Origin: Corynebacterium pseudogenitalium
GTDB taxonomy: Bacteria > Actinomycetota > Actinomycetes > Mycobacteriales > Mycobacteriaceae
Length of the DNA stretch: 64,000 bases
Assembly (NCBI RefSeq): GCF_024453815.1
Contig: NZ_CP072934.1
Location: 2,294,001-2,358,000 of the forward strand
Direction of reading: 5' to 3'
Shown here: piece after piece, positions 1 to 64,000 of the stretch
Numbering within the stretch: position 1 is the first letter of the stretch
Layout of the letters: every line of letters starts with the position of its first letter
The notes under the pieces: generated by a model
The model's input: the letters and a program-made list of their open reading frames with translations, nothing else
Told to the model about the DNA's origin: nothing
Databases searched by the model: none
Position numbers and translations under genes: made by a program

Positions 1-3000
1 AGGTGGTGCACGTCGAAAAGTGAAAGCTCATTAATAAACTGCCAGTGCCTCCGCAACCGCAGGTACGCGCCCCGGCGTAGGGGAGCGGCCTTCTTCTCGG
101 TGAAGTGAGACTCTGGGTGGATGAGCGACACCACGCCTCGCTTCGAAGCATTGGACCAAGTGCGCTCCATGAACGCGCGGTAGAGGTCCGGCTGCTGGTT
201 GGCCAGGTGCGGGTAGTCGGACACGTTGCCGAGCACATTCGCGGTGGCAACGATATCGCCGGTGCCCTTGAATACGATGTCGCGCATGCGGGCGTCGTCG
301 TTCCAGTGGGCGCGGCGTTCGTTCTTCACGGCCTGCGTCGGCTTGTGGGCGAGGGAGAACCACGGGTCCAGCTCCGAGTAGAGCCCGTCCAGGTCGCCAC
401 GGGGACGCACCCACGGCGGGTTACCCACCTGCAGGTCGAAGCCACCCTCGGCGAAGACGGCGGCGAAGTCCAGGTCCCAGTGGAAGAAACCCTGCTCATC
501 GGCAACGTCGCGAACGGTAGCGATCCACGGGTGGGCGCTCAGAATGCGCTCCATGGACAGAGCGCCGGACAGGCCGAGGTCGGTGGTTTCCAGCTCGTGC
601 AACTCGTCCCAGTTGGTGGCGCGGCCAACGACCATCTGGGCCTCGTCGCGGGATTCGGCCTCTTTGCCCAGGATGTCCTGCAGGGTGTCTAGCCACTCGT
701 CCCAATCGGGAAGCTCGGTGTCCAGTGCCTCATTGAGTGGCCAGAACTTCAGGGCGTTCCAGGCGTCCATCACCAGCCGGAGACGCCGGTAGGCGCCTTC
801 CTCGTTGTGGAGGAGTTCGCGCTCGATCTGCTCGCGTGTGACCACGCCGGTGGCGGGTTCGGGGTTGCGGCCCCACAGGTCGATGTCGCGGCGGATTTGT
901 GATTCCGCAATCTGCATCTTGGCAAGGGCTACGGACCACAGGAATTCAACGCGTTGAGCAAGGTTCAACAAGCGTTTGATTTGCGGGTTTGTCGGCTTGA
1001 CCACCATGGACCTACGCCACGCCTTCAACGCCTTCTGCTCTTCGGCGGCGAGCTTCTTCAGGTCCTTCGCGTCCGCCGCGGCACCCCAGCTCTCAGAGGG
1101 GAGGAGGAAGTGATGGATGCGGCCCGGCGCGTACTCCCGGCGCGGCCCGGCCTTCAGCCACGCCTTCTTGTTCAGCTGCTCCTTGCTAAAGGTGGCGCGC
1201 AATGCGCCGACCAGGGAGTTTCCGCGCCGCAGGTGCAGGCCGAACCATGGGGCCTTCAGGCCAGCTGTCATGGTGTCCAGCCAGAGGGAAATCTCGGCAA
1301 GCTCCACGGCGGTGGGGTTAAGATCCACGCCATACACGCGGTGCAGCGCCAGGTAGGCCTTCACTTTTTGCAATTCGACGGCGCGCTCTTCCGCGGGAAC
1401 GCGCTCGCCGAGTTCTTGTTCTTTCAGGTCCAGGTAGCACTCCGCAAGCTGGCGGACGGCTTCGACGGCGAAGGCGCCGGAGCCCATCGCGGGTTCGCAG
1501 ATGCTCAGCGTGAGCACGTCATCTGCGCAGCTGATGCGGCCTTCCTCCTGCAGCACCTCGACTGCTTGGGAGACGCTGAACTCCGTGAGCACCTGCGGGG
1601 TGTAGAAGGACGCGGAGCGTTCACGGTCGCGGCTGGACTGGCGGTACACAAAGGAGCCGCGCGGGTACCTGCGGCGGCGCTTGAACACACCACCGGCGGG
1701 GTCTTCGACGTCTTCCATCACAAAGCTGTCCTCGGGGACCTCACTGCTACGAGAGACAGGGATCACCCAGGAGCCCTTCTCAGCGTTGCCCTTCGGGGCG
1801 ACCTCATAGAGGTCTTCCTGCGCGATGAACCCGTGGTAGGACATCAACCCCTCATACACCTGGCCCAACTCGGTGACACCGAGCGTTGCGTAGGAGATGA
1901 ACCCGCGGTCCTTCCCGGCCGCCTCACGGGAGAGCAACAGGTTGCGCAGCACGTGCGTGAGCGCCTCGTTGGACAGGGCAGTGCGGTCAATCAGCGCGGT
2001 GGCCTCCGGCTTGAACAGGTCCGCGTCCAGGTTGCGGAACGTCAGGCCGTGGTTCTGCGCATCCTCATCCGCGTCCGCTGCCGCAAACGGGTCGTGCCCG
2101 TGGTTGACCTGGTCAAACAGCACCTGCAGGGACTCGTAGAGGTGCGTGCCGTGGCGCGCCTGCTCGGTGACCGGCGGCGTTAGAATCTGGTCCCGCAGCC
2201 GGTCCAGGCCGTAGCCCGCCACGTACTCAGGACTGCCCGTGGGCAAAATACCCAACTCGGGTGAGGCCTCCGCGAACAACAAAAAGAGAATGCGGTACAA
2301 GTACCGGAGTGCCTGGCGGGCGAGCTCGTTGCCGTCGACATCCTCAAGCGTAAGGCCCTGCGCCTGGCGGCGCTGCAGCACATCATTGCCAATCAACTCA
2401 ATCGACTCACGCACCGCATCACGCAAATCACCAGACACCTTCACCGCATGCTGGCGCGACTCCTCCAGCGTATCCGTCCACCACGTCGTACCATCCGCAG
2501 CGCGCTCAATATCCTCGCGCGCCAACATCACCGCGGCACGCGCCAGCTCACCCGACTTCGTCGTGTCATTGCGCTCCACCACCAGCTGCAGATCCACAGC
2601 CAAATAGCGGCCCAGCGGCCACAACTCACGCTCCGCGAGCACCACCCAGTTCCCGGCGATGATCACGATGAAGGCCGGAGGGGCGTCGCTAAGAAAAATA
2701 TCCCCCACAACCTTGCTGGCCTGCGCAACCTCCTCAACACTGTCCACCGGGTCAGCCTCAAGCACCACCAAGGTGCCCGCATGGCCAACCCAGCCGACGA
2801 ACTCCACCGGCTCCCCCGCACGCACAAAAGTGAGCTCCTGCGGCTCCCCATAGCCGAAGGCCTCACGGATCAACGCCGACGTCGGCGCGCCCTGCGCAAA
2901 CGCCGACTGCAACGCGCCACGCACACGCTTCAAACGCTCCACAGGCGTCTGCGATAGCGACGCCTCCTTCGCCCACTGATTCGTCCGCGCCTTCACACGC

Positions 3001-3092
3001 TTCGTAAACGACTCGCCCTTCGACTCGTCCGTAGTGAGGTAGTAATCACTGATCCACTCCTCAACATTGACAATCGAATCAAACACAGCCAT
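1..3092 (-). CDS. Adenine-specific DNA methyltransferase, DISARM DrmMI-like (partial, 3' end outside window)
   Basis: The frame is open from an ATG at 3092 to the left edge (about 1030 residues visible), so the C-terminus is missing. An S-adenosylmethionine-binding motif (CEPAMGSGAF) lies near residue 532. The N6-adenine catalytic motif NPPW lies near residue 891, so about 350 residues separate the two, as in large Eco57I-type/BREX/DISARM methylases. The ATG is five bases after the stop of the SNF2-like helicase gene, so the two are co-transcribed. Known: class 1 DISARM loci run drmD-drmMI-drmA-drmB-drmC; the methylase marks self DNA. Inference: this is drmMI, and drmA/B/C lie beyond the left edge. 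Alternatives are a type IIG or BREX PglX-like enzyme, but a SNF2 helicase partner fits DISARM better. Confidence 0.75.
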   Translation of the reverse strand, partial: MAVFDSIVNVEEWISDYYLTTDESKGESFTKRVKARTNQWAKEASLSQTPVERLKRVRGALQSAFAQGAPTSALIREAFGYGEPQELTFVRAGEPVEFVGWVGHAGTLVVLEADPVDSVEEVAQASKVVGDIFLSDAPPAFIVIIAGNWVVLAERELWPLGRYLAVDLQLVVERNDTTKSGELARAAVMLAREDIERAADGTTWWTDTLEESRQHAVKVSGDLRDAVRESIELIGNDVLQRRQAQGLTLEDVDGNELARQALRYLYRILFLLFAEASPELGILPTGSPEYVAGYGLDRLRDQILTPPVTEQARHGTHLYESLQVLFDQVNHGHDPFAAADADEDAQNHGLTFRNLDADLFKPEATALIDRTALSNEALTHVLRNLLLSREAAGKDRGFISYATLGVTELGQVYEGLMSYHGFIAQEDLYEVAPKGNAEKGSWVIPVSRSSEVPEDSFVMEDVEDPAGGVFKRRRRYPRGSFVYRQSSRDRERSASFYTPQVLTEFSVSQAVEVLQEEGRISCADDVLTLSICEPAMGSGAFAVEAVRQLAECYLDLKEQELGERVPAEERAVELQKVKAYLALHRVYGVDLNPTAVELAEISLWLDTMTAGLKAPWFGLHLRRGNSLVGALRATFSKEQLNKKAWLKAGPRREYAPGRIHHFLLPSESWGAAADAKDLKKLAAEEQKALKAWRRSMVVKPTNPQIKRLLNLAQRVEFLWSVALAKMQIAESQIRRDIDLWGRNPEPATGVVTREQIERELLHNEEGAYRRLRLVMDAWNALKFWPLNEALDTELPDWDEWLDTLQDILGKEAESRDEAQMVVGRATNWDELHELETTDLGLSGALSMERILSAHPWIATVRDVADEQGFFHWDLDFAAVFAEGGFDLQVGNPPWVRPRGDLDGLYSELDPWFSLAHKPTQAVKNERRAHWNDDARMRDIVFKGTGDIVATANVLGNVSDYPHLANQQPDLYRAFMERTWSNASKRGVVSLIHPESHFTEKKAAPLRRGAYLRLRRHWQFINELSLFDVHH

Positions 3093-3097
3093 GGAAC

Positions 3098-5941
3098 CTA
3101 CGCCTCCCTCGGCAACACAAGAACAAGCGGACGCACCAACTCACGATCAGGATGCAACGACGCCACCAACGCCTTCTCCTGCTCCAACAACCTCGACGTC
3201 TTCGCAGCACGCACCGAATGCGCCGAACCAGCAGCCTTCTCCGCCTCCCACGCATTCGCCTGCTGCAACCAACGCTCAATCCTTCTCGACGAATCCGCCT
3301 TCGCCCCAGCCATCATCGGCTGCAACTGGCCCTTCGCCTGCTCAACCGCCGAACGGATCATTTCCTGCGCCCCCTCCGGCACCTCGACCGTGCCGGGGTT
3401 AATCGCATCCACCGTCAACCCGACCCCCTGCAGCCACGCCACCGGATCCTCAATCGTCGCCGGGAACGACTCCGGGCCCGCCGTCACAAACGCACGCGAT
3501 ACCACCTGGCCACGCTTATTCGTCAACGTGCCCATCAACAACACCGTCGGCGCATCCACCGCGCCCTGCATCGCAGGGATCCTGCCATTCGACAACTGCG
3601 CCAACGCACGATCCGTCGCCCAATCCGTCACCGGATGCAACGGGCCCAAAAAGTGCGCCGACGGCCACGTCGACCCCTCATCACCCGTACGGGCACGCTG
3701 CAACAACTCCTCCCCAAGCAGGCGTGTCGTCGCCAACTGGAACGACTCCTTCACCCTCCGCGCCGCCAAATAATCCTGCGGCAGCACATCCAACCTGCGC
3801 CGCAAATCAACCGGCGGCGCCAACTCCGCCACCCCATTACCATGCACATGAAACGCCACCCCATTCGCCTCCAACGGCTTCTCCGGAGCACCATGAAACG
3901 CCTCACTCAACGCATCCTGCAAATACCCCACCTCAGCCGGATACAACGAACGACGCTGCGCCCCCACATCAGCCACGCCCTCATCCGGCATCGCAGCTAA
4001 CGACGCCAACAACTGCTCCACCAAATCCCCCGCCGAGCCATCCTGCACCGCCTCCGGAGCCAACGCGACGTCATCAAGCTCCTTCTGGCGCTCCAACACC
4101 TTCCGGATCTCATCCGCCTCAGCCGACTCACTGTACTTACCCATCAGCGAGCCCACATCCCCCAAAATCCGGTTCGCCTCAAACTCACGCTCCACCAACC
4201 GCGCAAGCACCTTCACCTCACCAACATCGCCCCCGCCCTCAGTATCCAGCAACAACGTCGCAATCTGCGGCGCATGCTCCTGCCCATACCGATCCACACG
4301 GCCATTACGCTGCTGAATCCTGATCAACGACCACGGAATATCAAAATGCACCAAATCATGACACAACGTATGCAAGTTCACGCCCTCAGACGCCACATCA
4401 CCCGTCACCAACACACGCAACTTCGAATCAGCACGCTTGAACTCGTCCACAAGCTGCATCTGCTCCTGATCCGACAACTGCCCATGCATCACAGCAACCG
4501 CGCCCTTCGGCATCTTCAAATCCCGCTCCAGATGCTCCCGCAGCCAATGCAACGTAGCCACACGCTCCGAAAACACCACCACACGAGTCGCCTTCCGCGG
4601 CCCAACCCCCACCTCACGCAAATACTCCAACAACCGCCGATACTTATTCGACGCCCCCGCCGACGCCCCCGCATTCAACCCACGCAACCGCTCCAACGCC
4701 AACGCCTCCGCTGACCCCGACGGCACATTCTTCAACCTGTTCACCAGCGTCTCCTCCAACGCCGCCGGCGACGACAAAAACGCCTTCACCAACGTCCACG
4801 GAAACAGCCGATCCCCCGCAGGATTTCCTGCCTTTGGATGCACCCACACCTCATCCAACTCACGCGCAACCGCATTCTCCTCCGGAGACGCCGCCACCAA
4901 AATATTCCGAGGCTCCGCACGCTCAGCCCACTTCGCCCCCACAACACTCGCCACCTCAGGCGAATGACGATGCCGCCGAATAATCAACCGCTCCGCCGCC
5001 GACACATCAATCGAACCATCCGGACGCACCGACAACGGATCCAACAACTGCAAAATCTCACGGAACGAATCCGACGAACCATTATGCGGCGTCGCCGACG
5101 CCAACAACAACGCCTCCGTCGTCGGCGCCAACGTACGCACCAACTCATTATTCTGCGTCCCCGCATTCGTCGCATTATGAATCTCATCCACCACGACAGC
5201 ATCCCAACGCACACGCTCCAACTGCGCCCGATACTTCGGAGACTTCAACGTATCCATCGACACAATCACACGATTGAAATACGTAAACGGATTCCGACTA
5301 CCAGGCAACTTCTGACGCACACGCTGAATCCCCAACGAATCCAACCGCACCAACGGAATCGCAAACCTCGACCACAACTCCTGCTGGAACTGCTCCAAAA
5401 TATGCTTCGGCGTCACCACCAAAATACGATCCCCACGCCCACGCCGAATCAACTCCGACAAAATCAACCCGACCTCAAGCGTCTTACCCAAACCAACCGC
5501 ATCCGCAATCAACACACGCGGACGCAAATTCTCACTACTCAACGCCTTACGAGCAGCCGCCAACTGATAATCCAACGGATCCAACAACATCTGACCCGCC
5601 ACCGACAACTGCTCCTGGAACAACGGCACCGGCGTACGACGCAACGTCGTCTCCAACCACAACCTCGACGTACGGAACCCCGGCGAACGATCCGGAATCA
5701 CCCGCACATCCGCCGGATCCACCACCTCAACACGGTCAATCGCCGTGTAAAACGCTGCCGAGGAATCACGCACAAAATCCGACAGGCCGCGCACCGACAA
5801 CAAAAACCCGTCCGCCGACTGCGTCACGTTCGTGATCAGCCACAACTCATCCCGGACCCGGACCGTGAGGCCGGGGGCGAAGGTTTGAGATTGCTCGGCT
5901 GCGGGCTTGGCGGCGTTCGTTACTGTCGCGTCAGGGCACAT
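3098..5941 (-). CDS. SNF2-like helicase, DISARM DrmD-like
   Basis: This is a 947-residue superfamily 2 helicase/translocase. Walker A is DAVGLGKT at residues 147-153. A DEIH box lies near residue 245, followed by the motif III-like SATPHN, and a C-terminal helicase half carries RNGRVDRYGQ. I chose the ATG at 5941 (MCPDATV) because the upstream in-frame stretch to 6145 is proline-rich, low-complexity and non-conserved in appearance. It precedes the methyltransferase by five bases. Known: DrmD (class 1 DISARM) is a SNF2-type helicase of about this size paired with an adenine methylase. The gene has an unusually A/C-rich template strand (runs of CAAC), unlike most of the window, which hints at transfer. 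Other SNF2/HepA helicases of restriction islands cannot be excluded. Confidence 0.75.
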   Translation of the reverse strand: MCPDATVTNAAKPAAEQSQTFAPGLTVRVRDELWLITNVTQSADGFLLSVRGLSDFVRDSSAAFYTAIDRVEVVDPADVRVIPDRSPGFRTSRLWLETTLRRTPVPLFQEQLSVAGQMLLDPLDYQLAAARKALSSENLRPRVLIADAVGLGKTLEVGLILSELIRRGRGDRILVVTPKHILEQFQQELWSRFAIPLVRLDSLGIQRVRQKLPGSRNPFTYFNRVIVSMDTLKSPKYRAQLERVRWDAVVVDEIHNATNAGTQNNELVRTLAPTTEALLLASATPHNGSSDSFREILQLLDPLSVRPDGSIDVSAAERLIIRRHRHSPEVASVVGAKWAERAEPRNILVAASPEENAVARELDEVWVHPKAGNPAGDRLFPWTLVKAFLSSPAALEETLVNRLKNVPSGSAEALALERLRGLNAGASAGASNKYRRLLEYLREVGVGPRKATRVVVFSERVATLHWLREHLERDLKMPKGAVAVMHGQLSDQEQMQLVDEFKRADSKLRVLVTGDVASEGVNLHTLCHDLVHFDIPWSLIRIQQRNGRVDRYGQEHAPQIATLLLDTEGGGDVGEVKVLARLVEREFEANRILGDVGSLMGKYSESAEADEIRKVLERQKELDDVALAPEAVQDGSAGDLVEQLLASLAAMPDEGVADVGAQRRSLYPAEVGYLQDALSEAFHGAPEKPLEANGVAFHVHGNGVAELAPPVDLRRRLDVLPQDYLAARRVKESFQLATTRLLGEELLQRARTGDEGSTWPSAHFLGPLHPVTDWATDRALAQLSNGRIPAMQGAVDAPTVLLMGTLTNKRGQVVSRAFVTAGPESFPATIEDPVAWLQGVGLTVDAINPGTVEVPEGAQEMIRSAVEQAKGQLQPMMAGAKADSSRRIERWLQQANAWEAEKAAGSAHSVRAAKTSRLLEQEKALVASLHPDRELVRPLVLVLPREA

Positions 5942-6130
5942 GACTGTTGATTCTATGTGTGATTTTGGGTGGGGAGGGATTTGGGTGGGTTGGAGTTTGA
6001 GTGGGTAGGGATAGGCATCGCGCTGAGAGTCGGGATTTTGTGAACAGAATTGCGGGTGGGGTGGTGGGGGCGGAGCTGGCGTCGATAAGCTGGGGCCTTC
6101 AATGACGCGGCTGCACAACCCAGTATCTAA

Positions 6131-6166
6131 ATAAAAACGGTGCATCCCCGTCTAGTGGGATGCACC
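6131..6166 (-). terminator. Rho-independent terminator of the 6190-6609 gene
   Basis: A perfect 10-bp stem (GGTGCATCCC at 6139-6148 pairing with GGGATGCACC at 6157-6166) with an 8-base loop is followed on the minus strand by a GTTTTTAT run. It lies just downstream of the minus-strand gene ending at 6190 and separates it from drmD. Confidence 0.75.
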
Positions 6167-6189
6167 AAAATTTTTGCTGCGAAGGTGGA

Positions 6190-6609
6190 CTAATACAGAC
6201 CAGCCGCCTCGCGCTGACGAATCATCTCATCTGCTTGACGGACGAAATCATCCGCTCGACCAAGAAGCTCCTCGGACTGGCGGTTGAGCTCGAATTGACG
6301 CCGAATGAATTCTTCCGCCTTGCTAGCAAGATCCTCGGCGTGCTTGCTGTGTTCACGGATAGCAGGGCTGAGGTAATCCTCAGCCGGTTCATTCTCGGAA
6401 GTCTCCTCCGTCGCCGGAGCAGTAACGGCGGGGGTTGGGGTGATCACCTGCATGCTCGCACCCCGCGAGCTACCGGACTGGTCGTGTAGAGCGCCAGACC
6501 CGACAACGCCACCGACGATGGCAGCAATGACGGCGAGAATGCCAAAGACAGCACCGATGGTGTTGATGTCGACGTTGAGGTTACCTGGTTTGAGCTTGGC
6601 GAAATCCAC
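6190..6609 (-). CDS. Small membrane-anchored coiled-coil protein, function unknown
   Basis: This 139-residue protein is not recognised. Residues about 17-40 form one hydrophobic segment (AVFGILAVIAAIVGGVVG). A Thr/Pro/Glu-rich linker follows, then a charged helix of about 60 residues rich in E, R, Q and A that looks like a coiled coil. There is no signal-peptidase site, so the hydrophobic stretch is probably an N-terminal anchor with the helix outside or inside the cell. It is a single-gene unit with its own terminator. Corynebacterial surface and envelope proteins often have this build, but no function can be assigned. Confidence 0.7.
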   Translation of the reverse strand: MDFAKLKPGNLNVDINTIGAVFGILAVIAAIVGGVVGSGALHDQSGSSRGASMQVITPTPAVTAPATEETSENEPAEDYLSPAIREHSKHAEDLASKAEEFIRRQFELNRQSEELLGRADDFVRQADEMIRQREAAGLY

Positions 6610-6851
6610 AGTTGTTCTCCAGTCAGGAAAGTTTTTGGTAATAACCTTTGGAAGGTTACCACAGCCTTCGAGGCAGCGTTAGGAATCAGAACTCTCCTTA
6701 AAGTACCAGGTCACGCGGTTTTAATAAGTGTTGAGGCCATTTGCGATGTCGGGGCTAATCTTTAAGCTTGCTGGGTTGTCTTGCTAGCGGGAGAAGCGCC
6801 ATTCACTTACAGTGAAACGCCTTGTGAGTGAACGATATTCATGGAGGGACG

Positions 6852-7142
6852 ATGCCACAACCGGGTCGTGAGAGGGCGAACCCACTTGGGGCCGTCGCGC
6901 TAGTTGTCGCTGTACTCGGTCTCGTGTTCGCCGTTGCGAAGACCTTCCTGATCATCGGGTGGGAGCCACTGCGGTACGTGCTGCCAGTGATCGGGTTGGT
7001 GCTTGGTATGGGGTCGTTGTTCCTGGAGGGGAAGCGGAAGGACTTGGGGATTGCGGCGATTGTGGTCTCGGTCGTGGCGGGGACGGTCGTGCCACTTCTG
7101 TTTGTGGGGTTGCCCGTTTTAGGTCCAATAGCGGAAGCGTGA
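6852..7142 (+). CDS. Small hydrophobic membrane protein
   Basis: This is a 96-residue protein starting at the ATG at 6852, preceded by the ribosome-binding sequence GGAGGG at 6843-6848. Three hydrophobic stretches span nearly the whole chain after a short Pro/Arg/Asn N-terminus (MPQPGRERANPLG). They are about residues 12-30, 38-52 and 60-90. This resembles the DUF4190/DUF4870-like small membrane proteins of actinobacteria, but no motif decides. It is divergent from the 6190-6609 gene, with a 240-base spacer between their starts that should hold both promoters. Confidence 0.65.
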   Translation: MPQPGRERANPLGAVALVVAVLGLVFAVAKTFLIIGWEPLRYVLPVIGLVLGMGSLFLEGKRKDLGIAAIVVSVVAGTVVPLLFVGLPVLGPIAEA

Positions 7143-7307
7143 ACTAGCATCAAAGGTTTTTGCTCAGTCAGGCAAAAGCGGTTTATCCAAACCATAATTA
7201 GCTCCTGACCTGCATTTATGGATATAAACTGAGTAGTTCAAAGGAAATGTCTGGGTGGCAGTTTAAGATGTGGGTATCCATATTTCGAGAGGCCAAAAGG
7301 AGCCCCC

Positions 7308-10022
7308 ATGAAACGCTCAATAGCCGCGGTTGCCATCGCAATCGCACTCGGTACAAGCTCAGTCGTAGCCCCGCGTAACTCGCCCTTTGTCACTGCATCA
7401 GCGTCTGCAGCTGAACAGGTGACGCAGGCGGATCTTTACGACGCAGAAATCTACTCATCCGTATGGGGAATCGGACCAGACTGGGCCTCAAGCTGGGCAG
7501 TCGACACCAACACCAATGTCACCAACTACGTCGAAATCCTCAAAGTCCACACCGACCTGCCAGGAGTAGAAACCGACTACACAGACAAGAACCAACTAGG
7601 AACCTACAAGGTTCGACTCACCGGCGGACGCATCTACCCCGAAACCATCCCCCTCGACGTCGAAGCCGTCATCCACTACAACGACGGCTCCACCAAACGC
7701 CTCACAGGCACCACCTACATCAAACCACTTCCAGCACTAGTCGCACACGACGAAGCTTCCAAAGACCCCCACGCGATTGACCGCCTGACACAAGCGGATC
7801 TTTACGACGCAGAAATCTACTCATCCGTATGGGGAATCGGACCAGACTGGGCCTCAAGCTGGGCAGTCGACACCAACACCAATGTCACCAACTACGTCGA
7901 AATCCTCAAAGTCCACACCGACCTGCCAGGAGTAGAAACCGACTACACAGACAAGAACCAACTAGGAACCTACAAGGTTCGACTCACCGGCGGACGCATC
8001 TACCCCGAAACCATCCCCCTCGACGTCGAAGCCGTCATCCACTACAACGACGGCTCCACCAAACGCCTCACAGGCACCACCTACATCAAACCACTTCCAG
8101 CACTAGTCGCACACGACGAAGCTTCCAAAGACCCCCGCGCGATTGACCGCCTGACACAAGCGGATCTTTACGACGCAGAAATCTACTCATCCGTATGGGG
8201 AATCGGACCAGACTGGGCCTCAAGCTGGGCAGTCGACACCAACACCAATGTCACCAACTACGTCGAAATCCTCAAAGTCCACACCGACCTGCCAGGAGTA
8301 GAAACCGACTACACAGACAAGAACCAACTAGGAACCTACAAGGTTCGACTCACCGGCGGACGCATCTACCCCGAAACCATCCCCCTCGACGTCGAAGCCG
8401 TCATCCACTACAACGACGGCTCCACCAAACGCCTCACAGGCACCACCTACATCAAACCAGTCCTGGAGCTGATGAAAAAGCCAAACGAAGTGCCGTACAT
8501 CAGTTGGGAAGGACTCAATGATCTCAACGGGACGCCACAGTACTGGCCTCACTTGACTGATTCCCCGGATGTAAAGTCGGCGCGCGTCGTGAAATTTGAG
8601 CCGTCTGTAGACGGCGTCCAATATGAAGCAGTCGAAGGCCGCGACGGAGAAGTTGGCTTGAGTGTCTGGCTGAACGACAATCTGGAGTACCCCGCAACCA
8701 TTTCGGTAGACATCACAACCGAAGTGGAGTTCAACGATGGAGAATCTACCAGCGTTGATGGAACCCTCTGGATCCAAACGGACCCGAGCTTGGTTCCTAA
8801 CGGGGTTCCCCCAGTCAGCGAGGATGAGTTTTACGACGTCACCACCACCCCGATATACCAGTACACTTTGGGCCCATCGCCAGATGTAGCGACGGTCAAG
8901 CTCGCGCAATTCGAAGCATCAGCCGAGGGCGTGCAGTACAGAGTCATGGACGAACCCAACTACGCTGGTGAGATCGAAATGTGGCTGGACGGCGATCGCC
9001 GATACCCAGAGACCATTACGGTTGATCTCTCCTGGGATGTTACGTTCCACGACGGAAAAACGACTCAGGTGCAGAGCAAGCAGACTCTGCATCCTGCAGC
9101 GTGGCTCATCGAAAGTGACGAGCCTCAAATGTCGATGGCCGACTTGTACGACCCGGAAATCACCACTGTCCCTGCGTACAGCGTAGGCCCTAAGAACACC
9201 TACTGGACCCACGTAATTGCTGCTGGACCAGATGTTTCGGAAATCAACGTCCTGAAATTCGATGCACCGTATCCACTGGAATACGAAACCTACAGCAACG
9301 AATTCGGAATGTTTGCTATGTACCTGCGTCTCACCGGTGGGAAAATCTACCCTGAAACGTTCAAGGTACCCATCACCTCTGAAGTCATCTACAACGATGG
9401 TTCGCGTGACGTCATCACTGGCACCCTCGAGGTACAGCCGCTCAAGTCTCTCGTAGCAGAAGAGACACCAGACGCACCAGAGCCCACCACCGAGGCGTCG
9501 ACGACCGTACACACGAGTAAGCCGACTCCGACGCCAACGACGGCGACACCAAAGTCTTCGCTGACGACTAAGCAAGTACCACCAGCAGCCACGACAACTC
9601 CAACGGTTGCGCCAACCACCACTGCGACAACAAAGTCTCAGCCAACTCTGGTAGTGCCGACGACGACGTCTAAGGAATCCACCACGACATCCGCGACGCC
9701 AACGCGCGCTACAACAACCACAGCTGCACCGGTTAGTTCAAATACCGTAACGGCAGCCCAGAAACCGGCACCTACGAAGAACTCAGAGACCACAATCCCC
9801 ACGCCGTCTGCGGTTACTGTGACAGTAACATCACCCGAAGATCAGCCAGCTAAGCCGAAACCAACCACGCCGGTTCCAGCGCCGACGAAAGAGGGCTCTT
9901 CGATGAGCACAGCGGGAATCGTGGCAACGGTCGCCGTAACGCTGTTCGCTCTCCTGGGTGGACTATTCTTTGCGCTCAAAGACCAGCTACCGAAGGAAAT
10001 TAAACAACACCTGCCGTTCTAG
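7308..10022 (+). CDS. Secreted repeat-domain surface protein with Thr/Pro stalk and C-terminal membrane anchor
   Basis: The protein has 904 residues. A signal peptide (about residues 1-36, ending ASASA-AEQ) is followed by six related beta-type domains of about 100-122 residues. Each carries a Y-P-E-T...V-Y/H-Y-N-D-G-S motif resembling Rib/alpha-like adhesin domains. The first three are practically identical; the next three are diverged. A Thr/Pro/Ser-rich stalk (about residues 718-860) then leads to a transmembrane segment (STAGIVATVAVTLFALLGG) and a short tail ending HLPF. There is no LPXTG sortase motif. It is probably an adhesin or envelope-spanning stalk protein held in the inner membrane. 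Translation starts at the ATG at 7308 after AAAAGGAG. It overlaps the convergent Fic gene by four bases at the stop codons. Confidence 0.85.
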   Translation: MKRSIAAVAIAIALGTSSVVAPRNSPFVTASASAAEQVTQADLYDAEIYSSVWGIGPDWASSWAVDTNTNVTNYVEILKVHTDLPGVETDYTDKNQLGTYKVRLTGGRIYPETIPLDVEAVIHYNDGSTKRLTGTTYIKPLPALVAHDEASKDPHAIDRLTQADLYDAEIYSSVWGIGPDWASSWAVDTNTNVTNYVEILKVHTDLPGVETDYTDKNQLGTYKVRLTGGRIYPETIPLDVEAVIHYNDGSTKRLTGTTYIKPLPALVAHDEASKDPRAIDRLTQADLYDAEIYSSVWGIGPDWASSWAVDTNTNVTNYVEILKVHTDLPGVETDYTDKNQLGTYKVRLTGGRIYPETIPLDVEAVIHYNDGSTKRLTGTTYIKPVLELMKKPNEVPYISWEGLNDLNGTPQYWPHLTDSPDVKSARVVKFEPSVDGVQYEAVEGRDGEVGLSVWLNDNLEYPATISVDITTEVEFNDGESTSVDGTLWIQTDPSLVPNGVPPVSEDEFYDVTTTPIYQYTLGPSPDVATVKLAQFEASAEGVQYRVMDEPNYAGEIEMWLDGDRRYPETITVDLSWDVTFHDGKTTQVQSKQTLHPAAWLIESDEPQMSMADLYDPEITTVPAYSVGPKNTYWTHVIAAGPDVSEINVLKFDAPYPLEYETYSNEFGMFAMYLRLTGGKIYPETFKVPITSEVIYNDGSRDVITGTLEVQPLKSLVAEETPDAPEPTTEASTTVHTSKPTPTPTTATPKSSLTTKQVPPAATTTPTVAPTTTATTKSQPTLVVPTTTSKESTTTSATPTRATTTTAAPVSSNTVTAAQKPAPTKNSETTIPTPSAVTVTVTSPEDQPAKPKPTTPVPAPTKEGSSMSTAGIVATVAVTLFALLGGLFFALKDQLPKEIKQHLPF
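7431..8459 (+). repeat. Three in-frame tandem copies of a 366-bp coding repeat
   Basis: Units begin at 7431, 7797 and 8163, exactly 366 bases (122 codons) apart. The first two differ at a single visible base (CCCCCACGCG versus CCCCCGCGCG near the unit end, His to Arg). The third matches until about 8459 and then diverges. Near-perfect nucleotide identity, including silent positions, points to recent amplification or gene conversion. Such arrays commonly vary in copy number between strains and are prone to assembly collapse. Confidence 0.95.
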
Positions 10023-11320
10023 CTGTAGGGTGTGAACGCCCGCACCGCGTCGGCGAGTACTGCTGCCGACCAGGCGCGGATGCGGGTAGTCAGGCTCAGG
10101 CTGATGTCCGGGGTGAGCTCGCGACGGAACACTTCCAGGTTCCGTGGACCAGGACGGCCGGATGGCTGCGCATACGTACAAGTCACGATGTATTCGGGAC
10201 GATCGGTAGCCTGCGGGTCGGCGAACACACTGAAGTTCGCGGTCACTTGGGAGCCGGAAGATGAGGTCGGCGTGAGGGAGAAGGAAAAGCCGTCAGCGTC
10301 GGCGCAGGTCGGGGTGGTGCAGGTGCGGGCGATGGTGGCGTCGAAAAGAGGGTGCTGGAGTGCACCGAACTGGCGCTCGAGCTCCGTGAACACCGTGTCC
10401 GCGAGGCGGAGCGCGGGGGCATCGCCGAGGTCGGCGAGGGCGGAATCGACGTCGTCCGTGCCGCCGAGTTCGAGCATCGCGACGTTCATCGTGTCGATCG
10501 CTCGCTGCTCAATGAAGTCAATGAACGGGCGGAACACACCCGCATCGGCGCTCTCGAGGGCGTCGTAGTAGTGGTGCTTTTGGTCGTCGAAAATGACGAG
10601 GGGGATGCCGGGATCCCGGTACAAAAACACCGACGCCAACGCCCGCGCCACACGCCCATTGCCATCAGCAAACGGGTGCACGCATACAAACGCATAATGC
10701 ACATACGACGCCTGCACCACCGGATGCGCCGCCACAAACTCATCCAAACGGCACTGCTCCACCAGGCGACGCATCTCACTCGGCGTCTCCTCCGGCGACG
10801 CATACACGTGCTGCGAACCATCCGGACGCACCGGGGAATTCTGCTGCGACTTATACACGCCACGCTGCAGCGGCTGCTTCTGTCGACGAACCTCACCAGC
10901 AATCAGCACCCTGACCTCATACTCGTCCTGGCTCGCCATGATCGTTTCGTGCAGGCGACGGATCAACGCCTCCGTCAACGGCCAGCGGCCCGTAGCCACA
11001 TCAAGCGCCAAGTTGTAGCCGTCCATCGCCGCTTCAAACGACGGCCGCACATGGACACCGCGCTCCTCCATCGCCGATTCCCAACCATGCGCCTGCTTCG
11101 CCACGGAATACGTAAAACCACGATCCGAACGAAACACCCCCTCAATCGCATTCGTATCGACGGCAGCAAAGCGCGTCGACTCACGCGAATAGCGAGCACG
11201 CTGCTCCGCCCCGAAACGTCGAAACTCGGCAGCAAGTCGCTCAAACGCCCCATGCCCATTCGCCTGGTCGGACCACTCAGCAAACGTCGGAAACGGAACG
11301 TACGCAGCGGAATCGTTCAC
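10019..11320 (-). CDS. Fic family protein (putative AMP-transferase, class II)
   Basis: The protein has 433 residues. The Fic active-site motif HPFADGNGR lies near residue 215, with its catalytic His. An N-terminal inhibitory helix motif of the type T-x-x-x-E-G (TNAIEG) lies near residues 55-60. That arrangement defines class II Fic enzymes, which carry their own inhibitory helix and transfer AMP from ATP to target proteins. The GTG start at 11320 is chosen because GGAGGTG (11331-11325 on the minus strand) precedes it and homology-like sequence begins there; the longer frame upstream is low complexity. It is a single gene, divergent from pitA. The target is unknown. Confidence 0.85.
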   Translation of the reverse strand: MNDSAAYVPFPTFAEWSDQANGHGAFERLAAEFRRFGAEQRARYSRESTRFAAVDTNAIEGVFRSDRGFTYSVAKQAHGWESAMEERGVHVRPSFEAAMDGYNLALDVATGRWPLTEALIRRLHETIMASQDEYEVRVLIAGEVRRQKQPLQRGVYKSQQNSPVRPDGSQHVYASPEETPSEMRRLVEQCRLDEFVAAHPVVQASYVHYAFVCVHPFADGNGRVARALASVFLYRDPGIPLVIFDDQKHHYYDALESADAGVFRPFIDFIEQRAIDTMNVAMLELGGTDDVDSALADLGDAPALRLADTVFTELERQFGALQHPLFDATIARTCTTPTCADADGFSFSLTPTSSSGSQVTANFSVFADPQATDRPEYIVTCTYAQPSGRPGPRNLEVFRRELTPDISLSLTTRIRAWSAAVLADAVRAFTPYS

Positions 11321-11507
11321 GGTACACCTCCCCAACCTCGGCGTGTCCTCATTGGCACAGACTCTAACACGAACACACCCCCACGCCAGCCCCCAGAAGG
11401 TGAACAACCGGCGGACGCGCTGGGAAAAGGCCTGGTGGAAGGTGAACAATAGGTAAAAAGTGGAAAAGAGTTTCATTCCCGGCGGGGGAGGAGAATAATG
11501 CCAGGTT

Positions 11508-12755
11508 GTGAGTATCACTATCCTTCTGATTCTGATTATCGCTGTGGCACTGTTCTTCGACTTCACGAACGGTTTTCACGACACGGCGAACGCGATGGCC
11601 ACATCCATCGCGACGGGGGCGCTCAAGCCGAAAACGGCGGTGGCGCTCGCGGGCGTCCTTAATTTAATAGGTGCGTTCCTGTCAGTGGCGGTGGCGAAGA
11701 CGGTGGCGAGTGGCATCGTGAAGTTGGACGGGTTCGATCTGTCCAACACCATCGAATCCGAGAAGCTGCTGCTCGTGGTGTTCGCCGGGCTGACCGGCGC
11801 TATCATGTGGAACCTGTTCACGTGGCTATACGGGATTCCATCATCGTCCTCGCATGCGCTGTTCGGCGGGCTGATCGGCGCGGCGATCGCGGCGATTGGC
11901 TGGGGAGGCGTCGTCTGGGAAGGCGTCCTGGACAAGATCATCCTGCCGGCTGTGTTCGCGCCGTTCGTTGCGGGGATCATCGCGGCCGTCGCGACGTGGC
12001 TGGTCTACCGACTCACCGCCAACGCCGAACACGAGCACCGCGACACCTACTTCCGCTGGGGGCAGGTCGGCACCGCGTCGCTCGTCGCGCTCGCGCACGG
12101 CACATCCGACGCCCAAAAAACCATGGGCGTCATCTTCCTCGCCATGGTCGCCGCCGGGCAATTCGACGCCGACCACACCATGCCCTTCTGGATCCAAGCA
12201 GCGTGCGCCCTGGCAATCGCCATCGGCACCTACTCGGGCGGGTTCCGCGTCATCCGCACACTGGGCAAAGGGCTCGTCGAAATCCACCCGCCACAAGGTC
12301 TCGCTGCCGAAACATCGTCCGCGGCAATCATCCTCACATCATCCCACCTCGGCATGGCTTTATCGACGACCCACGTCGCCACCGGATCCATCATGGGTTC
12401 AGGCCTGACGGGACCGAAAGGTGAAGTGCGCTGGGGAGTCGCCGGAAGGATGGCGCTCGCCTGGATCACCACACTGCCGATCGCGGCGGCCATCTCCTTC
12501 GTCACGTGGTGGGTGGCGAAGTGGGCGTCGACAATTGGGGGCGACCTCGTCTGGGGCGGCATCCTCCTCACCGTCATCCTCGCAATCGGCGGCGGCTACA
12601 TGTTCTACCGTGCGCAACTGCAGCCCGTACACCGCGACAACGTCAACGACGACTGGGACCCAATCGACGGCCCCGAAGGCCCCCAAACCGGACCGACCGG
12701 GCCCGCGCACATCGTCGACACCACCCACGGACTCAACCACCACCTGGGCAAATAG
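11508..12755 (+). CDS. pitA: Inorganic phosphate transporter, PiT family
   Basis: This 415-residue integral membrane protein carries the PiT signature DFTNGFHDTANAMAT near its N-terminus and the second repeat of the family (GTSDAQKTMGVI) near residue 200. It imports phosphate, usually as a metal-phosphate complex or with a cation, across the cytoplasmic membrane. It starts with GTG (11508), preceded by GGGGGAGGAG at a rather long spacing. The C-terminal tail after the last helix is acidic and cytoplasmic. A small membrane protein gene follows nine bases later, as is common for corynebacterial pit genes. Confidence 0.9.
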   Translation: MSITILLILIIAVALFFDFTNGFHDTANAMATSIATGALKPKTAVALAGVLNLIGAFLSVAVAKTVASGIVKLDGFDLSNTIESEKLLLVVFAGLTGAIMWNLFTWLYGIPSSSSHALFGGLIGAAIAAIGWGGVVWEGVLDKIILPAVFAPFVAGIIAAVATWLVYRLTANAEHEHRDTYFRWGQVGTASLVALAHGTSDAQKTMGVIFLAMVAAGQFDADHTMPFWIQAACALAIAIGTYSGGFRVIRTLGKGLVEIHPPQGLAAETSSAAIILTSSHLGMALSTTHVATGSIMGSGLTGPKGEVRWGVAGRMALAWITTLPIAAAISFVTWWVAKWASTIGGDLVWGGILLTVILAIGGGYMFYRAQLQPVHRDNVNDDWDPIDGPEGPQTGPTGPAHIVDTTHGLNHHLGK

Positions 12756-12764
12756 GAGACACCA

Positions 12765-13013
12765 ATGCTGAAATCACTACTCATGGTCCTCGGCGTAGGC
12801 ATGCTCCTCGGCGCCGGGCTGCCCACCCTGTTTTCGTTGAGCATCCACTTCCTGTCCCCAGCCGAAGACGGCACGGCGGCGAGCGGAGTGCGGCGGGTTG
12901 TCGGGTGGGTGTTCCTGGCCGTTGTGCTCGTGGCCGTGGTCGCCGCCATTTTGCTGATCGCGCGCGAACGGATCGAATACTTCACCGGGTGGGACCCGTA
13001 CCCGTTCCTGTAG
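12765..13013 (+). CDS. Small two-helix membrane protein downstream of pitA
   Basis: The protein has 82 residues, with hydrophobic helices at about residues 4-28 and 45-68 and a polar loop (SPAEDGTAASGVRR) between. AGGAGAC lies just before the ATG. The nine-base gap to pitA indicates one operon, so it may stabilise or regulate the phosphate transporter; this rests on position only. Confidence 0.75.
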   Translation: MLKSLLMVLGVGMLLGAGLPTLFSLSIHFLSPAEDGTAASGVRRVVGWVFLAVVLVAVVAAILLIARERIEYFTGWDPYPFL

Positions 13014-13146
13014 GTTTTTCGGGTTGTTTTCGTTCCGGTGTTTTCGTTCCGGTCGAGGTGTTAAAGGAGTGCGACGCTGGTCGCCGAAAATCGACCCGGG
13101 CCGGTGCGAATGAGCGACCTGCATCGCACGCTTCTAAGCGCACGCT

Positions 13147-13351
13147 TTGAATGGATCGGTGTATTTCTACGGTTCAACCGTAGAGCCTGACTGCACGAGA
13201 ATGAGGGAAAGCGGCTGTGTAAGCTTTGGAATAGCGCTTTATCGAAGCGCTCCCTTTTCTAGCGGTGCGAGTCTCCACCGCTGGTGCGGTGGATCCAGGC
13301 TTGCCCTGGCTAGTTGGGGCCACCCTTCCGTGGGAAAGGGGGTGAGACGAG
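13147..13351 (+). ncRNA. Hairpin-rich leader or structured RNA upstream of a 48-residue micro-ORF
   Basis: Within about 200 bases I see five separate hairpins: CTACGGTT/AACCGTAG (about 13166-13183), AGCGCTT/AAGCGCT (about 13233-13251), CCACCGC/GCGGTGG (about 13275-13292), CCAGG/CCTGG flanking CTTGC (about 13294-13310), and CCCTTCC/GGAAAGGG just before the start codon. No open frame with a ribosome site fits the stretch. This density of short stems is typical of a structured cis-acting RNA or a small RNA. I do not recognise the family. Confidence 0.4.
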
Positions 13352-13498
13352 ATGCCTAAACCTGGTGTCGGCGATGAGCCGGAAAAGGGAAAGGCCCGGA
13401 AAGCAATCGGCGAGATTACGATCCGGACCTTTGTGGCGTTAGTGGCCAAACTGCTCGCGGAACTTGTCCGCGAGCTGACCGGTTGGCCAACTAACTAG
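13352..13498 (+). CDS. 48-residue amphipathic micro-protein
   Basis: This short ORF runs from ATG 13352 to TAG 13498, preceded by AAAGGGGGTGAG. The product begins with a charged stretch (MPKPGVGDEPEKGKARK). It continues as one predicted amphipathic helix (AIGEITIRTFVALVAKLLAELVRELTGW) that could lie on or in a membrane. It has no signal peptide. A hairpin terminator follows within ten bases, and a hairpin-rich leader precedes it, so it is its own transcription unit. The size and helix recall small membrane-active peptides or toxins, but this is only analogy. Confidence 0.5.
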   Translation: MPKPGVGDEPEKGKARKAIGEITIRTFVALVAKLLAELVRELTGWPTN

Positions 13499-13505
13499 TC
13501 TCACG

Positions 13506-13550
13506 AAGCCCTTCACTTTGCTTGCCGGCGGGTGAGGGGCTTCGCCTTTA
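13506..13550 (+). terminator. Terminator hairpin after the 48-residue micro-ORF
   Basis: CGAAGCCCTTCAC at 13506-13518 pairs with GTGAGGGGCTTCG at 13534-13546 (one G-U pair). The loop has 15 bases and a short pyrimidine run (CCTTT) follows. Position after the stop at 13498 supports a transcription terminator, though the T-run is weak. Confidence 0.55.
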
Positions 13551-13692
13551 CGCTGACATGGAGGCGTTGGGTGGCTTCATGTCATATCCCACTATAGACG
13601 AGTTGTTGCTCTTCGGCTCAAGCCTGGGGAAATTAGTCTGCTGGCCACCGGGACTCGTTCCAGCAATACCTGCGACACGCCAATAGTGGGTG

Positions 13693-13721
13693 TTGACAAA
13701 CTAATTTTGTGGCCCTAGAGT
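13693..13721 (+). promoter_or_regulatory. Near-consensus promoter of the 34-residue micro-ORF
   Basis: A perfect -35 box TTGACA (13693-13698) is separated by exactly 17 bases from TAGAGT (13716-13721). This is one of the best matches to a housekeeping promoter seen in the window. The predicted start of transcription, near 13728, leaves a 50-base leader before the micro-ORF at 13778. Confidence 0.6.
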
Positions 13722-13777
13722 TACCTCAACGTGAACAGAAGGTTAACAACCTTCACACTTTGAAAGGAGGGACCCAC

Positions 13778-13882
13778 ATGATGCAGTTGATCAACCAAAT
13801 CCGCACGTGGTTCCGCGACGAGAACAACGGCGTTGCCACCGGCATCGACGTGCTACCGCTCGCAGTCCTTCCACGGGCATAA
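13778..13882 (+). CDS. 34-residue micro-protein with strong expression signals
   Basis: The ORF runs from ATG 13778 (a second ATG follows at 13781) to TAA 13882. It is preceded by the strong ribosome-binding sequence AAAGGAGGGA and by a near-consensus promoter, and is followed directly by a terminator. The product starts MMQLINQIRTWFRDENN and continues GVATGIDVLPLAVLPRA. The RTWFRDENNGVATGID portion is faintly like the N-terminus of Flp-type pilins (FLRDERGATAIEY), but the hydrophobic helix is cut short. No function can be assigned. It may be a true micro-protein or a leader peptide without a downstream gene. Confidence 0.55.
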   Translation: MMQLINQIRTWFRDENNGVATGIDVLPLAVLPRA

Positions 13883-13897
13883 TTGCAAATGGGTTTG

Positions 13898-13938
13898 AGC
13901 CCGCACCCCTGGCTTTCGTGGCTGGGGGTGCGGGTTTT
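13898..13938 (+). terminator. Strong terminator after the 34-residue micro-ORF
   Basis: CCCGCACCCC (13900-13909) pairs perfectly with GGGGTGCGGG (13925-13934). The loop is itself partly self-complementary (TGGCTTTCGTGGCT), and TTTT follows. Confidence 0.85.
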
Positions 13939-13960
13939 CGTGTTGGTGAGGGGCTTGTGC

Positions 13961-14503
13961 GCACCAGATTCCAGGATTTTGGGAAAGCGCCTTGACAAAA
14001 GCCCAGGTCGCAGGTTGGGCGGGAAGGAATGTGGTGTCCCTCCAACCGAGTGAGTGCCAAAGGACGCAACCCCTTTTTCGCGACCTGGGCTTTTGCCGGA
14101 TCTGGCAGATGGAATTGCGTCCTTTGGCACTGCTGCGAGGAGGCGCGCACCAAATTCCAGGGTTTAGGAGGGCGCCTTGATAAAAGCCCAGTTCGCCGCA
14201 ACGCCAAGAGGGAATCTGGTGTCGAGCTGGAGGGAGTGTGCACCAGATTCCAGGATTTCGGGAGGGCGCCTGGGCAAAAGACCAGGTCGCAGGTTGGGCG
14301 GGAAGGAATGTGGTGTCTTCGCGGGCAGGGTGAGTGCCAAAGGACGTAACCCCTTTTTCACGACCTGGGCTTTTGCCGGATCTGGCAGATGGAATTGCGT
14401 CCTTTGGCACTGCCGTGAGGGAGTGTGCACCAAATTCCAGGATTTCGGGAGGGGGCGGGCGGAAAAGCCCAGGTCGTCGCAACGCCAAAAGCGAAAGTGG
14501 TGC
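13961..14503 (+). repeat. Cluster of palindromic intergenic elements (A1-B1-A2-A3-B2-A4)
   Basis: There are six modules of about 76-79 bp. Type A (13961-14036, 14147-14221, 14240-14315, 14427-14503) has ends CACCAGATTCC or CACCAAATTCC and GGAATGTGGTG or close variants, which are inverted repeats. Type B (14053-14131, 14333-14411) has ends AGTGCCAAAGGACGCAA and TTGCGTCCTTTGGCACT or close variants, an inverted repeat. Both types enclose a CCCAGGTCG core or its complement. No gene is visible in this 540-base stretch. Each module could fold into a long hairpin. The origin and function are unknown. Confidence 0.85.
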
Positions 14504-14540
14504 ACAGGCCCCGCACAGGCAGCACACAGGCACACCAAAA

Positions 14541-14578
14541 GTAAAGAAAAGGGCCCCACGCTAGGAGCGAAGGGGCCC
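14541..14578 (-). terminator. Terminator of trpB
   Basis: On the minus strand GGGCCCC (14578-14572) pairs with GGGGCCC (14557-14551) around a 14-base loop that can pair further, followed by TTTTCTTTAC. It lies 25 bases downstream of the trpB stop codon. Confidence 0.75.
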
Positions 14579-14603
14579 AAACGTCACAGCAAGCAACCCA
14601 AAA

Positions 14604-15947
14604 CTAGTGGGCGACGGTGTGGCCGGCCTCGCGCTCGTTGGAGGAGCTCGTCATGGAGGCGAGGACTTCGCTGATGTGGAGGTCGCCGATGGGGGCCTGC
14701 TCGGGATCCTCGAAGAGTTGGTCGCCGAGGATGTTGTAGACGTAGTCGAGGTCCTTGTCGCCGCGGCCGGACAGGTTGACCAGCAGGTTGAGCTCGTGGC
14801 CGTCGGCGTCGGCGACTTCGGCGAGCTTCAGGGCGTAGGCCAGGGCGTGGGAGGACTCGAGGGCGGGGATGATGCCTTCGTAGCGGGAGAGCAGGCGGAA
14901 GGCTTGGAGGGCGTCTTCGTCGGTGACGGCGACGTATTGGGCGCGGCCGATCTCGCGGAGGTAGGCGTGCTCGGGGCCGACGCCCGGGTAGTCCAGGCCG
15001 GCGGAGACGGAGAAGGACTCTGGGAGGACTTCGCCGTCCTGACCTGTGACGATGTAGGAGCGGGAGCCGTGCAGGATGCCCAGCTTGCCGTGGTTGAGCG
15101 GTGCGCCGTGGCGGTCGGTGTCCAGGCCTTCGCCGGCGGGTTCGACGCCGATGAGTTTGACGTCGGCGTTGCCGGGCTCGTCCTTGAGGTATTCGGCGAA
15201 GGCGCCGATTGCGTTGGAGCCGCCGCCGACGGCGGCGATGACGGCGTCGGGAAGTCGGCCGGTGTCCTCGAGCATCTGCTGGCGGGACTCGCGGGAGATG
15301 ACGGACTGGAACTCCTTGACCAGGGTCGGGAATGGGTGGGGGCCGCAGGCGGAGCCGAGGACGTAGTGGGTGGAGTCGATGTGCTCGACCCAGTCCTGCA
15401 GGGCGATGTCGATGGCGTTGGACATGGAGCCGCCGGTGTCGTTGGTGACGGGGACGACGGTCGCGCCCATCAGGCGCATGCGGCGCACGTTCGGCTGCTG
15501 GCGGGCCACGTCCTGCGCGCCCATGTAGATCGTGCACTCCATGCCCATGAGTGCTGCGACCATCGCGGTGGCGGTGCCGTGCTGGCCGGCGCCGGTCTCC
15601 GCGATGAGACGGTTCTTGCCCAGCCGCTTCGCGATCAGCGCCTGCGCCAGCACCTGGTTGCCCTTGTGGGCGCCGCCGTGCGCGAGGTCCTCACGCTTCA
15701 GGAAAATTTTCGACGACCCAACCCTCGGCAGGTTGGCGCATTCGTAGACCGGGGTCGGCCGGCCGAGGAACTTCGCTTGGAGGCGCGAGAGCTCGTCGAG
15801 AAACTCCTTATCCTCGCGTGCTTCCACGAAGGCGCGCTCCAGCTGATCGAGCACCGGGTAGAGCGGCTCGGGCACGTACTGCCCGCCGAACTCTCCGAAA
15901 TATGCAGGTAGAAGCGTGTCGCGCTCAATCTTTTCCACATCGGTCAT
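14604..15947 (-). CDS. trpB: Tryptophan synthase beta chain (orphan copy)
   Basis: This is a PLP enzyme of 447 residues making L-tryptophan from indole and serine. The PLP lysine is in KREDLAHGGAHKGNQ (about residue 93), the catalytic Glu in AETGAGQHGTATA, the phosphate-binding loop is GGGSNAIGAF, and the Ser of SGRGDKD is present, so it should be active. Differences from the usual enzyme are HKGNQ in place of HKINN after the lysine, and a C-terminal extension of about 35 residues ending GHTVAH. No trpA or other trp gene is nearby. The start ATG 15947 has GGAGG upstream. It probably salvages indole or is a second TrpB; the operon copy would be elsewhere. Confidence 0.9.
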   Translation of the reverse strand: MTDVEKIERDTLLPAYFGEFGGQYVPEPLYPVLDQLERAFVEAREDKEFLDELSRLQAKFLGRPTPVYECANLPRVGSSKIFLKREDLAHGGAHKGNQVLAQALIAKRLGKNRLIAETGAGQHGTATAMVAALMGMECTIYMGAQDVARQQPNVRRMRLMGATVVPVTNDTGGSMSNAIDIALQDWVEHIDSTHYVLGSACGPHPFPTLVKEFQSVISRESRQQMLEDTGRLPDAVIAAVGGGSNAIGAFAEYLKDEPGNADVKLIGVEPAGEGLDTDRHGAPLNHGKLGILHGSRSYIVTGQDGEVLPESFSVSAGLDYPGVGPEHAYLREIGRAQYVAVTDEDALQAFRLLSRYEGIIPALESSHALAYALKLAEVADADGHELNLLVNLSGRGDKDLDYVYNILGDQLFEDPEQAPIGDLHISEVLASMTSSSNEREAGHTVAH

Positions 15948-16045
15948 GGTGAATTTCCTCCGCGTTTGTGAACCTTTGTTGTGCGACACTCTACCTCCAA
16001 AACAGGTAGTGTGGGGGCTTTCTGAACCCGAACGAAGGAGCAATC

Positions 16046-16570
16046 ATGAAACGCACACTGACAGTCTTGGCCGCGGCGGCACTGCTCGCTGGCTGCTCGA
16101 ACGGCGGCACTGAGGCGCCAGCAACGAAGACCGTGACGGAGGCTCCGGAGACCACGGTGGCGACGACGACCACGGCTGCGGCGTCGGAAAGCGCGGGCGA
16201 GGCCACCAACGACGCCGCGTACGAGGCAATCGAGGCCGCGCGCCCATTCGGCACCGTCATCTCCATCGACCGCGAGGACAACACCAACGCCTTCGAGGTC
16301 AAGGTCGCGGCAGAGGACAAGATCGTTGAACTGCTTGTCGACGGCAACCACGTGATGGAAAAGGAGTCCGAGCAGGACGCTGAGGACGTAGCCAAGGCCG
16401 GACAGGCCACCGTCGCGATCGAGGACGCCATCAAGGATGCGCTGAACCAGCACGACGGCATCCTCGACTCCGCCGAACTCGACGAAGACAACGGCGTACT
16501 GCAGTGGGAAGTCAGCATCGATAACCCGGACGGCACCGACCTGGCAGAAGTGAACGTGCCGGCGAAGTAA
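16046..16570 (+). CDS. Secreted lipoprotein, function unknown
   Basis: The protein has 174 residues with a lipoprotein signal (MKRTLTVLAAAALLAGCSNGG, lipidated Cys17). A Thr/Ala linker follows, then a small alpha/beta domain of about 110 residues ending in a short strand (VLQWEVSIDNPDGTDL). The size and the acidic profile resemble PepSY-like small extracytoplasmic proteins, in which an inhibitory or binding fold is anchored outside the membrane. GAAGGAG precedes the ATG. It is divergent from trpB and ends at a perfect terminator. Confidence 0.8.
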   Translation: MKRTLTVLAAAALLAGCSNGGTEAPATKTVTEAPETTVATTTTAAASESAGEATNDAAYEAIEAARPFGTVISIDREDNTNAFEVKVAAEDKIVELLVDGNHVMEKESEQDAEDVAKAGQATVAIEDAIKDALNQHDGILDSAELDEDNGVLQWEVSIDNPDGTDLAEVNVPAK

Positions 16571-16594
16571 AAATAACCGCTACTGGGGGTCAAA

Positions 16595-16631
16595 CCCGGG
16601 CGGGTGCAGCAACGCACCCGCCCGGGTTTTT
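16595..16631 (+). terminator. Strong terminator of the lipoprotein gene
   Basis: A perfect 13-bp stem, CCCGGGCGGGTGC (16595-16607) with GCACCCGCCCGGG (16614-16626), has a six-base loop and is followed by TTTTT. Confidence 0.95.
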
Positions 16632-16740
16632 GCGTTGGTGGGGGAGGGGTGGCGTCGATAATTAGTTGGATTTTGTAGCTACAGCAACATGCAGCGCGTA
16701 ATGTGTGCCGCGTCACTAATTGGAGTTGAAGGGAGTGAAC

Positions 16741-18093
16741 ATGGGCATCGTTGCGTTGATAGTGTTCATCGCGATCACGGTTGTGTTCAATGTTTTGCTA
16801 AAGCGCAATATTGCAGAAGCGCTGCTGATCGGCCTGGTCGGCGTGGCGCTCGTCGGCGGAACGAGGGCGCCAGAGCTGCTATGGCTGGGAATTAAAAAGG
16901 CCGTCTCCTCGGAGGTCACGTTCGCCGGTATGGCGTTCGTGTTCATGGGGATCATTGTGCAGTCGACGGGCTTGATTGACAGGCTGATTACCATCCTGAA
17001 CTCGATCTTCGGCCGGCTGCGCGGCGGGGCGGGCTACGTGTCCACCCTGGCCTCGGCGATGATGGGCCTCATCGCGGGATCGACCGCTGGCAACTCCGCC
17101 ACAGTCGGCTCCGTGACCATCCCGTGGATGAAGCAGACCGGCTTCTCCTCCAACAGGGCAGCGACCCTTGTCGCAGGTAACTCCGGCCTGGGCGTGGCGC
17201 TGCCGCCGAACTCCACCATGTTCATCATTCTGGCGATGCCGGCGGCTGCGGCGTCGTCGGCAAGTCAGGTGTACGTCGCGCTGGCCTGCGCCGGTGCGTA
17301 TGCGGTGCTCTACCGCCTGGCGGTCGTGTTCTTCTGGACCAAGAAGGACCGCATCCCCAAGACCCCGAAGGACCAGATCGTGCCGTTCGGGCAGGCGTGG
17401 GCGCAGGGGTGGCGCTCGCCGTCGATCTTCCTCGGCATCATCATCCCGGTGCTGCTCACCATCGGCCCGCTGGCCAACTGGTTCAAAAACTCCACCGGCG
17501 TCGGCGAGGACGGCATCAAGGCCATCTCCATCATCGTGTGGGTGCCGGTGCTGATCACGCTCATCGCCCTCATCGAGGGTGCAGGCCGCATCCGCCGCAA
17601 CAACGCCCAGTTCAGGGCACAGATCGTCCGCGACCTGCCGAGCTTCGCAACCGTCGGCATCTCGCTGTTCGCAGCGCTCGCGGCCGCATCCATCATGGAG
17701 GAACTCGGCGTGGGCGACCAGCTCTCCAACACGCTCGGGGCAATGGACCTGCCGAAGTGGGTCATGATCCTCGTCGTCGGCGTGCTCGCCGTCGTCGTGG
17801 CAACCCCACTGTCTTCCACTGCGACGGCAGCCGCCATCGGTGCCCCGGCAGTCGCGGCGCTCACCGCGGTGGGCATCGACCCGACGGTGGCGATCGTCGT
17901 CACCCTGCTGTGCACCTCGACGGAGGGGGCGTCGCCACCCGTGGGCGCGCCGATCTACCTCTCGGCCGCGATGGCGGAAGCCAACCCGACCAAGATGTTC
18001 ATCCCGCTCATCATCTACTTTGTCCTGCCGATGATCCTGCTGGCGTGGCTCGTCGGCATGGGCATGGTCCCCGTCTACGTACCAGGAGCGTAA
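16741..18093 (+). CDS. TRAP-type (DctM-like) large permease
   Basis: This 450-residue protein has about 11-12 membrane segments. It matches the DctM pattern: FVFMGIIVQSTGL, then GLIAGSTAGNSATVGSVTIPWMKQTGF, then GVALPPNS. TRAP transporters import organic acids using a sodium gradient. The ATG at 16741 with GAAGGGAG at the proper distance is preferred over the in-frame TTG at 16720. A small membrane protein gene follows four bases after the stop and could be the DctQ-like subunit. I see no periplasmic-type binding protein. The neighbouring FAD/Fe-S dehydrogenase suggests a 2-hydroxyacid substrate such as lactate or 2-hydroxyglutarate. Confidence 0.75.
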   Translation: MGIVALIVFIAITVVFNVLLKRNIAEALLIGLVGVALVGGTRAPELLWLGIKKAVSSEVTFAGMAFVFMGIIVQSTGLIDRLITILNSIFGRLRGGAGYVSTLASAMMGLIAGSTAGNSATVGSVTIPWMKQTGFSSNRAATLVAGNSGLGVALPPNSTMFIILAMPAAAASSASQVYVALACAGAYAVLYRLAVVFFWTKKDRIPKTPKDQIVPFGQAWAQGWRSPSIFLGIIIPVLLTIGPLANWFKNSTGVGEDGIKAISIIVWVPVLITLIALIEGAGRIRRNNAQFRAQIVRDLPSFATVGISLFAALAAASIMEELGVGDQLSNTLGAMDLPKWVMILVVGVLAVVVATPLSSTATAAAIGAPAVAALTAVGIDPTVAIVVTLLCTSTEGASPPVGAPIYLSAAMAEANPTKMFIPLIIYFVLPMILLAWLVGMGMVPVYVPGA

Positions 18094-18097
18094 ACCC

Positions 18098-18409
18098 ATG
18101 AACCCAATCTTCAAGCTCTTCTATTTCCTGTTCTACGTCTTCCTCGCCGCGTTCCTCCTCGGCGGGCTCGCACTCGTCGGCGTGCAGGCAGTCGGCCTTG
18201 TCACCGGCAGCGGCGACACCATCACCGGCGCCAAAGCGGCGCTCGCGCCATGGGTCTTCGGCGCAGCTACACTTTGTGCAGTATCCGCATTCGTGCTCGG
18301 CTACCGCCCAGAAGCGCTCCGAGCACAACGCGAACAACGCAAACGCGACAAAGAAGTGCAGTTCCACGAGCACCGCGACGATGCTCGGGACGAAAACAGC
18401 GCAGAATAA
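18098..18409 (+). CDS. Small membrane protein, probable accessory subunit of the TRAP-like permease
   Basis: The protein has 103 residues with two hydrophobic helices (about residues 5-35 and 52-72) and a highly charged C-terminal tail (REQRKRDKEVQFHEHRDDARDE). It lies four bases after the large permease and 12 bases before the dehydrogenase. It is shorter than a classical four-helix DctQ, so the assignment as small TRAP subunit is inference from position. Confidence 0.65.
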   Translation: MNPIFKLFYFLFYVFLAAFLLGGLALVGVQAVGLVTGSGDTITGAKAALAPWVFGAATLCAVSAFVLGYRPEALRAQREQRKRDKEVQFHEHRDDARDENSAE

Positions 18410-18421
18410 TAGAGGACACGC

Positions 18422-21232
18422 ATGAACACCACGCCACACGCAATCCGGGCCAAGCTCCGCAAAGACATGCCAACCCGGGCCGCCTACTCCTCTGACGCAT
18501 CACTCTTCCGACGCGTCCCGGCGGCAGTACTCGAACCCAGCAGTGCACAAGACGTGCTCGACGGCATCGCCTACGCACGCGAACGCGGCTGGTCCATCGT
18601 AGGGCGTGGTGGTGGATCCTCCGTGGCGGGCAACGCCATCGGCGACGGCCTGGTCATCGACACCTCCCGCTACTTCAACCGCATCCTCAACATCGACCCC
18701 GAGGCCAAAACGGCCACCGTGGAACCCGGCGTCATCTGCGACCAACTCCGCGACGCCGCCGCGCCCCACGGCCTCACCTACGGCCCCGACCCCTCCACCC
18801 ACTCCCGCTGCACCATCGGCGGCATGGTGGCCAACAACGCCTGCGGCTCCCACTCGGTCGCCTACGGCACCTCCGCCGACAACCTCGTCGACATCACGCT
18901 CGCACTCGCCGACGGCAGGGAAGTCACCTTCAGCGCCGACGGCTGCGACGACCCCACGCTTCACGACGCCCTCTCCGACCTCTACACCCGAAACCAAGAG
19001 ATCATCCAGCGGGAACTCGGGCGCTTCCCCCGCCAAGTCTCCGGGTACGGACTGCACTACCTGGGCACCGACATGGCCAAAGCCATCGCAGGGTCCGAAG
19101 GCACCCTCGGGGTGATTACGCGGATGACCGTGAGGCTCGTCGATAAGCCGAAGTACACCGCACTGGCCGTGCTGTCCTTCGCGGACGTCTTCGCCGCCGC
19201 CGACGCCGCCCCCAAACTGCGCCAACCCGGTGTGGCCACCATCGAAGGCATGGGCGGCGACCTCCTCGACGCGCTACGCAGCAAAAACGGGCAAGAACAC
19301 GCCGGCGAGAACCTCCCCGGCCAACCCCACGCCGGCGGCTGGCTCTACTGCGAAACCGAAGGCGACACCCTCGAAGAAGCCATCGCCGCCGCCGAAGCAC
19401 TCACCACCACCGTCGAACACACCGGGGCCGTCGTGGTCAGCGACCACGCCGAAGCCCGCGCACTGTGGCGCATCCGCGAAGCCTCCGCAGGCACCGTCAC
19501 CCGCCTCCCCGACGGCGGCGAAGCCTGGCCCAACTGGGAAGACTCCGCCGTACCACCCGAAAACCTGCCCAGCTACCTGCGCGGACTCTACGCCCTCATG
19601 GACACCTACGGCTACCGCGGGATCCCATTCGGCCACTTCGGCGAAGGCTGCGTCCACGTCCGCATCAGTTTTGACTTCCACTCAACAGAGGGCATCACCA
19701 ACTTCAACAACTTCATGAACGACGCCGCCACACTCGTCACCGAGCATGGCGGGTCCCTGTCCGGCGAACACGGCGACGGCCGCGCACGCTCATCCCTGCT
19801 GCACACCATGTACAGCCCCGAAATGCGCGCCATCTTCGAAGAGTTCAAACTGCTCTTCGACCCGCAACGCATCATGAACCCCGGCGTCCTCGTCTGGGCC
19901 GACGCCGTCACCGACGGACTGCGCATGGAACCCGCCCAACGCACCCACGAAATCACACCCGTCCAACTCTTCCCGCGCGACAACGGCAGCTTCACCGACG
20001 CCGTCAACCGCTGCGTCGGCGTCTCCGCCTGCCGCTCCATGGACGGCTCCATGTGCCCCTCCTTCCAAATCACCCACGACGAAATCCACTCCACCCGCGG
20101 CCGCGCCCGCATCCTCTCCGAACTCTTCCGCGGCGAAACCATCACAGGTGACGACGCCACCACCGCCCTCGACCTGTGCCTCTCCTGCAAAGCGTGCGCA
20201 TCCGAGTGCCCCGTCAACGTTGATATGGCCACCTACAAAGCAGAGTTCCTCAACGACCACTACGTCGGACGCGTCCGCCCACGCGTCCACTACCTCATGG
20301 GCTGGCTGCCAATCCTCAGCCACATCGCCCACAAACTCCCGCTCGTGCCACGCATCACCAACTGGGCCCTCCACGCCCCCGGCGTATCGACGGCCGTCGC
20401 GAAACTCGGCGGCGTCGACACCGGGCGGCCGCTCATCAGCTTCGCACCCGAGTCGCTGCAGAAGTGGGCGCAGAAGCGTTCGGGGGCTGCTGGTTCGGGA
20501 GCTTCGCGTGAGCGGATTGTGCTGTGGCCAGACAGCTTCAACAACAAACTCAACACCGGCCCGGCGCGAGCGGCCGTCGAAACGCTGGAGATGCTCGGCT
20601 ACGAGGTCATCATCCCCGACGGCTTCGTCTGCTGCGGCCTGACCTGGCACTCCACCGGCCAACTCGCGATGACGCGGCGCGTGCTCGAACACTCCGCGCA
20701 TGTGCTCAAGCCGTACCTCGACCAAGGGCTGCAGGTTGTCGCGCTGGAACCGTCGTGCACCGTCATGCTGCAACACGACGCCACCACCCAAACCGCCGAC
20801 CCCGCCGTACGCGAACTCGCCGAAGCCACCCACACCTTCGCCGAAATCGTGGCGCCGAAACTCCAGGAGCTCGTCGACGAAGGCAAAGTGCGCAAGCACA
20901 GCGGCAGCATCCTCACCCAGGTCCACTGCCACGAGAAATCACTCGGCGACCCACAGCAGTCCTCCCTGATCCTGGCGGCGCTCGGCTACGACGAGGAACA
21001 GATCCAAACCGGGTGCTGCGGCCTCGCCGGCAACTGGGGCTTCGAAGACGGTCACGCCGAAATGTCCCTCGAACTGGGCGAACGCGAACTGTTCCCGCGC
21101 GTGAGGGAACACGACGGGCCCGTCGTCGCCGACGGCTTCTCCTGCCGCACCCAAGTCGAGCAGGGCACCGGCACCCAGGCGCAGCACGTCGCCGAAATCG
21201 TGCGCGATGTGCTGCGGGAGGAGCTCGGGTAG
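18422..21232 (+). CDS. FAD- and 4Fe-4S-containing 2-hydroxyacid dehydrogenase (D-lactate/YdiJ-like)
   Basis: This is a 936-residue fusion. An N-terminal FAD-binding domain (IVGRGGGSSVAGNAIGDGLVI; NNACGSHSVAYG) is followed by an FAD-oxidase C-terminal domain (GEHGDGRARSSLL). A ferredoxin-like region carries CVGVSACRSMDGSMC and CLSCKACASECP, ligands for two 4Fe-4S clusters. Two CCG-type domains follow (CCGLTWHSTGQL; CCGLAGNWGFE). This order is that of YdiJ (D-2-hydroxyglutarate dehydrogenase) and of quinone-linked D-lactate dehydrogenases. Electrons pass from FAD through the clusters to quinone. Together with the TRAP-like permease it forms an uptake-and-oxidation unit. The exact 2-hydroxyacid cannot be read from sequence. 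Confidence 0.85.
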   Translation: MNTTPHAIRAKLRKDMPTRAAYSSDASLFRRVPAAVLEPSSAQDVLDGIAYARERGWSIVGRGGGSSVAGNAIGDGLVIDTSRYFNRILNIDPEAKTATVEPGVICDQLRDAAAPHGLTYGPDPSTHSRCTIGGMVANNACGSHSVAYGTSADNLVDITLALADGREVTFSADGCDDPTLHDALSDLYTRNQEIIQRELGRFPRQVSGYGLHYLGTDMAKAIAGSEGTLGVITRMTVRLVDKPKYTALAVLSFADVFAAADAAPKLRQPGVATIEGMGGDLLDALRSKNGQEHAGENLPGQPHAGGWLYCETEGDTLEEAIAAAEALTTTVEHTGAVVVSDHAEARALWRIREASAGTVTRLPDGGEAWPNWEDSAVPPENLPSYLRGLYALMDTYGYRGIPFGHFGEGCVHVRISFDFHSTEGITNFNNFMNDAATLVTEHGGSLSGEHGDGRARSSLLHTMYSPEMRAIFEEFKLLFDPQRIMNPGVLVWADAVTDGLRMEPAQRTHEITPVQLFPRDNGSFTDAVNRCVGVSACRSMDGSMCPSFQITHDEIHSTRGRARILSELFRGETITGDDATTALDLCLSCKACASECPVNVDMATYKAEFLNDHYVGRVRPRVHYLMGWLPILSHIAHKLPLVPRITNWALHAPGVSTAVAKLGGVDTGRPLISFAPESLQKWAQKRSGAAGSGASRERIVLWPDSFNNKLNTGPARAAVETLEMLGYEVIIPDGFVCCGLTWHSTGQLAMTRRVLEHSAHVLKPYLDQGLQVVALEPSCTVMLQHDATTQTADPAVRELAEATHTFAEIVAPKLQELVDEGKVRKHSGSILTQVHCHEKSLGDPQQSSLILAALGYDEEQIQTGCCGLAGNWGFEDGHAEMSLELGERELFPRVREHDGPVVADGFSCRTQVEQGTGTQAQHVAEIVRDVLREELG

Positions 21233-21255
21233 CCGATTTCAAGTAGCGTGTGGGC

Positions 21256-21987
21256 ATGAACCACACCATCGAACACCAGCTACAACACAGGACGATCCGC
21301 GAATTTGAGCGGAGGGGCGTCGATAAGGAGGTGCTGGACCAGCTCTTCGAAGTCGCGATGCGCACAGCGAGCTCGCGCGGCCTGCAGCAAGCCAGCATCA
21401 TCCACGTCACCGACCGCGATCTTCAACGGCGGTTGGCCGAGATCGGGCAGCAGGAATACGTCGGGCGCGCGCCCGTCTACCTGCTGTTCATCGTGGACAC
21501 CGCGCGCAACGCCGCACTCTTGGAGGACCCCTCAGCCGCCGGGCACACCCGCCCCTTCGTCGAAGGATTTACCGACGCCTGCCTCATGGCCCAAAACGTA
21601 GTCAACGCGGCGGAATCACTCGGGATGGGAGCCAACTACCTCGGCAACATCCACAACGACCTCCAAGCCGTCGTTGACCTGCTGGAACTGCCACGCTTTA
21701 CCTTCCCGGTCGTCGGGCTGACCCTGGGGTGGCCCGCCCAAGACCCACAACTCAAACCACGCATCCCGGCGCGGCTTCGCGTCATGGAAAACACCTACCA
21801 GGCCCCCGCGAGCTGGGAGGAGGCGCTGGCTTCATATGACAAGGAGATGACCACCTACTACGACCTCCGCGACAAAAATCGCAGGTCAGACAACTTCTTC
21901 CGCCAAGTCCGCGCAGGGTTGCCGACGCACGCCATGCCGCAGGACGGGTCCCTCGATGTCGCGCGGCGGCAGGGGTTCGAGATCTAG
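21256..21987 (+). CDS. NADPH-dependent nitro/flavin reductase (NfsA/Frp-like)
   Basis: The protein has 243 residues. The nitroreductase fold is recognised from the early RTIREFE motif, MRTASSRGLQQASIIHV, and the late PVVGLTLGWPAQDPQLKPRIP segment typical of NfsA/Frp enzymes. It binds FMN and reduces quinones, flavins or nitro compounds with NADPH. The ATG at 21256 is preferred to the GTG at 21250, since homologues begin just before the RTIR motif. It lies 23 bases after the dehydrogenase and may be co-transcribed. Confidence 0.85.
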   Translation: MNHTIEHQLQHRTIREFERRGVDKEVLDQLFEVAMRTASSRGLQQASIIHVTDRDLQRRLAEIGQQEYVGRAPVYLLFIVDTARNAALLEDPSAAGHTRPFVEGFTDACLMAQNVVNAAESLGMGANYLGNIHNDLQAVVDLLELPRFTFPVVGLTLGWPAQDPQLKPRIPARLRVMENTYQAPASWEEALASYDKEMTTYYDLRDKNRRSDNFFRQVRAGLPTHAMPQDGSLDVARRQGFEI

Positions 21988-22009
21988 TTTTTTGGGGGTG
22001 AGGGGGAGC

Positions 22010-22178
22010 GCACCAAATTCCCTTGCCGAGATGTGGCGACCTGGGGAAACGCCGAGGGGGTCTTGCGAAAACGGGAATGTGGTGTCTGGGCGGGGGACAC
22101 GCGCACCAAATTCCTGGTTTTTCGGCGGCCGGGTTTGGAAAAGCCCAGGTCGGCGGGGGTACGGGAGGGAATGTGGTG
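22010..22178 (+). repeat. Palindromic intergenic elements A5 and A6
   Basis: Two type A modules (22010-22084 and 22103-22178) have CACCAAATTCC and GGAATGTGGTG ends. The core is in one orientation in the first (CGACCTGGGGAAACG) and in the other in the second (AAAAGCCCAGGTCG). They fill the space between the convergent nitroreductase and Toprim genes. Confidence 0.85.
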
Positions 22179-22203
22179 TCCCATCGGGAGGGAGTGAGTG
22201 AGG

Positions 22204-22824
22204 CTAGAGGCCTGTTTGTGCGCTGAGGATCTCGTCGCGCAAGCGCTCGAAGGACTCGCACCCCTCCAAAAAGCTCACATCGGTAAGTGCCTCCACCCAA
22301 CGGGACCGGTCCGTCGTGAAGCGGGAATCGTGCTTTCGCTTTCGGCGCCCGCGGGTGGCGAAGTGGGCGTCGTGAAGCTGTTTTAGCCGATCCTTCGCCG
22401 CAATATTCGGGATAGTTTTCCTGGCTGGCAGATCCTTCGCAGGAATGTTGATCCCCAGCTGTGCCTGATACTGCGGACTGTGCAGTGCGTGGAGCACCCA
22501 CGCCTCAGTCATTTTCACCGGCACAACGGGAACAACCGCGAACTCCGGGCTGACCTCTTCGGACGCCTGGTGGACTTCAAGCGCACGGCGCTCATAGCCG
22601 TCATTGTCTGCATCCCGATGGACAAAAACAATGTCAGGCGTTTGGCCCTGATCCACGATGAGCTGAAGGACATCAGCCGTGCGCTTCGACCCCGCGAAAG
22701 GCTGAGCAACAATTTGGGAGTCAGCCCCGAATCCGAGATCGATGAGGAGCGCCTTGAGCGGGCTCATCAAGCCATCGTCGCTGGTGCCCTCGCGAACGAG
22801 CAAACAGTACAGTGGACTACTCAT
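22204..22824 (-). CDS. Toprim-like (DUF4276-type) effector of an ATPase/Toprim pair
   Basis: The protein has 206 residues. A conserved Glu (VREGTSD, residue 12) and a DxD (VHRDADNDG, residues 71-73) are spaced as in Toprim nuclease/primase folds and DUF4276 proteins. The C-terminal half is basic (RGRRKRKHDSRF). It overlaps the upstream ATPase gene by ATGA, so the two are translationally coupled. Known: ATPase plus Toprim pairs occur in PARIS (AriA/AriB) and class 2 OLD-type anti-phage systems, where the Toprim protein is the nuclease or tRNA-cleaving effector. Assignment to a named family needs a profile search. Confidence 0.65.
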   Translation of the reverse strand: MSSPLYCLLVREGTSDDGLMSPLKALLIDLGFGADSQIVAQPFAGSKRTADVLQLIVDQGQTPDIVFVHRDADNDGYERRALEVHQASEEVSPEFAVVPVVPVKMTEAWVLHALHSPQYQAQLGINIPAKDLPARKTIPNIAAKDRLKQLHDAHFATRGRRKRKHDSRFTTDRSRWVEALTDVSFLEGCESFERLRDEILSAQTGL

Positions 22825-24188
22825 CGATCCCCCTCATCGTCTGCCACAAAGAGCTCACGGAAGCTGAGCTCCGGGAACGACTCGCGAAGAAGCTCCTCAA
22901 CGTTCGCAGCCGAAGCCTTCACCTTCGACTTCCTCCAGCTCCCCTCCGCCACCACCGGGGTGAGGACCAGCGAGCCATTTATCGGATCCTTCGACCCCAG
23001 CAGTAGCTCATCGAAATTGTCTTTGTGCAGCGCTAAAAATGCTGGTGAATGGGTATTCACGATGACCTGACGAAGCGGATTCTCCGCCCCAATTGCTTCC
23101 TCAGGGTCCACGCTCAAATCGTGCAACAGCCAATACATCGCCTGGATCTTTAACGGGTGAATGCCGTTCTCGGGCTCTTCGAAGCAGATCAGGCGACTGC
23201 CCTCTGAGTCCAGCAGGATCGTCCCCAGGACTAGGAACCTCAACGTCCCGTCGGAAAGAGAACGGGCAGACACCACACCGCCATTACCGACCTGCGCCTG
23301 CAGCGTAAACACCTGGCGTGCCTCGTCAAAGTCCACCGTAACGCTGCGTACATCGACAAGATCTCCGACGATGTCAGCAAGCTCCGCAAGCACATCATGA
23401 TCCGGCGACTGCCCCACAAGACGATCCAACGTCTTCGGCAGGTTCCCGCCTTTCGCACTAATAAAGTCGGGAGCCAACGCCTCGCTCGGCGCGCGCATGG
23501 CGCTCGGCTCAAGGGAAAGGTACATCCACGCATCCAGCTCCCGGCGCGCCGCCATAATCACCGGATACTGGTCCTGCTGCCCATACACCGACAGCGCAGT
23601 ACGGGCCGGCGCATCCCCGCTCAGCGACACCAACGACGGCCTTCCCTGACTTCCATGCCGCACATGGATTTGTCGTTCCTGCTCACTCGTCTCAATAAAC
23701 GCTTTTCGACGTCCGCCCACGATCGCAGACTCAACAAAGCTTTTCTTTGCCCAACCCAGCTTCTCTCGAGCATCCGCCTTCGTAAGCGGTTTTAGCTCCT
23801 CACGGGTGACAACAATGCTGGAAACGTTCCTATTGTTGCCAACAGTCACGTCCCGCAGCTCAAAATCAACCTCATACCGGAGATACGTCTGATCAGCAGT
23901 AATCGACTTGCCGAAGGAATCCTCAAACTCCTTCTCCGTAATCATCTCCGCAGCAAACGACATCTTGCCACCCGGCGCGAAAATATCGCGAACATCGCCC
24001 CCATTGCCCCGGATCTTGATGGCAGCCTCATTCAACGTCTGCGACCCAGTGAGCGCTAGGAACTGGAGGGCGTCGAAAAGATTAGATTTACCAATCGCAT
24101 TCGCCCCGGCGACACACGTGTAAGGGCCGAGGTCGATAGCTAGGTTGCGCAGGTTCTTAAACCCATCAACTTCAAAGTGGGTAAGCAT
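22821..24188 (-). CDS. ABC-type AAA ATPase of a PARIS/OLD-like pair
   Basis: The protein has 455 residues. Walker A is GANAIGKSN (residues 28-36), a signature-like SDGTLRFL lies near residue 325, Walker B is LICFEEPENGIHP, and a late switch His is in NTHSPAF. This is the AAA_15/AAA_21 (RecF/SMC-like) group used as sensor in several defence systems. It begins at ATG 24188 without a clear ribosome site and is divergent from a secreted-protein gene. It is co-transcribed with the Toprim gene by a four-base overlap. Confidence 0.75.
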   Translation of the reverse strand: MLTHFEVDGFKNLRNLAIDLGPYTCVAGANAIGKSNLFDALQFLALTGSQTLNEAAIKIRGNGGDVRDIFAPGGKMSFAAEMITEKEFEDSFGKSITADQTYLRYEVDFELRDVTVGNNRNVSSIVVTREELKPLTKADAREKLGWAKKSFVESAIVGGRRKAFIETSEQERQIHVRHGSQGRPSLVSLSGDAPARTALSVYGQQDQYPVIMAARRELDAWMYLSLEPSAMRAPSEALAPDFISAKGGNLPKTLDRLVGQSPDHDVLAELADIVGDLVDVRSVTVDFDEARQVFTLQAQVGNGGVVSARSLSDGTLRFLVLGTILLDSEGSRLICFEEPENGIHPLKIQAMYWLLHDLSVDPEEAIGAENPLRQVIVNTHSPAFLALHKDNFDELLLGSKDPINGSLVLTPVVAEGSWRKSKVKASAANVEELLRESFPELSFRELFVADDEGDR

Positions 24189-24307
24189 ACCGAAATACTA
24201 ACCCACGCCTACCGAGTCAAAGACGCGATGGAACCAAAGCGCGCGACGCAGCGTCAAACTCTTGAAGAACCTGAACCATCAGGTTCCCCGACAGTAAAGG
24301 ACACCAC

Positions 24308-24943
24308 ATGAAGCGAATCGTTGCTTCCGTAACCGCAGTAGCCATGCTGGCTACCACCGCCACACCGGCAAACGCCGCCAACGTTAAGTACCAGAACGGT
24401 ACCTGCGCGTTCACCCTGTTCGACGACGAGCTTCCCAGCCTCAAAGCAAGCACCATCGCACCCAAGAAAGCACTTTCGGAGGATGGGTTACGCGAGGCAT
24501 TCGCGCTGGTAACGCCACAAGAAGCATCCGAAAAGCTGGCGCTCCTCGATCAGGAGATCACCGCGCTCACCAAGCAGCGCTCAGAACTTCTCGACGCCAC
24601 CACCAACGGCACAGCCGACGAACAACAACTTAAACAGCTCAACTCCCAGCTCAAGTTCCTTCGCGCTTTCGAGCCTGCCCTGAAAGCCTGCTCTCAGCGC
24701 GAAAATCACGGGAAATGGACAGTTAAGACCACAAGCCCACGGCCAAAGCAAACTGCACCAAAGCAGACCGGGTCAATCGGCAACAGCGAAGGAAGTAGCA
24801 TTAAAGATGTGAGCCCAGCAGAGATGCGCGATTGGCTCAGCGTCGCTGGCCCACTCGCCGGGATCTTCCTCGCAGTAGCGCTCGGCGCGGCCGCACTCGT
24901 GACCGTGGTATTCCCAACATTGGCGCCGAAGCTGCCGTTCTAG
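24308..24943 (+). CDS. Secreted helical protein with C-terminal membrane segment and LPF tail
   Basis: The protein has 211 residues. A signal peptide (cleavage after ANA, about residue 23) is followed by a short strand with a Cys (NGTCAFTLFDDE). A helical hairpin follows (residues about 55-120), ending in EPALKACSQ. Then come a Lys/Ser/Thr linker, a transmembrane helix (VAGPLAGIFLAVALGAAALVTVVF), and the C-terminus PTLAPKLPF. The two cysteines bracket the helical region and could form a disulphide. The next gene encodes a similar protein, so the two form a family of unknown function. It could be an envelope-spanning scaffold; that is inference. Confidence 0.8.
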   Translation: MKRIVASVTAVAMLATTATPANAANVKYQNGTCAFTLFDDELPSLKASTIAPKKALSEDGLREAFALVTPQEASEKLALLDQEITALTKQRSELLDATTNGTADEQQLKQLNSQLKFLRAFEPALKACSQRENHGKWTVKTTSPRPKQTAPKQTGSIGNSEGSSIKDVSPAEMRDWLSVAGPLAGIFLAVALGAAALVTVVFPTLAPKLPF

Positions 24944-25088
24944 GCGCACCTATTTCGGGGGTATTTAGGGGATGAACTCCAAACATTTATCGAAAAACTG
25001 TTTCCCGAATAGTGGGGATTCAATATATTTTCGAGCTAGGTAGTTCACCTAAAGCCCCTTATTTCTTACCCCTGAAAGGAGGTTCAAC

Positions 25089-25634
25089 ATGAAGAAGATC
25101 ATCACCGCCGCAGTTGCTTCGGCAGTCATCGCTGGTGGCCTGGCCGCTCCAGCACAGGCAGCTGACAACCAGCCACAGGAGACCAAGTGCAAGATCACCT
25201 ACCCGGTTGCCAAGGAAGGCGACAAGGCCGAAACGAAGGAATTCACCAAGGCTGAGGCTGACGCACAGCTGAAGAAGGACATCGAGGCTTCGGCCAAACT
25301 GGTCAAGGAGCGCGCTGAGGTCGAGGCACAGCTCAAGGACAAGAAGATCAAGCAGGAAGACGCCGACAAGAAGTTCAAGGAGATCGACGCAAAGCTCGCC
25401 ACCCTGAACGCCACCGCCCCAGCACTTCGCGCTTGCGCAGCTGGCAAGGACCTCTCCCCATCCAGCTCCAAGATCGAGTCCACCCTCAGCTCCATTGACG
25501 GCAAGCTGAACAACTATGGCATCGGTGCCGTAGCTGGTGGCTCCGTTCTCGCGCTGATCGCCCTGATCGCAGTGGCCCTGCCACAGGTTGCACCGATGCT
25601 GCCACCAGCAGTGCGCGACGCGCTTCCTTTCTAA
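25089..25634 (+). CDS. Secreted coiled-coil protein with C-terminal membrane segment and LPF tail (paralogue of 24308)
   Basis: The protein has 181 residues. The signal peptide ends AQA-AD (about residue 24), and a strand with Cys follows (TKCKITYPV). A strongly charged Lys/Glu/Ala/Asp helical hairpin (residues about 50-115) closes with APALRACAAGKD. Then come a short linker, a transmembrane helix (IGAVAGGSVLALIALIAVAL), and VRDALPF at the end. The Cys...PAL-x-AC pattern and the ending match the 24308 gene, showing common descent despite little other identity. AAAGGAGGTT is an excellent ribosome site, and codon use is optimal (AAG, CTG, GCA), suggesting high expression. A strong terminator follows. 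Confidence 0.8.
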   Translation: MKKIITAAVASAVIAGGLAAPAQAADNQPQETKCKITYPVAKEGDKAETKEFTKAEADAQLKKDIEASAKLVKERAEVEAQLKDKKIKQEDADKKFKEIDAKLATLNATAPALRACAAGKDLSPSSSKIESTLSSIDGKLNNYGIGAVAGGSVLALIALIAVALPQVAPMLPPAVRDALPF

Positions 25635-25655
25635 GAAGCATCTCACCGATAGATG

Positions 25656-25686
25656 TGGGCGACCCATGTGGGTCGCCCATTTTTTA
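25656..25686 (+). terminator. Strong terminator after the 25089 gene
   Basis: TGGGCGACCCA (25656-25666) pairs perfectly with TGGGTCGCCCA (25669-25679) around a two-base gap, with TTTTTT following. Confidence 0.9.
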
Positions 25687-25715
25687 TGCGCTTGGGCTAG
25701 AAGCCTAGGGGGCGC

Positions 25716-26130
25716 GCACCAAATTCCAGGATTTTCGCAGGCGGGTTTGGAAAAGACCAGGTCAGTTAGGGCGCGGGAGGGAATGTGGCGTCCCATCGGG
25801 GGTGCCAGTGCCAAAGGACGCAATTCCTGGTGGGGGTGAGGGCAAAAGCCTAGGTCGTGAAAAGGGGGTTGCGTGCTTTGGCACTGGGGTGAGGGGGAGT
25901 GCACCAAATTCCCCCTCGTGGAGTTGGCGACCTGGGGAAACGCCGAGGGGGTCTGGCGGGAAAACGGGAATGTGGTGTCTGGGCGGGGGACACGCGCACC
26001 AGATTCCTGGTTTTTCGGCGGCCAGGTTTGGAAAAGCCTAGGTCGGCGGGGGTACGGGAGGGAATGTGGTGCGCGCGACAGGGGAGCGAGTGCCAAAGGA
26101 CGCAATTCCTCGTGGGGGTGAGATCAAAAG
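25716..26130 (+). repeat. Palindromic intergenic elements A7-B3-A8-A9 and a half B4
   Basis: Type A modules lie at 25716-25790, 25901-25977 and 25996-26072. A type B module lies at 25807-25885. A left arm of type B with its core but no matching right arm begins near 26089. They occupy the 630-base gap before gluA, and no gene is visible in it. The half module suggests decay or recombination between copies. Confidence 0.8.
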
Positions 26131-26262
26131 CCCAGGTCGGCTGCGAACCGGAAGGGAAGTAGGCGCGCGGGCCGGGGAAGTACACGTAGTGGGGGTGAAC
26201 TTTCGGGCGAAAAGCGCGCAAGCACTATACAAAGTGTGGGACAGGCCACTAACGTGCCCGTT

Positions 26263-27048
26263 ATGACACAAAGCACATTCACTGCCCAGAGTGGGTCGGG
26301 CAATAGCTCCAGTGAAGCCATGATTGACCTAGCGGGCGTACAGAAGCACTTCGGCGACTACCACGCGCTCCGAGACATCAACCTTACTGTGCCGAAAGGC
26401 CAGGTAGTGGTGGTGCTCGGGCCGTCGGGGTCGGGGAAGTCGACGCTGTGCCGCACGATCAACAGGCTCGAAACGATTGACGAAGGCACCATCACCATCG
26501 ACGGAGTCCCGCTGCCAGAGGAGGGCAAGGCCCTTGCGAAGTTGCGGGCGGACGTCGGGATGGTGTTCCAGTCCTTCAACTTGTTCCCGCACCTGACCAT
26601 CAAGGACAACGTGACGCTTGGTCCGTTGAAGGTGCGGAAGCAGGGGAAGGGGGACGTCGAGAAGCGGGCGATTGAGCTGCTGGACCGCGTGGGCATCGCG
26701 AATCAGGCGGACAAGTACCCGGCGCAACTGTCGGGTGGGCAGCAGCAGCGCGTCGCGATTGCGCGGGCGCTCGCCATGTCACCCAAAGTCATGCTTTTCG
26801 ACGAGCCCACCTCCGCCCTCGACCCCGAAATGGTCAATGAAGTGCTTGATGTCATGGCCAACCTCGCCAACGAGGGGATGACGATGCTCGTGGTCACACA
26901 CGAAATGGGCTTCGCCCGGCGCGTCGCCGACCGCATCATCTTCATGGCAGACGGCGCGATCATCGAAGACGCCACACCCGAAGAGTTCTTCACCAACCCG
27001 AAGACCGACAGGGCGAAAGACTTCCTGGCCAAAATCCTGGCCCACTAA
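26263..27048 (+). CDS. gluA: Glutamate ABC transporter ATP-binding protein
   Basis: The ATPase has 261 residues. Walker A is GPSGSGKST, the signature is [15 protein letters not shown], Walker B is [14 protein letters not shown], and a switch His (VVTHEMGF) is present. The sequence from [17 protein letters not shown] onward closely follows C. glutamicum GluA as I know it. It powers uptake of L-glutamate through GluC/GluD with GluB outside. The start is uncertain. ATG 26263 lies about 30 bases after a TATACA -10-like box with no ribosome site. ATG 26320 (MIDLAG) matches the known protein better but has weak signals. It is the first gene of gluABCD. Confidence 0.9.
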
Positions 27049-27064
27049 CCGAAAGGACAACACC

Positions 27065-27931
27065 ATGAACATCCGTTACGCCGCACTCACCGCCGCGCTC
27101 TCCGCTGCTGCCGCAACCCTCGTCGCCTGTGGCGGCGGTGCCGGCGAAGGCACCGACCTCCTCGGCCAGATCGAATCCGGCCAGGTCACCCTGGGCACCA
27201 AGTACGACCAGCCGGGCCTCGGCCTGCGCAACCCGGACGGCACCATGTCCGGCCTCGACGTCGACGTGGCGACCTACGTGGTCAACCACATCGCGAAGGC
27301 GAACGGCTGGGCAGAACCGACCATCACCTGGCGCGAAAGTCCATCCGCACAGCGCGAAACCCTCATCCAGAACGGCGAGGTAGGCGCCATCGCGGCGACC
27401 TACTCCATCAACAAGGGCCGCTCCGAATCCGTCAACTTCGGCGGGCCATACCTGGTCACCCACCAGGCGCTCCTCGTCAGCAACGACAACACCGACATCA
27501 AGGGCCTCGAAGACCTCGACGGCAAGATCCTCTGCTCCGTCACCGGCTCCACCCCAGCCCAGAAAGTCAAGGACGCCTTGCCAGGCGTGCAGCTCCAGGA
27601 GTACGACACCTACTCCTCCTGCGTTGAAGCACTCCGCCAAGGCAACATCGACGCCATGACCACCGACGCCACCATCCTGCTCGGCTACTCCGCCCAAACC
27701 CCAGGCGACTTCAAGGTCGTCGAAATGACCAAGGACGGCAAGCCATTCACCGACGAGTACTACGGCATCGGCCTGGCAAAGGGCGACACCGCAGGCACCG
27801 ACGCCATCAACAACGCACTCAAGGAACTGCAAACGTCCGGAGAGTTCGACGCCCTCGTCGATAAGAACCTTGGCGGCGACGACGCAGTCGACGCCGGCAC
27901 CCCTGGCGACCTCTCCTTCATCGAACAGTAA
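27065..27931 (+). CDS. gluB: Glutamate-binding lipoprotein
   Basis: This 288-residue substrate-binding protein of the amino-acid (HisJ/GlnH) family has a lipoprotein signal (ATLVACGGG, lipidated Cys). The mature protein has the two-lobe fold with LDVDVATYV, TYSINKGRSESVNFGGPYL and the hinge-side DAMTTDATILLGY. It captures glutamate outside the membrane and delivers it to GluC/GluD. GAAAGGAC lies before the ATG, 16 bases after gluA. Confidence 0.92.
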   Translation: MNIRYAALTAALSAAAATLVACGGGAGEGTDLLGQIESGQVTLGTKYDQPGLGLRNPDGTMSGLDVDVATYVVNHIAKANGWAEPTITWRESPSAQRETLIQNGEVGAIAATYSINKGRSESVNFGGPYLVTHQALLVSNDNTDIKGLEDLDGKILCSVTGSTPAQKVKDALPGVQLQEYDTYSSCVEALRQGNIDAMTTDATILLGYSAQTPGDFKVVEMTKDGKPFTDEYYGIGLAKGDTAGTDAINNALKELQTSGEFDALVDKNLGGDDAVDAGTPGDLSFIEQ

Positions 27932-27953
27932 GACCCCCTAAGGCAGGAACATC

Positions 27954-28640
27954 ATGTCCACACTCTGGTCCGACCTGGGCCCGCAGCTCTGGGCAGCCTT
28001 CTGGCTGACCATCAAGCTCACCATCTACTCAGCAATCGGCTCCATGATCGTGGGCACGATCCTCACCGCGATGCGAGTCGCACCCATCCCCGTGCTGCGC
28101 GCGATGTCGACGTTCTACATCAACGTCGTGCGCAACACACCGCTGACCCTCATCATCATCTTCTGCTCCTTCGGGCTCTACCAAAACCTCGGCATCACCC
28201 TCGCCGATAAAGAGTCCGCGACGTTCCTGGTAGACAACAACTTCCGCCTCGCCGTGCTCGGATTCATCATCTACACCTCGGCGTTCGTCGCGGAATCGCT
28301 GCGCTCCGGCATCAACACCGTCCACTTCGGGCAAGCCGAAGCCGCCCGATCCCTCGGCCTCAGCTTCGGCCAAACATTCAGCAACATCATCTTCCCCCAA
28401 GCCGTCCGCGCAGCCATCGTGCCACTCGGCAACACGCTCATCGCGCTGACGAAAAACACCACCATCGCATCCGCAATCGGTGTCGCCGAAGCATCCCTCC
28501 TGATGAAATCCACCATCGAAAACCACGCCAACATGCTCTTCCCCATCTTCGGGATCTTCGCACTCGGCTTCATCATCCTCACCCTGCCAACCGGCCTCGC
28601 CCTTGGCGCCCTCTCCGAACGCATGGCGGTGAAAAAATAA
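27954..28640 (+). CDS. gluC: Glutamate ABC transporter permease
   Basis: This 228-residue permease has about five membrane helices and the ATPase-contact EAA loop ([22 protein letters not shown]). It forms the membrane channel with GluD. It lies 22 bases after gluB with GGCAGGA before the ATG, and its TAA overlaps the gluD ATG by one base (TAATG), indicating coupled translation. Confidence 0.92.
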
Positions 28641-29578
28641 TGAGCGTCCGCGCAACAGTACTTTACGACGTCCCCGGCCCCAACGGCCGCCGCACCAACC
28701 GCATCCTCACCGGCATCAGCCTCGCCGTCTGCCTCGGCATTGCCGCATGGGTCTTCTGGAAACTGCAGGCCAACGGACAACTAGCCGCCGGGAAATGGAC
28801 CCCGTTCCTCAACTCCCAAACCTGGACCACCTACATCCTCCCCGGCCTCATGGGCACCCTCAAAGCAGCAGTGGCATCCATCCTGCTCGCGCTGGCCGTC
28901 GGCATCCTCCTCGGCCTAGGCAGGCTCTCCCGGAATAAGGCTTTGCGCTGGGTGTGCGGCGTCATCGTCGAGATCTTCCGAGCCATCCCAGTGCTCCTCC
29001 TCATGATCTTCGCCTACCAACTCTTCGCCATCTACCACCTCGCCCCACCAAAGCACCTGGCGTTCGCAGCCGTCGTCTTCGGGCTCACCATGTACAACGG
29101 GTCCGTCATCGCCGAAATCCTCCGCTCCGGCATCAAAAGCCTCCCCAAAGGCCAAACCGAAGCCGCCGAAGCACTCGGCTTGACCTACCCGCAAACCATG
29201 CGGACCATCCTGCTACCCCAAGCCATCGCAGCCATGCTGCCAGCCCTGATCGCCCAAATGATCATCGCGCTCAAGGACTCCGCACTCGGCTACCAAATCG
29301 GCTACGTCGAAGTGGTCCGCTCCGGCATCCAAAGCGCATCCGCCAACCAGAACTTCCTCGCCTCGCTGGCCGTCGTGGCCATCATCATGATCCTCATCAA
29401 CTGGGGACTCACCGTCCTCGCCCAACGAGTCGAACGCCAACTGCGCGCCGGCCGCGCCCGCCGCAACATCTTCGCCAAGGTGCCCGAACTCGCCGACCAG
29501 GGGTTGGACACCAAGGACAACGTCAACGTCGACTGGCACGACCCCGACTACGTGGAGATCCGGAACCCGGACGAATAG
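28640..29578 (+). CDS. gluD: Glutamate ABC transporter permease
   Basis: This 312-residue permease is partner of GluC, with the EAA loop [22 protein letters not shown]. It is longer than most family members because of an N-terminal stretch before the first helix and a hydrophilic C-terminal tail of about 50 residues (from [11 protein letters not shown]). It is the last gene of gluABCD and is followed directly by palindromic repeats. Confidence 0.92.
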
Positions 29579-29592
29579 TTGCTGAGGACTCC

Positions 29593-29764
29593 AGTGCCAA
29601 AGGACGCAATTCCTGTTGGGGGGAGGGGGTAAAAGCCCAGGTCGTGAAAAGGGGGATGCGTCCTTTGGCACTGGGGTGAGGGGGAGTGCACCAGATTCCC
29701 CCTCGTGGAGTTGACGACCTGGGGAAACGCGGAGGCGCCCTCTCAAAAAACGGGAATGTGGTGC
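29593..29764 (+). repeat. Palindromic intergenic elements B5 and A10
   Basis: A type B module (29593-29672) and a type A module (29688-29764) are placed head to tail between gluD and the convergent ADP-ribosylglycohydrolase gene. The A module ends only five bases from the latter's stop codon. Confidence 0.85.
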
Positions 29765-29768
29765 GCGG

Positions 29769-30662
29769 CTAGGAGAGGAGGGCGTCCACCAGGTCGAGGG
29801 CGCCCTCGACGGAGAACTCCTCGGGGCGGTTCGCTTTGTGGGTGGAGTAGGCGTCGATAATGTGGCGCCACCTGCGAGGAATCCCCTCCTCCCCGTACAC
29901 CGCGCCCAAGAACGCGCCGGCGATCGCGGCGTTTGTGTCCGTGTCGCCGCCCATCCCGACAATCGCGACGAGGTCCTCCTCGAAAGAGGTACCGTTCGCG
30001 ACGAAATAGCACACAATATTCCAAGCGAACTGCACGTACCCCATGCGATGGCTATAAACATCCACGGGAAGGTACTGCATGAACTCCCTAATTGTCGACG
30101 CCTCATCCCCAGCCGCCGCGAGCAGCGCCTCACGAGGATCCTCACCACTGATCGTGCGGGCGAGCGCCTCACAATACATACCGTTGATGGCCACCGGGTA
30201 CTCGTTGGGGTGAGTGAGGCGGGCGTCGGTGCGGGCGTGGTCGCCGGCGAGCTGCGGGTCGTGCGCGTACGCGATGGCGATCGGGCTGACCCGCATCAAC
30301 GCACCATTCGACTTGCTAGCTGAGTTCGGCGCAAACGGTGGCCGAAGCGCAGCCGCACACGTATTACCGATATCCGGCGGGAACGACGCCGCCCACCGCA
30401 CATACGACTCGAACACGTCCTTTTCTTCGTACCCGCCGCAGCGCACCATGCTGCGGGCAAGCGCCAGCGCCAGCTCGGAATCGTCGGTGGCCTGGCCCGG
30501 CGCGACATTGAACGGGCCGCCACCAGTGAGTTCGCGAACGCCATCCGGGAACCGGGAGCGAATCTGCGCGGGGGAAGAGAACTCGACGATCGCGCCGAGG
30601 TTATCGCCAATGATCTGGCCGTACATAGCGCCGCGGGCCCGCGCGCGTAATGACTGATCCAT
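29769..30662 (-). CDS. ADP-ribosylglycohydrolase family protein
   Basis: The protein has 297 residues. The metal-binding motifs of the DraG/ARH family are present: an N-terminal GAMYGQIIGDNLGA, ATDDSELALALA, and a C-terminal GGDTDTNAAIAGAFLGAVYG. The acidic residues bind two magnesium ions and remove ADP-ribose from proteins or small molecules. The ATG at 30662 has AAAGGAAC upstream; a longer frame to 30710 lacks a ribosome site. It stands alone, with repeat clusters on both sides. No ADP-ribosyltransferase partner is in the window. Confidence 0.88.
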   Translation of the reverse strand: MDQSLRARARGAMYGQIIGDNLGAIVEFSSPAQIRSRFPDGVRELTGGGPFNVAPGQATDDSELALALARSMVRCGGYEEKDVFESYVRWAASFPPDIGNTCAAALRPPFAPNSASKSNGALMRVSPIAIAYAHDPQLAGDHARTDARLTHPNEYPVAINGMYCEALARTISGEDPREALLAAAGDEASTIREFMQYLPVDVYSHRMGYVQFAWNIVCYFVANGTSFEEDLVAIVGMGGDTDTNAAIAGAFLGAVYGEEGIPRRWRHIIDAYSTHKANRPEEFSVEGALDLVDALLS

Positions 30663-30779
30663 GATGGGTTCCTTTCTCTGGTGGTTGCTGGGGGTCATTG
30701 GGGGTTGCAAGTATCAGGATACGAACGGGACCGACACGGCAGGCGTATGAGGCGAAATTGTGTTCGGGGTGGGGGTGCC

Positions 30780-31044
30780 AGTGCCAAAGGACGCAATTCC
30801 TGTTGGGAGAGGGGGTAAAGGCCCAGGTCGTGAAAAGGGGGTTGCGTCCTTTGGCACTGGGGTGAGGGGGAGTGCACCAAATTCCCTCTCGTGGAGTTGA
30901 CGACCTGGGGAAACGCCGAGGGGGTCTGGCGGAAAACGGGAATGTGGTGTCTCCGCGGGGGACACGCGCACCAGATTCCTGGGGTTTCGGCAGCCGGGTT
31001 TGGAAAAGCCCAGGTCGGCGGGGGACAGGGAGGGAATGTGGTGC
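30780..31044 (+). repeat. Palindromic intergenic elements B6-A11-A12
   Basis: A type B module (30780-30858) and two type A modules (30874-30949, 30968-31044) fill the 420-base gap between the ADP-ribosylglycohydrolase start and the ABC exporter stop. The B-A-A order and the spacers (15 and 18 bases) resemble those at 25807-26072, so whole clusters seem to have been copied. No gene is visible here. Confidence 0.85.
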
Positions 31045-31086
31045 GCGCGGGGCCTCCGAGGGGCCTCAGCGGACCCACCGAGGGGC

Positions 31087-33039
31087 TTAATCCTCGGAGA
31101 AGCCGGCCTGGTTGAGCTCCCAGTAGGCGCCGCGGCGGGCAAGGAGGGAGGCGTGGTCGCCCTGCTCGACGATGTGGCCGTCCTGCATGACCAGGATGAG
31201 GTCGGCGTCGCGGATGGTGGAGAGTCGGTGGGCGATGACGAAGCTGGTGCGGTCGGCTTGGAGGGCGGCCATGGCGTGCTGCACCATCAGCTCGGTGCGG
31301 GTGTCCACGCTGGAGGTGGCTTCATCGAGGATGAGCAGGGACGGCTTCGACACGAAGGCGCGCGCGATGGTGATCAGCTGGCGTTCGCCGGCGGAGAGGG
31401 CGCCGCCGTCCTGGTCGATGACGGTGTGGTAGCCGTCGGGGAGGGTGTGCACGAAGCGGTCGACAAGGGTGGCTTTGGCGGCGGCGATGACGTCCTCATC
31501 GGTGGCGTCGAGGCGGCCGTAGCGGATGTTTTCCAGGATGGTGCCTTCGAAGAGGGTGGCGTCCTGAAGCACCATGCCGACCTGGCTGCGCAAGTCCTGG
31601 CGCGACATCGACTGCGTATCGACGCCATCAAGGAGAATCTGACCCGAGTCGATGTCGTAGAAGCGCATCAACAGGTTGACCAGGGTGGTTTTGCCGGCGC
31701 CGGTCGGCCCGACGATGGCGACCTTCTGGCCCGGCTGCACCTCCAGGTTGAGGTCCTGGATGAGGGGAGTGTCGGTGTAGGAGAAGTGGACGTCGATAAA
31801 TTGGACGTGCCCGGAGGCGCGCTTCGGGCTGGTGTGTGACTCGCGGGGTTCCTCGGGGGCGTCGAGGAACTCGAAGACGCGCTCGGCGGACGCGACGCCG
31901 CTTTGCACCATCTGAGCCATACCGCCGAGCTCCCCGAGCGGCTGGTTGAACTGACGCGAGTACTGGATGAACGCCGTCGCCGCGCCGAGCGTGAGCGAAC
32001 CGTTGGCGACCTTCAGACCGCCGAAAACCGCGATGAGGACGTAGGACAGGTAGGAGATGAACTGCATGATCGGCATCATGAGCCCGGAGAGGAACTGCGC
32101 GGAGGCGGAGGCGGTGTAGAGGTCGTGATTGCGGGCGTCGAAAATTTCTTGGGAGGCGTCCTGGCGGCCGAAGAGCGTGATCACCTCGTGGCCCGAGAAC
32201 GACTCCTCGATGTGCCCGTTGAGCTGGCCCGTTGCGCGCCACTGCTGCTTGAAGTGACGCTGCGACCGCTTGCCGATCACCCCAACCACCAGGCCCGTGA
32301 GCGGAATCGAGACGAGGGCAAGCAGGGTGAGCTGCCACGACACCGTAAACATCATCGCCATGATGCCCAGCACCATCAACACCGACTGCAACGCCTGCGA
32401 CAGCGCCTCCTGCAACGTCTGCTGCACATTATCGACGTCGTTCGTGGTACGCGACAGGATATCGCCGCGCTGGCCGCGGTCGAAGTAGCTCAGCGGCACC
32501 CGGTTCAGCTTCGCCTCCACCTGGGCGCGCAGGCGGTAAATCTCGCGCATGACCATGCGGTTGAGCAGGAAACCCTGCAGCCACATCAGCAGGCTGGCGC
32601 CGAGGTAGAGCGCCAACACCGCCAGGATCAGCGTGCCGAGGCGCGAGAAATCGACGCCCACACCAGGGGTCGCATCCATCCCGGACAGCATGTCCGCGAA
32701 GGTGTCCTGGCCGCCCGCGCGCAACCCCTCAATCACCTGCTCCTGGGTCGCGCCGGCGGGCAAGTGGGCGCCGATCGCGCCCGAAAAGATGACGTCCATG
32801 GCGTGGCCCATCACGCGCGGGGCGTACACATTCAGCCCGACGGATACGCACACCAGCGCCACCACCAGGGCAAACATCGCTTTGTGCGGGGCCAGCAGAC
32901 CGACCAGCCGCTTCGCGGACGGCCAGAAGTTCTTCGCGGAGCGCGGGGCGCCGCCGAAGTGGCCGTCCATGGAGCCCTCGAGCTTCTGGATTTCCTCGTC
33001 GGTCAACTCGACGTGGTCTTTGGCTTGGTTGTTGGCCAT
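31087..33039 (-). CDS. ABC exporter, permease-ATPase fusion (second half of heterodimer)
   Basis: The protein has 650 residues: six membrane helices, then an ATPase domain with Walker A (GPTGAGKTT), Q-loop, signature LSAGERQLITIARA, Walker B (LLILDEATSSVDT) and switch His (VIAHRL). The chain begins with a hydrophilic extension of about 40 residues (MANNQAKDHVELTDEE). Its ATG overlaps the stop of the upstream exporter by one base (TAATG). Known: such paired half-transporters form heterodimers that export drugs, lipids or peptides; often one site is catalytically weak. The catalytic Glu is present here (DEA). Confidence 0.88.
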   Translation of the reverse strand: MANNQAKDHVELTDEEIQKLEGSMDGHFGGAPRSAKNFWPSAKRLVGLLAPHKAMFALVVALVCVSVGLNVYAPRVMGHAMDVIFSGAIGAHLPAGATQEQVIEGLRAGGQDTFADMLSGMDATPGVGVDFSRLGTLILAVLALYLGASLLMWLQGFLLNRMVMREIYRLRAQVEAKLNRVPLSYFDRGQRGDILSRTTNDVDNVQQTLQEALSQALQSVLMVLGIMAMMFTVSWQLTLLALVSIPLTGLVVGVIGKRSQRHFKQQWRATGQLNGHIEESFSGHEVITLFGRQDASQEIFDARNHDLYTASASAQFLSGLMMPIMQFISYLSYVLIAVFGGLKVANGSLTLGAATAFIQYSRQFNQPLGELGGMAQMVQSGVASAERVFEFLDAPEEPRESHTSPKRASGHVQFIDVHFSYTDTPLIQDLNLEVQPGQKVAIVGPTGAGKTTLVNLLMRFYDIDSGQILLDGVDTQSMSRQDLRSQVGMVLQDATLFEGTILENIRYGRLDATDEDVIAAAKATLVDRFVHTLPDGYHTVIDQDGGALSAGERQLITIARAFVSKPSLLILDEATSSVDTRTELMVQHAMAALQADRTSFVIAHRLSTIRDADLILVMQDGHIVEQGDHASLLARRGAYWELNQAGFSED

Positions 33040-34766
33040 TATTTTGCCTCCACAGTCTGCTGGGACCGGACAATTTCCTGATACGTCGGCGAGGACTGCA
33101 GCAGCTCATCGTGGGTGCCGCGGGCAACGATACGGCCGGCGTCGAGGACCAGGATCTGGTCCGCGTTCTGAATCGAGCTGACACGCTGCGCCACCACGAT
33201 CACTGTCGCGTCGGCGACGTGCTCGGCCAGCGCCTTGCGCAGCCGCGCGTCCGTGGTCATGTCGAGGGCGGAGAAAGAGTCGTCGAAGAGGAGGACGCCA
33301 CGCTGCTCCACGATCGCGCGCGCAATGCACAGGCGCTCGCGCTGCCCGCCGGACACGTTCGTGCCGCCCTGCGAAATCGGCATCTCGAGGTCATCCACGA
33401 AGGTGGCCTGCGCAATCTCGAGCGCCCGCCACAGCTGCTCATCCGTCGCATCCTGGCTGGCCACACGCAAATTCGACGCCACCGTCCCCGAGAACAAATA
33501 CGGTTTCTGCGGCACCATCGCCACCGCATCCACCAGCTGCCCACGGCGTAACGACGCCACATCCCGACCACCAAGCAGCACCCGACCGCCCGTCGGCGCG
33601 TAGAGGCGCGGAATCAACCCCAACAACGTCGACTTACCCGAACCCGTCGAGCCGATAATCGCGGTCGTTTCGCCAGGGTTGGCTTCGAAGGAGATGCCGT
33701 CCAGCACCGGTTCCTCCGCGCCCGGGTACGTGAAGGTCACGTCCTCGAAGGTGACGGTGCTGTTTGTCAGGGCGTCGGGGTCGGAGGGGGCGTCGACAAG
33801 CGGTTCGGTCAGCGACGGCTCGTGCTTCAGCACCTCCGTGATACGGGTGGCGCACACCAGGGCACGCGGGAGCATCATCGCCATGAACGCGCCCATCATC
33901 ACCGCGGCGAGGATTTGTAGGAGGTACTGCAGGAACGCCGTCAACGACCCGACCTGCACCTCACCCGCGTCCACACGGTGGCCGCCGAACCAGAGGACCG
34001 CCGCCGTCGCCAAGTTCAGGATGAGCATGATCACCGGGAACATCATCACAAACAAATTGCCGATCCGCAGACTCAACCGCGTGAGGTCGGCGTTGGCGGC
34101 GTCGAAACGCTCGGACTCGAACTCCTCCCGCGTAAACGCGCGGACCACGCGCACGCCCGCGATCTGCTCGCGGAGCACGCCATTAATATGGTCAATCTTC
34201 GACTGCATCGAGCGGAACAACGGAAGAAGGAGGCCGATCAGCGCCGCCACAACCACCGCCAACACGACTACGGAGACGGCGACCAGCCAGCTCATCCCCG
34301 GATCCTCCCGAACCGCCATGACCACGCCGCCGACCATCATGATCGGCACCGCCACCATAAAGTTCAAGAACATCAAGAACACCTGCTGGACCTGCTGCAC
34401 GTCATTCGTCCCGCGCGTAATCAGCGTCGCCGAGCCGAAGTGCGACATATCCTCCGCCGAGAACCGCGACACCCGACCAAACACTTCCTCGCGGATATCG
34501 CGGCCCGTGCCCATCGCGGCCCTCGACCCGAACCAGACGGCCGCACACGCCGCGATCACCTGTACAAACGCCACAGCAAGCATCACGCCGCCGGTACGCC
34601 AGATGAAGGGGACGTCACCTTGGGAGACGCCTTCGTCGATAATTTTTGCGTTCAGGCTGGGCAGGTAGAGCGTCGCCGCAGTCGTGATTGCCTGCAGCAA
34701 CACCACCGCGAGCATCGCGCCGCGGTACGGGCGCGCGTGCCTGCTGAGGAGCCTTAGAAGGTCCAT
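33039..34766 (-). CDS. ABC exporter, permease-ATPase fusion (first half of heterodimer)
   Basis: The protein has 575 residues from ATG 34766 (MDLLRLLSRHARPY), which has GAAAAGGACC upstream. The extra in-frame sequence to 34946 is low complexity and is rejected. Six membrane helices are followed by an ATPase with Walker A (GSTGSGKST), signature VSGGQRERLCIARAI and Walker B (VLLFDDSFSALD). The residue after Walker B is Asp instead of the usual catalytic Glu, as in the degenerate site of heterodimeric exporters (TM287/288, BmrCD type). The pair therefore probably works with one consensus and one degenerate ATP site. The substrate is unknown. Confidence 0.88.
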   Translation of the reverse strand: MDLLRLLSRHARPYRGAMLAVVLLQAITTAATLYLPSLNAKIIDEGVSQGDVPFIWRTGGVMLAVAFVQVIAACAAVWFGSRAAMGTGRDIREEVFGRVSRFSAEDMSHFGSATLITRGTNDVQQVQQVFLMFLNFMVAVPIMMVGGVVMAVREDPGMSWLVAVSVVVLAVVVAALIGLLLPLFRSMQSKIDHINGVLREQIAGVRVVRAFTREEFESERFDAANADLTRLSLRIGNLFVMMFPVIMLILNLATAAVLWFGGHRVDAGEVQVGSLTAFLQYLLQILAAVMMGAFMAMMLPRALVCATRITEVLKHEPSLTEPLVDAPSDPDALTNSTVTFEDVTFTYPGAEEPVLDGISFEANPGETTAIIGSTGSGKSTLLGLIPRLYAPTGGRVLLGGRDVASLRRGQLVDAVAMVPQKPYLFSGTVASNLRVASQDATDEQLWRALEIAQATFVDDLEMPISQGGTNVSGGQRERLCIARAIVEQRGVLLFDDSFSALDMTTDARLRKALAEHVADATVIVVAQRVSSIQNADQILVLDAGRIVARGTHDELLQSSPTYQEIVRSQQTVEAK

Positions 34767-34949
34767 GAACGGTCCTTTTCTGATTGTGGACGTGGAAAGT
34801 TTGATTGTAGGCGTCGTTTTTGGAGGGGGACAGGTAGTGATGATGAGTTTGCTCGAGATTTTGTGAACAGAATTGCGTTTTTGCTTGCGCCCCGCTTTTC
34901 GCTTTCCGACGCCCACTTCGCCCCCACCGCGCCAACCGGGTACCATGGA

Positions 34950-35117
34950 ACGCGGTCAGTCACCATTGCCTGTCACATTGCTAGTCTCTCTAGCCTCTGA
35001 TGACAGCAACAGCGTGACGACCTCCTTTCGGGTCTGGTGGGGCCCGAACCTAAAGGGCCTGGTGGGGCCCATGGTAGGGCAGCCCGCGCGGTACTACGGT
35101 ACGGCGCGGGCTGTTTT
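34950..35117 (+). promoter_or_regulatory. Orphan leader/attenuator-like region with terminator
   Basis: The terminator AGCCCGCGC / GCGCGGGCT with GTTTTGG after it lies at about 35080-35117. It is preceded by a direct repeat, CTGGTGGGGCCC (about 35032 and 35059), and by several short G/C stems. A GTG-initiated frame through the region contains adjacent Trp codons (RVWWGP), reminiscent of amino-acid leader peptides, but no biosynthetic gene follows. The 34767-35845 gap (1.08 kb) has no other gene that I can support. Confidence 0.35.
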
Positions 35118-35192
35118 GGTTGGGGGGTTGGTTTGCTGACTGCTGACTTTTGACGGCTTCCCCGGTCTGGCAGTCTGGTTGTCTGGTCCGCC

Positions 35193-35330
35193 CTAGAATT
35201 GTTCCCCGGACCTGCAAGTCTCGGGAACTTTCTTCATGGACATGCGTCGCCACCTGGGGAAACTAGAGTGTTAGTCGACGGGAGTGGGCCTAAAACCCAA
35301 AATGGTTCCCGGGCGCAGAACTGAACTTTT
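35193..35330 (+). repeat. Palindromic element C1
   Basis: This is the first of three copies of a unit of about 130 bp recognised by GGGAACTTTCTTC, TGGACATGCGTCGCC, ACCTGGGGAAAC and a closing GGTTCCCGGGCGC. The other copies are at 46779-46910 (inverted) and 47982-48117. C1 and the inverted copy bracket the whole CRISPR-Cas locus. Confidence 0.8.
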
Positions 35331-35358
35331 TTGTTGGGTCGCGAAGCGGTGGTTCGCG

Positions 35359-35387
35359 TTGGATATGACACGGAAAGGCCATATACT
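35359..35387 (+). promoter_or_regulatory. Promoter of a candidate small RNA
   Basis: TTGGAT (35359-35364) and TATACT (35382-35387) are separated by exactly 17 bases. Predicted transcription starts near 35394. Confidence 0.6.
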
Positions 35388-35393
35388 GGGACA

Positions 35394-35464
35394 AGTGAAA
35401 CGGGAAAACGCCCGTACAATACAGGTCACGGGCCCTCACTTTCGTGAGGGCCCGCCCTTTTTGT
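35394..35464 (+). ncRNA. Candidate small RNA of about 70 nt
   Basis: A good promoter directly upstream and a strong terminator define the unit. The stem GGGCCCTCAC (35430-35439) pairs with GTGAGGGCCC (35444-35453) around TTTC, then GCCCTTTTTG. A smaller stem (CGGGAAAACGCCCG) precedes it. No start codon with a ribosome site and a short frame fits inside. It lies between element C1 and the CRISPR array, on the strand opposite to the array transcript. The function is unknown. Confidence 0.5.
35430..35464 (+). terminator. Terminator of the candidate small RNA
   Basis: A perfect 10-bp stem with a TTTC tetraloop is followed by a T-run (35430-35464). Confidence 0.9.
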
Positions 35465-35904
35465 TGGGGTGGCCGGGTCATGGCCGGATATTCTCGGGAG
35501 TATCGATCAGGGTCGACCTGCAACAAACGAATTCGATCCGAGGAGAGGCCGTCGGTCGCTCGTGGCCAATTAGGCAGCGGGGCCCTCCTTCGATGAGGCG
35601 TGCTGGCTGAATTCTCACAACAAATGGCTTGCTACGGCAGAAAATGTATGAATCCTATAACTGCCAAAAGAGCAAGCGACCGCACCAGCACGGGGAACAC
35701 CCTTGAAAACGTATTGCGTTGAGGTTCAACAAGCTCATACCCCGCAAGCACATGGAACGCTAAAGGTCTCACGGTTCTGATCGCGCCAATTAGCCAGAAC
35801 CGCGACGTACCTCGTCACAATGTCTCAGAAAAGAACACACTATGTGGCTCCCCCACCCGCTCGGGGTGCACGGCACGCCAGGCATCCCGATCCAAACCGT
35901 GCTG

Positions 35905-37396
35905 GGCTCATCCCCGCAGGCGCGGGGAAGACGGAAACTTAAGCCCTACCGCCCATCAGACCAGAGGCTCATCCCCGCAGGCGCGGGGAGGATATTTGGG
36001 CCCGCCCACTCGATACCGGCGAGGGCGGCTCATCCCCGCAGGCGCGGGGAGGACCGCACCTGGTACCAGTTCGGGGCGGGGTTGATGGGCTCATCCCCGC
36101 AGGCGCGGGGAGGACTCTGCTGTTGGGTATGCGTCAATTCCGGTGACGGGCTCATCCCCGCGAGCGCGGGGAGGACGGAGTCGGTGACTCCACAGTGGTT
36201 GGCGCATTGGGCTCATCCCCGCGAGCGCGGGGAGGACTCGACCACGACCTACGAGAAGCCCTTCGAATCGGGCTCATCCCCGCGAGCGCGGGGAGGACAC
36301 CATCATTGACCACAACGCCGCCCAGGGTGTGGGCTCATCCCCGCGAGCGCGGGGAGGACGGGGTATGTGATGCATTTTGCGCGGGGGTTTTGGGCTCATC
36401 CCCGCGAGCGCGGGGAGGACTCGAGTTCCTTACTCATTGATTAGCTCCTTTGCGGCTCATCCCCGCGAGCGCGGGGAGGACTAGAGCGTCTTGAGTGGGT
36501 TGAGTTCGCGGTGGGGCTCATCCCCGCGAGCGCGGGGAGGACTTGGATACGTCAAGCATCTGCGCCGAAGACGCGGGCTCATCCCCGCGAGCGCGGGGAG
36601 GACCTTGCCTTACACCTAGTATTCTATGTTACTAGGGGCTCATCCCCGCGAGCGCGGGGAGGACGCGGTGTCATTACGCACAAGGCGGACAACGCCGGGC
36701 TCATCCCCGCGAGCGCGGGGAGGACTTGGAGCATCTAATCGCGCAGAATGATGTGCTGGGCTCATCCCCGCGAGCGCGGGGAGGACTTAGGCAAGATGTT
36801 CGCGTGGACTGGTGACCCGGGCTCATCCCCGCGAGCGCGGGGAGGACTCGACGCCGAAGTTGATGCGGCCTTCTTCGGTGGGCTCATCCCCGCGAGCGCG
36901 GGGAGGACGATGATACGCCAATCGTGCGTCAGACCTACATGGGCTCATCCCCGCGAGCGCGGGGAGGACTGGAAGTACGGCGCGGGCTGCTTCACGTGCT
37001 TGGGCTCATCCCCGCGAGCGCGGGGAGGACGACACCTGGCGCGGGGTGGAGTTCCTGCGTTGGGGCTCATCCCCGCGAGCGCGGGGAGGACTTTTTGCGC
37101 ATTCAATGAACGCCTCCAAATCGGGGCTCATCCCCGCGAGCGCGGGGAGGACGTTCGTGTTGTACAGCTCTGCTTGGTAGCGGGGGGCTCATCCCCGCGA
37201 GCGCGGGGAGGACTGCGGTTTTGACTCGTTTTCCCTGTTGGTACCGGGCTCATCCCCGCGAGCGCGGGGAGGACAAAAGGCCCGCGTGGGGGATTTGATT
37301 CATGTTGGGCTCATCCCCGCGAGCGCGGGGAGGACAAAAGGCCCGCGTGGGGGATTTGATTCATGTTGGGCTCATCCCCGCGAGCGCGGGGAGGAC
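35905..37396 (-). CRISPR. Type I-E CRISPR array, 25 repeats and 24 spacers, read leftward
   Basis: The 28-bp repeats begin every 61 bases from 35905 to 37369, with 33-base spacers. On the minus strand the repeat starts GTCCTCCCCGC, has a CCCCGC-GCTC-GCGGGG stem and ends GATGAGCC, the 5' handle typical of type I-E. Transcription is therefore leftward and the leader lies on the right. Repeats at the left end carry a GCAGGCGC variant and single changes (GGGGAAGAC, GGAGGAT). A badly decayed copy lies at 35846-35873, as expected for the old, distal end. Two adjacent spacers, 37275-37307 and 37336-37368, are identical. A C follows the repeat on the transcribed strand in 22 of 25 cases, probably derived from the PAM. 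Confidence 0.97.
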
Positions 37397-37455
37397 ACTT
37401 GCTGAGCTGCAAGTTTTGGAGCCTGTACCGCATTCTACATACGACTTGCTCTCGA

Positions 37456-37532
37456 AACATAGCCCCGCAAACGCGGGGATTATTATCAGCCCCAAATTTA
37501 CAAGGGCTCATCCCTGCTTCCGCGGGGCTAAT
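37456..37532 (-). ncRNA. Crisp mini-CRISPR: two degenerate repeats around a short spacer (candidate crRNA-like regulator)
   Basis: Reading leftward, the first degenerate repeat (37532-37505) keeps a stem (CCCCGC-GGAA-GCAGGG) and the intact handle ATGAGCC plus C. A spacer-like CTTGTAAATTTGGGG... of 21 bases follows (37504-37484). The second (37483-37456) keeps the stem CCCCGC-GTTT-GCGGGG but has lost the handle. This is the layout of a single crRNA. The spacer start matches the cas3 promoter region at 37592-37604. A TACAAT -10-like box (37585-37580, minus) could start the transcript near 37573. Confidence 0.6.
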
Positions 37533-37579
37533 TTCAAATCTAATACCGCTGGAAACAACGTCCAAACACGACATTCGGC

Positions 37580-37585
37580 ATTGTA
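37580..37585 (-). promoter_or_regulatory. Putative -10 box of the CRISPR leader / mini-CRISPR promoter
   Basis: TACAAT on the minus strand (five of six to consensus) lies in the AT-rich leader, about 48 bases upstream of the first degenerate repeat. A -35 box is not obvious. It would overlap the protospacer-like site at 37592-37604. Confidence 0.35.
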
Positions 37586-37591
37586 ATTAAC

Positions 37592-37604
37592 TTGTACATT
37601 TGGG
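37592..37604 (+). promoter_or_regulatory. Protospacer-like match to the mini-CRISPR spacer in the cas3 promoter
   Basis: TTGTACATTTGGG here versus TTGTAAATTTGGG in the mini-CRISPR spacer gives 12 of 13 identities. The one mismatch is at spacer position 6, a position flipped out and not read by type I-E Cascade. The preceding bases are AAC, with the C matching the base that follows the handle. A 32-base target from here would end at 37623 and cover the -35 box of cas3. Confidence 0.6.
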
Positions 37605-37611
37605 TTACGGG

Positions 37612-37640
37612 TTGCACCGATGTGAAAAGACTGTTATAAC
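37612..37640 (+). promoter_or_regulatory. Probable cas3 (cas operon) promoter
   Basis: TTGCAC (37612-37617) and TATAAC (37635-37640) are 17 bases apart. The predicted start is near 37647, 24 bases before the cas3 ATG. The -35 box is weak, in keeping with a regulated promoter. Confidence 0.5.
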
Positions 37641-37670
37641 TTGAAGCAACATCGACAAAAGGATTTAAAC

Positions 37671-40457
37671 ATGAGGCCCGGACACGAACTGCCAGAAAGC
37701 ACGCTCGAGACAGCTCAGCTGTTCGAAAAGTGGGTTTCGCAGCGCTCCCCGCAGGCGCAGTCACTTTGGGCTAAGTCCGGCGATGACACTGGTCATCTTT
37801 CAGTCCCCCAGCATCTCGTAGATGCAGCATGTTCCGCAGCTGCGGTGTTCGATGTGTGGGTCGCCGATAACATCAAACGCGAGATCGCGGGGCATCTAGG
37901 CATCACCGTCGAGGAGCTCCGCACTTTTTATATTTGGCTCGCTGGCACCCACGACGTGGGAAAAATTACGCGTGCTTTCCAGACCCAGCTTCAAGATCGA
38001 GCCGGGTACGAGCATATCATCAATTCCATTGTCGATACTGGCCTTGACCTCGAAAAAGATGAACTTCCGAAGATGCCGCACGGCAGGAGTTCGGGAGTCA
38101 TCCTGAGGCGCTGGCTGGAAGCACAAGGCATGCCGCGAACGATGGCTACATGGGTTGGGTCGATAGGGGACGCTCACCACGGAGTGGCGTCGACAGGCGA
38201 CGAGAAGTCGGCTATTGAGGCTGTCCTCGAGGAGTACCCAGCGGCATGGCTAGGCGTTCAAGACGAAATTGTGAGCGCAATGACGACGACGCTGCACGCG
38301 CAACCGGTCCTAGACAAAATCGGAAAGATCGAGGACCCCGAGGCAGGGGTTGCGCAGTTCCTGACTGGCTTGGTGGTCATTGCGGACTGGATAGCGTCGA
38401 ATGCTGAGGCGTTTCCGATGGTCGTCGATAAAGGACAGGTCGAGAGGCTGCGGTCGGGGATGGCGCAGACCGACCTCACGGCTCCATGGCACCCAGCTAA
38501 ACCGATCAGCGACATCGACGAGCTGTATCGAGCATCATTTGCCTGGCCCCAACACTTCAATGCGCGCAACGTGCAACGCGCACTCGCTGAAGCTGCCCGG
38601 CGCGCAACCCGGCCCACGCTGTTTATCCTTGAGGCGGAGACTGGCGTCGGTAAGACTGAGGCGGCGCTTGCCGCAGCACACATCATCGCTGATCAGACTG
38701 GCGCACAGGGCATCTACTTTGCGGCCCCCACTATGGCCACTGCGAACGGGCTACTGGAGCGAACCATCGACTGGGCGCGCAACACCTCAGGCGTTGGCGC
38801 TGTCACGTCGCTGTACCTCGCGCACTCCAAAAACCAGCTGTCACGGGCAGCAATGAGTCTGCCGCGCGGAATCGCCGAAGACGAAACGTCGAACCGCGGT
38901 GATGTGATCGCGAGCAGCTGGATGCGGGGGAGACGTCGCGGCCTCCTCTCCAATATTGTCGTTGGCACTATTGACCAAGTCTTAATGATGTCGCTCATGC
39001 AACGCTTTTCGATGCTGCGTCACGCCGCGCTAGCAGGAAAGGTCATCATTTTCGACGAGGTTCATGCCTATGACGCCTACACTTCCGAATACCTCGAAAC
39101 CACACTTGAGTGGCTTGCGTACTACGGCGCGAGCGTCATTATGATGTCTGCGACGCTGCCAGCCCAGCGACGGGCCTCGCTCGTCGAAGCGTACACCGGG
39201 GTGGCTCCCGAGGAAGCACCACACGGCTACCCGCTGATTACGGTCGCCGATGAGTCTGCGACGACGTACATCACGCCACCCCCAAATCCAACCAACATGG
39301 TGGCCACCATCGAGCACATCGACGACTCACTCGACACTCTTCGAGGCACGCTCGACAACCTGCTTATCGACGGCGGCTGCGCCCTTATCATCTGCAACAC
39401 CATTGCCCGCGCCCAAGATGCGTACCGGGAGCTCAAAACCCAGTACGCGGATGACATCGAACTGCACCATGCCGGCTTCATCGCCTGGGAACGATCCCAA
39501 AAGGAAGACGAGCTCCGGGAACAACTCGGCCCGCACGCGCGGCGCGGCGCAGGTCGCCCATACCGCAAAGTTGTTGTTGCAACCCAGGTCGCCGAGCAGA
39601 GTCTGGATATCGACGCCGACGTACTGATCACCGACATCGCGCCGATGGACCTGGCAGTACAACGCGCTGGCCGACTACAGCGTCACAGCCGCCCGGTTGA
39701 TGACCGTCCACCTCAACTACAGGATCCGAAGATCTTTATTCGCGGCGTGCTCTCGCCCCTGCCGACTCCTGAATTCGACGGTGGTGCGAAGGCTATTTAT
39801 GACCCCCAGATTCTTCTTTCCACCCTGCTCCATCTGCCCACGACGTTCCATCGGCCAGACGACATCGAAGAACTCGTCCAGTCAACATATGACCTGGACA
39901 CGACCGTAGTGCCCGACGAGATGCAGCAAATCTGGGATGAAGCCGCTGGAGTAAGCCAACTAAGGCAGCATAACGCGCGAGAACGCTCGAAGTCTTTCCG
40001 GACTCCATCCCCGTTCTGCTCGACTCGACTCAATGAATTCTTCAAGGACAGTAAGGCCGTGCTGAACCTGGACAGGGAAGAAGCCGGCGCCGCGCAGGTT
40101 CGCGACGCGGAGCCCACTGTCGAAGTGATACCCATCATCGAGACTGACTACGGGTACCGGCTATGGGGCGTCGATAAGGAAGTACTTGCCGACGCCGAGC
40201 CTGACTATCAGACGGCATTCCAACTCGCATCAAGCACTGTGCGACTCCCGGCGCGCCTGACGCGATACGAGAGCGACTTCAACATCGTCATGGATGCGCT
40301 CGAGGAAAATACCCCTGTCACCTGGAGTAAGCACTACCTACTCAACGGCCAACTCGCACTTCCCCTCGACGAGGACGGCGAAACAAGGATCGGCCGATTC
40401 CTCGTTCGCTACAGCAGCGAGCTCGGAATCGAAGTCTCGTTCGAAAGGGGTGAGTAG
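37671..40457 (+). CDS. cas3: CRISPR-associated helicase-nuclease Cas3 (type I-E)
   Basis: The protein has 928 residues. An N-terminal HD nuclease domain carries GTHDVGK (residues 92-98). The SF2 helicase has Walker A (EAETGVGKTEAAL, about residue 320) and a DEVH box (IIFDEVHAYD, about residue 460), and the late motif VQRAGRLQRH. It is recruited by Cascade to degrade target DNA. ATG 37671 is chosen because AAAGGA lies nine bases upstream; the in-frame TTG at 37641 overlaps the -10 region. It is the first gene of the cas operon, with the array on its left transcribed divergently. Confidence 0.95.
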   Translation: MRPGHELPESTLETAQLFEKWVSQRSPQAQSLWAKSGDDTGHLSVPQHLVDAACSAAAVFDVWVADNIKREIAGHLGITVEELRTFYIWLAGTHDVGKITRAFQTQLQDRAGYEHIINSIVDTGLDLEKDELPKMPHGRSSGVILRRWLEAQGMPRTMATWVGSIGDAHHGVASTGDEKSAIEAVLEEYPAAWLGVQDEIVSAMTTTLHAQPVLDKIGKIEDPEAGVAQFLTGLVVIADWIASNAEAFPMVVDKGQVERLRSGMAQTDLTAPWHPAKPISDIDELYRASFAWPQHFNARNVQRALAEAARRATRPTLFILEAETGVGKTEAALAAAHIIADQTGAQGIYFAAPTMATANGLLERTIDWARNTSGVGAVTSLYLAHSKNQLSRAAMSLPRGIAEDETSNRGDVIASSWMRGRRRGLLSNIVVGTIDQVLMMSLMQRFSMLRHAALAGKVIIFDEVHAYDAYTSEYLETTLEWLAYYGASVIMMSATLPAQRRASLVEAYTGVAPEEAPHGYPLITVADESATTYITPPPNPTNMVATIEHIDDSLDTLRGTLDNLLIDGGCALIICNTIARAQDAYRELKTQYADDIELHHAGFIAWERSQKEDELREQLGPHARRGAGRPYRKVVVATQVAEQSLDIDADVLITDIAPMDLAVQRAGRLQRHSRPVDDRPPQLQDPKIFIRGVLSPLPTPEFDGGAKAIYDPQILLSTLLHLPTTFHRPDDIEELVQSTYDLDTTVVPDEMQQIWDEAAGVSQLRQHNARERSKSFRTPSPFCSTRLNEFFKDSKAVLNLDREEAGAAQVRDAEPTVEVIPIIETDYGYRLWGVDKEVLADAEPDYQTAFQLASSTVRLPARLTRYESDFNIVMDALEENTPVTWSKHYLLNGQLALPLDEDGETRIGRFLVRYSSELGIEVSFERGE

Positions 40458-40521
40458 TGGTGTCCCCTCCACCGCTACGCTGTAGTCATACGCACAACAA
40501 TGAGAGAAAGGAGTGATGAAC

Positions 40522-42219
40522 GTGACATTCAACCTCGTACATGAACCGTGGATCTGCACCACAACGACTGACGGCGACAAAGTCCTCAGCTTGCAGCAAA
40601 TTTTCGACGGCACCGAGCAGCCACTCAGCGTCGTTGGCGACTCACCGACACAGGACTACGCGGTGCTCCGAGTGCTGCTTGCCATTTACTGGCGAGCGCA
40701 CCACCATCACCTCAAGAGTTCAGTACCCACCGGCCGACGAAGCCGAGGTTTCCGCTGGGAGTCGTGGTTCCAGGAACAGCGCAACCAGGCGAGACAGCAC
40801 CAGCGCGATGACATCGTTCTTGCTTATCTGAAAGAATACGAACACCGCTTCAATCTGATCGACGATGAAGTGCCGTTCATGCAGGTCGCAAACCTGCATA
40901 CCAGCAAGAATTCAAACTCACCCATCTCGCGGATTCTCCCAGACGCCGAAGCAGATTTCTTCACCATGCGCACCGGCGCAGGGCGCGCCTCCATTTCGTT
41001 CCCGGAGGCAGCCAGGTGGCTGATCCACCAGCACGCCTACGATTACTCCGGTATCAAATCTGGCGCTGCAGATGACCCGCGCGCCTCAGGTGGCAAAGGC
41101 TACCCGATCGGGACCGGGTGGGCTGGCATGACCGGCGGAACGGTCGTACGCGGCGACACACTGCAAGAAACACTGGTGCTCAATACGGTAAAGGAAGCAG
41201 TAGACCCGACGGCCACCGGAGATTTACCGGCCTGGGAACGCGACCCCGATACCGCTAACCAGCGATTGTTCGACCCCAGTGCGCCCAAGGAAGGCGTGAT
41301 GCCGAACGGCCCTGCTGACTTGGCAACCTGGCAAACCCGACGCATCCGGCTCTTCCCAGAGGGAGACCGCGTCACCAGAGTGCTCGTCTGCAATGGTGAC
41401 CGCATCCCAGACGCAGGAAAGAATGTTTTCGGCGACCCGATGACGCCATACCGGTACAGCCCGAATCAGAGTAAGAAAGACCTCACCGCGTACTACCCGA
41501 AGCCATACGATTCAGAGCGCACCGTGTGGAACTCGATCGATGCACTCCTTGTCAGCGAAAATGACGCCGGGTTTGGCGGAAAGAACCTGGCCCCGATCAA
41601 ACCCGCAACACTCGCAAATCTGGCGGAGATTGCCGACGTGACCGGGGAGCAAGAACTGCTCGACATCGCCATTGTCTCCATGGCTTACGGCCCTCAGAGT
41701 TCTTCTGTCGGCACCGTGATCAGCGGCGAAATCGGGCTGCCCCTCTATCTGCTGCAGAACAATGAGTATTCCACCACCGACCGGCAACGTGTCCGCGCGG
41801 CCGCCCAGGCGGTGCGCGATACAGCGGTTTGCCTCGGCTGGTTTGAAGGACAACTCGCGGTCGCGGCAGGCGGAGAGTACAGCTTCGGCACCAAGTCGGT
41901 GGACCGACTCTACGCCCTTCTCGAACCCGAGTTCATGACGTGGCTCCGGAATCTCAACATCGACGACGTAGCCTCCGAGTGCGTGCGCTGGCAGGAACTC
42001 GTCCGGGATAGCGCACTCGAGCTTGCAGCGGAACTCGTCCGAGGAGCAGGACCCAAAGCCATGATCGGCCGCCTCGATAGCACTGAAGACGGCAAAGGCC
42101 GTGTGATCAACGCCGGATCCATCCATAACCAGCTGCTTCGGAAGCTGCGCGACGCCCTTCCGCTTCTTGCCCAGCGAAACGCCGACCGCACATCACAACA
42201 GGGAGAAAACCATGACTAA
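40522..42219 (+). CDS. cse1: Cascade large subunit Cse1 (CasA/Cas8e)
   Basis: This 565-residue protein has the family N-terminus TFNLVHEPWI and the usual length. It recognises the PAM and recruits Cas3. The GTG at 40522 has AAAGGAG at an eight-base distance and is preferred; ATG 40516, two bases after the same ribosome site, is the alternative. It is separated from cas3 by about 60 bases and overlaps cse2 by eight bases. Confidence 0.93.
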   Translation: MTFNLVHEPWICTTTTDGDKVLSLQQIFDGTEQPLSVVGDSPTQDYAVLRVLLAIYWRAHHHHLKSSVPTGRRSRGFRWESWFQEQRNQARQHQRDDIVLAYLKEYEHRFNLIDDEVPFMQVANLHTSKNSNSPISRILPDAEADFFTMRTGAGRASISFPEAARWLIHQHAYDYSGIKSGAADDPRASGGKGYPIGTGWAGMTGGTVVRGDTLQETLVLNTVKEAVDPTATGDLPAWERDPDTANQRLFDPSAPKEGVMPNGPADLATWQTRRIRLFPEGDRVTRVLVCNGDRIPDAGKNVFGDPMTPYRYSPNQSKKDLTAYYPKPYDSERTVWNSIDALLVSENDAGFGGKNLAPIKPATLANLAEIADVTGEQELLDIAIVSMAYGPQSSSVGTVISGEIGLPLYLLQNNEYSTTDRQRVRAAAQAVRDTAVCLGWFEGQLAVAAGGEYSFGTKSVDRLYALLEPEFMTWLRNLNIDDVASECVRWQELVRDSALELAAELVRGAGPKAMIGRLDSTEDGKGRVINAGSIHNQLLRKLRDALPLLAQRNADRTSQQGENHD

Positions 42220-42841
42220 ACCCACCCTCCGCGCCGCAGTAGGGGCAACGGCGACGCGGCTACAGAACCACTACCTAGAGCAAGCCCATACCGCTCTAGG
42301 AGCTAGCGCCCGCGGATCGCTTGCCGACCTGCGCAAATATGCCTCAATAGGATTGGAGCATAACCCGCTCGCACTCCAAGACGTGCTCATGCTGCTGCAA
42401 CCGGAACTCAGTGATCAAGAACTGGGAAAGTCTGACAAGCCCTCCCCAAGCGAGTACGCAGCGTTCTACGCACTCGCCCTGTTCGGGGTCCACATGCAAA
42501 GTGCACGCACACCGGCGCACAAGCAGGGAGATTCGTTCGCACTCGCATGTGGTCAGCTCTACAGAAAAACTGAGTCCAACTCAATAAAGCAGCGGTTCGA
42601 CGCGATGCAGGTTGCTCTGGATTTCCCATCACGGATCACCCATCTACGTTCACTCGTCAGCCTGCTTCGCTCGCAAGACTTGCCGTTTGATTACGGGCAA
42701 TTCGCCGGGGATCTCCGATCGCTCCAAAACCCAAAGTACCGGGACGGCGTTTTGCTGCGGTGGGGTAGAGACTTCGCCATCGGAACACTCCGGCCCTCTG
42801 CCCAGGCAGAAGCACAAGAACTCGACAACGCAATCCGCTAA
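42212..42841 (+). CDS. cse2: Cascade small subunit Cse2 (CasB)
   Basis: This 209-residue, mostly helical protein occurs in type I-E as a dimer along the belly of Cascade and stabilises the R-loop. It is identified by position between cse1 and cas7, its size, and family features such as LADLRKYA near the N-terminus and FDAMQVALDFPSRITHLRSLVSLL. The ATG 42212 lies inside the end of cse1 with GGGAGAAA upstream. Confidence 0.9.
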   Translation: MTKPTLRAAVGATATRLQNHYLEQAHTALGASARGSLADLRKYASIGLEHNPLALQDVLMLLQPELSDQELGKSDKPSPSEYAAFYALALFGVHMQSARTPAHKQGDSFALACGQLYRKTESNSIKQRFDAMQVALDFPSRITHLRSLVSLLRSQDLPFDYGQFAGDLRSLQNPKYRDGVLLRWGRDFAIGTLRPSAQAEAQELDNAIR

Positions 42842-42865
42842 CTTCTACTTTTCGAAAGGACAATC

Positions 42866-43996
42866 ATGTCTCTCATCATCGATATCCACGCACTTCAGAC
42901 AGTCCCGCCTTCACTCATCAACCGCGACGATACCGGCGCCCCTAAGACAGCCGTGTTCGGCGGCGTCCCACGTCAGCGCGTCTCCTCCCAGTCCTGGAAG
43001 CGCGCAATCCGCAAGTACTTCGCCGAGCACTTCGATCCAGAATCCATCGGTGACCGCTCCAAGCGCCTTCCAGAAAAGATCGCGAAGCAGCTCGCCAAAG
43101 TTGCCGGCATCTCCGATGAAGACGCCATCAAGCGCACGGAGCAGCTCTTCAACGCTGTAAAGATCAAGACCGTCGTAGAGAAGCCAAAGAAGGGCGACGA
43201 CACCGAACACAACCCATGGCCACAAACCACCTACCTGATCTTCCTCAGCCCACAGCAAATCGATCGCGCTGTCCGCGAGCTTGCTGAGCGCGACGGTCAG
43301 AAGTTCACTAAGGCCGAAGCGACTGCCATTTTGGATACCAACCACAGCGTGGACATGTCTATGTTCGGTCGAATGGTTGCTGACGACGCATCCTTCAATG
43401 TCGACGCAGCAGTCCAGGTAGCGCACGCCATCGGCGTGCACGCATCCGCGCCCGAATTCGACTTCTACACCGCCGTCGACGACCTTGCCGAAGAAGGCGA
43501 AGAAACTGGTGCAGGGATGCTCGGCACCGTACAGATGATGTCCTCCAGCCTCTACCGCTACGCCACCATCAACGTCGACGGGCTCAAGAAAAACCTCGAG
43601 TCCGCCGACGCCACGATTAAGGCTGTTGAGCAGTTCATCGAGGCATTCGTCGCGTCCATGCCAACCGGCAAGATCAATACCTTCGCCAACCAGACGCTCC
43701 CCGAGCTCGTCTACGTCACCGTCCGCGATACCCGCCCAGTCTCCCTCGTCACTGCTTTTGAAGACGCGGTGACTGCAACCGAGCAACTCGACCGCCGCCA
43801 CGTAGCAGCAGCACGTCTTGCCGACGAGGCACGCGCAATTCAGGACACCTACGGCTTCGTCCCCACCAGCCAGTACGTCCTCGGTCTCGGCGATATTGCC
43901 GCGCCATTCGACGGCCTCGCAGAGCGCGTAACACTGAAGGAGCTGGGCGAACGCGTCGCAGCCGACGTTGCCACCGCACTAGGTGATGACGCATGA
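42866..43996 (+). CDS. cas7e: Cascade backbone subunit Cas7e (CasC/Cse4)
   Basis: This 376-residue protein has the characteristic start IIDIHALQTVPPSLINRDDTGAPKTAVFGGVPRQRVSSQSWKR (first 20 residues plus continuation), which needs no other comparison. Six copies coat the crRNA in Cascade. CGAAAGGAC precedes the ATG. It overlaps cas5 by ATGA. Codon use is stronger (AAG, CTC, TCC) than in the other cas genes, in keeping with its six-fold stoichiometry. Confidence 0.95.
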   Translation: MSLIIDIHALQTVPPSLINRDDTGAPKTAVFGGVPRQRVSSQSWKRAIRKYFAEHFDPESIGDRSKRLPEKIAKQLAKVAGISDEDAIKRTEQLFNAVKIKTVVEKPKKGDDTEHNPWPQTTYLIFLSPQQIDRAVRELAERDGQKFTKAEATAILDTNHSVDMSMFGRMVADDASFNVDAAVQVAHAIGVHASAPEFDFYTAVDDLAEEGEETGAGMLGTVQMMSSSLYRYATINVDGLKKNLESADATIKAVEQFIEAFVASMPTGKINTFANQTLPELVYVTVRDTRPVSLVTAFEDAVTATEQLDRRHVAAARLADEARAIQDTYGFVPTSQYVLGLGDIAAPFDGLAERVTLKELGERVAADVATALGDDA

Positions 43997-44715
43997 GTTC
44001 CTCCCTACTCCTCCTACTGAAAGGGCCCCTACAGTCATGGGGTGATGAGTCTCGGCACAAAATACGTGCTACTGCGCTCACACCGACGAAATCGGGCATC
44101 ATCGGCCTCATCGCTGCAGCGCAGGGGCGTCGACGAACGGACCCAGTCGAAGACCTCACTCGCCTCCGGCTCGGAGTGCGCGTTGACCAATCAGGCAGCC
44201 TACTGCGTGACTACCAGACGGCCCAGCCCTGGCTTACCGACCCGAACGCATCCGCGGAGCTCATCACCCGATACTTCCTCAGCGACGCTGCGTTCGTAGT
44301 AGCCGTCGAATCGGACGACCGCGCACTGCTAGAGGGCATCGCGGAAGCACTACGCGCTCCCGCATTCCCACTCTTCATGGGCCGAAGGTCATGCCCAGTC
44401 CACCCAGGGCTAGTGATCGGCATCGTCGACACCGACGCGGAAACTGCGCTGCGCGAGCATCCGACATGGTACGCAACAGCCCAACACAAGCGCGAAGCGC
44501 CAAAACACGTCAACTTGGCACTCTACCGGGATGCGGACGAGGAAGAACAAGGCGGAGTCCGGCGACAGGACGTGCCCATAAGCTTCGACCCGCAGCACCG
44601 ACGCTACGGGTGGCGTGACGTTCTGCGCGTAGAGGACGTCGCTATCGATAATCCGGATGGAACTGAATCGCTGGTGGACAGTGACGTTTTCTTCGAAACG
44701 GTGATCAAGGCATGA
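43993..44715 (+). CDS. cas5e: Cascade subunit Cas5e (CasD)
   Basis: This 240-residue RAMP protein has LLLLLKGPLQSWGDESRHKIRAT (family signature GPLQSWG) and TPTKSGIIGLIAAA. It binds the 5' handle of crRNA. It is coupled at both ends by ATGA overlaps (43993-43996 with cas7, 44712-44715 with cas6). Confidence 0.95.
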   Translation: MSSSLLLLLKGPLQSWGDESRHKIRATALTPTKSGIIGLIAAAQGRRRTDPVEDLTRLRLGVRVDQSGSLLRDYQTAQPWLTDPNASAELITRYFLSDAAFVVAVESDDRALLEGIAEALRAPAFPLFMGRRSCPVHPGLVIGIVDTDAETALREHPTWYATAQHKREAPKHVNLALYRDADEEEQGGVRRQDVPISFDPQHRRYGWRDVLRVEDVAIDNPDGTESLVDSDVFFETVIKA

Positions 44716-45422
44716 GCAATACATTCACAAGGATCCTCATTAACCCTGCCCGACGCCAAGGCAGGAGACTGCTCACCGACTCCCAAGCGATGCACGCCGC
44801 CGTACGCAGTGCGTTCCCGCCGGATCTCGATGAGACTGCAGGCCGGGTGCTGTGGCGCGTCGATAGCCACGAGCACACCCACGTGCTCTACATTGTGGGG
44901 CCCGAAAAACCGACCGCTGACTCCATCGTGGAACAGGCAGGGTGGGATACCCGGCCGGCGAAGATCGCCGACTACAACCGCTTCCTCGACAGCATCATGA
45001 AAGGGCAGCGCTGGCGGTTCGAACTTGTCGCCAACCCAACGTATAGCGAGTTTCAGCAGGGTAAACGAGGCAAAGTCAAGGCGCACGTTTCCCCGCGTCA
45101 CCAGCTGGCTTGGCTGCGTAAAAAGTCACTCGCGCATGGGTTTGCGCTCGCACCAGGACTCGATGACGAGGTCAGCGACGAAGAGCGCGCACGCTGGGAT
45201 GCGTTTGAAGCACCGACAGTCATCCAAAGCTGGACCGACGTGTTCCACCGGAAGAAAGCCGACGGTACCAAAGGCAGGCCCGTCCGGATTGCCAAGGCCC
45301 GCTTTTCCGGAGTCCTGGAAGTCACTGACGTCGAAGCTTTTCGACGCACCCTCACCCAAGGCATCGGACGTGGTCGCGGCTACGGTTGTGGCCTCCTGAC
45401 GCTGGCCGATCCCACCAAATAG
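44712..45422 (+). CDS. cas6e: crRNA-processing endoribonuclease Cas6e (CasE)
   Basis: This 236-residue RAMP protein cuts the repeat below its hairpin to leave the eight-base handle. The family features are an early TRILINPARRQGRRLL region, a basic central region, and the glycine-rich C-terminal loop GIGRGRGYGCGLLTLA. It overlaps cas5 by ATGA. The repeat stem CCCCGC-GCTC-GCGGGG is its substrate. Confidence 0.94.
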   Translation: MSNTFTRILINPARRQGRRLLTDSQAMHAAVRSAFPPDLDETAGRVLWRVDSHEHTHVLYIVGPEKPTADSIVEQAGWDTRPAKIADYNRFLDSIMKGQRWRFELVANPTYSEFQQGKRGKVKAHVSPRHQLAWLRKKSLAHGFALAPGLDDEVSDEERARWDAFEAPTVIQSWTDVFHRKKADGTKGRPVRIAKARFSGVLEVTDVEAFRRTLTQGIGRGRGYGCGLLTLADPTK

Positions 45423-45430
45423 GTGCTGAG

Positions 45431-46369
45431 ATGCCAACGCCTCATGAACTGCCGATCACTCGCCGTGCACTCGCGCGAATGAGTGATCGGCTGTCCTTCC
45501 TTTACGCGGAACGGTGCGTGGTCAACCGTGACGGCAACGCGTTGACGATCACCGACCAACGCGGCACCGCACACGTCCCCGCGACACAACTTGCGGTGCT
45601 CCTGCTCGGCCCCGGAACCCGGATCACCTACGCCGCGATGGCACTCCTCGGCGACGCAGGCACCAGCACAGTTTGGGTCGGCGAGCGCGGTGTCCGGTAC
45701 TACGCCTCCGGCCGCCCACCCGCGAAGTCATCGCGGATGGCGCTGCTCCAAGCGGAAGTCGTAACGCACCAGCGCAAACGGCTTGACTGCGCCCGGAAAA
45801 TGTACAGCCTCAGATTCCCGGGAGAGGACGTGTCCACTCTCACCATGGCGCAGCTGCGCGGCAGGGAAGGCTCCCGCATGAAACGTGTCTACGCCGCCGA
45901 AGCCGAACGAACCGGCGTGTACTGGGACCGACGAAGCTACGACCCGCACGACTTCGACTCCGGCACACCCATCAACCAAGCGCTCACTGCGGCAAGCGCA
46001 GCGCTCTACGGCATTGCTCACGCAGTCATTGCCGGGCTTGGGTTCGTTCCCGCACTCGGAGTTGTCCACACCGGAACAGACCGCGCGTTCGTCTACGACA
46101 TCGCCGACCTGTACAAAGCCGAGATCGCCATCCCCGCCGCGTTCGACGCAGTAGCTGAAGCGAAAGGGAAACCGCATATCGAGGTGCGACGGAAGGTGCG
46201 CGACGCTGTCGTCGAAAAGCGACTGATGCAGCGCATGGTCAAAGACCTCCAATACGTCATGGACGTACCCGAAGAAGAACTCTACAGCGATGTCGAACTG
46301 ATGCTGTGGAGCGAATTGGAAGTCATCTCTGCAGGCGTCAACTGGGCAGAGGAAGAGGCACTGCAATGA
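45431..46369 (+). CDS. cas1: CRISPR adaptation integrase Cas1
   Basis: The protein has 312 residues. ATG 45431 (MPTPHELPITRRALARMSDR) is eight bases after the cas6 stop. The catalytic acidic and His residues lie in the regions expected for Cas1e (an ALTAASAALYGIAHAVIAGLGF helix and an LGVVHTGTDRAFVYDIADLYK segment containing the His and Asp). It works with Cas2 to insert new spacers at the leader end. The overlap with cas2 is four bases. Confidence 0.95.
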   Translation: MPTPHELPITRRALARMSDRLSFLYAERCVVNRDGNALTITDQRGTAHVPATQLAVLLLGPGTRITYAAMALLGDAGTSTVWVGERGVRYYASGRPPAKSSRMALLQAEVVTHQRKRLDCARKMYSLRFPGEDVSTLTMAQLRGREGSRMKRVYAAEAERTGVYWDRRSYDPHDFDSGTPINQALTAASAALYGIAHAVIAGLGFVPALGVVHTGTDRAFVYDIADLYKAEIAIPAAFDAVAEAKGKPHIEVRRKVRDAVVEKRLMQRMVKDLQYVMDVPEEELYSDVELMLWSELEVISAGVNWAEEEALQ

Positions 46370-46722
46370 TGGTGCTCATCGTCACCGCATGCCCGGCGGG
46401 CCTGCGCGGCGACCTGACAAAGTGGCTCATGGAACTCAGCCCAGGTGTCTTCGTGGGCACCCCATCAGCTCGCATCCGAGACCTACTCTGGGACCGCACC
46501 ATCGAGCTCTGCAAAGACGGCAGGGCACTGCTCGTCTACAGCTCAAATAACGAGCAAGGCATGGAGTTCCGCGAGCACCGGCACGCCTGGAAACCGACAG
46601 ACTTCGACGGCATTACGCTCATGATGCGCGAGAACGCGCGAGCACCAAAACGGCGCACCGGGTGGAGCAAGGCACGACGGCAGCGCATCGCATACGAGCG
46701 AGACAGGCGGACTTCGTCTTAG
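46366..46722 (+). CDS. cas2: CRISPR adaptation protein Cas2e
   Basis: This 118-residue Cas2 of type I-E has the MMVLIVTACPAGLRGDLTKWL start and the EISPGVF/VGTPSARIRDLLW-type middle (here ELSPGVFVGTPSARIRDLLW). The C-terminal extension of about 30 residues is rich in Arg/Lys. It overlaps cas1 by ATGA and is the last cas gene. Confidence 0.95.
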   Translation: MMVLIVTACPAGLRGDLTKWLMELSPGVFVGTPSARIRDLLWDRTIELCKDGRALLVYSSNNEQGMEFREHRHAWKPTDFDGITLMMRENARAPKRRTGWSKARRQRIAYERDRRTSS

Positions 46723-46778
46723 GTCGTGGCCACGGACGGGGAGATTGACATGCCTGGGTGGTCGAAAGGGTAGGCCTG

Positions 46779-46910
46779 AAATAGTTCCCGCGTCCGGGAA
46801 CTATTTTGGGTTTGGGCCGATTCCGGTCGACCAACACTTACGTTTCCCCAGTTCGCGACGACTGTCCACGAAGAAAGGTCCCCGGTTTCAAAAAACGTTG
46901 GGAACTTTCT
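46779..46910 (-). repeat. Palindromic element C2 (inverted relative to C1 and C3)
   Basis: On the minus strand it reads AGAAAGTTCCCAACG, CTTTCTTCGTGGACA, CTGGGGAAAC and AGTTCCCGGACGCGGGAAC, in the same order as C3. It lies just after cas2 and just before the DUF559-type gene. Confidence 0.8.
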
Positions 46911-47001
46911 CGGCGGGCGACGGGTGGCGGGCGAGGCTAGGGGCGTCGAAAAATAATAAGCACTGAGGGAGCCGAACACGCCGTTTTTACGTCTAAACGG
47001 T

Positions 47002-48006
47002 ATGAACACTCTCTACAACGGCATGACCATCGACCTCGACACGCCCCTGATCCACCAAAAACAGCGAACACCAAACCATGCATACCAGCAGGTCAGCGTG
47101 CGTCGCTACCTACAAAACGAACACTGCCTGCAACCATGGCAAGTCCAAAACAATGCGCGCTACCACCCCAAAAACGTCAGGTATCACGCCCCGGCAGCAG
47201 TCCGTGCAATCGCACACGCGGTAGAACAACCCGGCAGCATCATCGCCGGATTCTCGGCACTCGCGCTCTACGGCTTGCCCTATCTCGTCGAAGGCGCTGA
47301 CACCACCCTGGTGACCACCTCCGGCCACACCAGCGTAGCCGGGGCCTGCCGTCCGACAATCCGCCGATCGCGGATCTCACTTGCAACATGGACCGTCACC
47401 CACCGAGGTGTATCACTGCAAGCGGTCACACCACTCACCGCCGTAATACAGGCACTTGTGCAGGTCAAACGTGGTGAGCACCTGTGGAGAACCGTCACTG
47501 TAGAGGGGCTGGCCCCCGAAGAGGTCAGAGGTATCCAACTAGTTGACTGTGTGCGACGTTTTTGGGGCATCACACCCAGCAGCATCGCCAAGGCAGCTAG
47601 GCACAAAATTGACGCCACATGGCTGCACAAGGTGCTACGACACAGCAGCGTATTGGCGGACTCACCAAAAGAAACTGAAATGCGCCTGCTGGTTGCCGCC
47701 CTGGCCAACCGGTACGGCTGCACGGTCGAAGAACAAGTGCCGCTGAGGGTCGGTGACCAGCTTGTCACAGTGTTTGACCTTGCCATTCCCGAGTTGAAGA
47801 TTGCCGTCATGTACGACGGCGCACATCACTCCGATTACCAACAGCGGAATAAGGACTCCTCCATCACCTTAAAGATGATTCGGCAAGGTTGGACACCGGC
47901 GCGGTGCTCGGCAGCCACAATGTTTGAGTGCCTCACCTTGATCGAAGAGCTGATGCAGGAAGGCCGGGTTCGTGTGCAGACCAGAAAAGTTCCCAACGGA
48001 TTTTGA
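47002..48006 (+). CDS. DUF559/Vsr-like endonuclease-fold protein
   Basis: The protein has 334 residues. An N-terminal part resembles the winged-helix/AbiEi-like antitoxin arrangement (AGFSALALYGLPYLVEGADTTL). A C-terminal PD-(D/E)xK-like domain follows, with FDLAIPELKIAVMYDGAHHSDYQQR. In DUF559 proteins this region normally reads E-x-DG-x-H-H. The Glu is replaced by Met-Tyr here, so catalysis is uncertain. Such solitary proteins are common in actinobacteria, often near mobile DNA. The last codons (KVPNGF) lie inside repeat C3. The ribosome site is weak. A role in nucleic-acid restriction is possible but unproven. Confidence 0.7.
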   Translation: MNTLYNGMTIDLDTPLIHQKQRTPNHAYQQVSVRRYLQNEHCLQPWQVQNNARYHPKNVRYHAPAAVRAIAHAVEQPGSIIAGFSALALYGLPYLVEGADTTLVTTSGHTSVAGACRPTIRRSRISLATWTVTHRGVSLQAVTPLTAVIQALVQVKRGEHLWRTVTVEGLAPEEVRGIQLVDCVRRFWGITPSSIAKAARHKIDATWLHKVLRHSSVLADSPKETEMRLLVAALANRYGCTVEEQVPLRVGDQLVTVFDLAIPELKIAVMYDGAHHSDYQQRNKDSSITLKMIRQGWTPARCSAATMFECLTLIEELMQEGRVRVQTRKVPNGF

Positions 48007-48117
48007 ATAACGGGAACTTTCTTCGTGGACATGCGTCGCCACCTGCGGAAACACGAGTGCCGGTCGACGGGAACGGGCCTGAAAGCCGAAATCGTTCCCG
48101 GGCGCGGGAACTTTTTC
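47982..48117 (+). repeat. Palindromic element C3, overlapping the 3' end of the DUF559-type gene
   Basis: It begins AAAAGTTCCCAACGG, continues CGGGAACTTTCTTCGTGGAC, ATGCGTCGCCACCTG and GGAAAC, and ends GTTCCCGGGCGCGGGAAC. Its first 25 bases supply the last codons and the TGA of the gene ending at 48006. It is an inverted copy of C2, so the gene sits between inverted repeats of about 130 bp. Confidence 0.8.
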
Positions 48118-48158
48118 GGAGGGGCAAGGCGGGGCGGAGCTGGGGACGTGGCAGGGCC

Positions 48159-49781
48159 CTACGCCCCGGCCTTGGCCGCCCTACGCACCTGCAACGCGCC
48201 GACGAACCCGAGGGCCAGGAAGGCGGTGGCGGCGAGGAGGGACCAGCGGGCGGCGTCGGCCATGCCCTCGCTGAGGGCCTGCACAACGACTGCGGTTTGG
48301 TCGCCGAATGCGCTGGCTGTGCCCTCCATGCGGAGTTGGGTGATGGCGGAGCCGGCGGATTGGCGGGTGGTGGAGGAGGTGGCGTCGGCAAGGGGGCCGG
48401 TGATGCCGGCGGCCGTGAGGGTCTTGGGGAGGGTGATGGCGAGGGCCATCGAGAAGACGGAGCCGGAGACCGCGGTGCCCAGGGCTGAGCCGACTTGGCG
48501 GACGGTGCTTTGGGTGGCGGAGCCCTGGCCGGAGCGCTGTACCGGAATATCCCGGAGCACGGTGCCGGTGAGCTGCGCCGATGCCAAGCCCAGGCCGAGG
48601 CCGTAGAGGGTGAGTGGGGCGGCGATGAGCCAGCCGCTGGTGTCGGCGCCCATGATAAGGGCGAGGATGACGACGCCCACAACCTCGAGGGCGAGGCCGA
48701 TCAGGACGGTGCCCGGCGCGCCGAAGCGGGCGGCGACGTGGCGGGCGGCCGCGCCGGAGAGGAACGCGCCGACGGCCATCGCGGCCAGGACCAGGCCGGC
48801 GGACATGACGGACAGGCCCAGCGCATTAATAAGGTAGAGCGGCAAGATGAAGATGATGGCGAACTCGCCGATGGCGACGGCTCCGGCGGTGATGTTGCCC
48901 CAGGAGAAGGTGGAGTAGGAGAACAGACCCAAGTCGAGGAGCGCGGAGCGTTCCACGCGTTTGCGGTGCTGCTCCCAGCGGATGAAGAGGAAGAAGGCCA
49001 CGGCGGAGATCGCAAGTGCCACGGGGACGGGGGAGACCGGGGCGGTGGTGGGCCAGGTCCAGCCGAACACGGTCAGGGGCTCCTTGGGGGTCCACCAGCC
49101 AAGGTCGGGTGCCTCGATGATGGCGAAGACGAGGGTGCCGAACGCGATGGCGCTGAGCTGGGCGCCGTCGACATCGATGCCGGGGAGCTTGTCGGGGCTG
49201 CGGGTCTCGCGGACGGTGAGCACCGCGCCGATGGCGACGATCACGCCGATTGGCACGTTGACCAGGAAGATCCAGTGCCAGGACACCCACTGCGTCAGCG
49301 CACCGCCGGCCAGGGGACCGACCGCGGCCGCGCCTGAGATCACGGCGCCCCACACGCCGAAGGCGGCAGCGCGGTACTTGCCGCGGAAGACCGCGTTTAC
49401 CGTCGAAAGGGTTGACGGCATGATGAGGGCAGCACCGACGGCTTGCACTGCACGGGCGGAAATGAGGGTCGAGGCGGACGTCGAAAAGCCGGCGAGGACG
49501 CTGCCCGCGACGAACACCCCGAGGCCCGCGAGGAAGGCGCGCTTGCGGCCCCACGAATCCGCAATCTTGCCCGTGGACAGCAACAACGCGGCGAGCAACA
49601 CCGCGTACAGGCTGTTCACCCACTGTGCCTGGGTGAGGTCCAGGCCGAGGTCAGTAATTATCGACGGCAACGCCACGCCAACGATCGTGCCGTCGAGAAC
49701 GATGACCCCGAGCCCCACCGAGAGGACGGCGAGGCTGATCCAATCGCGGCGCGTTGGCGTGGTGACCTCTACTTCGCTCAT
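48159..49781 (-). CDS. MFS drug exporter, DHA2 (14-helix) family
   Basis: The protein has 540 residues with 14 predicted helices. Motif A is in GKIADSWGRKRAF and motif C-like glycine-rich helices are present. The family start is LGVIVLDGTIVGVALPSI, typical of EmrB/QacA-like proton antiporters. It exports drugs or metabolites. The start is at ATG 49781 (a GTG directly before it is possible), almost touching the stop of the DUF2871 gene, so the two are co-transcribed. Confidence 0.88.
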   Translation of the reverse strand: MSEVEVTTPTRRDWISLAVLSVGLGVIVLDGTIVGVALPSIITDLGLDLTQAQWVNSLYAVLLAALLLSTGKIADSWGRKRAFLAGLGVFVAGSVLAGFSTSASTLISARAVQAVGAALIMPSTLSTVNAVFRGKYRAAAFGVWGAVISGAAAVGPLAGGALTQWVSWHWIFLVNVPIGVIVAIGAVLTVRETRSPDKLPGIDVDGAQLSAIAFGTLVFAIIEAPDLGWWTPKEPLTVFGWTWPTTAPVSPVPVALAISAVAFFLFIRWEQHRKRVERSALLDLGLFSYSTFSWGNITAGAVAIGEFAIIFILPLYLINALGLSVMSAGLVLAAMAVGAFLSGAAARHVAARFGAPGTVLIGLALEVVGVVILALIMGADTSGWLIAAPLTLYGLGLGLASAQLTGTVLRDIPVQRSGQGSATQSTVRQVGSALGTAVSGSVFSMALAITLPKTLTAAGITGPLADATSSTTRQSAGSAITQLRMEGTASAFGDQTAVVVQALSEGMADAARWSLLAATAFLALGFVGALQVRRAAKAGA

Positions 49782-49783
49782 CA

Positions 49784-50218
49784 CTAGCGCCTTACTGATT
49801 CTGGCTCAACAGACTTGAGCGCGCGACCGAGCGCCGCCATGAACAGGCCCAACGCAATCGTGATCGCGATGTGGCCCAAGCCCGCGATACCCGCGATCAT
49901 CGCCGTGGACTCCTTGCCCTGCACAGTGAGGATGCCGTGCCAGACCATCATGCCCGAGGTCATGAGCACGCCGACGTTGTACACCCAGAAGAACCACGTG
50001 AACAGCTTGCCGGACCGCGAAACCTGGAACAGCTTCTCCAACACCAAGAAGATCAACGACATGACGAACCCGAGCACCAACAAGTGCGTGTGCGTCACAC
50101 CAAGCTGCGTGAACTGGCCCTCCGGGAAATCATTCGCGCGGGTGAACTCGCGGTAGAACAACCCCGCGCCCAACCCAAGCACCAAGTACAACACTGCTGC
50201 CCTGTACAACTTCTGCAC
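49784..50218 (-). CDS. DUF2871-type membrane protein
   Basis: This 144-residue protein has four hydrophobic helices and the conserved GVTHTHLLVLGFVMSLIFLVLEKLF region; the His and Glu residues in the membrane recall haem/copper-type membrane folds. The GTG at 50218 is chosen for its GAAGGAG at an eight-base distance. The gene is followed at once by the MFS exporter. The function is unknown. Confidence 0.75.
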   Translation of the reverse strand: MQKLYRAAVLYLVLGLGAGLFYREFTRANDFPEGQFTQLGVTHTHLLVLGFVMSLIFLVLEKLFQVSRSGKLFTWFFWVYNVGVLMTSGMMVWHGILTVQGKESTAMIAGIAGLGHIAITIALGLFMAALGRALKSVEPESVRR

Positions 50219-50348
50219 CTTGCACACTCCTTCTACAACCGCCAACACGGGCGGGAAATCCATTGACACCATCAATGGTGCTGGAGCGGACGCAGAAAGT
50301 AATCGCGCAGCAGGTTGAACATTGCGTCAACCGAACGGTTGAGTGGGG

Positions 50349-51332
50349 TTAGCGCTTGAGCCCATCCACGAACCGCGCGATCATGGGCTCGCCCAGCAGG
50401 TACGCGGCGTAGAGACTCAGCCCTGCGATGCCGATCACGATCGACAGCGTGAGCCCAAGGACCATGTCCTCCTGCTGCCGACTCAGGGGTTCCCCGGCCT
50501 TGATCTTCGAGGACAACACCTCAAACTCGTTGGCCACTCGCTTCATCCAGGGCTGGCCGGGTGGGCGCGTCCTGGTTTCCGGGGCGAGGAGGCCAGGGGC
50601 GTCGTCGTGAATCCCGCACGACTCGGGCTGCGTGCGCGTGTAGGTGGGAACTTCCGTGCTGGCACGGCAGGACTTCGCGGTTACGGAGGTGAGTTTCCAC
50701 TCGTACCAGGGCTTACCCTGCGGAGTTTCGGTACTGCTGGTCTGCGAGATCACGCCAACGAATGAGAGGGGGTTGCCGGAGTCATCGACGAGCCAGGCGG
50801 GCCCGCCCGAGTCGCCCTGGATGAAGGTCTCGTCGGCCTCGACTTTGATCACGCCGTCGCCCGCGCCCTGGATATGCCCGCACACAACCTTGCGTTGCTT
50901 CACTGAGTTCGCGCACACTTCCATGTCGGCTTCGAGGGAGTCGTAATCGGCAATTGCATCGCCCGAAAACAGGTTCTGGCCTGCGATGATATCCTCGTAC
51001 AGTCGCACGGCCATGACGTCGTCGTTTTTGAAGCGGGCGTCGATAAGCCCGGCGCGAGTGCTGTAGCCCACCGCTTGACTCTTCTTGTACAGGATCTCTC
51101 CCGCGTCCTGTGAGAAGCAGTGGCGCGCGACGTACGCAGTTTTCGACGCCGCGTCGACATAGCCGACCTGGCACTTCGTGATGCCCACCTCAACAACATC
51201 ACCCTGGTTCACCACGACGCCGGCGGTGTAGCGCACGGAACTGAGGTCCGCAGCAGCGTTGGGAGCGGCGGCGCCCGCTAGCGCCAGCGTTACTGCTAGC
51301 GCTGCAGCTCCGAGTTTAGTTGCGCGTCGCAC
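50349..51332 (-). CDS. Secreted trypsin-like serine protease with C-terminal membrane anchor
   Basis: This is a 327-residue protein. The signal peptide ends near AAADLS (residue 28). The catalytic triad is His71 (VARHCF), Asp near 104 (NDDVMAV) and Ser175 (QGDSGGPAW). A Pro/Arg linker precedes a transmembrane helix (residues about 290-312) and a short tail. Cys pairs (C54, C72, C140, C151) fit the chymotrypsin fold. It probably cleaves envelope or extracellular proteins at the membrane surface. It is a single gene with an upstream AAAGGAG. Confidence 0.87.
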   Translation of the reverse strand: MRRATKLGAAALAVTLALAGAAAPNAAADLSSVRYTAGVVVNQGDVVEVGITKCQVGYVDAASKTAYVARHCFSQDAGEILYKKSQAVGYSTRAGLIDARFKNDDVMAVRLYEDIIAGQNLFSGDAIADYDSLEADMEVCANSVKQRKVVCGHIQGAGDGVIKVEADETFIQGDSGGPAWLVDDSGNPLSFVGVISQTSSTETPQGKPWYEWKLTSVTAKSCRASTEVPTYTRTQPESCGIHDDAPGLLAPETRTRPPGQPWMKRVANEFEVLSSKIKAGEPLSRQQEDMVLGLTLSIVIGIAGLSLYAAYLLGEPMIARFVDGLKR

Positions 51333-51402
51333 CTGCGCTCCTTTTGGGTGAAAAACAACATAGTTAAAGACATCTTAGTCTAGTCCACCGCCCCGTTTCC
51401 CA

Positions 51403-51418
51403 TGTTTCACGTGAAACA
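51403..51418. promoter_or_regulatory. parS: parS centromere-like site (ParB-binding palindrome)
   Basis: TGTTTCACGTGAAACA is a perfect 16-bp palindrome matching the bacterial parS consensus (TGTTNCACGTGAAACA). ParB loads here to organise origin segregation. It lies in the spacer between the divergent protease and malic enzyme genes. In corynebacteria parS sites cluster near oriC. Confidence 0.9.
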
Positions 51419-51496
51419 CACCGGGGTTAACCCATAGACCCGGGCGCACCACAGCTGTACTATGGGGTCAATCTTTAGGATGACGAAAGGGAAATC

Positions 51497-52636
51497 ATGC
51501 AGGGACAGCCAACAACCGAGGAAATCTTCGCAGCTCACGAGGGCGGCAAGCTCTCCATCCAATCGCGGATGGAGGTGAACACCATGCGGGATCTCGCCAT
51601 CTGCTACACGCCGGGGGTAGCGGAAGTGTGCGAGGCGATCGCGCAGGACCCCGCCCAGGCACGCCGCTACACGGGGGCAGGGAACACCGTCGCCGTCATC
51701 ACCGACGGCACCGCGGTCCTCGGGCTCGGGGACATCGGCCCCCAAGCATCGCTGCCCGTCATGGAAGGCAAAGCCCAACTCTTCCAGCAGTTCGCTGGAC
51801 TGAACTCCTTTCCGATCGTCCTCGACACCCAGGACGTCGACGAAATCGTCGACACCGTCGTGCGAATCGCGCCCTCCTTCGCGGCCATCAACCTCGAAGA
51901 CATCGCCGCGCCACGCTGCTTCGACATCGAACGCCGCCTCGACGAACGCCTCAACATCCCCGTCATGCACGACGACCAGCACGGCACCGCCGTCGTTATC
52001 TATGCGGCACTACGCAACGCCGCGCGCGTCCTCGGCCGCACCCTCGCCGACCTGCGCGTTGTCATCTCCGGCGCCGGCGCCGCGGGCATCGCATGCGTCG
52101 ACATGCTGCTCCACGCCGGCATCCGCGACATCATCGTCCTCGACTCCCAAGGCCCTATCCACGCTGACCGCGTCGGCCTCACCCCCATCAAACAGTCCCT
52201 CGCCGCGCGCACCAACCCCCGCAATATCCACACCACCGTCGACGACGCCCTCAGCGACGCCGACACCTTCATCGGCCTCTCGCGCGGCCACATCACCGAG
52301 GAGCAAGTCCTCCTCATGTCTGAGGCACCGATCTTGTTCTCGCTGGCCAACCCCACTCCGGAAATCGATCCGGAAGTCGCGCGGCGGCACGGAGGGGTCG
52401 TCGCAACGGGGCGCTCGGACATGCCCAACCAGATCAACAACGTCCTCGCGTTCCCCGGCATCTTCCGCGGCGCCATCGACGCCGGCGCCACCCACATCAC
52501 CCGCCCCATGCTGCTCGCCGCCTCCGAAGCCATCGCCTCACTTATCGACGCCCCCACCGCCCACAACATCGTCCCCCAAGCACTCGACCCCCGCGTGGCA
52601 CCGGCCGTCGCCAAGGCGGTGGCGGACGCCGTGTAA
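51497..52636 (+). CDS. Malic enzyme (malate dehydrogenase, decarboxylating)
   Basis: The protein has 379 residues. The malic signature lies near residue 90-160 (DVDEIVDTVVRIAPSFAAINLEDIAAPRCF; NIPVMHDDQHGTA with metal-binding Asp residues). The Rossmann loop is VVISGAGAAGIAC. It turns malate into pyruvate and CO2 with NAD(P) reduction. It is the short form, without a phosphotransacetylase domain, like the C. glutamicum enzyme. GAAAGGG precedes the ATG. Confidence 0.92.
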   Translation: MQGQPTTEEIFAAHEGGKLSIQSRMEVNTMRDLAICYTPGVAEVCEAIAQDPAQARRYTGAGNTVAVITDGTAVLGLGDIGPQASLPVMEGKAQLFQQFAGLNSFPIVLDTQDVDEIVDTVVRIAPSFAAINLEDIAAPRCFDIERRLDERLNIPVMHDDQHGTAVVIYAALRNAARVLGRTLADLRVVISGAGAAGIACVDMLLHAGIRDIIVLDSQGPIHADRVGLTPIKQSLAARTNPRNIHTTVDDALSDADTFIGLSRGHITEEQVLLMSEAPILFSLANPTPEIDPEVARRHGGVVATGRSDMPNQINNVLAFPGIFRGAIDAGATHITRPMLLAASEAIASLIDAPTAHNIVPQALDPRVAPAVAKAVADAV

Positions 52637-52668
52637 CAGAACAGGTAGCAGGGGGCGATAGTCGCAGT

Positions 52669-53430
52669 ATGAAGAACACTGCACTTGCTAGCGGCGCCGC
52701 AATTGCCATCGCCGCATCCACGCTCATCGCCCCACAAGCCACCGCTGCCACCGCTGCCACCCAAGTCGCCAGCGGCACCTTCACCTGGCCAATCAAGCAG
52801 TCCCTCCTGCAGGAACTGAACAAGAACGCCAACCTGGTGACCGATGCCGGCGTCTACGCCAAGGACCAAGCCGTCTTCGACCCGAACGCCAACCTGGTCA
52901 CCTTCCCCCTCGACGTCGCCGACACCCGCCTCGACGCCAACGGCAACGGCGTCCTCCACTTCGACGGCGAACTGAAACTGCACGGCACCGTCGCCCCCAA
53001 GGTCGACATCGACGACATCAAAATCACTATCACCGGCACCAACGCCACCATCACCGGCGACATCGAATCCGGAACGGTCATCGAACGCGAACACAACGAC
53101 GTGGTCCTGGGCACCTTCCAACTCGACAACGCCATCGACCCATCGCAGCCCAACTTTGCCGCCAAGGCCCGCCCTGTCACCTACGGCATCGGCATCACGC
53201 CACTCGGCCTCAAAGCCGGCGAGACTCCATCCGACGCCAAGGCCGACCTCAACCTGACCTTCGGCAAGGCCGACCTGAGCTCCCGCCTCGACATCGACAC
53301 CGAGGACAAGCTCAAAGCCGCAGGCATCGCCCTCGGCGTCCTGGCGGCTCTCGGTGCCATCGTGGCCGTCGTAGCAGGGCCACTGAAGGACCTACTGCCG
53401 TTCGACCTACCCGCGAAGCTGCCGTTCTAA
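52669..53430 (+). CDS. Secreted single HtaA-domain protein (haem-binding family) with LPF tail
   Basis: The protein has 253 residues. A signal peptide (cleavage after ATA, about residue 26) is followed by one HtaA/CR-type domain beginning SGTFTWPIKQSLLQEL. Known: HtaA domains of corynebacteria bind haem or haemoglobin through conserved Tyr/His. The domain here is followed by a transmembrane helix (AGIALGVLAALGAIVAVVAG) and a tail ending LLPFDLPAKLPF. No htaA/hmuTUV cluster is adjacent. It starts 32 bases after the malic enzyme stop and meets the convergent DUF981 gene with overlapping stops. Confidence 0.82.
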   Translation: MKNTALASGAAIAIAASTLIAPQATAATAATQVASGTFTWPIKQSLLQELNKNANLVTDAGVYAKDQAVFDPNANLVTFPLDVADTRLDANGNGVLHFDGELKLHGTVAPKVDIDDIKITITGTNATITGDIESGTVIEREHNDVVLGTFQLDNAIDPSQPNFAAKARPVTYGIGITPLGLKAGETPSDAKADLNLTFGKADLSSRLDIDTEDKLKAAGIALGVLAALGAIVAVVAGPLKDLLPFDLPAKLPF

Positions 53431-54146
53431 AACAGCGGTTCACCCACCGGGTGCATCTCACCGCCACCCTGCAACGGCCACGGGAAGAACCCAACGTGGC
53501 CGTAAAACAGGGTCAGGCCGAGGAACACCCACATCATGCCGATGATGAACGTCACCGGCACAAACACCTTCCGGGCAACCGGGCTGGTCAGCACGAACGG
53601 GGAAAGCAACGCCGAAAGCCCCGTACCCACATACAAGGTAAACACCATAAACGGCTCAAGCATCGAGCCCGCCAACAAACGCGCAATCGGCTCAACCTCT
53701 GGTGGACGCCACTGACCAAAATGCATCCCGGCGATACCAAACATGATCAGGCCAAACCCACCGACCGCAGCCACATACAGAATCGGGCGGAGCGTAGCCA
53801 CCCAGTCCAAATCACGAATACCGCGGTCAGCACGATCCTCTGCGCGAAGCACGGCAACACCAACGATAAGTGTCATCACACCATAAAATGCGGCCGGTTC
53901 ACCAAACGTCACATTATCGACCGCACAACAGAACACACCCTCGATCTGTTCCAGCGGCCACGTGAGCATCATATGCACACCCGTCATCCCGAGAAACGCA
54001 CCGAGGAACACGAACGCCCAGCCAAACCCAGACACTGAGCGGTCTCCGGCTTTCTGCAACGCACGCATGAACAGCGGCACCATCAGCATAATTACACCGA
54101 CGACCAGTCCCATCGTCGTGTTGTACGTGATACCTTGCATCAACAT
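53427..54146 (-). CDS. DUF981-type integral membrane protein
   Basis: This 239-residue protein has about seven hydrophobic helices. Recognisable DUF981 features are the early GLVVGVIMLMVPLFM and MLTWPLEQIEGVFCCAVDNVTFGEPAAFYG. Gly-His/Trp pairs occur at membrane borders. It may act with the small protein encoded four bases upstream. The function is unknown. Confidence 0.75.
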   Translation of the reverse strand: MLMQGITYNTTMGLVVGVIMLMVPLFMRALQKAGDRSVSGFGWAFVFLGAFLGMTGVHMMLTWPLEQIEGVFCCAVDNVTFGEPAAFYGVMTLIVGVAVLRAEDRADRGIRDLDWVATLRPILYVAAVGGFGLIMFGIAGMHFGQWRPPEVEPIARLLAGSMLEPFMVFTLYVGTGLSALLSPFVLTSPVARKVFVPVTFIIGMMWVFLGLTLFYGHVGFFPWPLQGGGEMHPVGEPLF

Positions 54147-54150
54147 GGCC

Positions 54151-54387
54151 CTAGCTCCTCTCCGCCAACAAGTACTGACGAATCGTCATCAACGCAATCA
54201 TCGAGCAAAAGGCAATCGTCCACGTCAGCGCCCCAAGGTCCTCACCCTTCACGCCGCCCATGACCCAGAAAAACAGCCCACCGACGACCACAAAGATCGT
54301 CAATAGCACCCAACTCGCCGTGAGAAGTTTCGACGCCCACCCCTGCGTCTGATCATCAACCGGCACCAGCTCTTTGCCTACATGCAT
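54151..54387 (-). CDS. Small membrane protein upstream of the DUF981 gene
   Basis: The protein has 78 residues from ATG 54387 (MHVGKELVPVD), with GTAGGA upstream. Two hydrophobic helices lie at about residues 24-45 and 53-70. The stop is four bases before the next start, so it is co-transcribed with the DUF981 gene. Conservation of the pair cannot be judged here. Confidence 0.7.
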   Translation of the reverse strand: MHVGKELVPVDDQTQGWASKLLTASWVLLTIFVVVGGLFFWVMGGVKGEDLGALTWTIAFCSMIALMTIRQYLLAERS

Positions 54388-54662
54388 AGTTGTCCTACTT
54401 TCACTCAAGAACTGCAGTACGCACGTACTGCTAAAAATGAGGATACCCTAATTATGGCGTTTACCTTGGAATATTTGCCTCTTTTCCCGCGGGCTTTACA
54501 AGGGAGAAAATTTGGCTATAATAATTGTCGAGCCTCCTGCCCACGGATTCCCCCCGAGTCCGGTTGAGCACTCAACACCCCCCCATTTTCGAGTGCGAGA
54601 GCGCAGGGGGTTCACTCTTTGCGTTTTTATGTTTGAGGCCCTTGCAGGCAGGCCCCGGCCCC

Positions 54663-55143
54663 GCACCAAATTCCTGGATTTTCCCTAGGTGGGAAGTGGC
54701 GTTGGCAAAAGCCCAGGTCGGGGGTCGGCCAGGTGGGAATGTGGTGCGTACACAGAGGCCTCAGTGCCAAGAGACGCATGTTTGAATTCCGGCCTCCACA
54801 TTTCCGCAGTTCATAAATGTGCTAGAGGTTATCGGTTGCGTTGTTTGGCACTGGCACGCCGAGATACGACACCAAATTCCTGGATTTTGGGAAGCGGCGT
54901 TGACAAAAGCCCAGGTCGGGGGTCGGCCAGGTGGGAATGTGGTGCGTACACAGAGGCCTCAGTGCCAAGAGACGCATGTTTGAATTCCGGCCTCCACATT
55001 TCCGCAGTTCATAAATGTGCTAGATGTTATAGGTTGCGTCTTCTGGCACTGGCACGCCGAGATACGACACCAAATTCCTGGATTTTGGGAAGTGGCGTCG
55101 ATAAAAGCTTAGGTCGTTGAACCTGCGTGAGGGAATTTGGTGC
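54663..55143 (+). repeat. Palindromic intergenic elements A13-B7-A14-B8-A15, including a 198-bp tandem duplication
   Basis: Type A modules lie at 54663-54747, 54868-54945 and 55066-55143. Two variant type B modules lie at 54763-54852 and 54961-55050, with AGTGCCAAGAGACGCA and TTGGCACT-like ends and a different, AT-richer interior that lacks the CCCAGGTCG core. Sequence from 54741 is repeated from 54939 with only a few changes (period 198). The 840-base gap between 54388 and 55227 holds nothing else recognisable apart from promoter-like AT-rich DNA near 54430-54530. Confidence 0.8.
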
Positions 55144-55227
55144 GCGGGGAGGGGCGGGTTCGGGCATCGGGGTGTCGGTGGGTACACTGCTGGCGTAATC
55201 GCAACCCCTAAGAAGGAGTCTTTTCCT

Positions 55228-56322
55228 ATGCGTCACCACGCCGTAGCCGCAACGTTGTTGACCGCAACACTGCTGGTCACCGGGTGCACCGCCGAAAACT
55301 CAGCAGAAAACACAGCCGAAAACACAGCCGAGCAGACGACCCAAACAACCCAGGAGGACACGACCCGCCTGCTCACGGACATCGACGGCACAGACGTGCG
55401 GGTGCCGAAGCAGGTGACCCGGTTGGCGGACACGTGGGACGTGAATAACCAGTTCGTGCTGATGCTTGGTGGCGGGGACACCCTGGTGGCCACCACTGAG
55501 GAAGCGAAGCAGCTGCCGTGGCTGACGAAGATCTACCCGCACGTGACTGAGTTGCCGACGCCGGCCTCCGGGACGCGCCTCAACGTCGAAGAGCTGAAGG
55601 AAATCAACCCAGAAATGCTCCTGACCTCCTCGAAGGAACAGGTCGAGGCGGCACGTGCGCAGGGGATCCCGGCGGCGAGGGTCGACTTTGATGACTTTGA
55701 GCAGCTGATGAAGTCCGTGCGCATTACGGCGAACGCGCTGGGCACCGAGGAGGCCGACCAGAAGGCGACCGAGTACGTGACCTACATGGAGCGCAACCTG
55801 AAGATGGTCGCGGACCGCCTGGGCGGCATGCCGGGGGAGAAGAAGCCGAAGGTGCTGCACATCGTTGGCGGGGAGGACGTCACGCAGGCGGACGGGCCGG
55901 ACTCGCTGGTAGGGGAGTGGATTGCAGCGACGGGGGCTCGCAATGTGATCGAGGAGGTTGTGGACGTCACGACCGTCACCCCGCAAGACATTGTCGACGC
56001 CGCTCCGGACTTCATCATCGTGGGCGGTACGGAGGCGCAGCTGGGCGTCGATAAGCTGGTGAATGATCCTGCACTGGCGAACGTGCCTGCGGTGAAGCAG
56101 GGCAACGTGGTGAAGAACCCGGTGGGGACGTCGAACTGGGGCCGCTACTCGGCGGAGGAGGCGCTGCAGCTGCTGTGGGCCGCGAAGCTGTTCCACACTG
56201 AGAAGTTTGAGGACGTCGACCTGGTTGCTGAGACGCAGCAGTTCTACAAGACGTTCTACGACTACGAGCTGAGCACCGAGGACGCGCAGCGGATCCTGGA
56301 CGGCGAGGGACCGGCGGCTTAA
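55228..56322 (+). CDS. Iron-siderophore/metal ABC transporter substrate-binding lipoprotein
   Basis: The protein has 364 residues. ATG 55228 follows AAGGAG. The lipoprotein signal is LLVTGC; lipidated Cys is about residue 19. A short repeated AEN(S/T) stretch follows. The mature part has the FepB/FhuD-like helical-backbone fold: IDGTDVRVPKQVTRL, NPEMLLTSSKEQVEAARAQGIP, FIIVGG. Family members bind ferric siderophores, haem or cobalamin. The permease and ATPase genes are not adjacent, so it must use components encoded elsewhere. A terminator follows. Confidence 0.85.
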   Translation: MRHHAVAATLLTATLLVTGCTAENSAENTAENTAEQTTQTTQEDTTRLLTDIDGTDVRVPKQVTRLADTWDVNNQFVLMLGGGDTLVATTEEAKQLPWLTKIYPHVTELPTPASGTRLNVEELKEINPEMLLTSSKEQVEAARAQGIPAARVDFDDFEQLMKSVRITANALGTEEADQKATEYVTYMERNLKMVADRLGGMPGEKKPKVLHIVGGEDVTQADGPDSLVGEWIAATGARNVIEEVVDVTTVTPQDIVDAAPDFIIVGGTEAQLGVDKLVNDPALANVPAVKQGNVVKNPVGTSNWGRYSAEEALQLLWAAKLFHTEKFEDVDLVAETQQFYKTFYDYELSTEDAQRILDGEGPAA

Positions 56323-56348
56323 AAAAATTCTAAGAAGGCAAAGAAAAA

Positions 56349-56380
56349 CCCGGCACCTCGTGTTCTAGGTGCCGGGTCTC
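56349..56380 (+). terminator. Terminator of the binding-lipoprotein gene
   Basis: CCCGGCACCT (56349-56358) pairs with AGGTGCCGGG (56367-56376) and is followed by TCTCTG. The T-run is poor but the stem is perfect. Confidence 0.7.
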
Positions 56381-56663
56381 TGCTTCGAATTTCTCTACTT
56401 GGGACTATACGGAACCAGCTGCGAAAAGGGGAATACCCGTAAGAAAATCGGCCTAAACTTTAAAGACAGGGGACAACGAAGGTTTCTTAACTTTCTCTTA
56501 ATTTCGCGCTGACCTTGGGGTATTCCAAATAGAAAAAAGTTTGAAAAACGGGGACACGTCACGCAGTTCAGCCCCGTACGGGGGGAGGATGTAACGGGGG
56601 TAGCGGGAGTGTGACTCGCGACATAGCGAGTATGGGCTTGTGATTCTAGATGGTAGGTTAAGG

Positions 56664-56676
56664 GAGTACCTTATCC
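56664..56676. promoter_or_regulatory. Operator-like AGTACCTTAT element upstream of musK
   Basis: AGTACCTTAT (56665-56674) occurs again before musE (59134-59143). Here the left half is AAGGG-AGTACCTT, a partial inverted repeat. The 56323-56719 gap otherwise holds the terminator and the musK promoter region. Confidence 0.4.
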
Positions 56677-56719
56677 CCACTACGGAACGTTCGGCACGTA
56701 CCTGCCGATGGAGGACCAC

Positions 56720-57844
<1,125 letters not shown>

Positions 57845-57853
57845 GGACACACA

Positions 57854-59083
57854 TTGCGCGAGAAACTCAGCGTTGTCTCGCCCGTCTACGCACCGACGTT
57901 GCTGAAAATGCCGTGGGCGCAGCCACTCGAGGACTGGTCCTCCGACCTCCTCGCGGCGCTGCCCCGCGGCATTTCGCGCCACACGGTGCGCCTCATCGAG
58001 GCTGACGGGCTGGTCTTCGCAGTCAAGGAAATCGGCGGGGAAGTCGCCTACCACGAGTACAACATGCTCCGGAGGCTTCAAGAGCTCGACGCCCCCTGCG
58101 TCGTCCCCGTGGCCGTCATCACGCACCGCGTCGACGAAAACGGCGAGGAACTCACCCCCTGCCTGGTCACGGAGCACCTGCGGTTCTCACTCCCGTACCG
58201 CGACGTGTTCTCCCGCGACATCACCGTCGACACCATCAACAAGCTGGTGCGCGCCCTGGCGGTGCTGCTGGTGCGCCTGCACCTGCTCCACTTCTACTGG
58301 GGCGACGTCTCCCTGTCCAACACCCTGTTCCGGCGCGACGCCGACCAGTTCTCCGCCTACCTCGTCGACGCCGAAACCGGCGAATTCCACGACCCCATCT
58401 CCGACGGTCGACGCCTCTACGACGTCGACGTCGCCCGCGTCAATATCATTGGCGAGATGATGGACCTGCAGGCAGGCGGCTACCTCAGCGAGGACGTCGA
58501 CGTCATCACCCTTGGCAACGACATCGCCTCCACCTACAACGAACTGTGGGACCTGATGACAGGGGAGCTCATCGTCGAAGGTGACGCGTTCGGGGCGATC
58601 GCTGGGCGCGTCGCAAAGATTAATGAGCTGGGCTTCGACGTCGGCGAAGTCGAGATCGAACACGACGGGGAAGACACCTACCGGGTGATCATCGAGCCCG
58701 CCGTGTTCTCCACAGGCTTCTACCAGAAAAAACTGCTGCGGCTCACCGGGCTGGAGGTGCAGGACCGGCAGGCGCAGCGCCTCCTCGGCGAGATGGAGGT
58801 GTACCGCGCCGTGCGCTACGGCGGCAAACTCCCCCTCGAAGCCGTCGCGCACCGCTGGATGGTAAAGAACTACGAACCCATCGTGGAACTCATCCCGCCG
58901 CAGCTGCGCGAGAAGCTCGAACCCGCGCAGATTTTCCACGAAATCCTGGATCACCGCTGGTTCATGAGCCAAAACGACCAACGCTACGTCACCTTGGCCG
59001 AGGCGGCGCAGTCCTATTTCGATCATGTGCTGCCGGGGCATCCGGACGAAGCAATCGTCTATAAATTACCCCCGGAGATGTGA
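57854..59083 (+). CDS. DUF4032 protein with kinase-like (Kdo/WaaP) N-terminal region
   Basis: The protein has 409 residues. The first half resembles small-molecule kinases: EADGLVFAVKEIG for the Lys, HLLHFYWGDVSLSNTLF for the catalytic loop with Asp and Asn, and AYLVDAETGEFHD for the metal-binding Asp. The second half is the DUF4032 region. It starts with TTG at 57854 after AAGGACAC, nine bases after musK. Its constant place between musK and musE suggests a link with sugar metabolism, but the substrate is unknown. Confidence 0.78.
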   Translation: MREKLSVVSPVYAPTLLKMPWAQPLEDWSSDLLAALPRGISRHTVRLIEADGLVFAVKEIGGEVAYHEYNMLRRLQELDAPCVVPVAVITHRVDENGEELTPCLVTEHLRFSLPYRDVFSRDITVDTINKLVRALAVLLVRLHLLHFYWGDVSLSNTLFRRDADQFSAYLVDAETGEFHDPISDGRRLYDVDVARVNIIGEMMDLQAGGYLSEDVDVITLGNDIASTYNELWDLMTGELIVEGDAFGAIAGRVAKINELGFDVGEVEIEHDGEDTYRVIIEPAVFSTGFYQKKLLRLTGLEVQDRQAQRLLGEMEVYRAVRYGGKLPLEAVAHRWMVKNYEPIVELIPPQLREKLEPAQIFHEILDHRWFMSQNDQRYVTLAEAAQSYFDHVLPGHPDEAIVYKLPPEM

Positions 59084-59131
59084 CGCGGGCCATAATGTTT
59101 GCCGTGCTCCATAAATGGTCACTATGCTGAG

Positions 59132-59144
59132 GTAGTACCTTATA
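59132..59144. promoter_or_regulatory. Operator-like palindrome AGGTAGTACCT upstream of musE
   Basis: AGGTA-G-TACCT (59132-59140 plus flanks) is a perfect inverted repeat. Its right part, AGTACCTTAT, is identical to that before musK (56665-56674). It lies 65 bases before the musE start, close to a TATAAC -10-like box, where a repressor or activator could act. Confidence 0.45.
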
Positions 59145-59207
59145 ACGCGCCGTGAACCGCATCGGGTAACGCTGGCAAGGAGCACGGCTACACATGAAGG
59201 ATGGCCC

Positions 59208-60536
59208 ATGAAGAAATTCACGCGAGCTTTTGCCTCAACCGCTGTCGCAGCACTGGCAGCATCCGCCCTCGTCGCCTGTGGCGGCGGTGGCGACACCGAA
59301 GGTCCGAACGTCTACTTCCTCAACTTCAAGCCTGAGCAGGACGCGACCTACCAAGCAATCGCCGAAGAGTACACCGCAGAAACTGGCGTCCCAGTCAAGG
59401 TCGTCACCGCGGCATCCGGCAACTACGAGCAGACCCTGCGCACCGAGGTCGGCAAGTCCGACGCTCCGACGCTCTTCCAGATGAACGGCCCAACCGGCTT
59501 CAAGACCTGGAAGGACTACACCGCAGACCTGTCCGACTTCTCCCTCGCGCAGGACCTCAACGAGGACGTCACCCCGCTCACCGCGGAAGACGGCACCGTC
59601 CGAGGCATCCCGTTCGCGGTTGAAGGCTTCGGCATCATCTACAACGAGGAAATCACTGACAAGTACTTCGCACTGCCAAACCCGGCAGTCGCCTCCATGG
59701 ACGAAGTCAAGAACTTCGAATCCCTGAAGAAGCTCGCCGAAGACATGCAGGCAAAGAAGGACGAGCTCGGCATCGACGGCACCTTCGCCTCCACCTCCCT
59801 CACCAGCGGTGAGGACTGGCGCTGGCAGACCCACCTGGCCAACGGCCCAATGCACTTCGAGTTCGAGGACCTCGGCACCACCGACGCAGAGGACGTCACC
59901 TTCAAGTACAACAAGGAGTTCAAGAACCTCTTTGACCTGTACCTGAACAACTCCACCGTCGCGCCGACCCTGGCACCGTCCAAGGCAGTGTCCGACTCCA
60001 TGGCAGAGTTCGCACTCGGCCAGGCAGCCTTCGTCCAGAACGGTAACTGGGCATGGTCGCAGATCGCCGACGTGAACGGCAACGTCGTGAAGGAAGACAA
60101 GATCAAGTTCCTCCCGATGTACATGGGCCTCCCAGATGAGGAGAAGACCGGCATCAACGTCGGCACCGAGAACTACCTCGCCATCAACGCCAAGGCTCCA
60201 GAAGAGGACCAGCAGGCCACCAAGGACTTCCTGAACTGGCTGTTCACCTCCGAGGCAGGCAAGAAGCACGTCATCGAGGACCTCGGCTTCATCGCGCCGT
60301 TCAAGAACTACACGGAGACCGACGTCCCGGCAGACCCACTGGCACGCCAGGTGCAGGAGGCAATCTCCAACACCGAGCTGACCACCCTGCCATGGGACTT
60401 CCAGTTCTTCCCATCCCAGCAGTTCAAGGATGACTTCGGCGGCAACCTCGCCCAGTACGCATCCGGCAACATGGAATGGGCAGACGTCGTCGCTAAGTTC
60501 AGCGAGGACTGGAAGGCCGAAAAGGGCTCCAACTAA
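59208..60536 (+). CDS. musE: Maltose/oligosaccharide-binding lipoprotein
   Basis: The protein has 442 residues. The lipoprotein signal is SALVACGGG. The mature protein is a family 1 extracellular solute-binding protein with the typical GIPFAVEGFGIIYNEE and AAFVQNGNWAWSQIADV regions. It binds maltose or related sugars and passes them to MusF/MusG. AAGGATG precedes the ATG. Codon choice is strongly biased (AAG, ACC, CCA), indicating high expression. Confidence 0.88.
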   Translation: MKKFTRAFASTAVAALAASALVACGGGGDTEGPNVYFLNFKPEQDATYQAIAEEYTAETGVPVKVVTAASGNYEQTLRTEVGKSDAPTLFQMNGPTGFKTWKDYTADLSDFSLAQDLNEDVTPLTAEDGTVRGIPFAVEGFGIIYNEEITDKYFALPNPAVASMDEVKNFESLKKLAEDMQAKKDELGIDGTFASTSLTSGEDWRWQTHLANGPMHFEFEDLGTTDAEDVTFKYNKEFKNLFDLYLNNSTVAPTLAPSKAVSDSMAEFALGQAAFVQNGNWAWSQIADVNGNVVKEDKIKFLPMYMGLPDEEKTGINVGTENYLAINAKAPEEDQQATKDFLNWLFTSEAGKKHVIEDLGFIAPFKNYTETDVPADPLARQVQEAISNTELTTLPWDFQFFPSQQFKDDFGGNLAQYASGNMEWADVVAKFSEDWKAEKGSN

Positions 60537-60559
60537 GCACTGAACATGTTGTAAACCAG

Positions 60560-60597
60560 AGCGCGGGGTGTGCGAACAGCGCACTCCGCGCTTTTTA
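60560..60597 (+). terminator. Intra-operon hairpin between musE and musF
   Basis: AGCGCGGGGTGTGCG pairs with the downstream AGCGCACTCCGCGCT (G-U pairs allowed), and TTTTTATT follows. Its place between the binding protein and the permeases suggests partial termination or mRNA protection giving more MusE than MusFG, a known pattern in sugar ABC operons. Confidence 0.65.
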
Positions 60598-60618
60598 TTC
60601 CCCAGATAGGCACCACAA

Positions 60619-61464
60619 ATGCAGCAATCACTGAAGAAATATTTCCCAATCTTCGTACTGCCGACGCTGCTTGCGTTCTTGATCGCCTTCCTTGCCCCAT
60701 TCGTCATTGGTTTCCTGCTGTCATTCACCAGCTTCCACACCATCACCGACGCAACCTGGGTAGGAGTCGACAACTACGTCCAAGCGTTCCAAGCACGAGA
60801 AGGCTTCGTCCGAGCGTTCGGATTCACCGCCCTCGTTTCCATCGTTTCCATCATCACCGTCAACGTCTTCGCGTTTGCAATCGCTTGGACACTGACACGG
60901 AAACTCAAAGGCACCAACTTCTTCCGTACCGTATTCTTCATGCCGAACCTCATCGGCGGCATCGTCCTCGGCTACACATGGCAGTCCATGATCAACGCCG
61001 TGCTCGCCCAATACGGCACCACGATCGTCTCCGACTGGAAGTACGGCTACCTAGGCCTGGTCATCCTCATTAACTGGCAGCTCGTCGGCTACATGATGAT
61101 CATCTACATCGCCGGCCTGCAGAACGTGCCACCAGAGCTCATCGAAGCAGCAGAACTCGACGGCGTCTCCAAGTGGGAAATGCTCCGCCACGTGACCATC
61201 CCAATGATCATGCCGTCCATCACCATCTGCCTCTTCCTGACCCTGTCCAATACCTTCAAACTCTTCGACCAGAACCTCGCGCTCACCAACGGTGCCCCAG
61301 GCGGCGCAACCGAAATGGTCGCCCTGAACATCGTCAACACGATGTTCCTGCGCAACAACGTCGAGGGCGTCGGCCAAGCAAAGGCCGTCATCTTCGTCGT
61401 AGTGGTCGTCGTCATCGCAATGTTCCAGCTGCGCGCAACACGCAGCAAGGAAGTGGAGGCATAA
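60619..61464 (+). CDS. musF: Maltose ABC transporter permease, MalF type
   Basis: This 281-residue permease has six helices, starting MQQSLKKYFPIFVLPTLLAFL. The EAA loop is ELIEAAELDGVSKWEMLRHVTIPMI. It forms the channel with MusG. It follows the intra-operon hairpin and ends three bases before musG. Confidence 0.9.
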   Translation: MQQSLKKYFPIFVLPTLLAFLIAFLAPFVIGFLLSFTSFHTITDATWVGVDNYVQAFQAREGFVRAFGFTALVSIVSIITVNVFAFAIAWTLTRKLKGTNFFRTVFFMPNLIGGIVLGYTWQSMINAVLAQYGTTIVSDWKYGYLGLVILINWQLVGYMMIIYIAGLQNVPPELIEAAELDGVSKWEMLRHVTIPMIMPSITICLFLTLSNTFKLFDQNLALTNGAPGGATEMVALNIVNTMFLRNNVEGVGQAKAVIFVVVVVVIAMFQLRATRSKEVEA

Positions 61465-61467
61465 CCC

Positions 61468-62346
61468 ATGGCAACCAAAACAAAGGCACCCGTCACCGCC
61501 TCCGAGGCGAGCGTCAGCGGCCCAGCCAAAATACTCATCTACGCGGTGCTGGTATTCCTCACCGTGGTCTTCCTCGGCCCCATCGCGTTCATCTTCCTGA
61601 ACTCCTTCAAGCAGAAGTTCGCAATCTCCAACAACCCATTCGCCATCCCACTCGGCGACATGTGGGCCGGATTCGAAAACTACATCACCGGCATCCAAGG
61701 CGAAGGCTTCGCATGGGCCATCGTGTGGTCCTTCACCATCACGATCCTCTCCGTCGCCTCCATCGTCTTCTTCTCCTCGATGACCGCCTACTACATCACC
61801 CGCGTGAAAACGTGGTGGACGTCCACGCTGTACTACCTGTTCGTGTTCTCCATGGTCATCCCGTTCCAGATGGTGATGTTCCCAACCGTCACCATCGCCG
61901 ACCGCCTCGGCCTGGCCAACCCGCTCGGCATGGTGGTGCTCTACACCGGCTTCGGTGCAGGCCTATCCGTCTTCATGTTCGCCGGCTTCGTCAAGTCGAT
62001 CCCGCTCGAAATTGAAGAAGCAGCAACCATCGACGGCTGCAGCCCACTGCAAACGTTCTTCCGCGTCGTCCTCCCGATGCTCAAGCCAACCGCAGTGACC
62101 GTCGCCATCCTCAACGCAATGTGGGTCTGGAACGACTACCTGCTGCCATACCTCGTCATCGGCCTGTCCACCCCATACCGCACCATCCCAGTGGTCATCC
62201 AGCAGTTCGTTGGATCCCAGGGCAACCGCGACATGGGCGCGATGATGGCAATGCTCGTGCTCGCCATCGTCCCGATCATCATCTTCTACATGTCTTCCCA
62301 GAAGCACATCGTAGAAGGTGTCGCAGCTGGCGCCGTGAAGGGATAA
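61468..62346 (+). CDS. musG: Maltose ABC transporter permease, MalG type
   Basis: This 292-residue permease has six helices after a hydrophilic N-terminus. The EAA loop is EIEEAATIDGCSPLQTFFRVVLPML, and the late VWNDYLLPYLV is typical of MalG-type permeases. The stop is nine bases before the next gene. Confidence 0.9.
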   Translation: MATKTKAPVTASEASVSGPAKILIYAVLVFLTVVFLGPIAFIFLNSFKQKFAISNNPFAIPLGDMWAGFENYITGIQGEGFAWAIVWSFTITILSVASIVFFSSMTAYYITRVKTWWTSTLYYLFVFSMVIPFQMVMFPTVTIADRLGLANPLGMVVLYTGFGAGLSVFMFAGFVKSIPLEIEEAATIDGCSPLQTFFRVVLPMLKPTAVTVAILNAMWVWNDYLLPYLVIGLSTPYRTIPVVIQQFVGSQGNRDMGAMMAMLVLAIVPIIIFYMSSQKHIVEGVAAGAVKG

Positions 62347-62355
62347 CATTCTGGC

Positions 62356-63024
62356 GTGAGCCTTTTCAATCCCGATTCCCGATTTATGTCCGCCTTCACC
62401 TTGATGGCGGACATTGTCATTGTCAACATGCTTTTCGTCCTGTCCAGCCTGCCAATCGTGACGGGCGGCATGGCGATCCGCGCCGCGAACGTCGTCACCG
62501 GTTACATGGTCGAAGGCCGCGGCTCCCGCTACGGGCTGCACTACCTCCGCGAGTTCCGCTACGGCGGCGGCAAATTCGGCGGCGCCTCCACCCAGTGGTG
62601 GGGGATCCTCGTCGCCATCGCCCTCGGCGTCATCTACCAACAGTGGGTCATCTTCCAAGCAAGTATCGACGGCCACCTCCTCAACCTCACGCAAGGGCTC
62701 ACCCTGTCCGGCATCCTCATCATCGCCGGCATCAGCGTGTGGTTCTTCGCCCTCCAGGCGCAGCTGGACCTCCAGACAACCCCAGAAGGGCAGCAAAAAG
62801 CGCCCCTGGGCGAAACCCTGGGGCGCTCCGTGATCCTCACGTTCCAGCAACTGCCACGCACCCTCGGCGCACTCCTGTGCATCGGGGCGGCGGCATCCCT
62901 GCCGCTGTGGACCTCAGTTGCCGTGTGGATCCCCGCCTATTTCTTCGCGGTGCCGGCGCTCACACTGTTTCTTGTGCAGCTGCTCGTCGCGGCACCACTC
63001 GGGCGGGGGCTCGCAAACGACTAA
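62356..63024 (+). CDS. musI: YesL/DUF624 membrane protein, probable MusI accessory subunit
   Basis: This 222-residue protein has about five or six helices and the DUF624 start NPDSRFMSAFTLMADIVIVNMLFVLSSLPIVTGG. Known: C. glutamicum maltose uptake needs a small integral membrane protein, MusI, encoded next to musG. Position and size fit, so the name is given by inference. GTG 62356 is the start. The stop overlaps the convergent symporter stop by four bases. Confidence 0.7.
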   Translation: MSLFNPDSRFMSAFTLMADIVIVNMLFVLSSLPIVTGGMAIRAANVVTGYMVEGRGSRYGLHYLREFRYGGGKFGGASTQWWGILVAIALGVIYQQWVIFQASIDGHLLNLTQGLTLSGILIIAGISVWFFALQAQLDLQTTPEGQQKAPLGETLGRSVILTFQQLPRTLGALLCIGAAASLPLWTSVAVWIPAYFFAVPALTLFLVQLLVAAPLGRGLAND

Positions 63025-64000
63025 GCGTCCTGCGCCTGGATCTCCTTGGCGCGTTCCATATCCTGCGTGACGATCTTGCCCTTCGCGAAACGGTTCACAA
63101 TCATCGCGATCGCGCCGTCACCGGTCACGTTCGCCGCGGTACCGAAGGAGTCAACCACAATGTAAGCGGCGATCATCAGGGAGATCATCGACTCGTCGAA
63201 GCCCAGGTTCGCCTGCAGCAGGCCAACCGCGGCCATGATCGCGCCACCAGGCACGCCCGGCGCAGCAATCATCATGATGCCGAGCAGCAGCACGAAACCA
63301 ACGACGGCGCCACCGGTGATCGGCAGCTGCGCCATGAACACAATCGCCAGGGCGTAGAGCGTAATCTTCATCATCGAACCGGACAGGTGAATCGTCGCAC
63401 ACAATGGCACGATGAAGCCCGCCACGTTCTCGTCCACCTTGTTCTTCAGGGTGGACTGGTAGGTGACCGGAATCGTCGCCGCGGAGGACGACGTACCCAA
63501 CGCCGTGAAGTACGCCGGCAACATGTTCTTCAGCGCCGTGAACGGGTTCTGGCCCGCCACAGCACCAGCGATCAAGTACTGGCCCAGCACAATCACGATC
63601 GTCATGCCGACCGAGAGCAGCAACACCACGCCGAACGCGGCCATCGTCGAACCGAAGTTCTCGTTCATAGCCAGGTTCAGGAACGTACCGAAAATGAACA
63701 GCGGCAGCAGCGGAATAACGAAGCTCTGGACCACCTTCATGATCACGTCACGCAGCTCGTTGAGCACCTCGTGCATCGTGCGGGACTTCACCGTGGTCAT
63801 CGCGATACCAATCACGAACGCGAGCAGCAGCGCCGACATCACCTCAAACGGTGCGGGCATTTCCACCTCGAAGAACGGCGACAGACCGCCCTCGGAGGGG
63901 TCGTCGATATCTGTACGCAGCTGCGTACCAGCCAGCAAGGTTGGGTAGAGTGCTGAAGCCACACCCCAGGCGATCAGGCCGGAAATGATCGTGGATCCGT
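63021..64000 (-). CDS. Dicarboxylate/amino-acid:cation symporter (partial, 5' end outside window)
   Basis: 326 residues are visible, and the frame stays open to the right edge (GSTIISGLIAWGV before the first internal start). Family landmarks are the serine-rich hairpin ALGTSSSAATIPVTYQ, the NLSG-like PLCATIHLSGSMMKIT, and GVPGGAIMAAVGLL followed by NVTGDGAIAMIVNR with its Asp, as in DctA/GltP. It imports C4-dicarboxylates, glutamate or aspartate with sodium or protons. It is convergent with musI. Confidence 0.88.
   Translation of the reverse strand, partial: GSTIISGLIAWGVASALYPTLLAGTQLRTDIDDPSEGGLSPFFEVEMPAPFEVMSALLLAFVIGIAMTTVKSRTMHEVLNELRDVIMKVVQSFVIPLLPLFIFGTFLNLAMNENFGSTMAAFGVVLLLSVGMTIVIVLGQYLIAGAVAGQNPFTALKNMLPAYFTALGTSSSAATIPVTYQSTLKNKVDENVAGFIVPLCATIHLSGSMMKITLYALAIVFMAQLPITGGAVVGFVLLLGIMMIAAPGVPGGAIMAAVGLLQANLGFDESMISLMIAAYIVVDSFGTAANVTGDGAIAMIVNRFAKGKIVTQDMERAKEIQAQDA

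Follow-up and report, generated by a model that had tools for sequence, protein, structure and literature searches.

What does a short, CRISPR-like unit do when it lies outside the array, directly in front of the cas genes? This question is raised by the type I-E locus of Corynebacterium pseudogenitalium, in which the array is read leftward and is followed by cas3-cse1-cse2-cas7-cas5-cas6e-cas1-cas2, read rightward. The window, which is the whole stretch of 64,000 nucleotides that was analysed, comes from a 2.39-Mb genome in a single contig, and its Cas3 protein is identical to that of Corynebacterium sp. NML98-0116. Array and cas3 are separated by a gap of 274 nt, and both the unit and a sequence that it matches are found inside this gap. 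The closest known elements are CreR RNAs, described in the excerpts consulted as crRNA-like RNAs encoded near a cas operon that partly match a cas promoter and have no toxin partner (PMC13131331, PMC12737573, PMC12948488). The features of the locus, named accordingly, are as follows.

35904-37396, minus strand: main type I-E array, 25 repeats and 24 spacers of 32 nt in 61-nt units; the repeat in minus-strand sequence is GTCCTCCCCGCGCTCGCGGGGATGAGCCC
37532-37504, minus strand: psiR1, degenerate type I-E repeat in which one pair of the stem is broken
37511-37504, minus strand: psiR1 handle ATGAGCCC, intact
37503-37484, minus strand: CreR spacer, 20 nt by repeat register, with the pairing seed at 37503-37491
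37483-37455, minus strand: psiR2, degenerate repeat, handle lost
37478-37463, minus strand: psiR2 stem CCCCGC/GCGGGG, intact
37537..37565, minus strand: putative creR/leader promoter, TTGGAC (37565-37560), 17 nt, TAGATT (37542-37537)
37589..37591, plus strand: PAM AAC of the CreR target, the three bases directly before it
37592..37604, plus strand: CreR target, matched at 12/13; a protospacer of 20 nt would extend to 37611
37612..37640, plus strand: putative cas3 promoter, TTGCAC (37612-37617), 17 nt, TATAAC (37635-37640)
37671..40457, plus strand: cas3, ATG at 37671, in-frame TTG at 37641
40516..42219, plus strand: cse1 (PF09481)
42167..45422, plus strand: cse2, cas7, cas5 and cas6e
45386..46722, plus strand: cas1 and cas2, given as open frames whose true starts may be later

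An ordinary type I-E unit has near-identical 29-nt repeats and a 32-nt spacer, whereas here two degenerate repeats near the cas operon, as in CreR, enclose 20 nt. The preliminary description had recognized the degenerate repeats around a short spacer correctly, but its spacer length of 21 gave way to 20 nt once the repeat register was followed. Folded as one RNA, psiR1 and psiR2 form a long hairpin (-46 kcal/mol, z -4.7) that could compete with the two separate stems needed by Cas6e. A search of 35000-38500 against Rfam returned three matches (E up to 1), none of which reached its gathering score or fell on the mini-array.

The start of the guide, TTGTAAATTTGGG (37503-37491), is identical to 37592-37604 at 12 of 13 positions and differs at position 6, as had been read from the sequence before. 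TTGTACATTTGGG with at most one mismatch occurs at two places in the 2.39-Mb genome, which are the guide and the target only; read backwards as a control, it also occurs at two places, both elsewhere in the genome. When AAN followed by the seed was searched with positions 6 and 12 left free, one perfect site was obtained in the genome, the target upstream of cas3, together with two further sites carrying one mismatch (backwards control: 0). In the region of about 570 nt, with both strands counted and uniform base composition, 1.7e-5 perfect sites are expected, and the match between guide and target thus exceeds chance.

The target stands beside AAC, which agrees with the PAM published for the genus: for type I-E systems, AC is given for Corynebacterium and AAC for Bifidobacterium (PMC8482600, in part), and AAG for Streptomyces avermitilis (PMC4762764, in part). 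The genus PAM was used since the array spacers of NML98-0116, compared with phages by blastn, gave 13 records of only 60-80% partial similarity, unusable for deriving a PAM. The preliminary description had also counted the C next to the handle as part of the match. It does match, but the C at position -1 is a PAM base: in 50 loci the last base of the handle varies (C 19, G 14, T 11, A 6), while the PAM is AAC in 41 of them.

A consensus promoter scan of 37380-37720 found none, and the two promoters were therefore placed by conservation. The likely cas3 -35 and -10 boxes are kept in the locus of a sister species (L033), and the likely creR/leader promoter has a form common to both loci. In 44 of 57 loci with a guide/target match (defined below) the motif TANNNT lies 4-30 nt before psiR1, compared with a shuffled mean of 20.7 (sd 3.7), which suggests that creR may have its own promoter starting near psiR1. 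The guide is thus partly complementary to the putative promoter of its own cas operon. The matched stretch ends 7 bp before the likely cas3 -35 box. It had been proposed that a 32-bp R-loop (37592-37623) covers this box; with a spacer of 20 nt such an R-loop is not expected, the guided R-loop would reach at most 37592-37611, and the -35 box (37612-37617) would instead meet the edge of the Cascade complex. Nor does the site overlie the -35 region of the leftward promoter, as had been suggested, because the candidate TTGGAC (37565-37560) is about 23-24 bp away from the PAM.

The layout likewise resembles CreA of the CreTA modules, in which a psiR1-spacer-psiR2 unit with degenerate repeats pairs through positions 1-5 and 7-11 beside a proper PAM (PMC8501985, PMC9458426, excerpts); in type I-B, it is nucleotides 1-5 and 7-11 of creA that base-pair to the target promoter (PMC8501985, same excerpt). 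The guide might accordingly serve an addictive module by repressing a small toxin RNA made from the same promoter, and toxin RNAs are sometimes very short. The target of CreA is a toxin RNA, however, whereas the promoter targeted in the window runs straight into cas3, with about 30 nt from the -10 box to the ATG and no further gene between, and we regard a toxin module as improbable here, although a toxin RNA within the 5' stretch is conceivable.

If the unit is a CreR, guide and target should change together between species. One genome per species of the genus was taken, and 96 of 242 genomes carried Cse1: the window, G203, which lay too near a contig end and was not fetched, and 94 that were fetched. 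L094, in which no cas3 was found, and L069 and L111, whose contigs end inside cas3, were dropped, as were L036, L034, L102 and L035 as copies, with L033 kept for its species. This left 91 distinct loci to be scanned. A first scan with a loose handle was noisy from self-matches of arrays and was replaced by stricter scans.

In the cleanest test, only the handle served to choose the guide, and the target was chosen on plain identity across 13 positions, with no use of PAM or position weights. An isolated psiR1-like handle, kept in register, was present in 62 of the 91 loci, and 54 of these 62 guides matched the region upstream of their own cas3 at at least 10 of 13 positions. All 54 matched sites were preceded by AAN (AAC 44, AAT 6, AAG 3, AAA 1). 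When guides were placed on other loci, at least 10 positions matched in 32 of 310 trials and never more than 11, and the best sites had AA before them in only about 9% of cases. The preliminary description had offered covariation of spacer and promoter site among orthologous loci as one of the points on which its reading would stand or fall, and the outcome was strongly positive.

Identity at positions 1 to 13 of the 54 pairs was 54, 53, 53, 54, 52, 19, 54, 54, 52, 51, 49, 13 and 48, and from position 14 on it was 40, 30, 27, 12 and 8. Positions 6 and 12 therefore agree at close to the chance rate, and pairing tails off beyond about 16 nt, by position 17. In type I-E Cascade every sixth base is flipped out (PMC5904413, in part), and the two free positions are, to judge from these alignments, the 6-nt footprint of Cascade. 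The earlier idea that a mini-guide of CRISPR origin is directed at the cas3 promoter of its own locus, position 6 being ignored, gains support from this genus-wide covariation.

Scored over the 11 seed positions, 52 of the 62 loci reached at least 10 with AA before the site, and 54 reached at least 9. The eight remaining loci were L040, L046, L052, L077, L107, L065, L073 and L086. In L040 the scan had taken an array-end repeat, and its real element matches in the 91-locus scan; L065, L073 and L086 showed no convincing target site for the handle-picked guide. Where the array lies beside cas3, a psiR1-spacer-psiR2 unit matching the own cas3-upstream region was present in 13 distinct loci, the weakest being L055, where 9 of 11 seed positions agree; L034 would make a fourteenth but duplicates the window species and was left out. 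Between the window and its sister locus L033 the guides differ at positions 5, 7 and 8, and the targets differ likewise.

The scan of all 91 loci gave matches in 58 and none in the other 33, so that the guide/target pair is not universal in Corynebacterium type I-E loci. Shifting the handle by 1-6 bases reduced the 58 loci to 0-6, and other PAM dinucleotides gave 0-4 loci, except for CCN with 21, which are probably array repeats. Perfect scores of 11/11 were obtained in 39 loci with positions 6 and 12 free, in 3-4 loci for six other free pairs and in 17 when positions 1-11 were scored plainly. At 10/11 the other free pairs gave 23-26 loci, because the scans overlap in the positions scored, and plain positions 1-11 gave 48. 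The match in L043 was judged spurious, as guide and target lay on one strand with no repeat before the guide, and so were second matches in L050 and L103; without L043, 57 loci remained for the counts of stem, length, motif and clusters.

The psiR2 stem had at least 6 pairs in 57/57 loci. Matched versus unmatched differences over these loci numbered 618 versus 48 in the seed, a count inflated by the selection of pairs for matching, and 5 versus 135 at positions 6 and 12. Although one row was used per species, related species are not independent, and guides were also clustered at 8/13 by single link, which yielded 14 clusters, one of them holding 37. With one row per cluster, position 6 was identical in 2/14, position 12 in 5/14 and every other position of 1-13 in 13-14 of 14, and the PAM was AAC in 10 and AAT in 4.

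The base composition of the target was uneven at one of the free positions. Target position 6 was A in 43 of 57 loci, compared with 112/627 at the other seed positions, and in 10 of the 14 guide clusters with one row each (p 7e-4 against downstream A content); target position 12 was A in 28 of 57. In the window, target position 6 (37597) is C. Such a bias towards A at position 6, a base that Cascade flips out, would add a preference not yet described.

These data bear on three other explanations. The unit might be a leader structure needed for transcription of the array or for spacer acquisition, as its location in the leader and its strong fold would allow; many matched loci, however, have no array upstream of cas3 in the stretch examined and keep guide and target nonetheless, and this explanation is very unlikely. 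Still harder to maintain is a DNA-level motif of which one DNA-binding protein would recognise both copies. Two nearly identical copies do stand some 90 bp from each other, but from species to species their sequence changes a great deal and the match persists, free only at 6 and 12, and the guide always follows directly after a repeat handle and the target always stands beside AAN, unlike a protein site. That both repeats are degenerate would suit a decayed array remnant with a chance match to the promoter, which is scarcely credible given that guide and target covary in dozens of loci, PAM and 6-nt register included, and that the mini-array stands at the leader end, where arrays are youngest.

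Since the same pairing is made with different letters in many species, the immune system probably uses its own guide against its own genes. The element is CreR, a known kind of cas regulator with type I-E among its reported types, and it is highly probable that this minimal degenerate type I-E CRISPR leads Cascade to its own cas3 promoter and lowers its own operon. Transcription, processing, loading, binding, repression and release are all steps that we infer from the sequence. Cas6e would probably cleave the RNA at the handle of psiR1 and at the stem of psiR2. Once the product is loaded into Cascade, the interrupted match of 11-16 nt together with the AAC PAM would lead Cascade to the cas3 promoter. 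With pairing so short, Cascade would sit on the promoter without efficient cutting by Cas3, could block access to the -35 box and might lower the expression of cas3 and of the operon that follows. Derepression would come from ordinary crRNAs or from anti-CRISPRs disabling Cascade; repression by CreR is reported to be relieved by competing crRNAs or anti-CRISPRs (PMC13131331, PMC12737573, PMC12948488, excerpts).

In E. coli more than 18 bp are needed for interference and priming (PMC5904413, in part), so the short pairing should spare the AAC-flanked target from cutting. In the same excerpt promoter blocking by Cascade drops sharply with 6 PAM-distal mismatches (PMC5904413), which means that 13-16 paired bases might repress weakly. 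For type I-B Cascade, guides of up to 26 nt repress without cutting, and guides of 11-25 nt do repress (PMC10551041, in part). That repression is engineered, whereas the window element is natural and of type I-E; a further difference from the engineered short guides is that 22 of 57 loci have spacers of 31-32 nt and pair mainly over the first 13-16 bases.

Measured from the handle to the psiR2 stem loop, spacers fell into two classes, with 20 nt in 32 loci, 19 nt in 3, 31 nt in 10 and 32 nt in 12 (n=57), and no intermediate length, even 26 nt, occurred among the 57 loci. A looser stem rule gave 18-20 and 30-32 nt and one spacer of 43 nt (L051, where another stem was chosen). On a cas3 tree of 56 loci, built with a quick method and with long branches flagged, the length class changes 6 times, at least 5 of them over starred branches. 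Pairing is concentrated in the first 13-16 nt in either class, and the long class shows a small rise at positions 20 and 21 (12/22 each). The step of 12 nt corresponds to two 6-nt Cascade modules and would equal two Cas7 and one Cse2. It is conceivable, with the chances slightly against it, that CreR has two interchangeable formats of about 20 and about 32 nt, and that the Cascade assembled on the short one is smaller, lacking two Cas7 and perhaps one Cse2, and acts as a natural repressor-only effector.

A second type I-E clade has a cas3 that is about 33% identical and handles ATGATCC and ATGTTCC, and its guide is often on the plus strand with a minus-strand target just before cas3. Four loci of this clade (L046, L052, L077 and L107) have their best site 2890-2945 nt past the estimated start of cas3 and about 50-120 nt ahead of the Cse1 match; it carries PAM AAC and agrees with the guide at 10-11 of 11 seed positions. 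In these four, the genes controlled by CreR would be those of Cascade rather than cas3. Outside the genus, Cse1 was found in 73 of 394 genomes of the class, the window's own included; 40 loci were fetched and cas3 was found in 39. Candidate CreR units were detected in 5 of these 39 (L144, L146, L153, L156 and L171). Shifted handles gave 0-3, but the wrong PAM ACN gave 5 and CCN 12, so that a spread to other Actinomycetes is suggestive only.

Elsewhere, CreR has been reported for types I-B, I-E and V-A (PMC13131331, PMC12737573, PMC12948488, excerpts), and it does not appear in the passages on actinomycete CRISPR drawn from PMC12231136. The window element shares with CreR its crRNA-like form, its place near the cas operon, the partial match to a cas promoter and the lack of a toxin partner, as read from the sequence. 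A type I-E example from Corynebacterium had been called undescribed; CreR was already reported for type I-E, and what stands is that none was found named from this genus. This comes from a literature search outside which the founding CreR paper, reportedly Liu et al. 2023, Cell Host Microbe 31:1481, remained. Judged from reviews on CreR, three things seem to be new: the record across the genus, the existence of two length classes and the preference for A at target position 6.

If this reading is true, autorepression by CreR would be a common feature of type I-E immunity across the genus, not an oddity, and the natural guide/target pairs would form a large mutational record of how Cascade reads its target: freedom at positions 6 and 12, pairing that extends over about 16 nt, and AAN as the PAM. 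The Corynebacterium pairs would supply dozens of ready test pairs and point to two natural Cascade sizes. It would also be predicted that cas expression in Corynebacterium rises in the presence of anti-CRISPRs against type I-E.

Some minor features of the main array were also observed. Its two leader-proximal spacers (37275-37306 and 37336-37367) are identical to each other, which is a recent duplication or double acquisition, and the copy of the window species with identical cas3 (L034) has different spacers at the leader-proximal positions. Part of one spacer (36975-36992) shares 17/18 bases with 35099-35116, about 1.9 kb away and upstream of the array, and there is an inverted 17-nt match at 35079-35095; this is possibly a partial self-match or chance. 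The four leader-distal repeats (35904-36115) have the loop CAGGC instead of CGAGC on the plus strand, which points to an end of the array that is older or has recombined.
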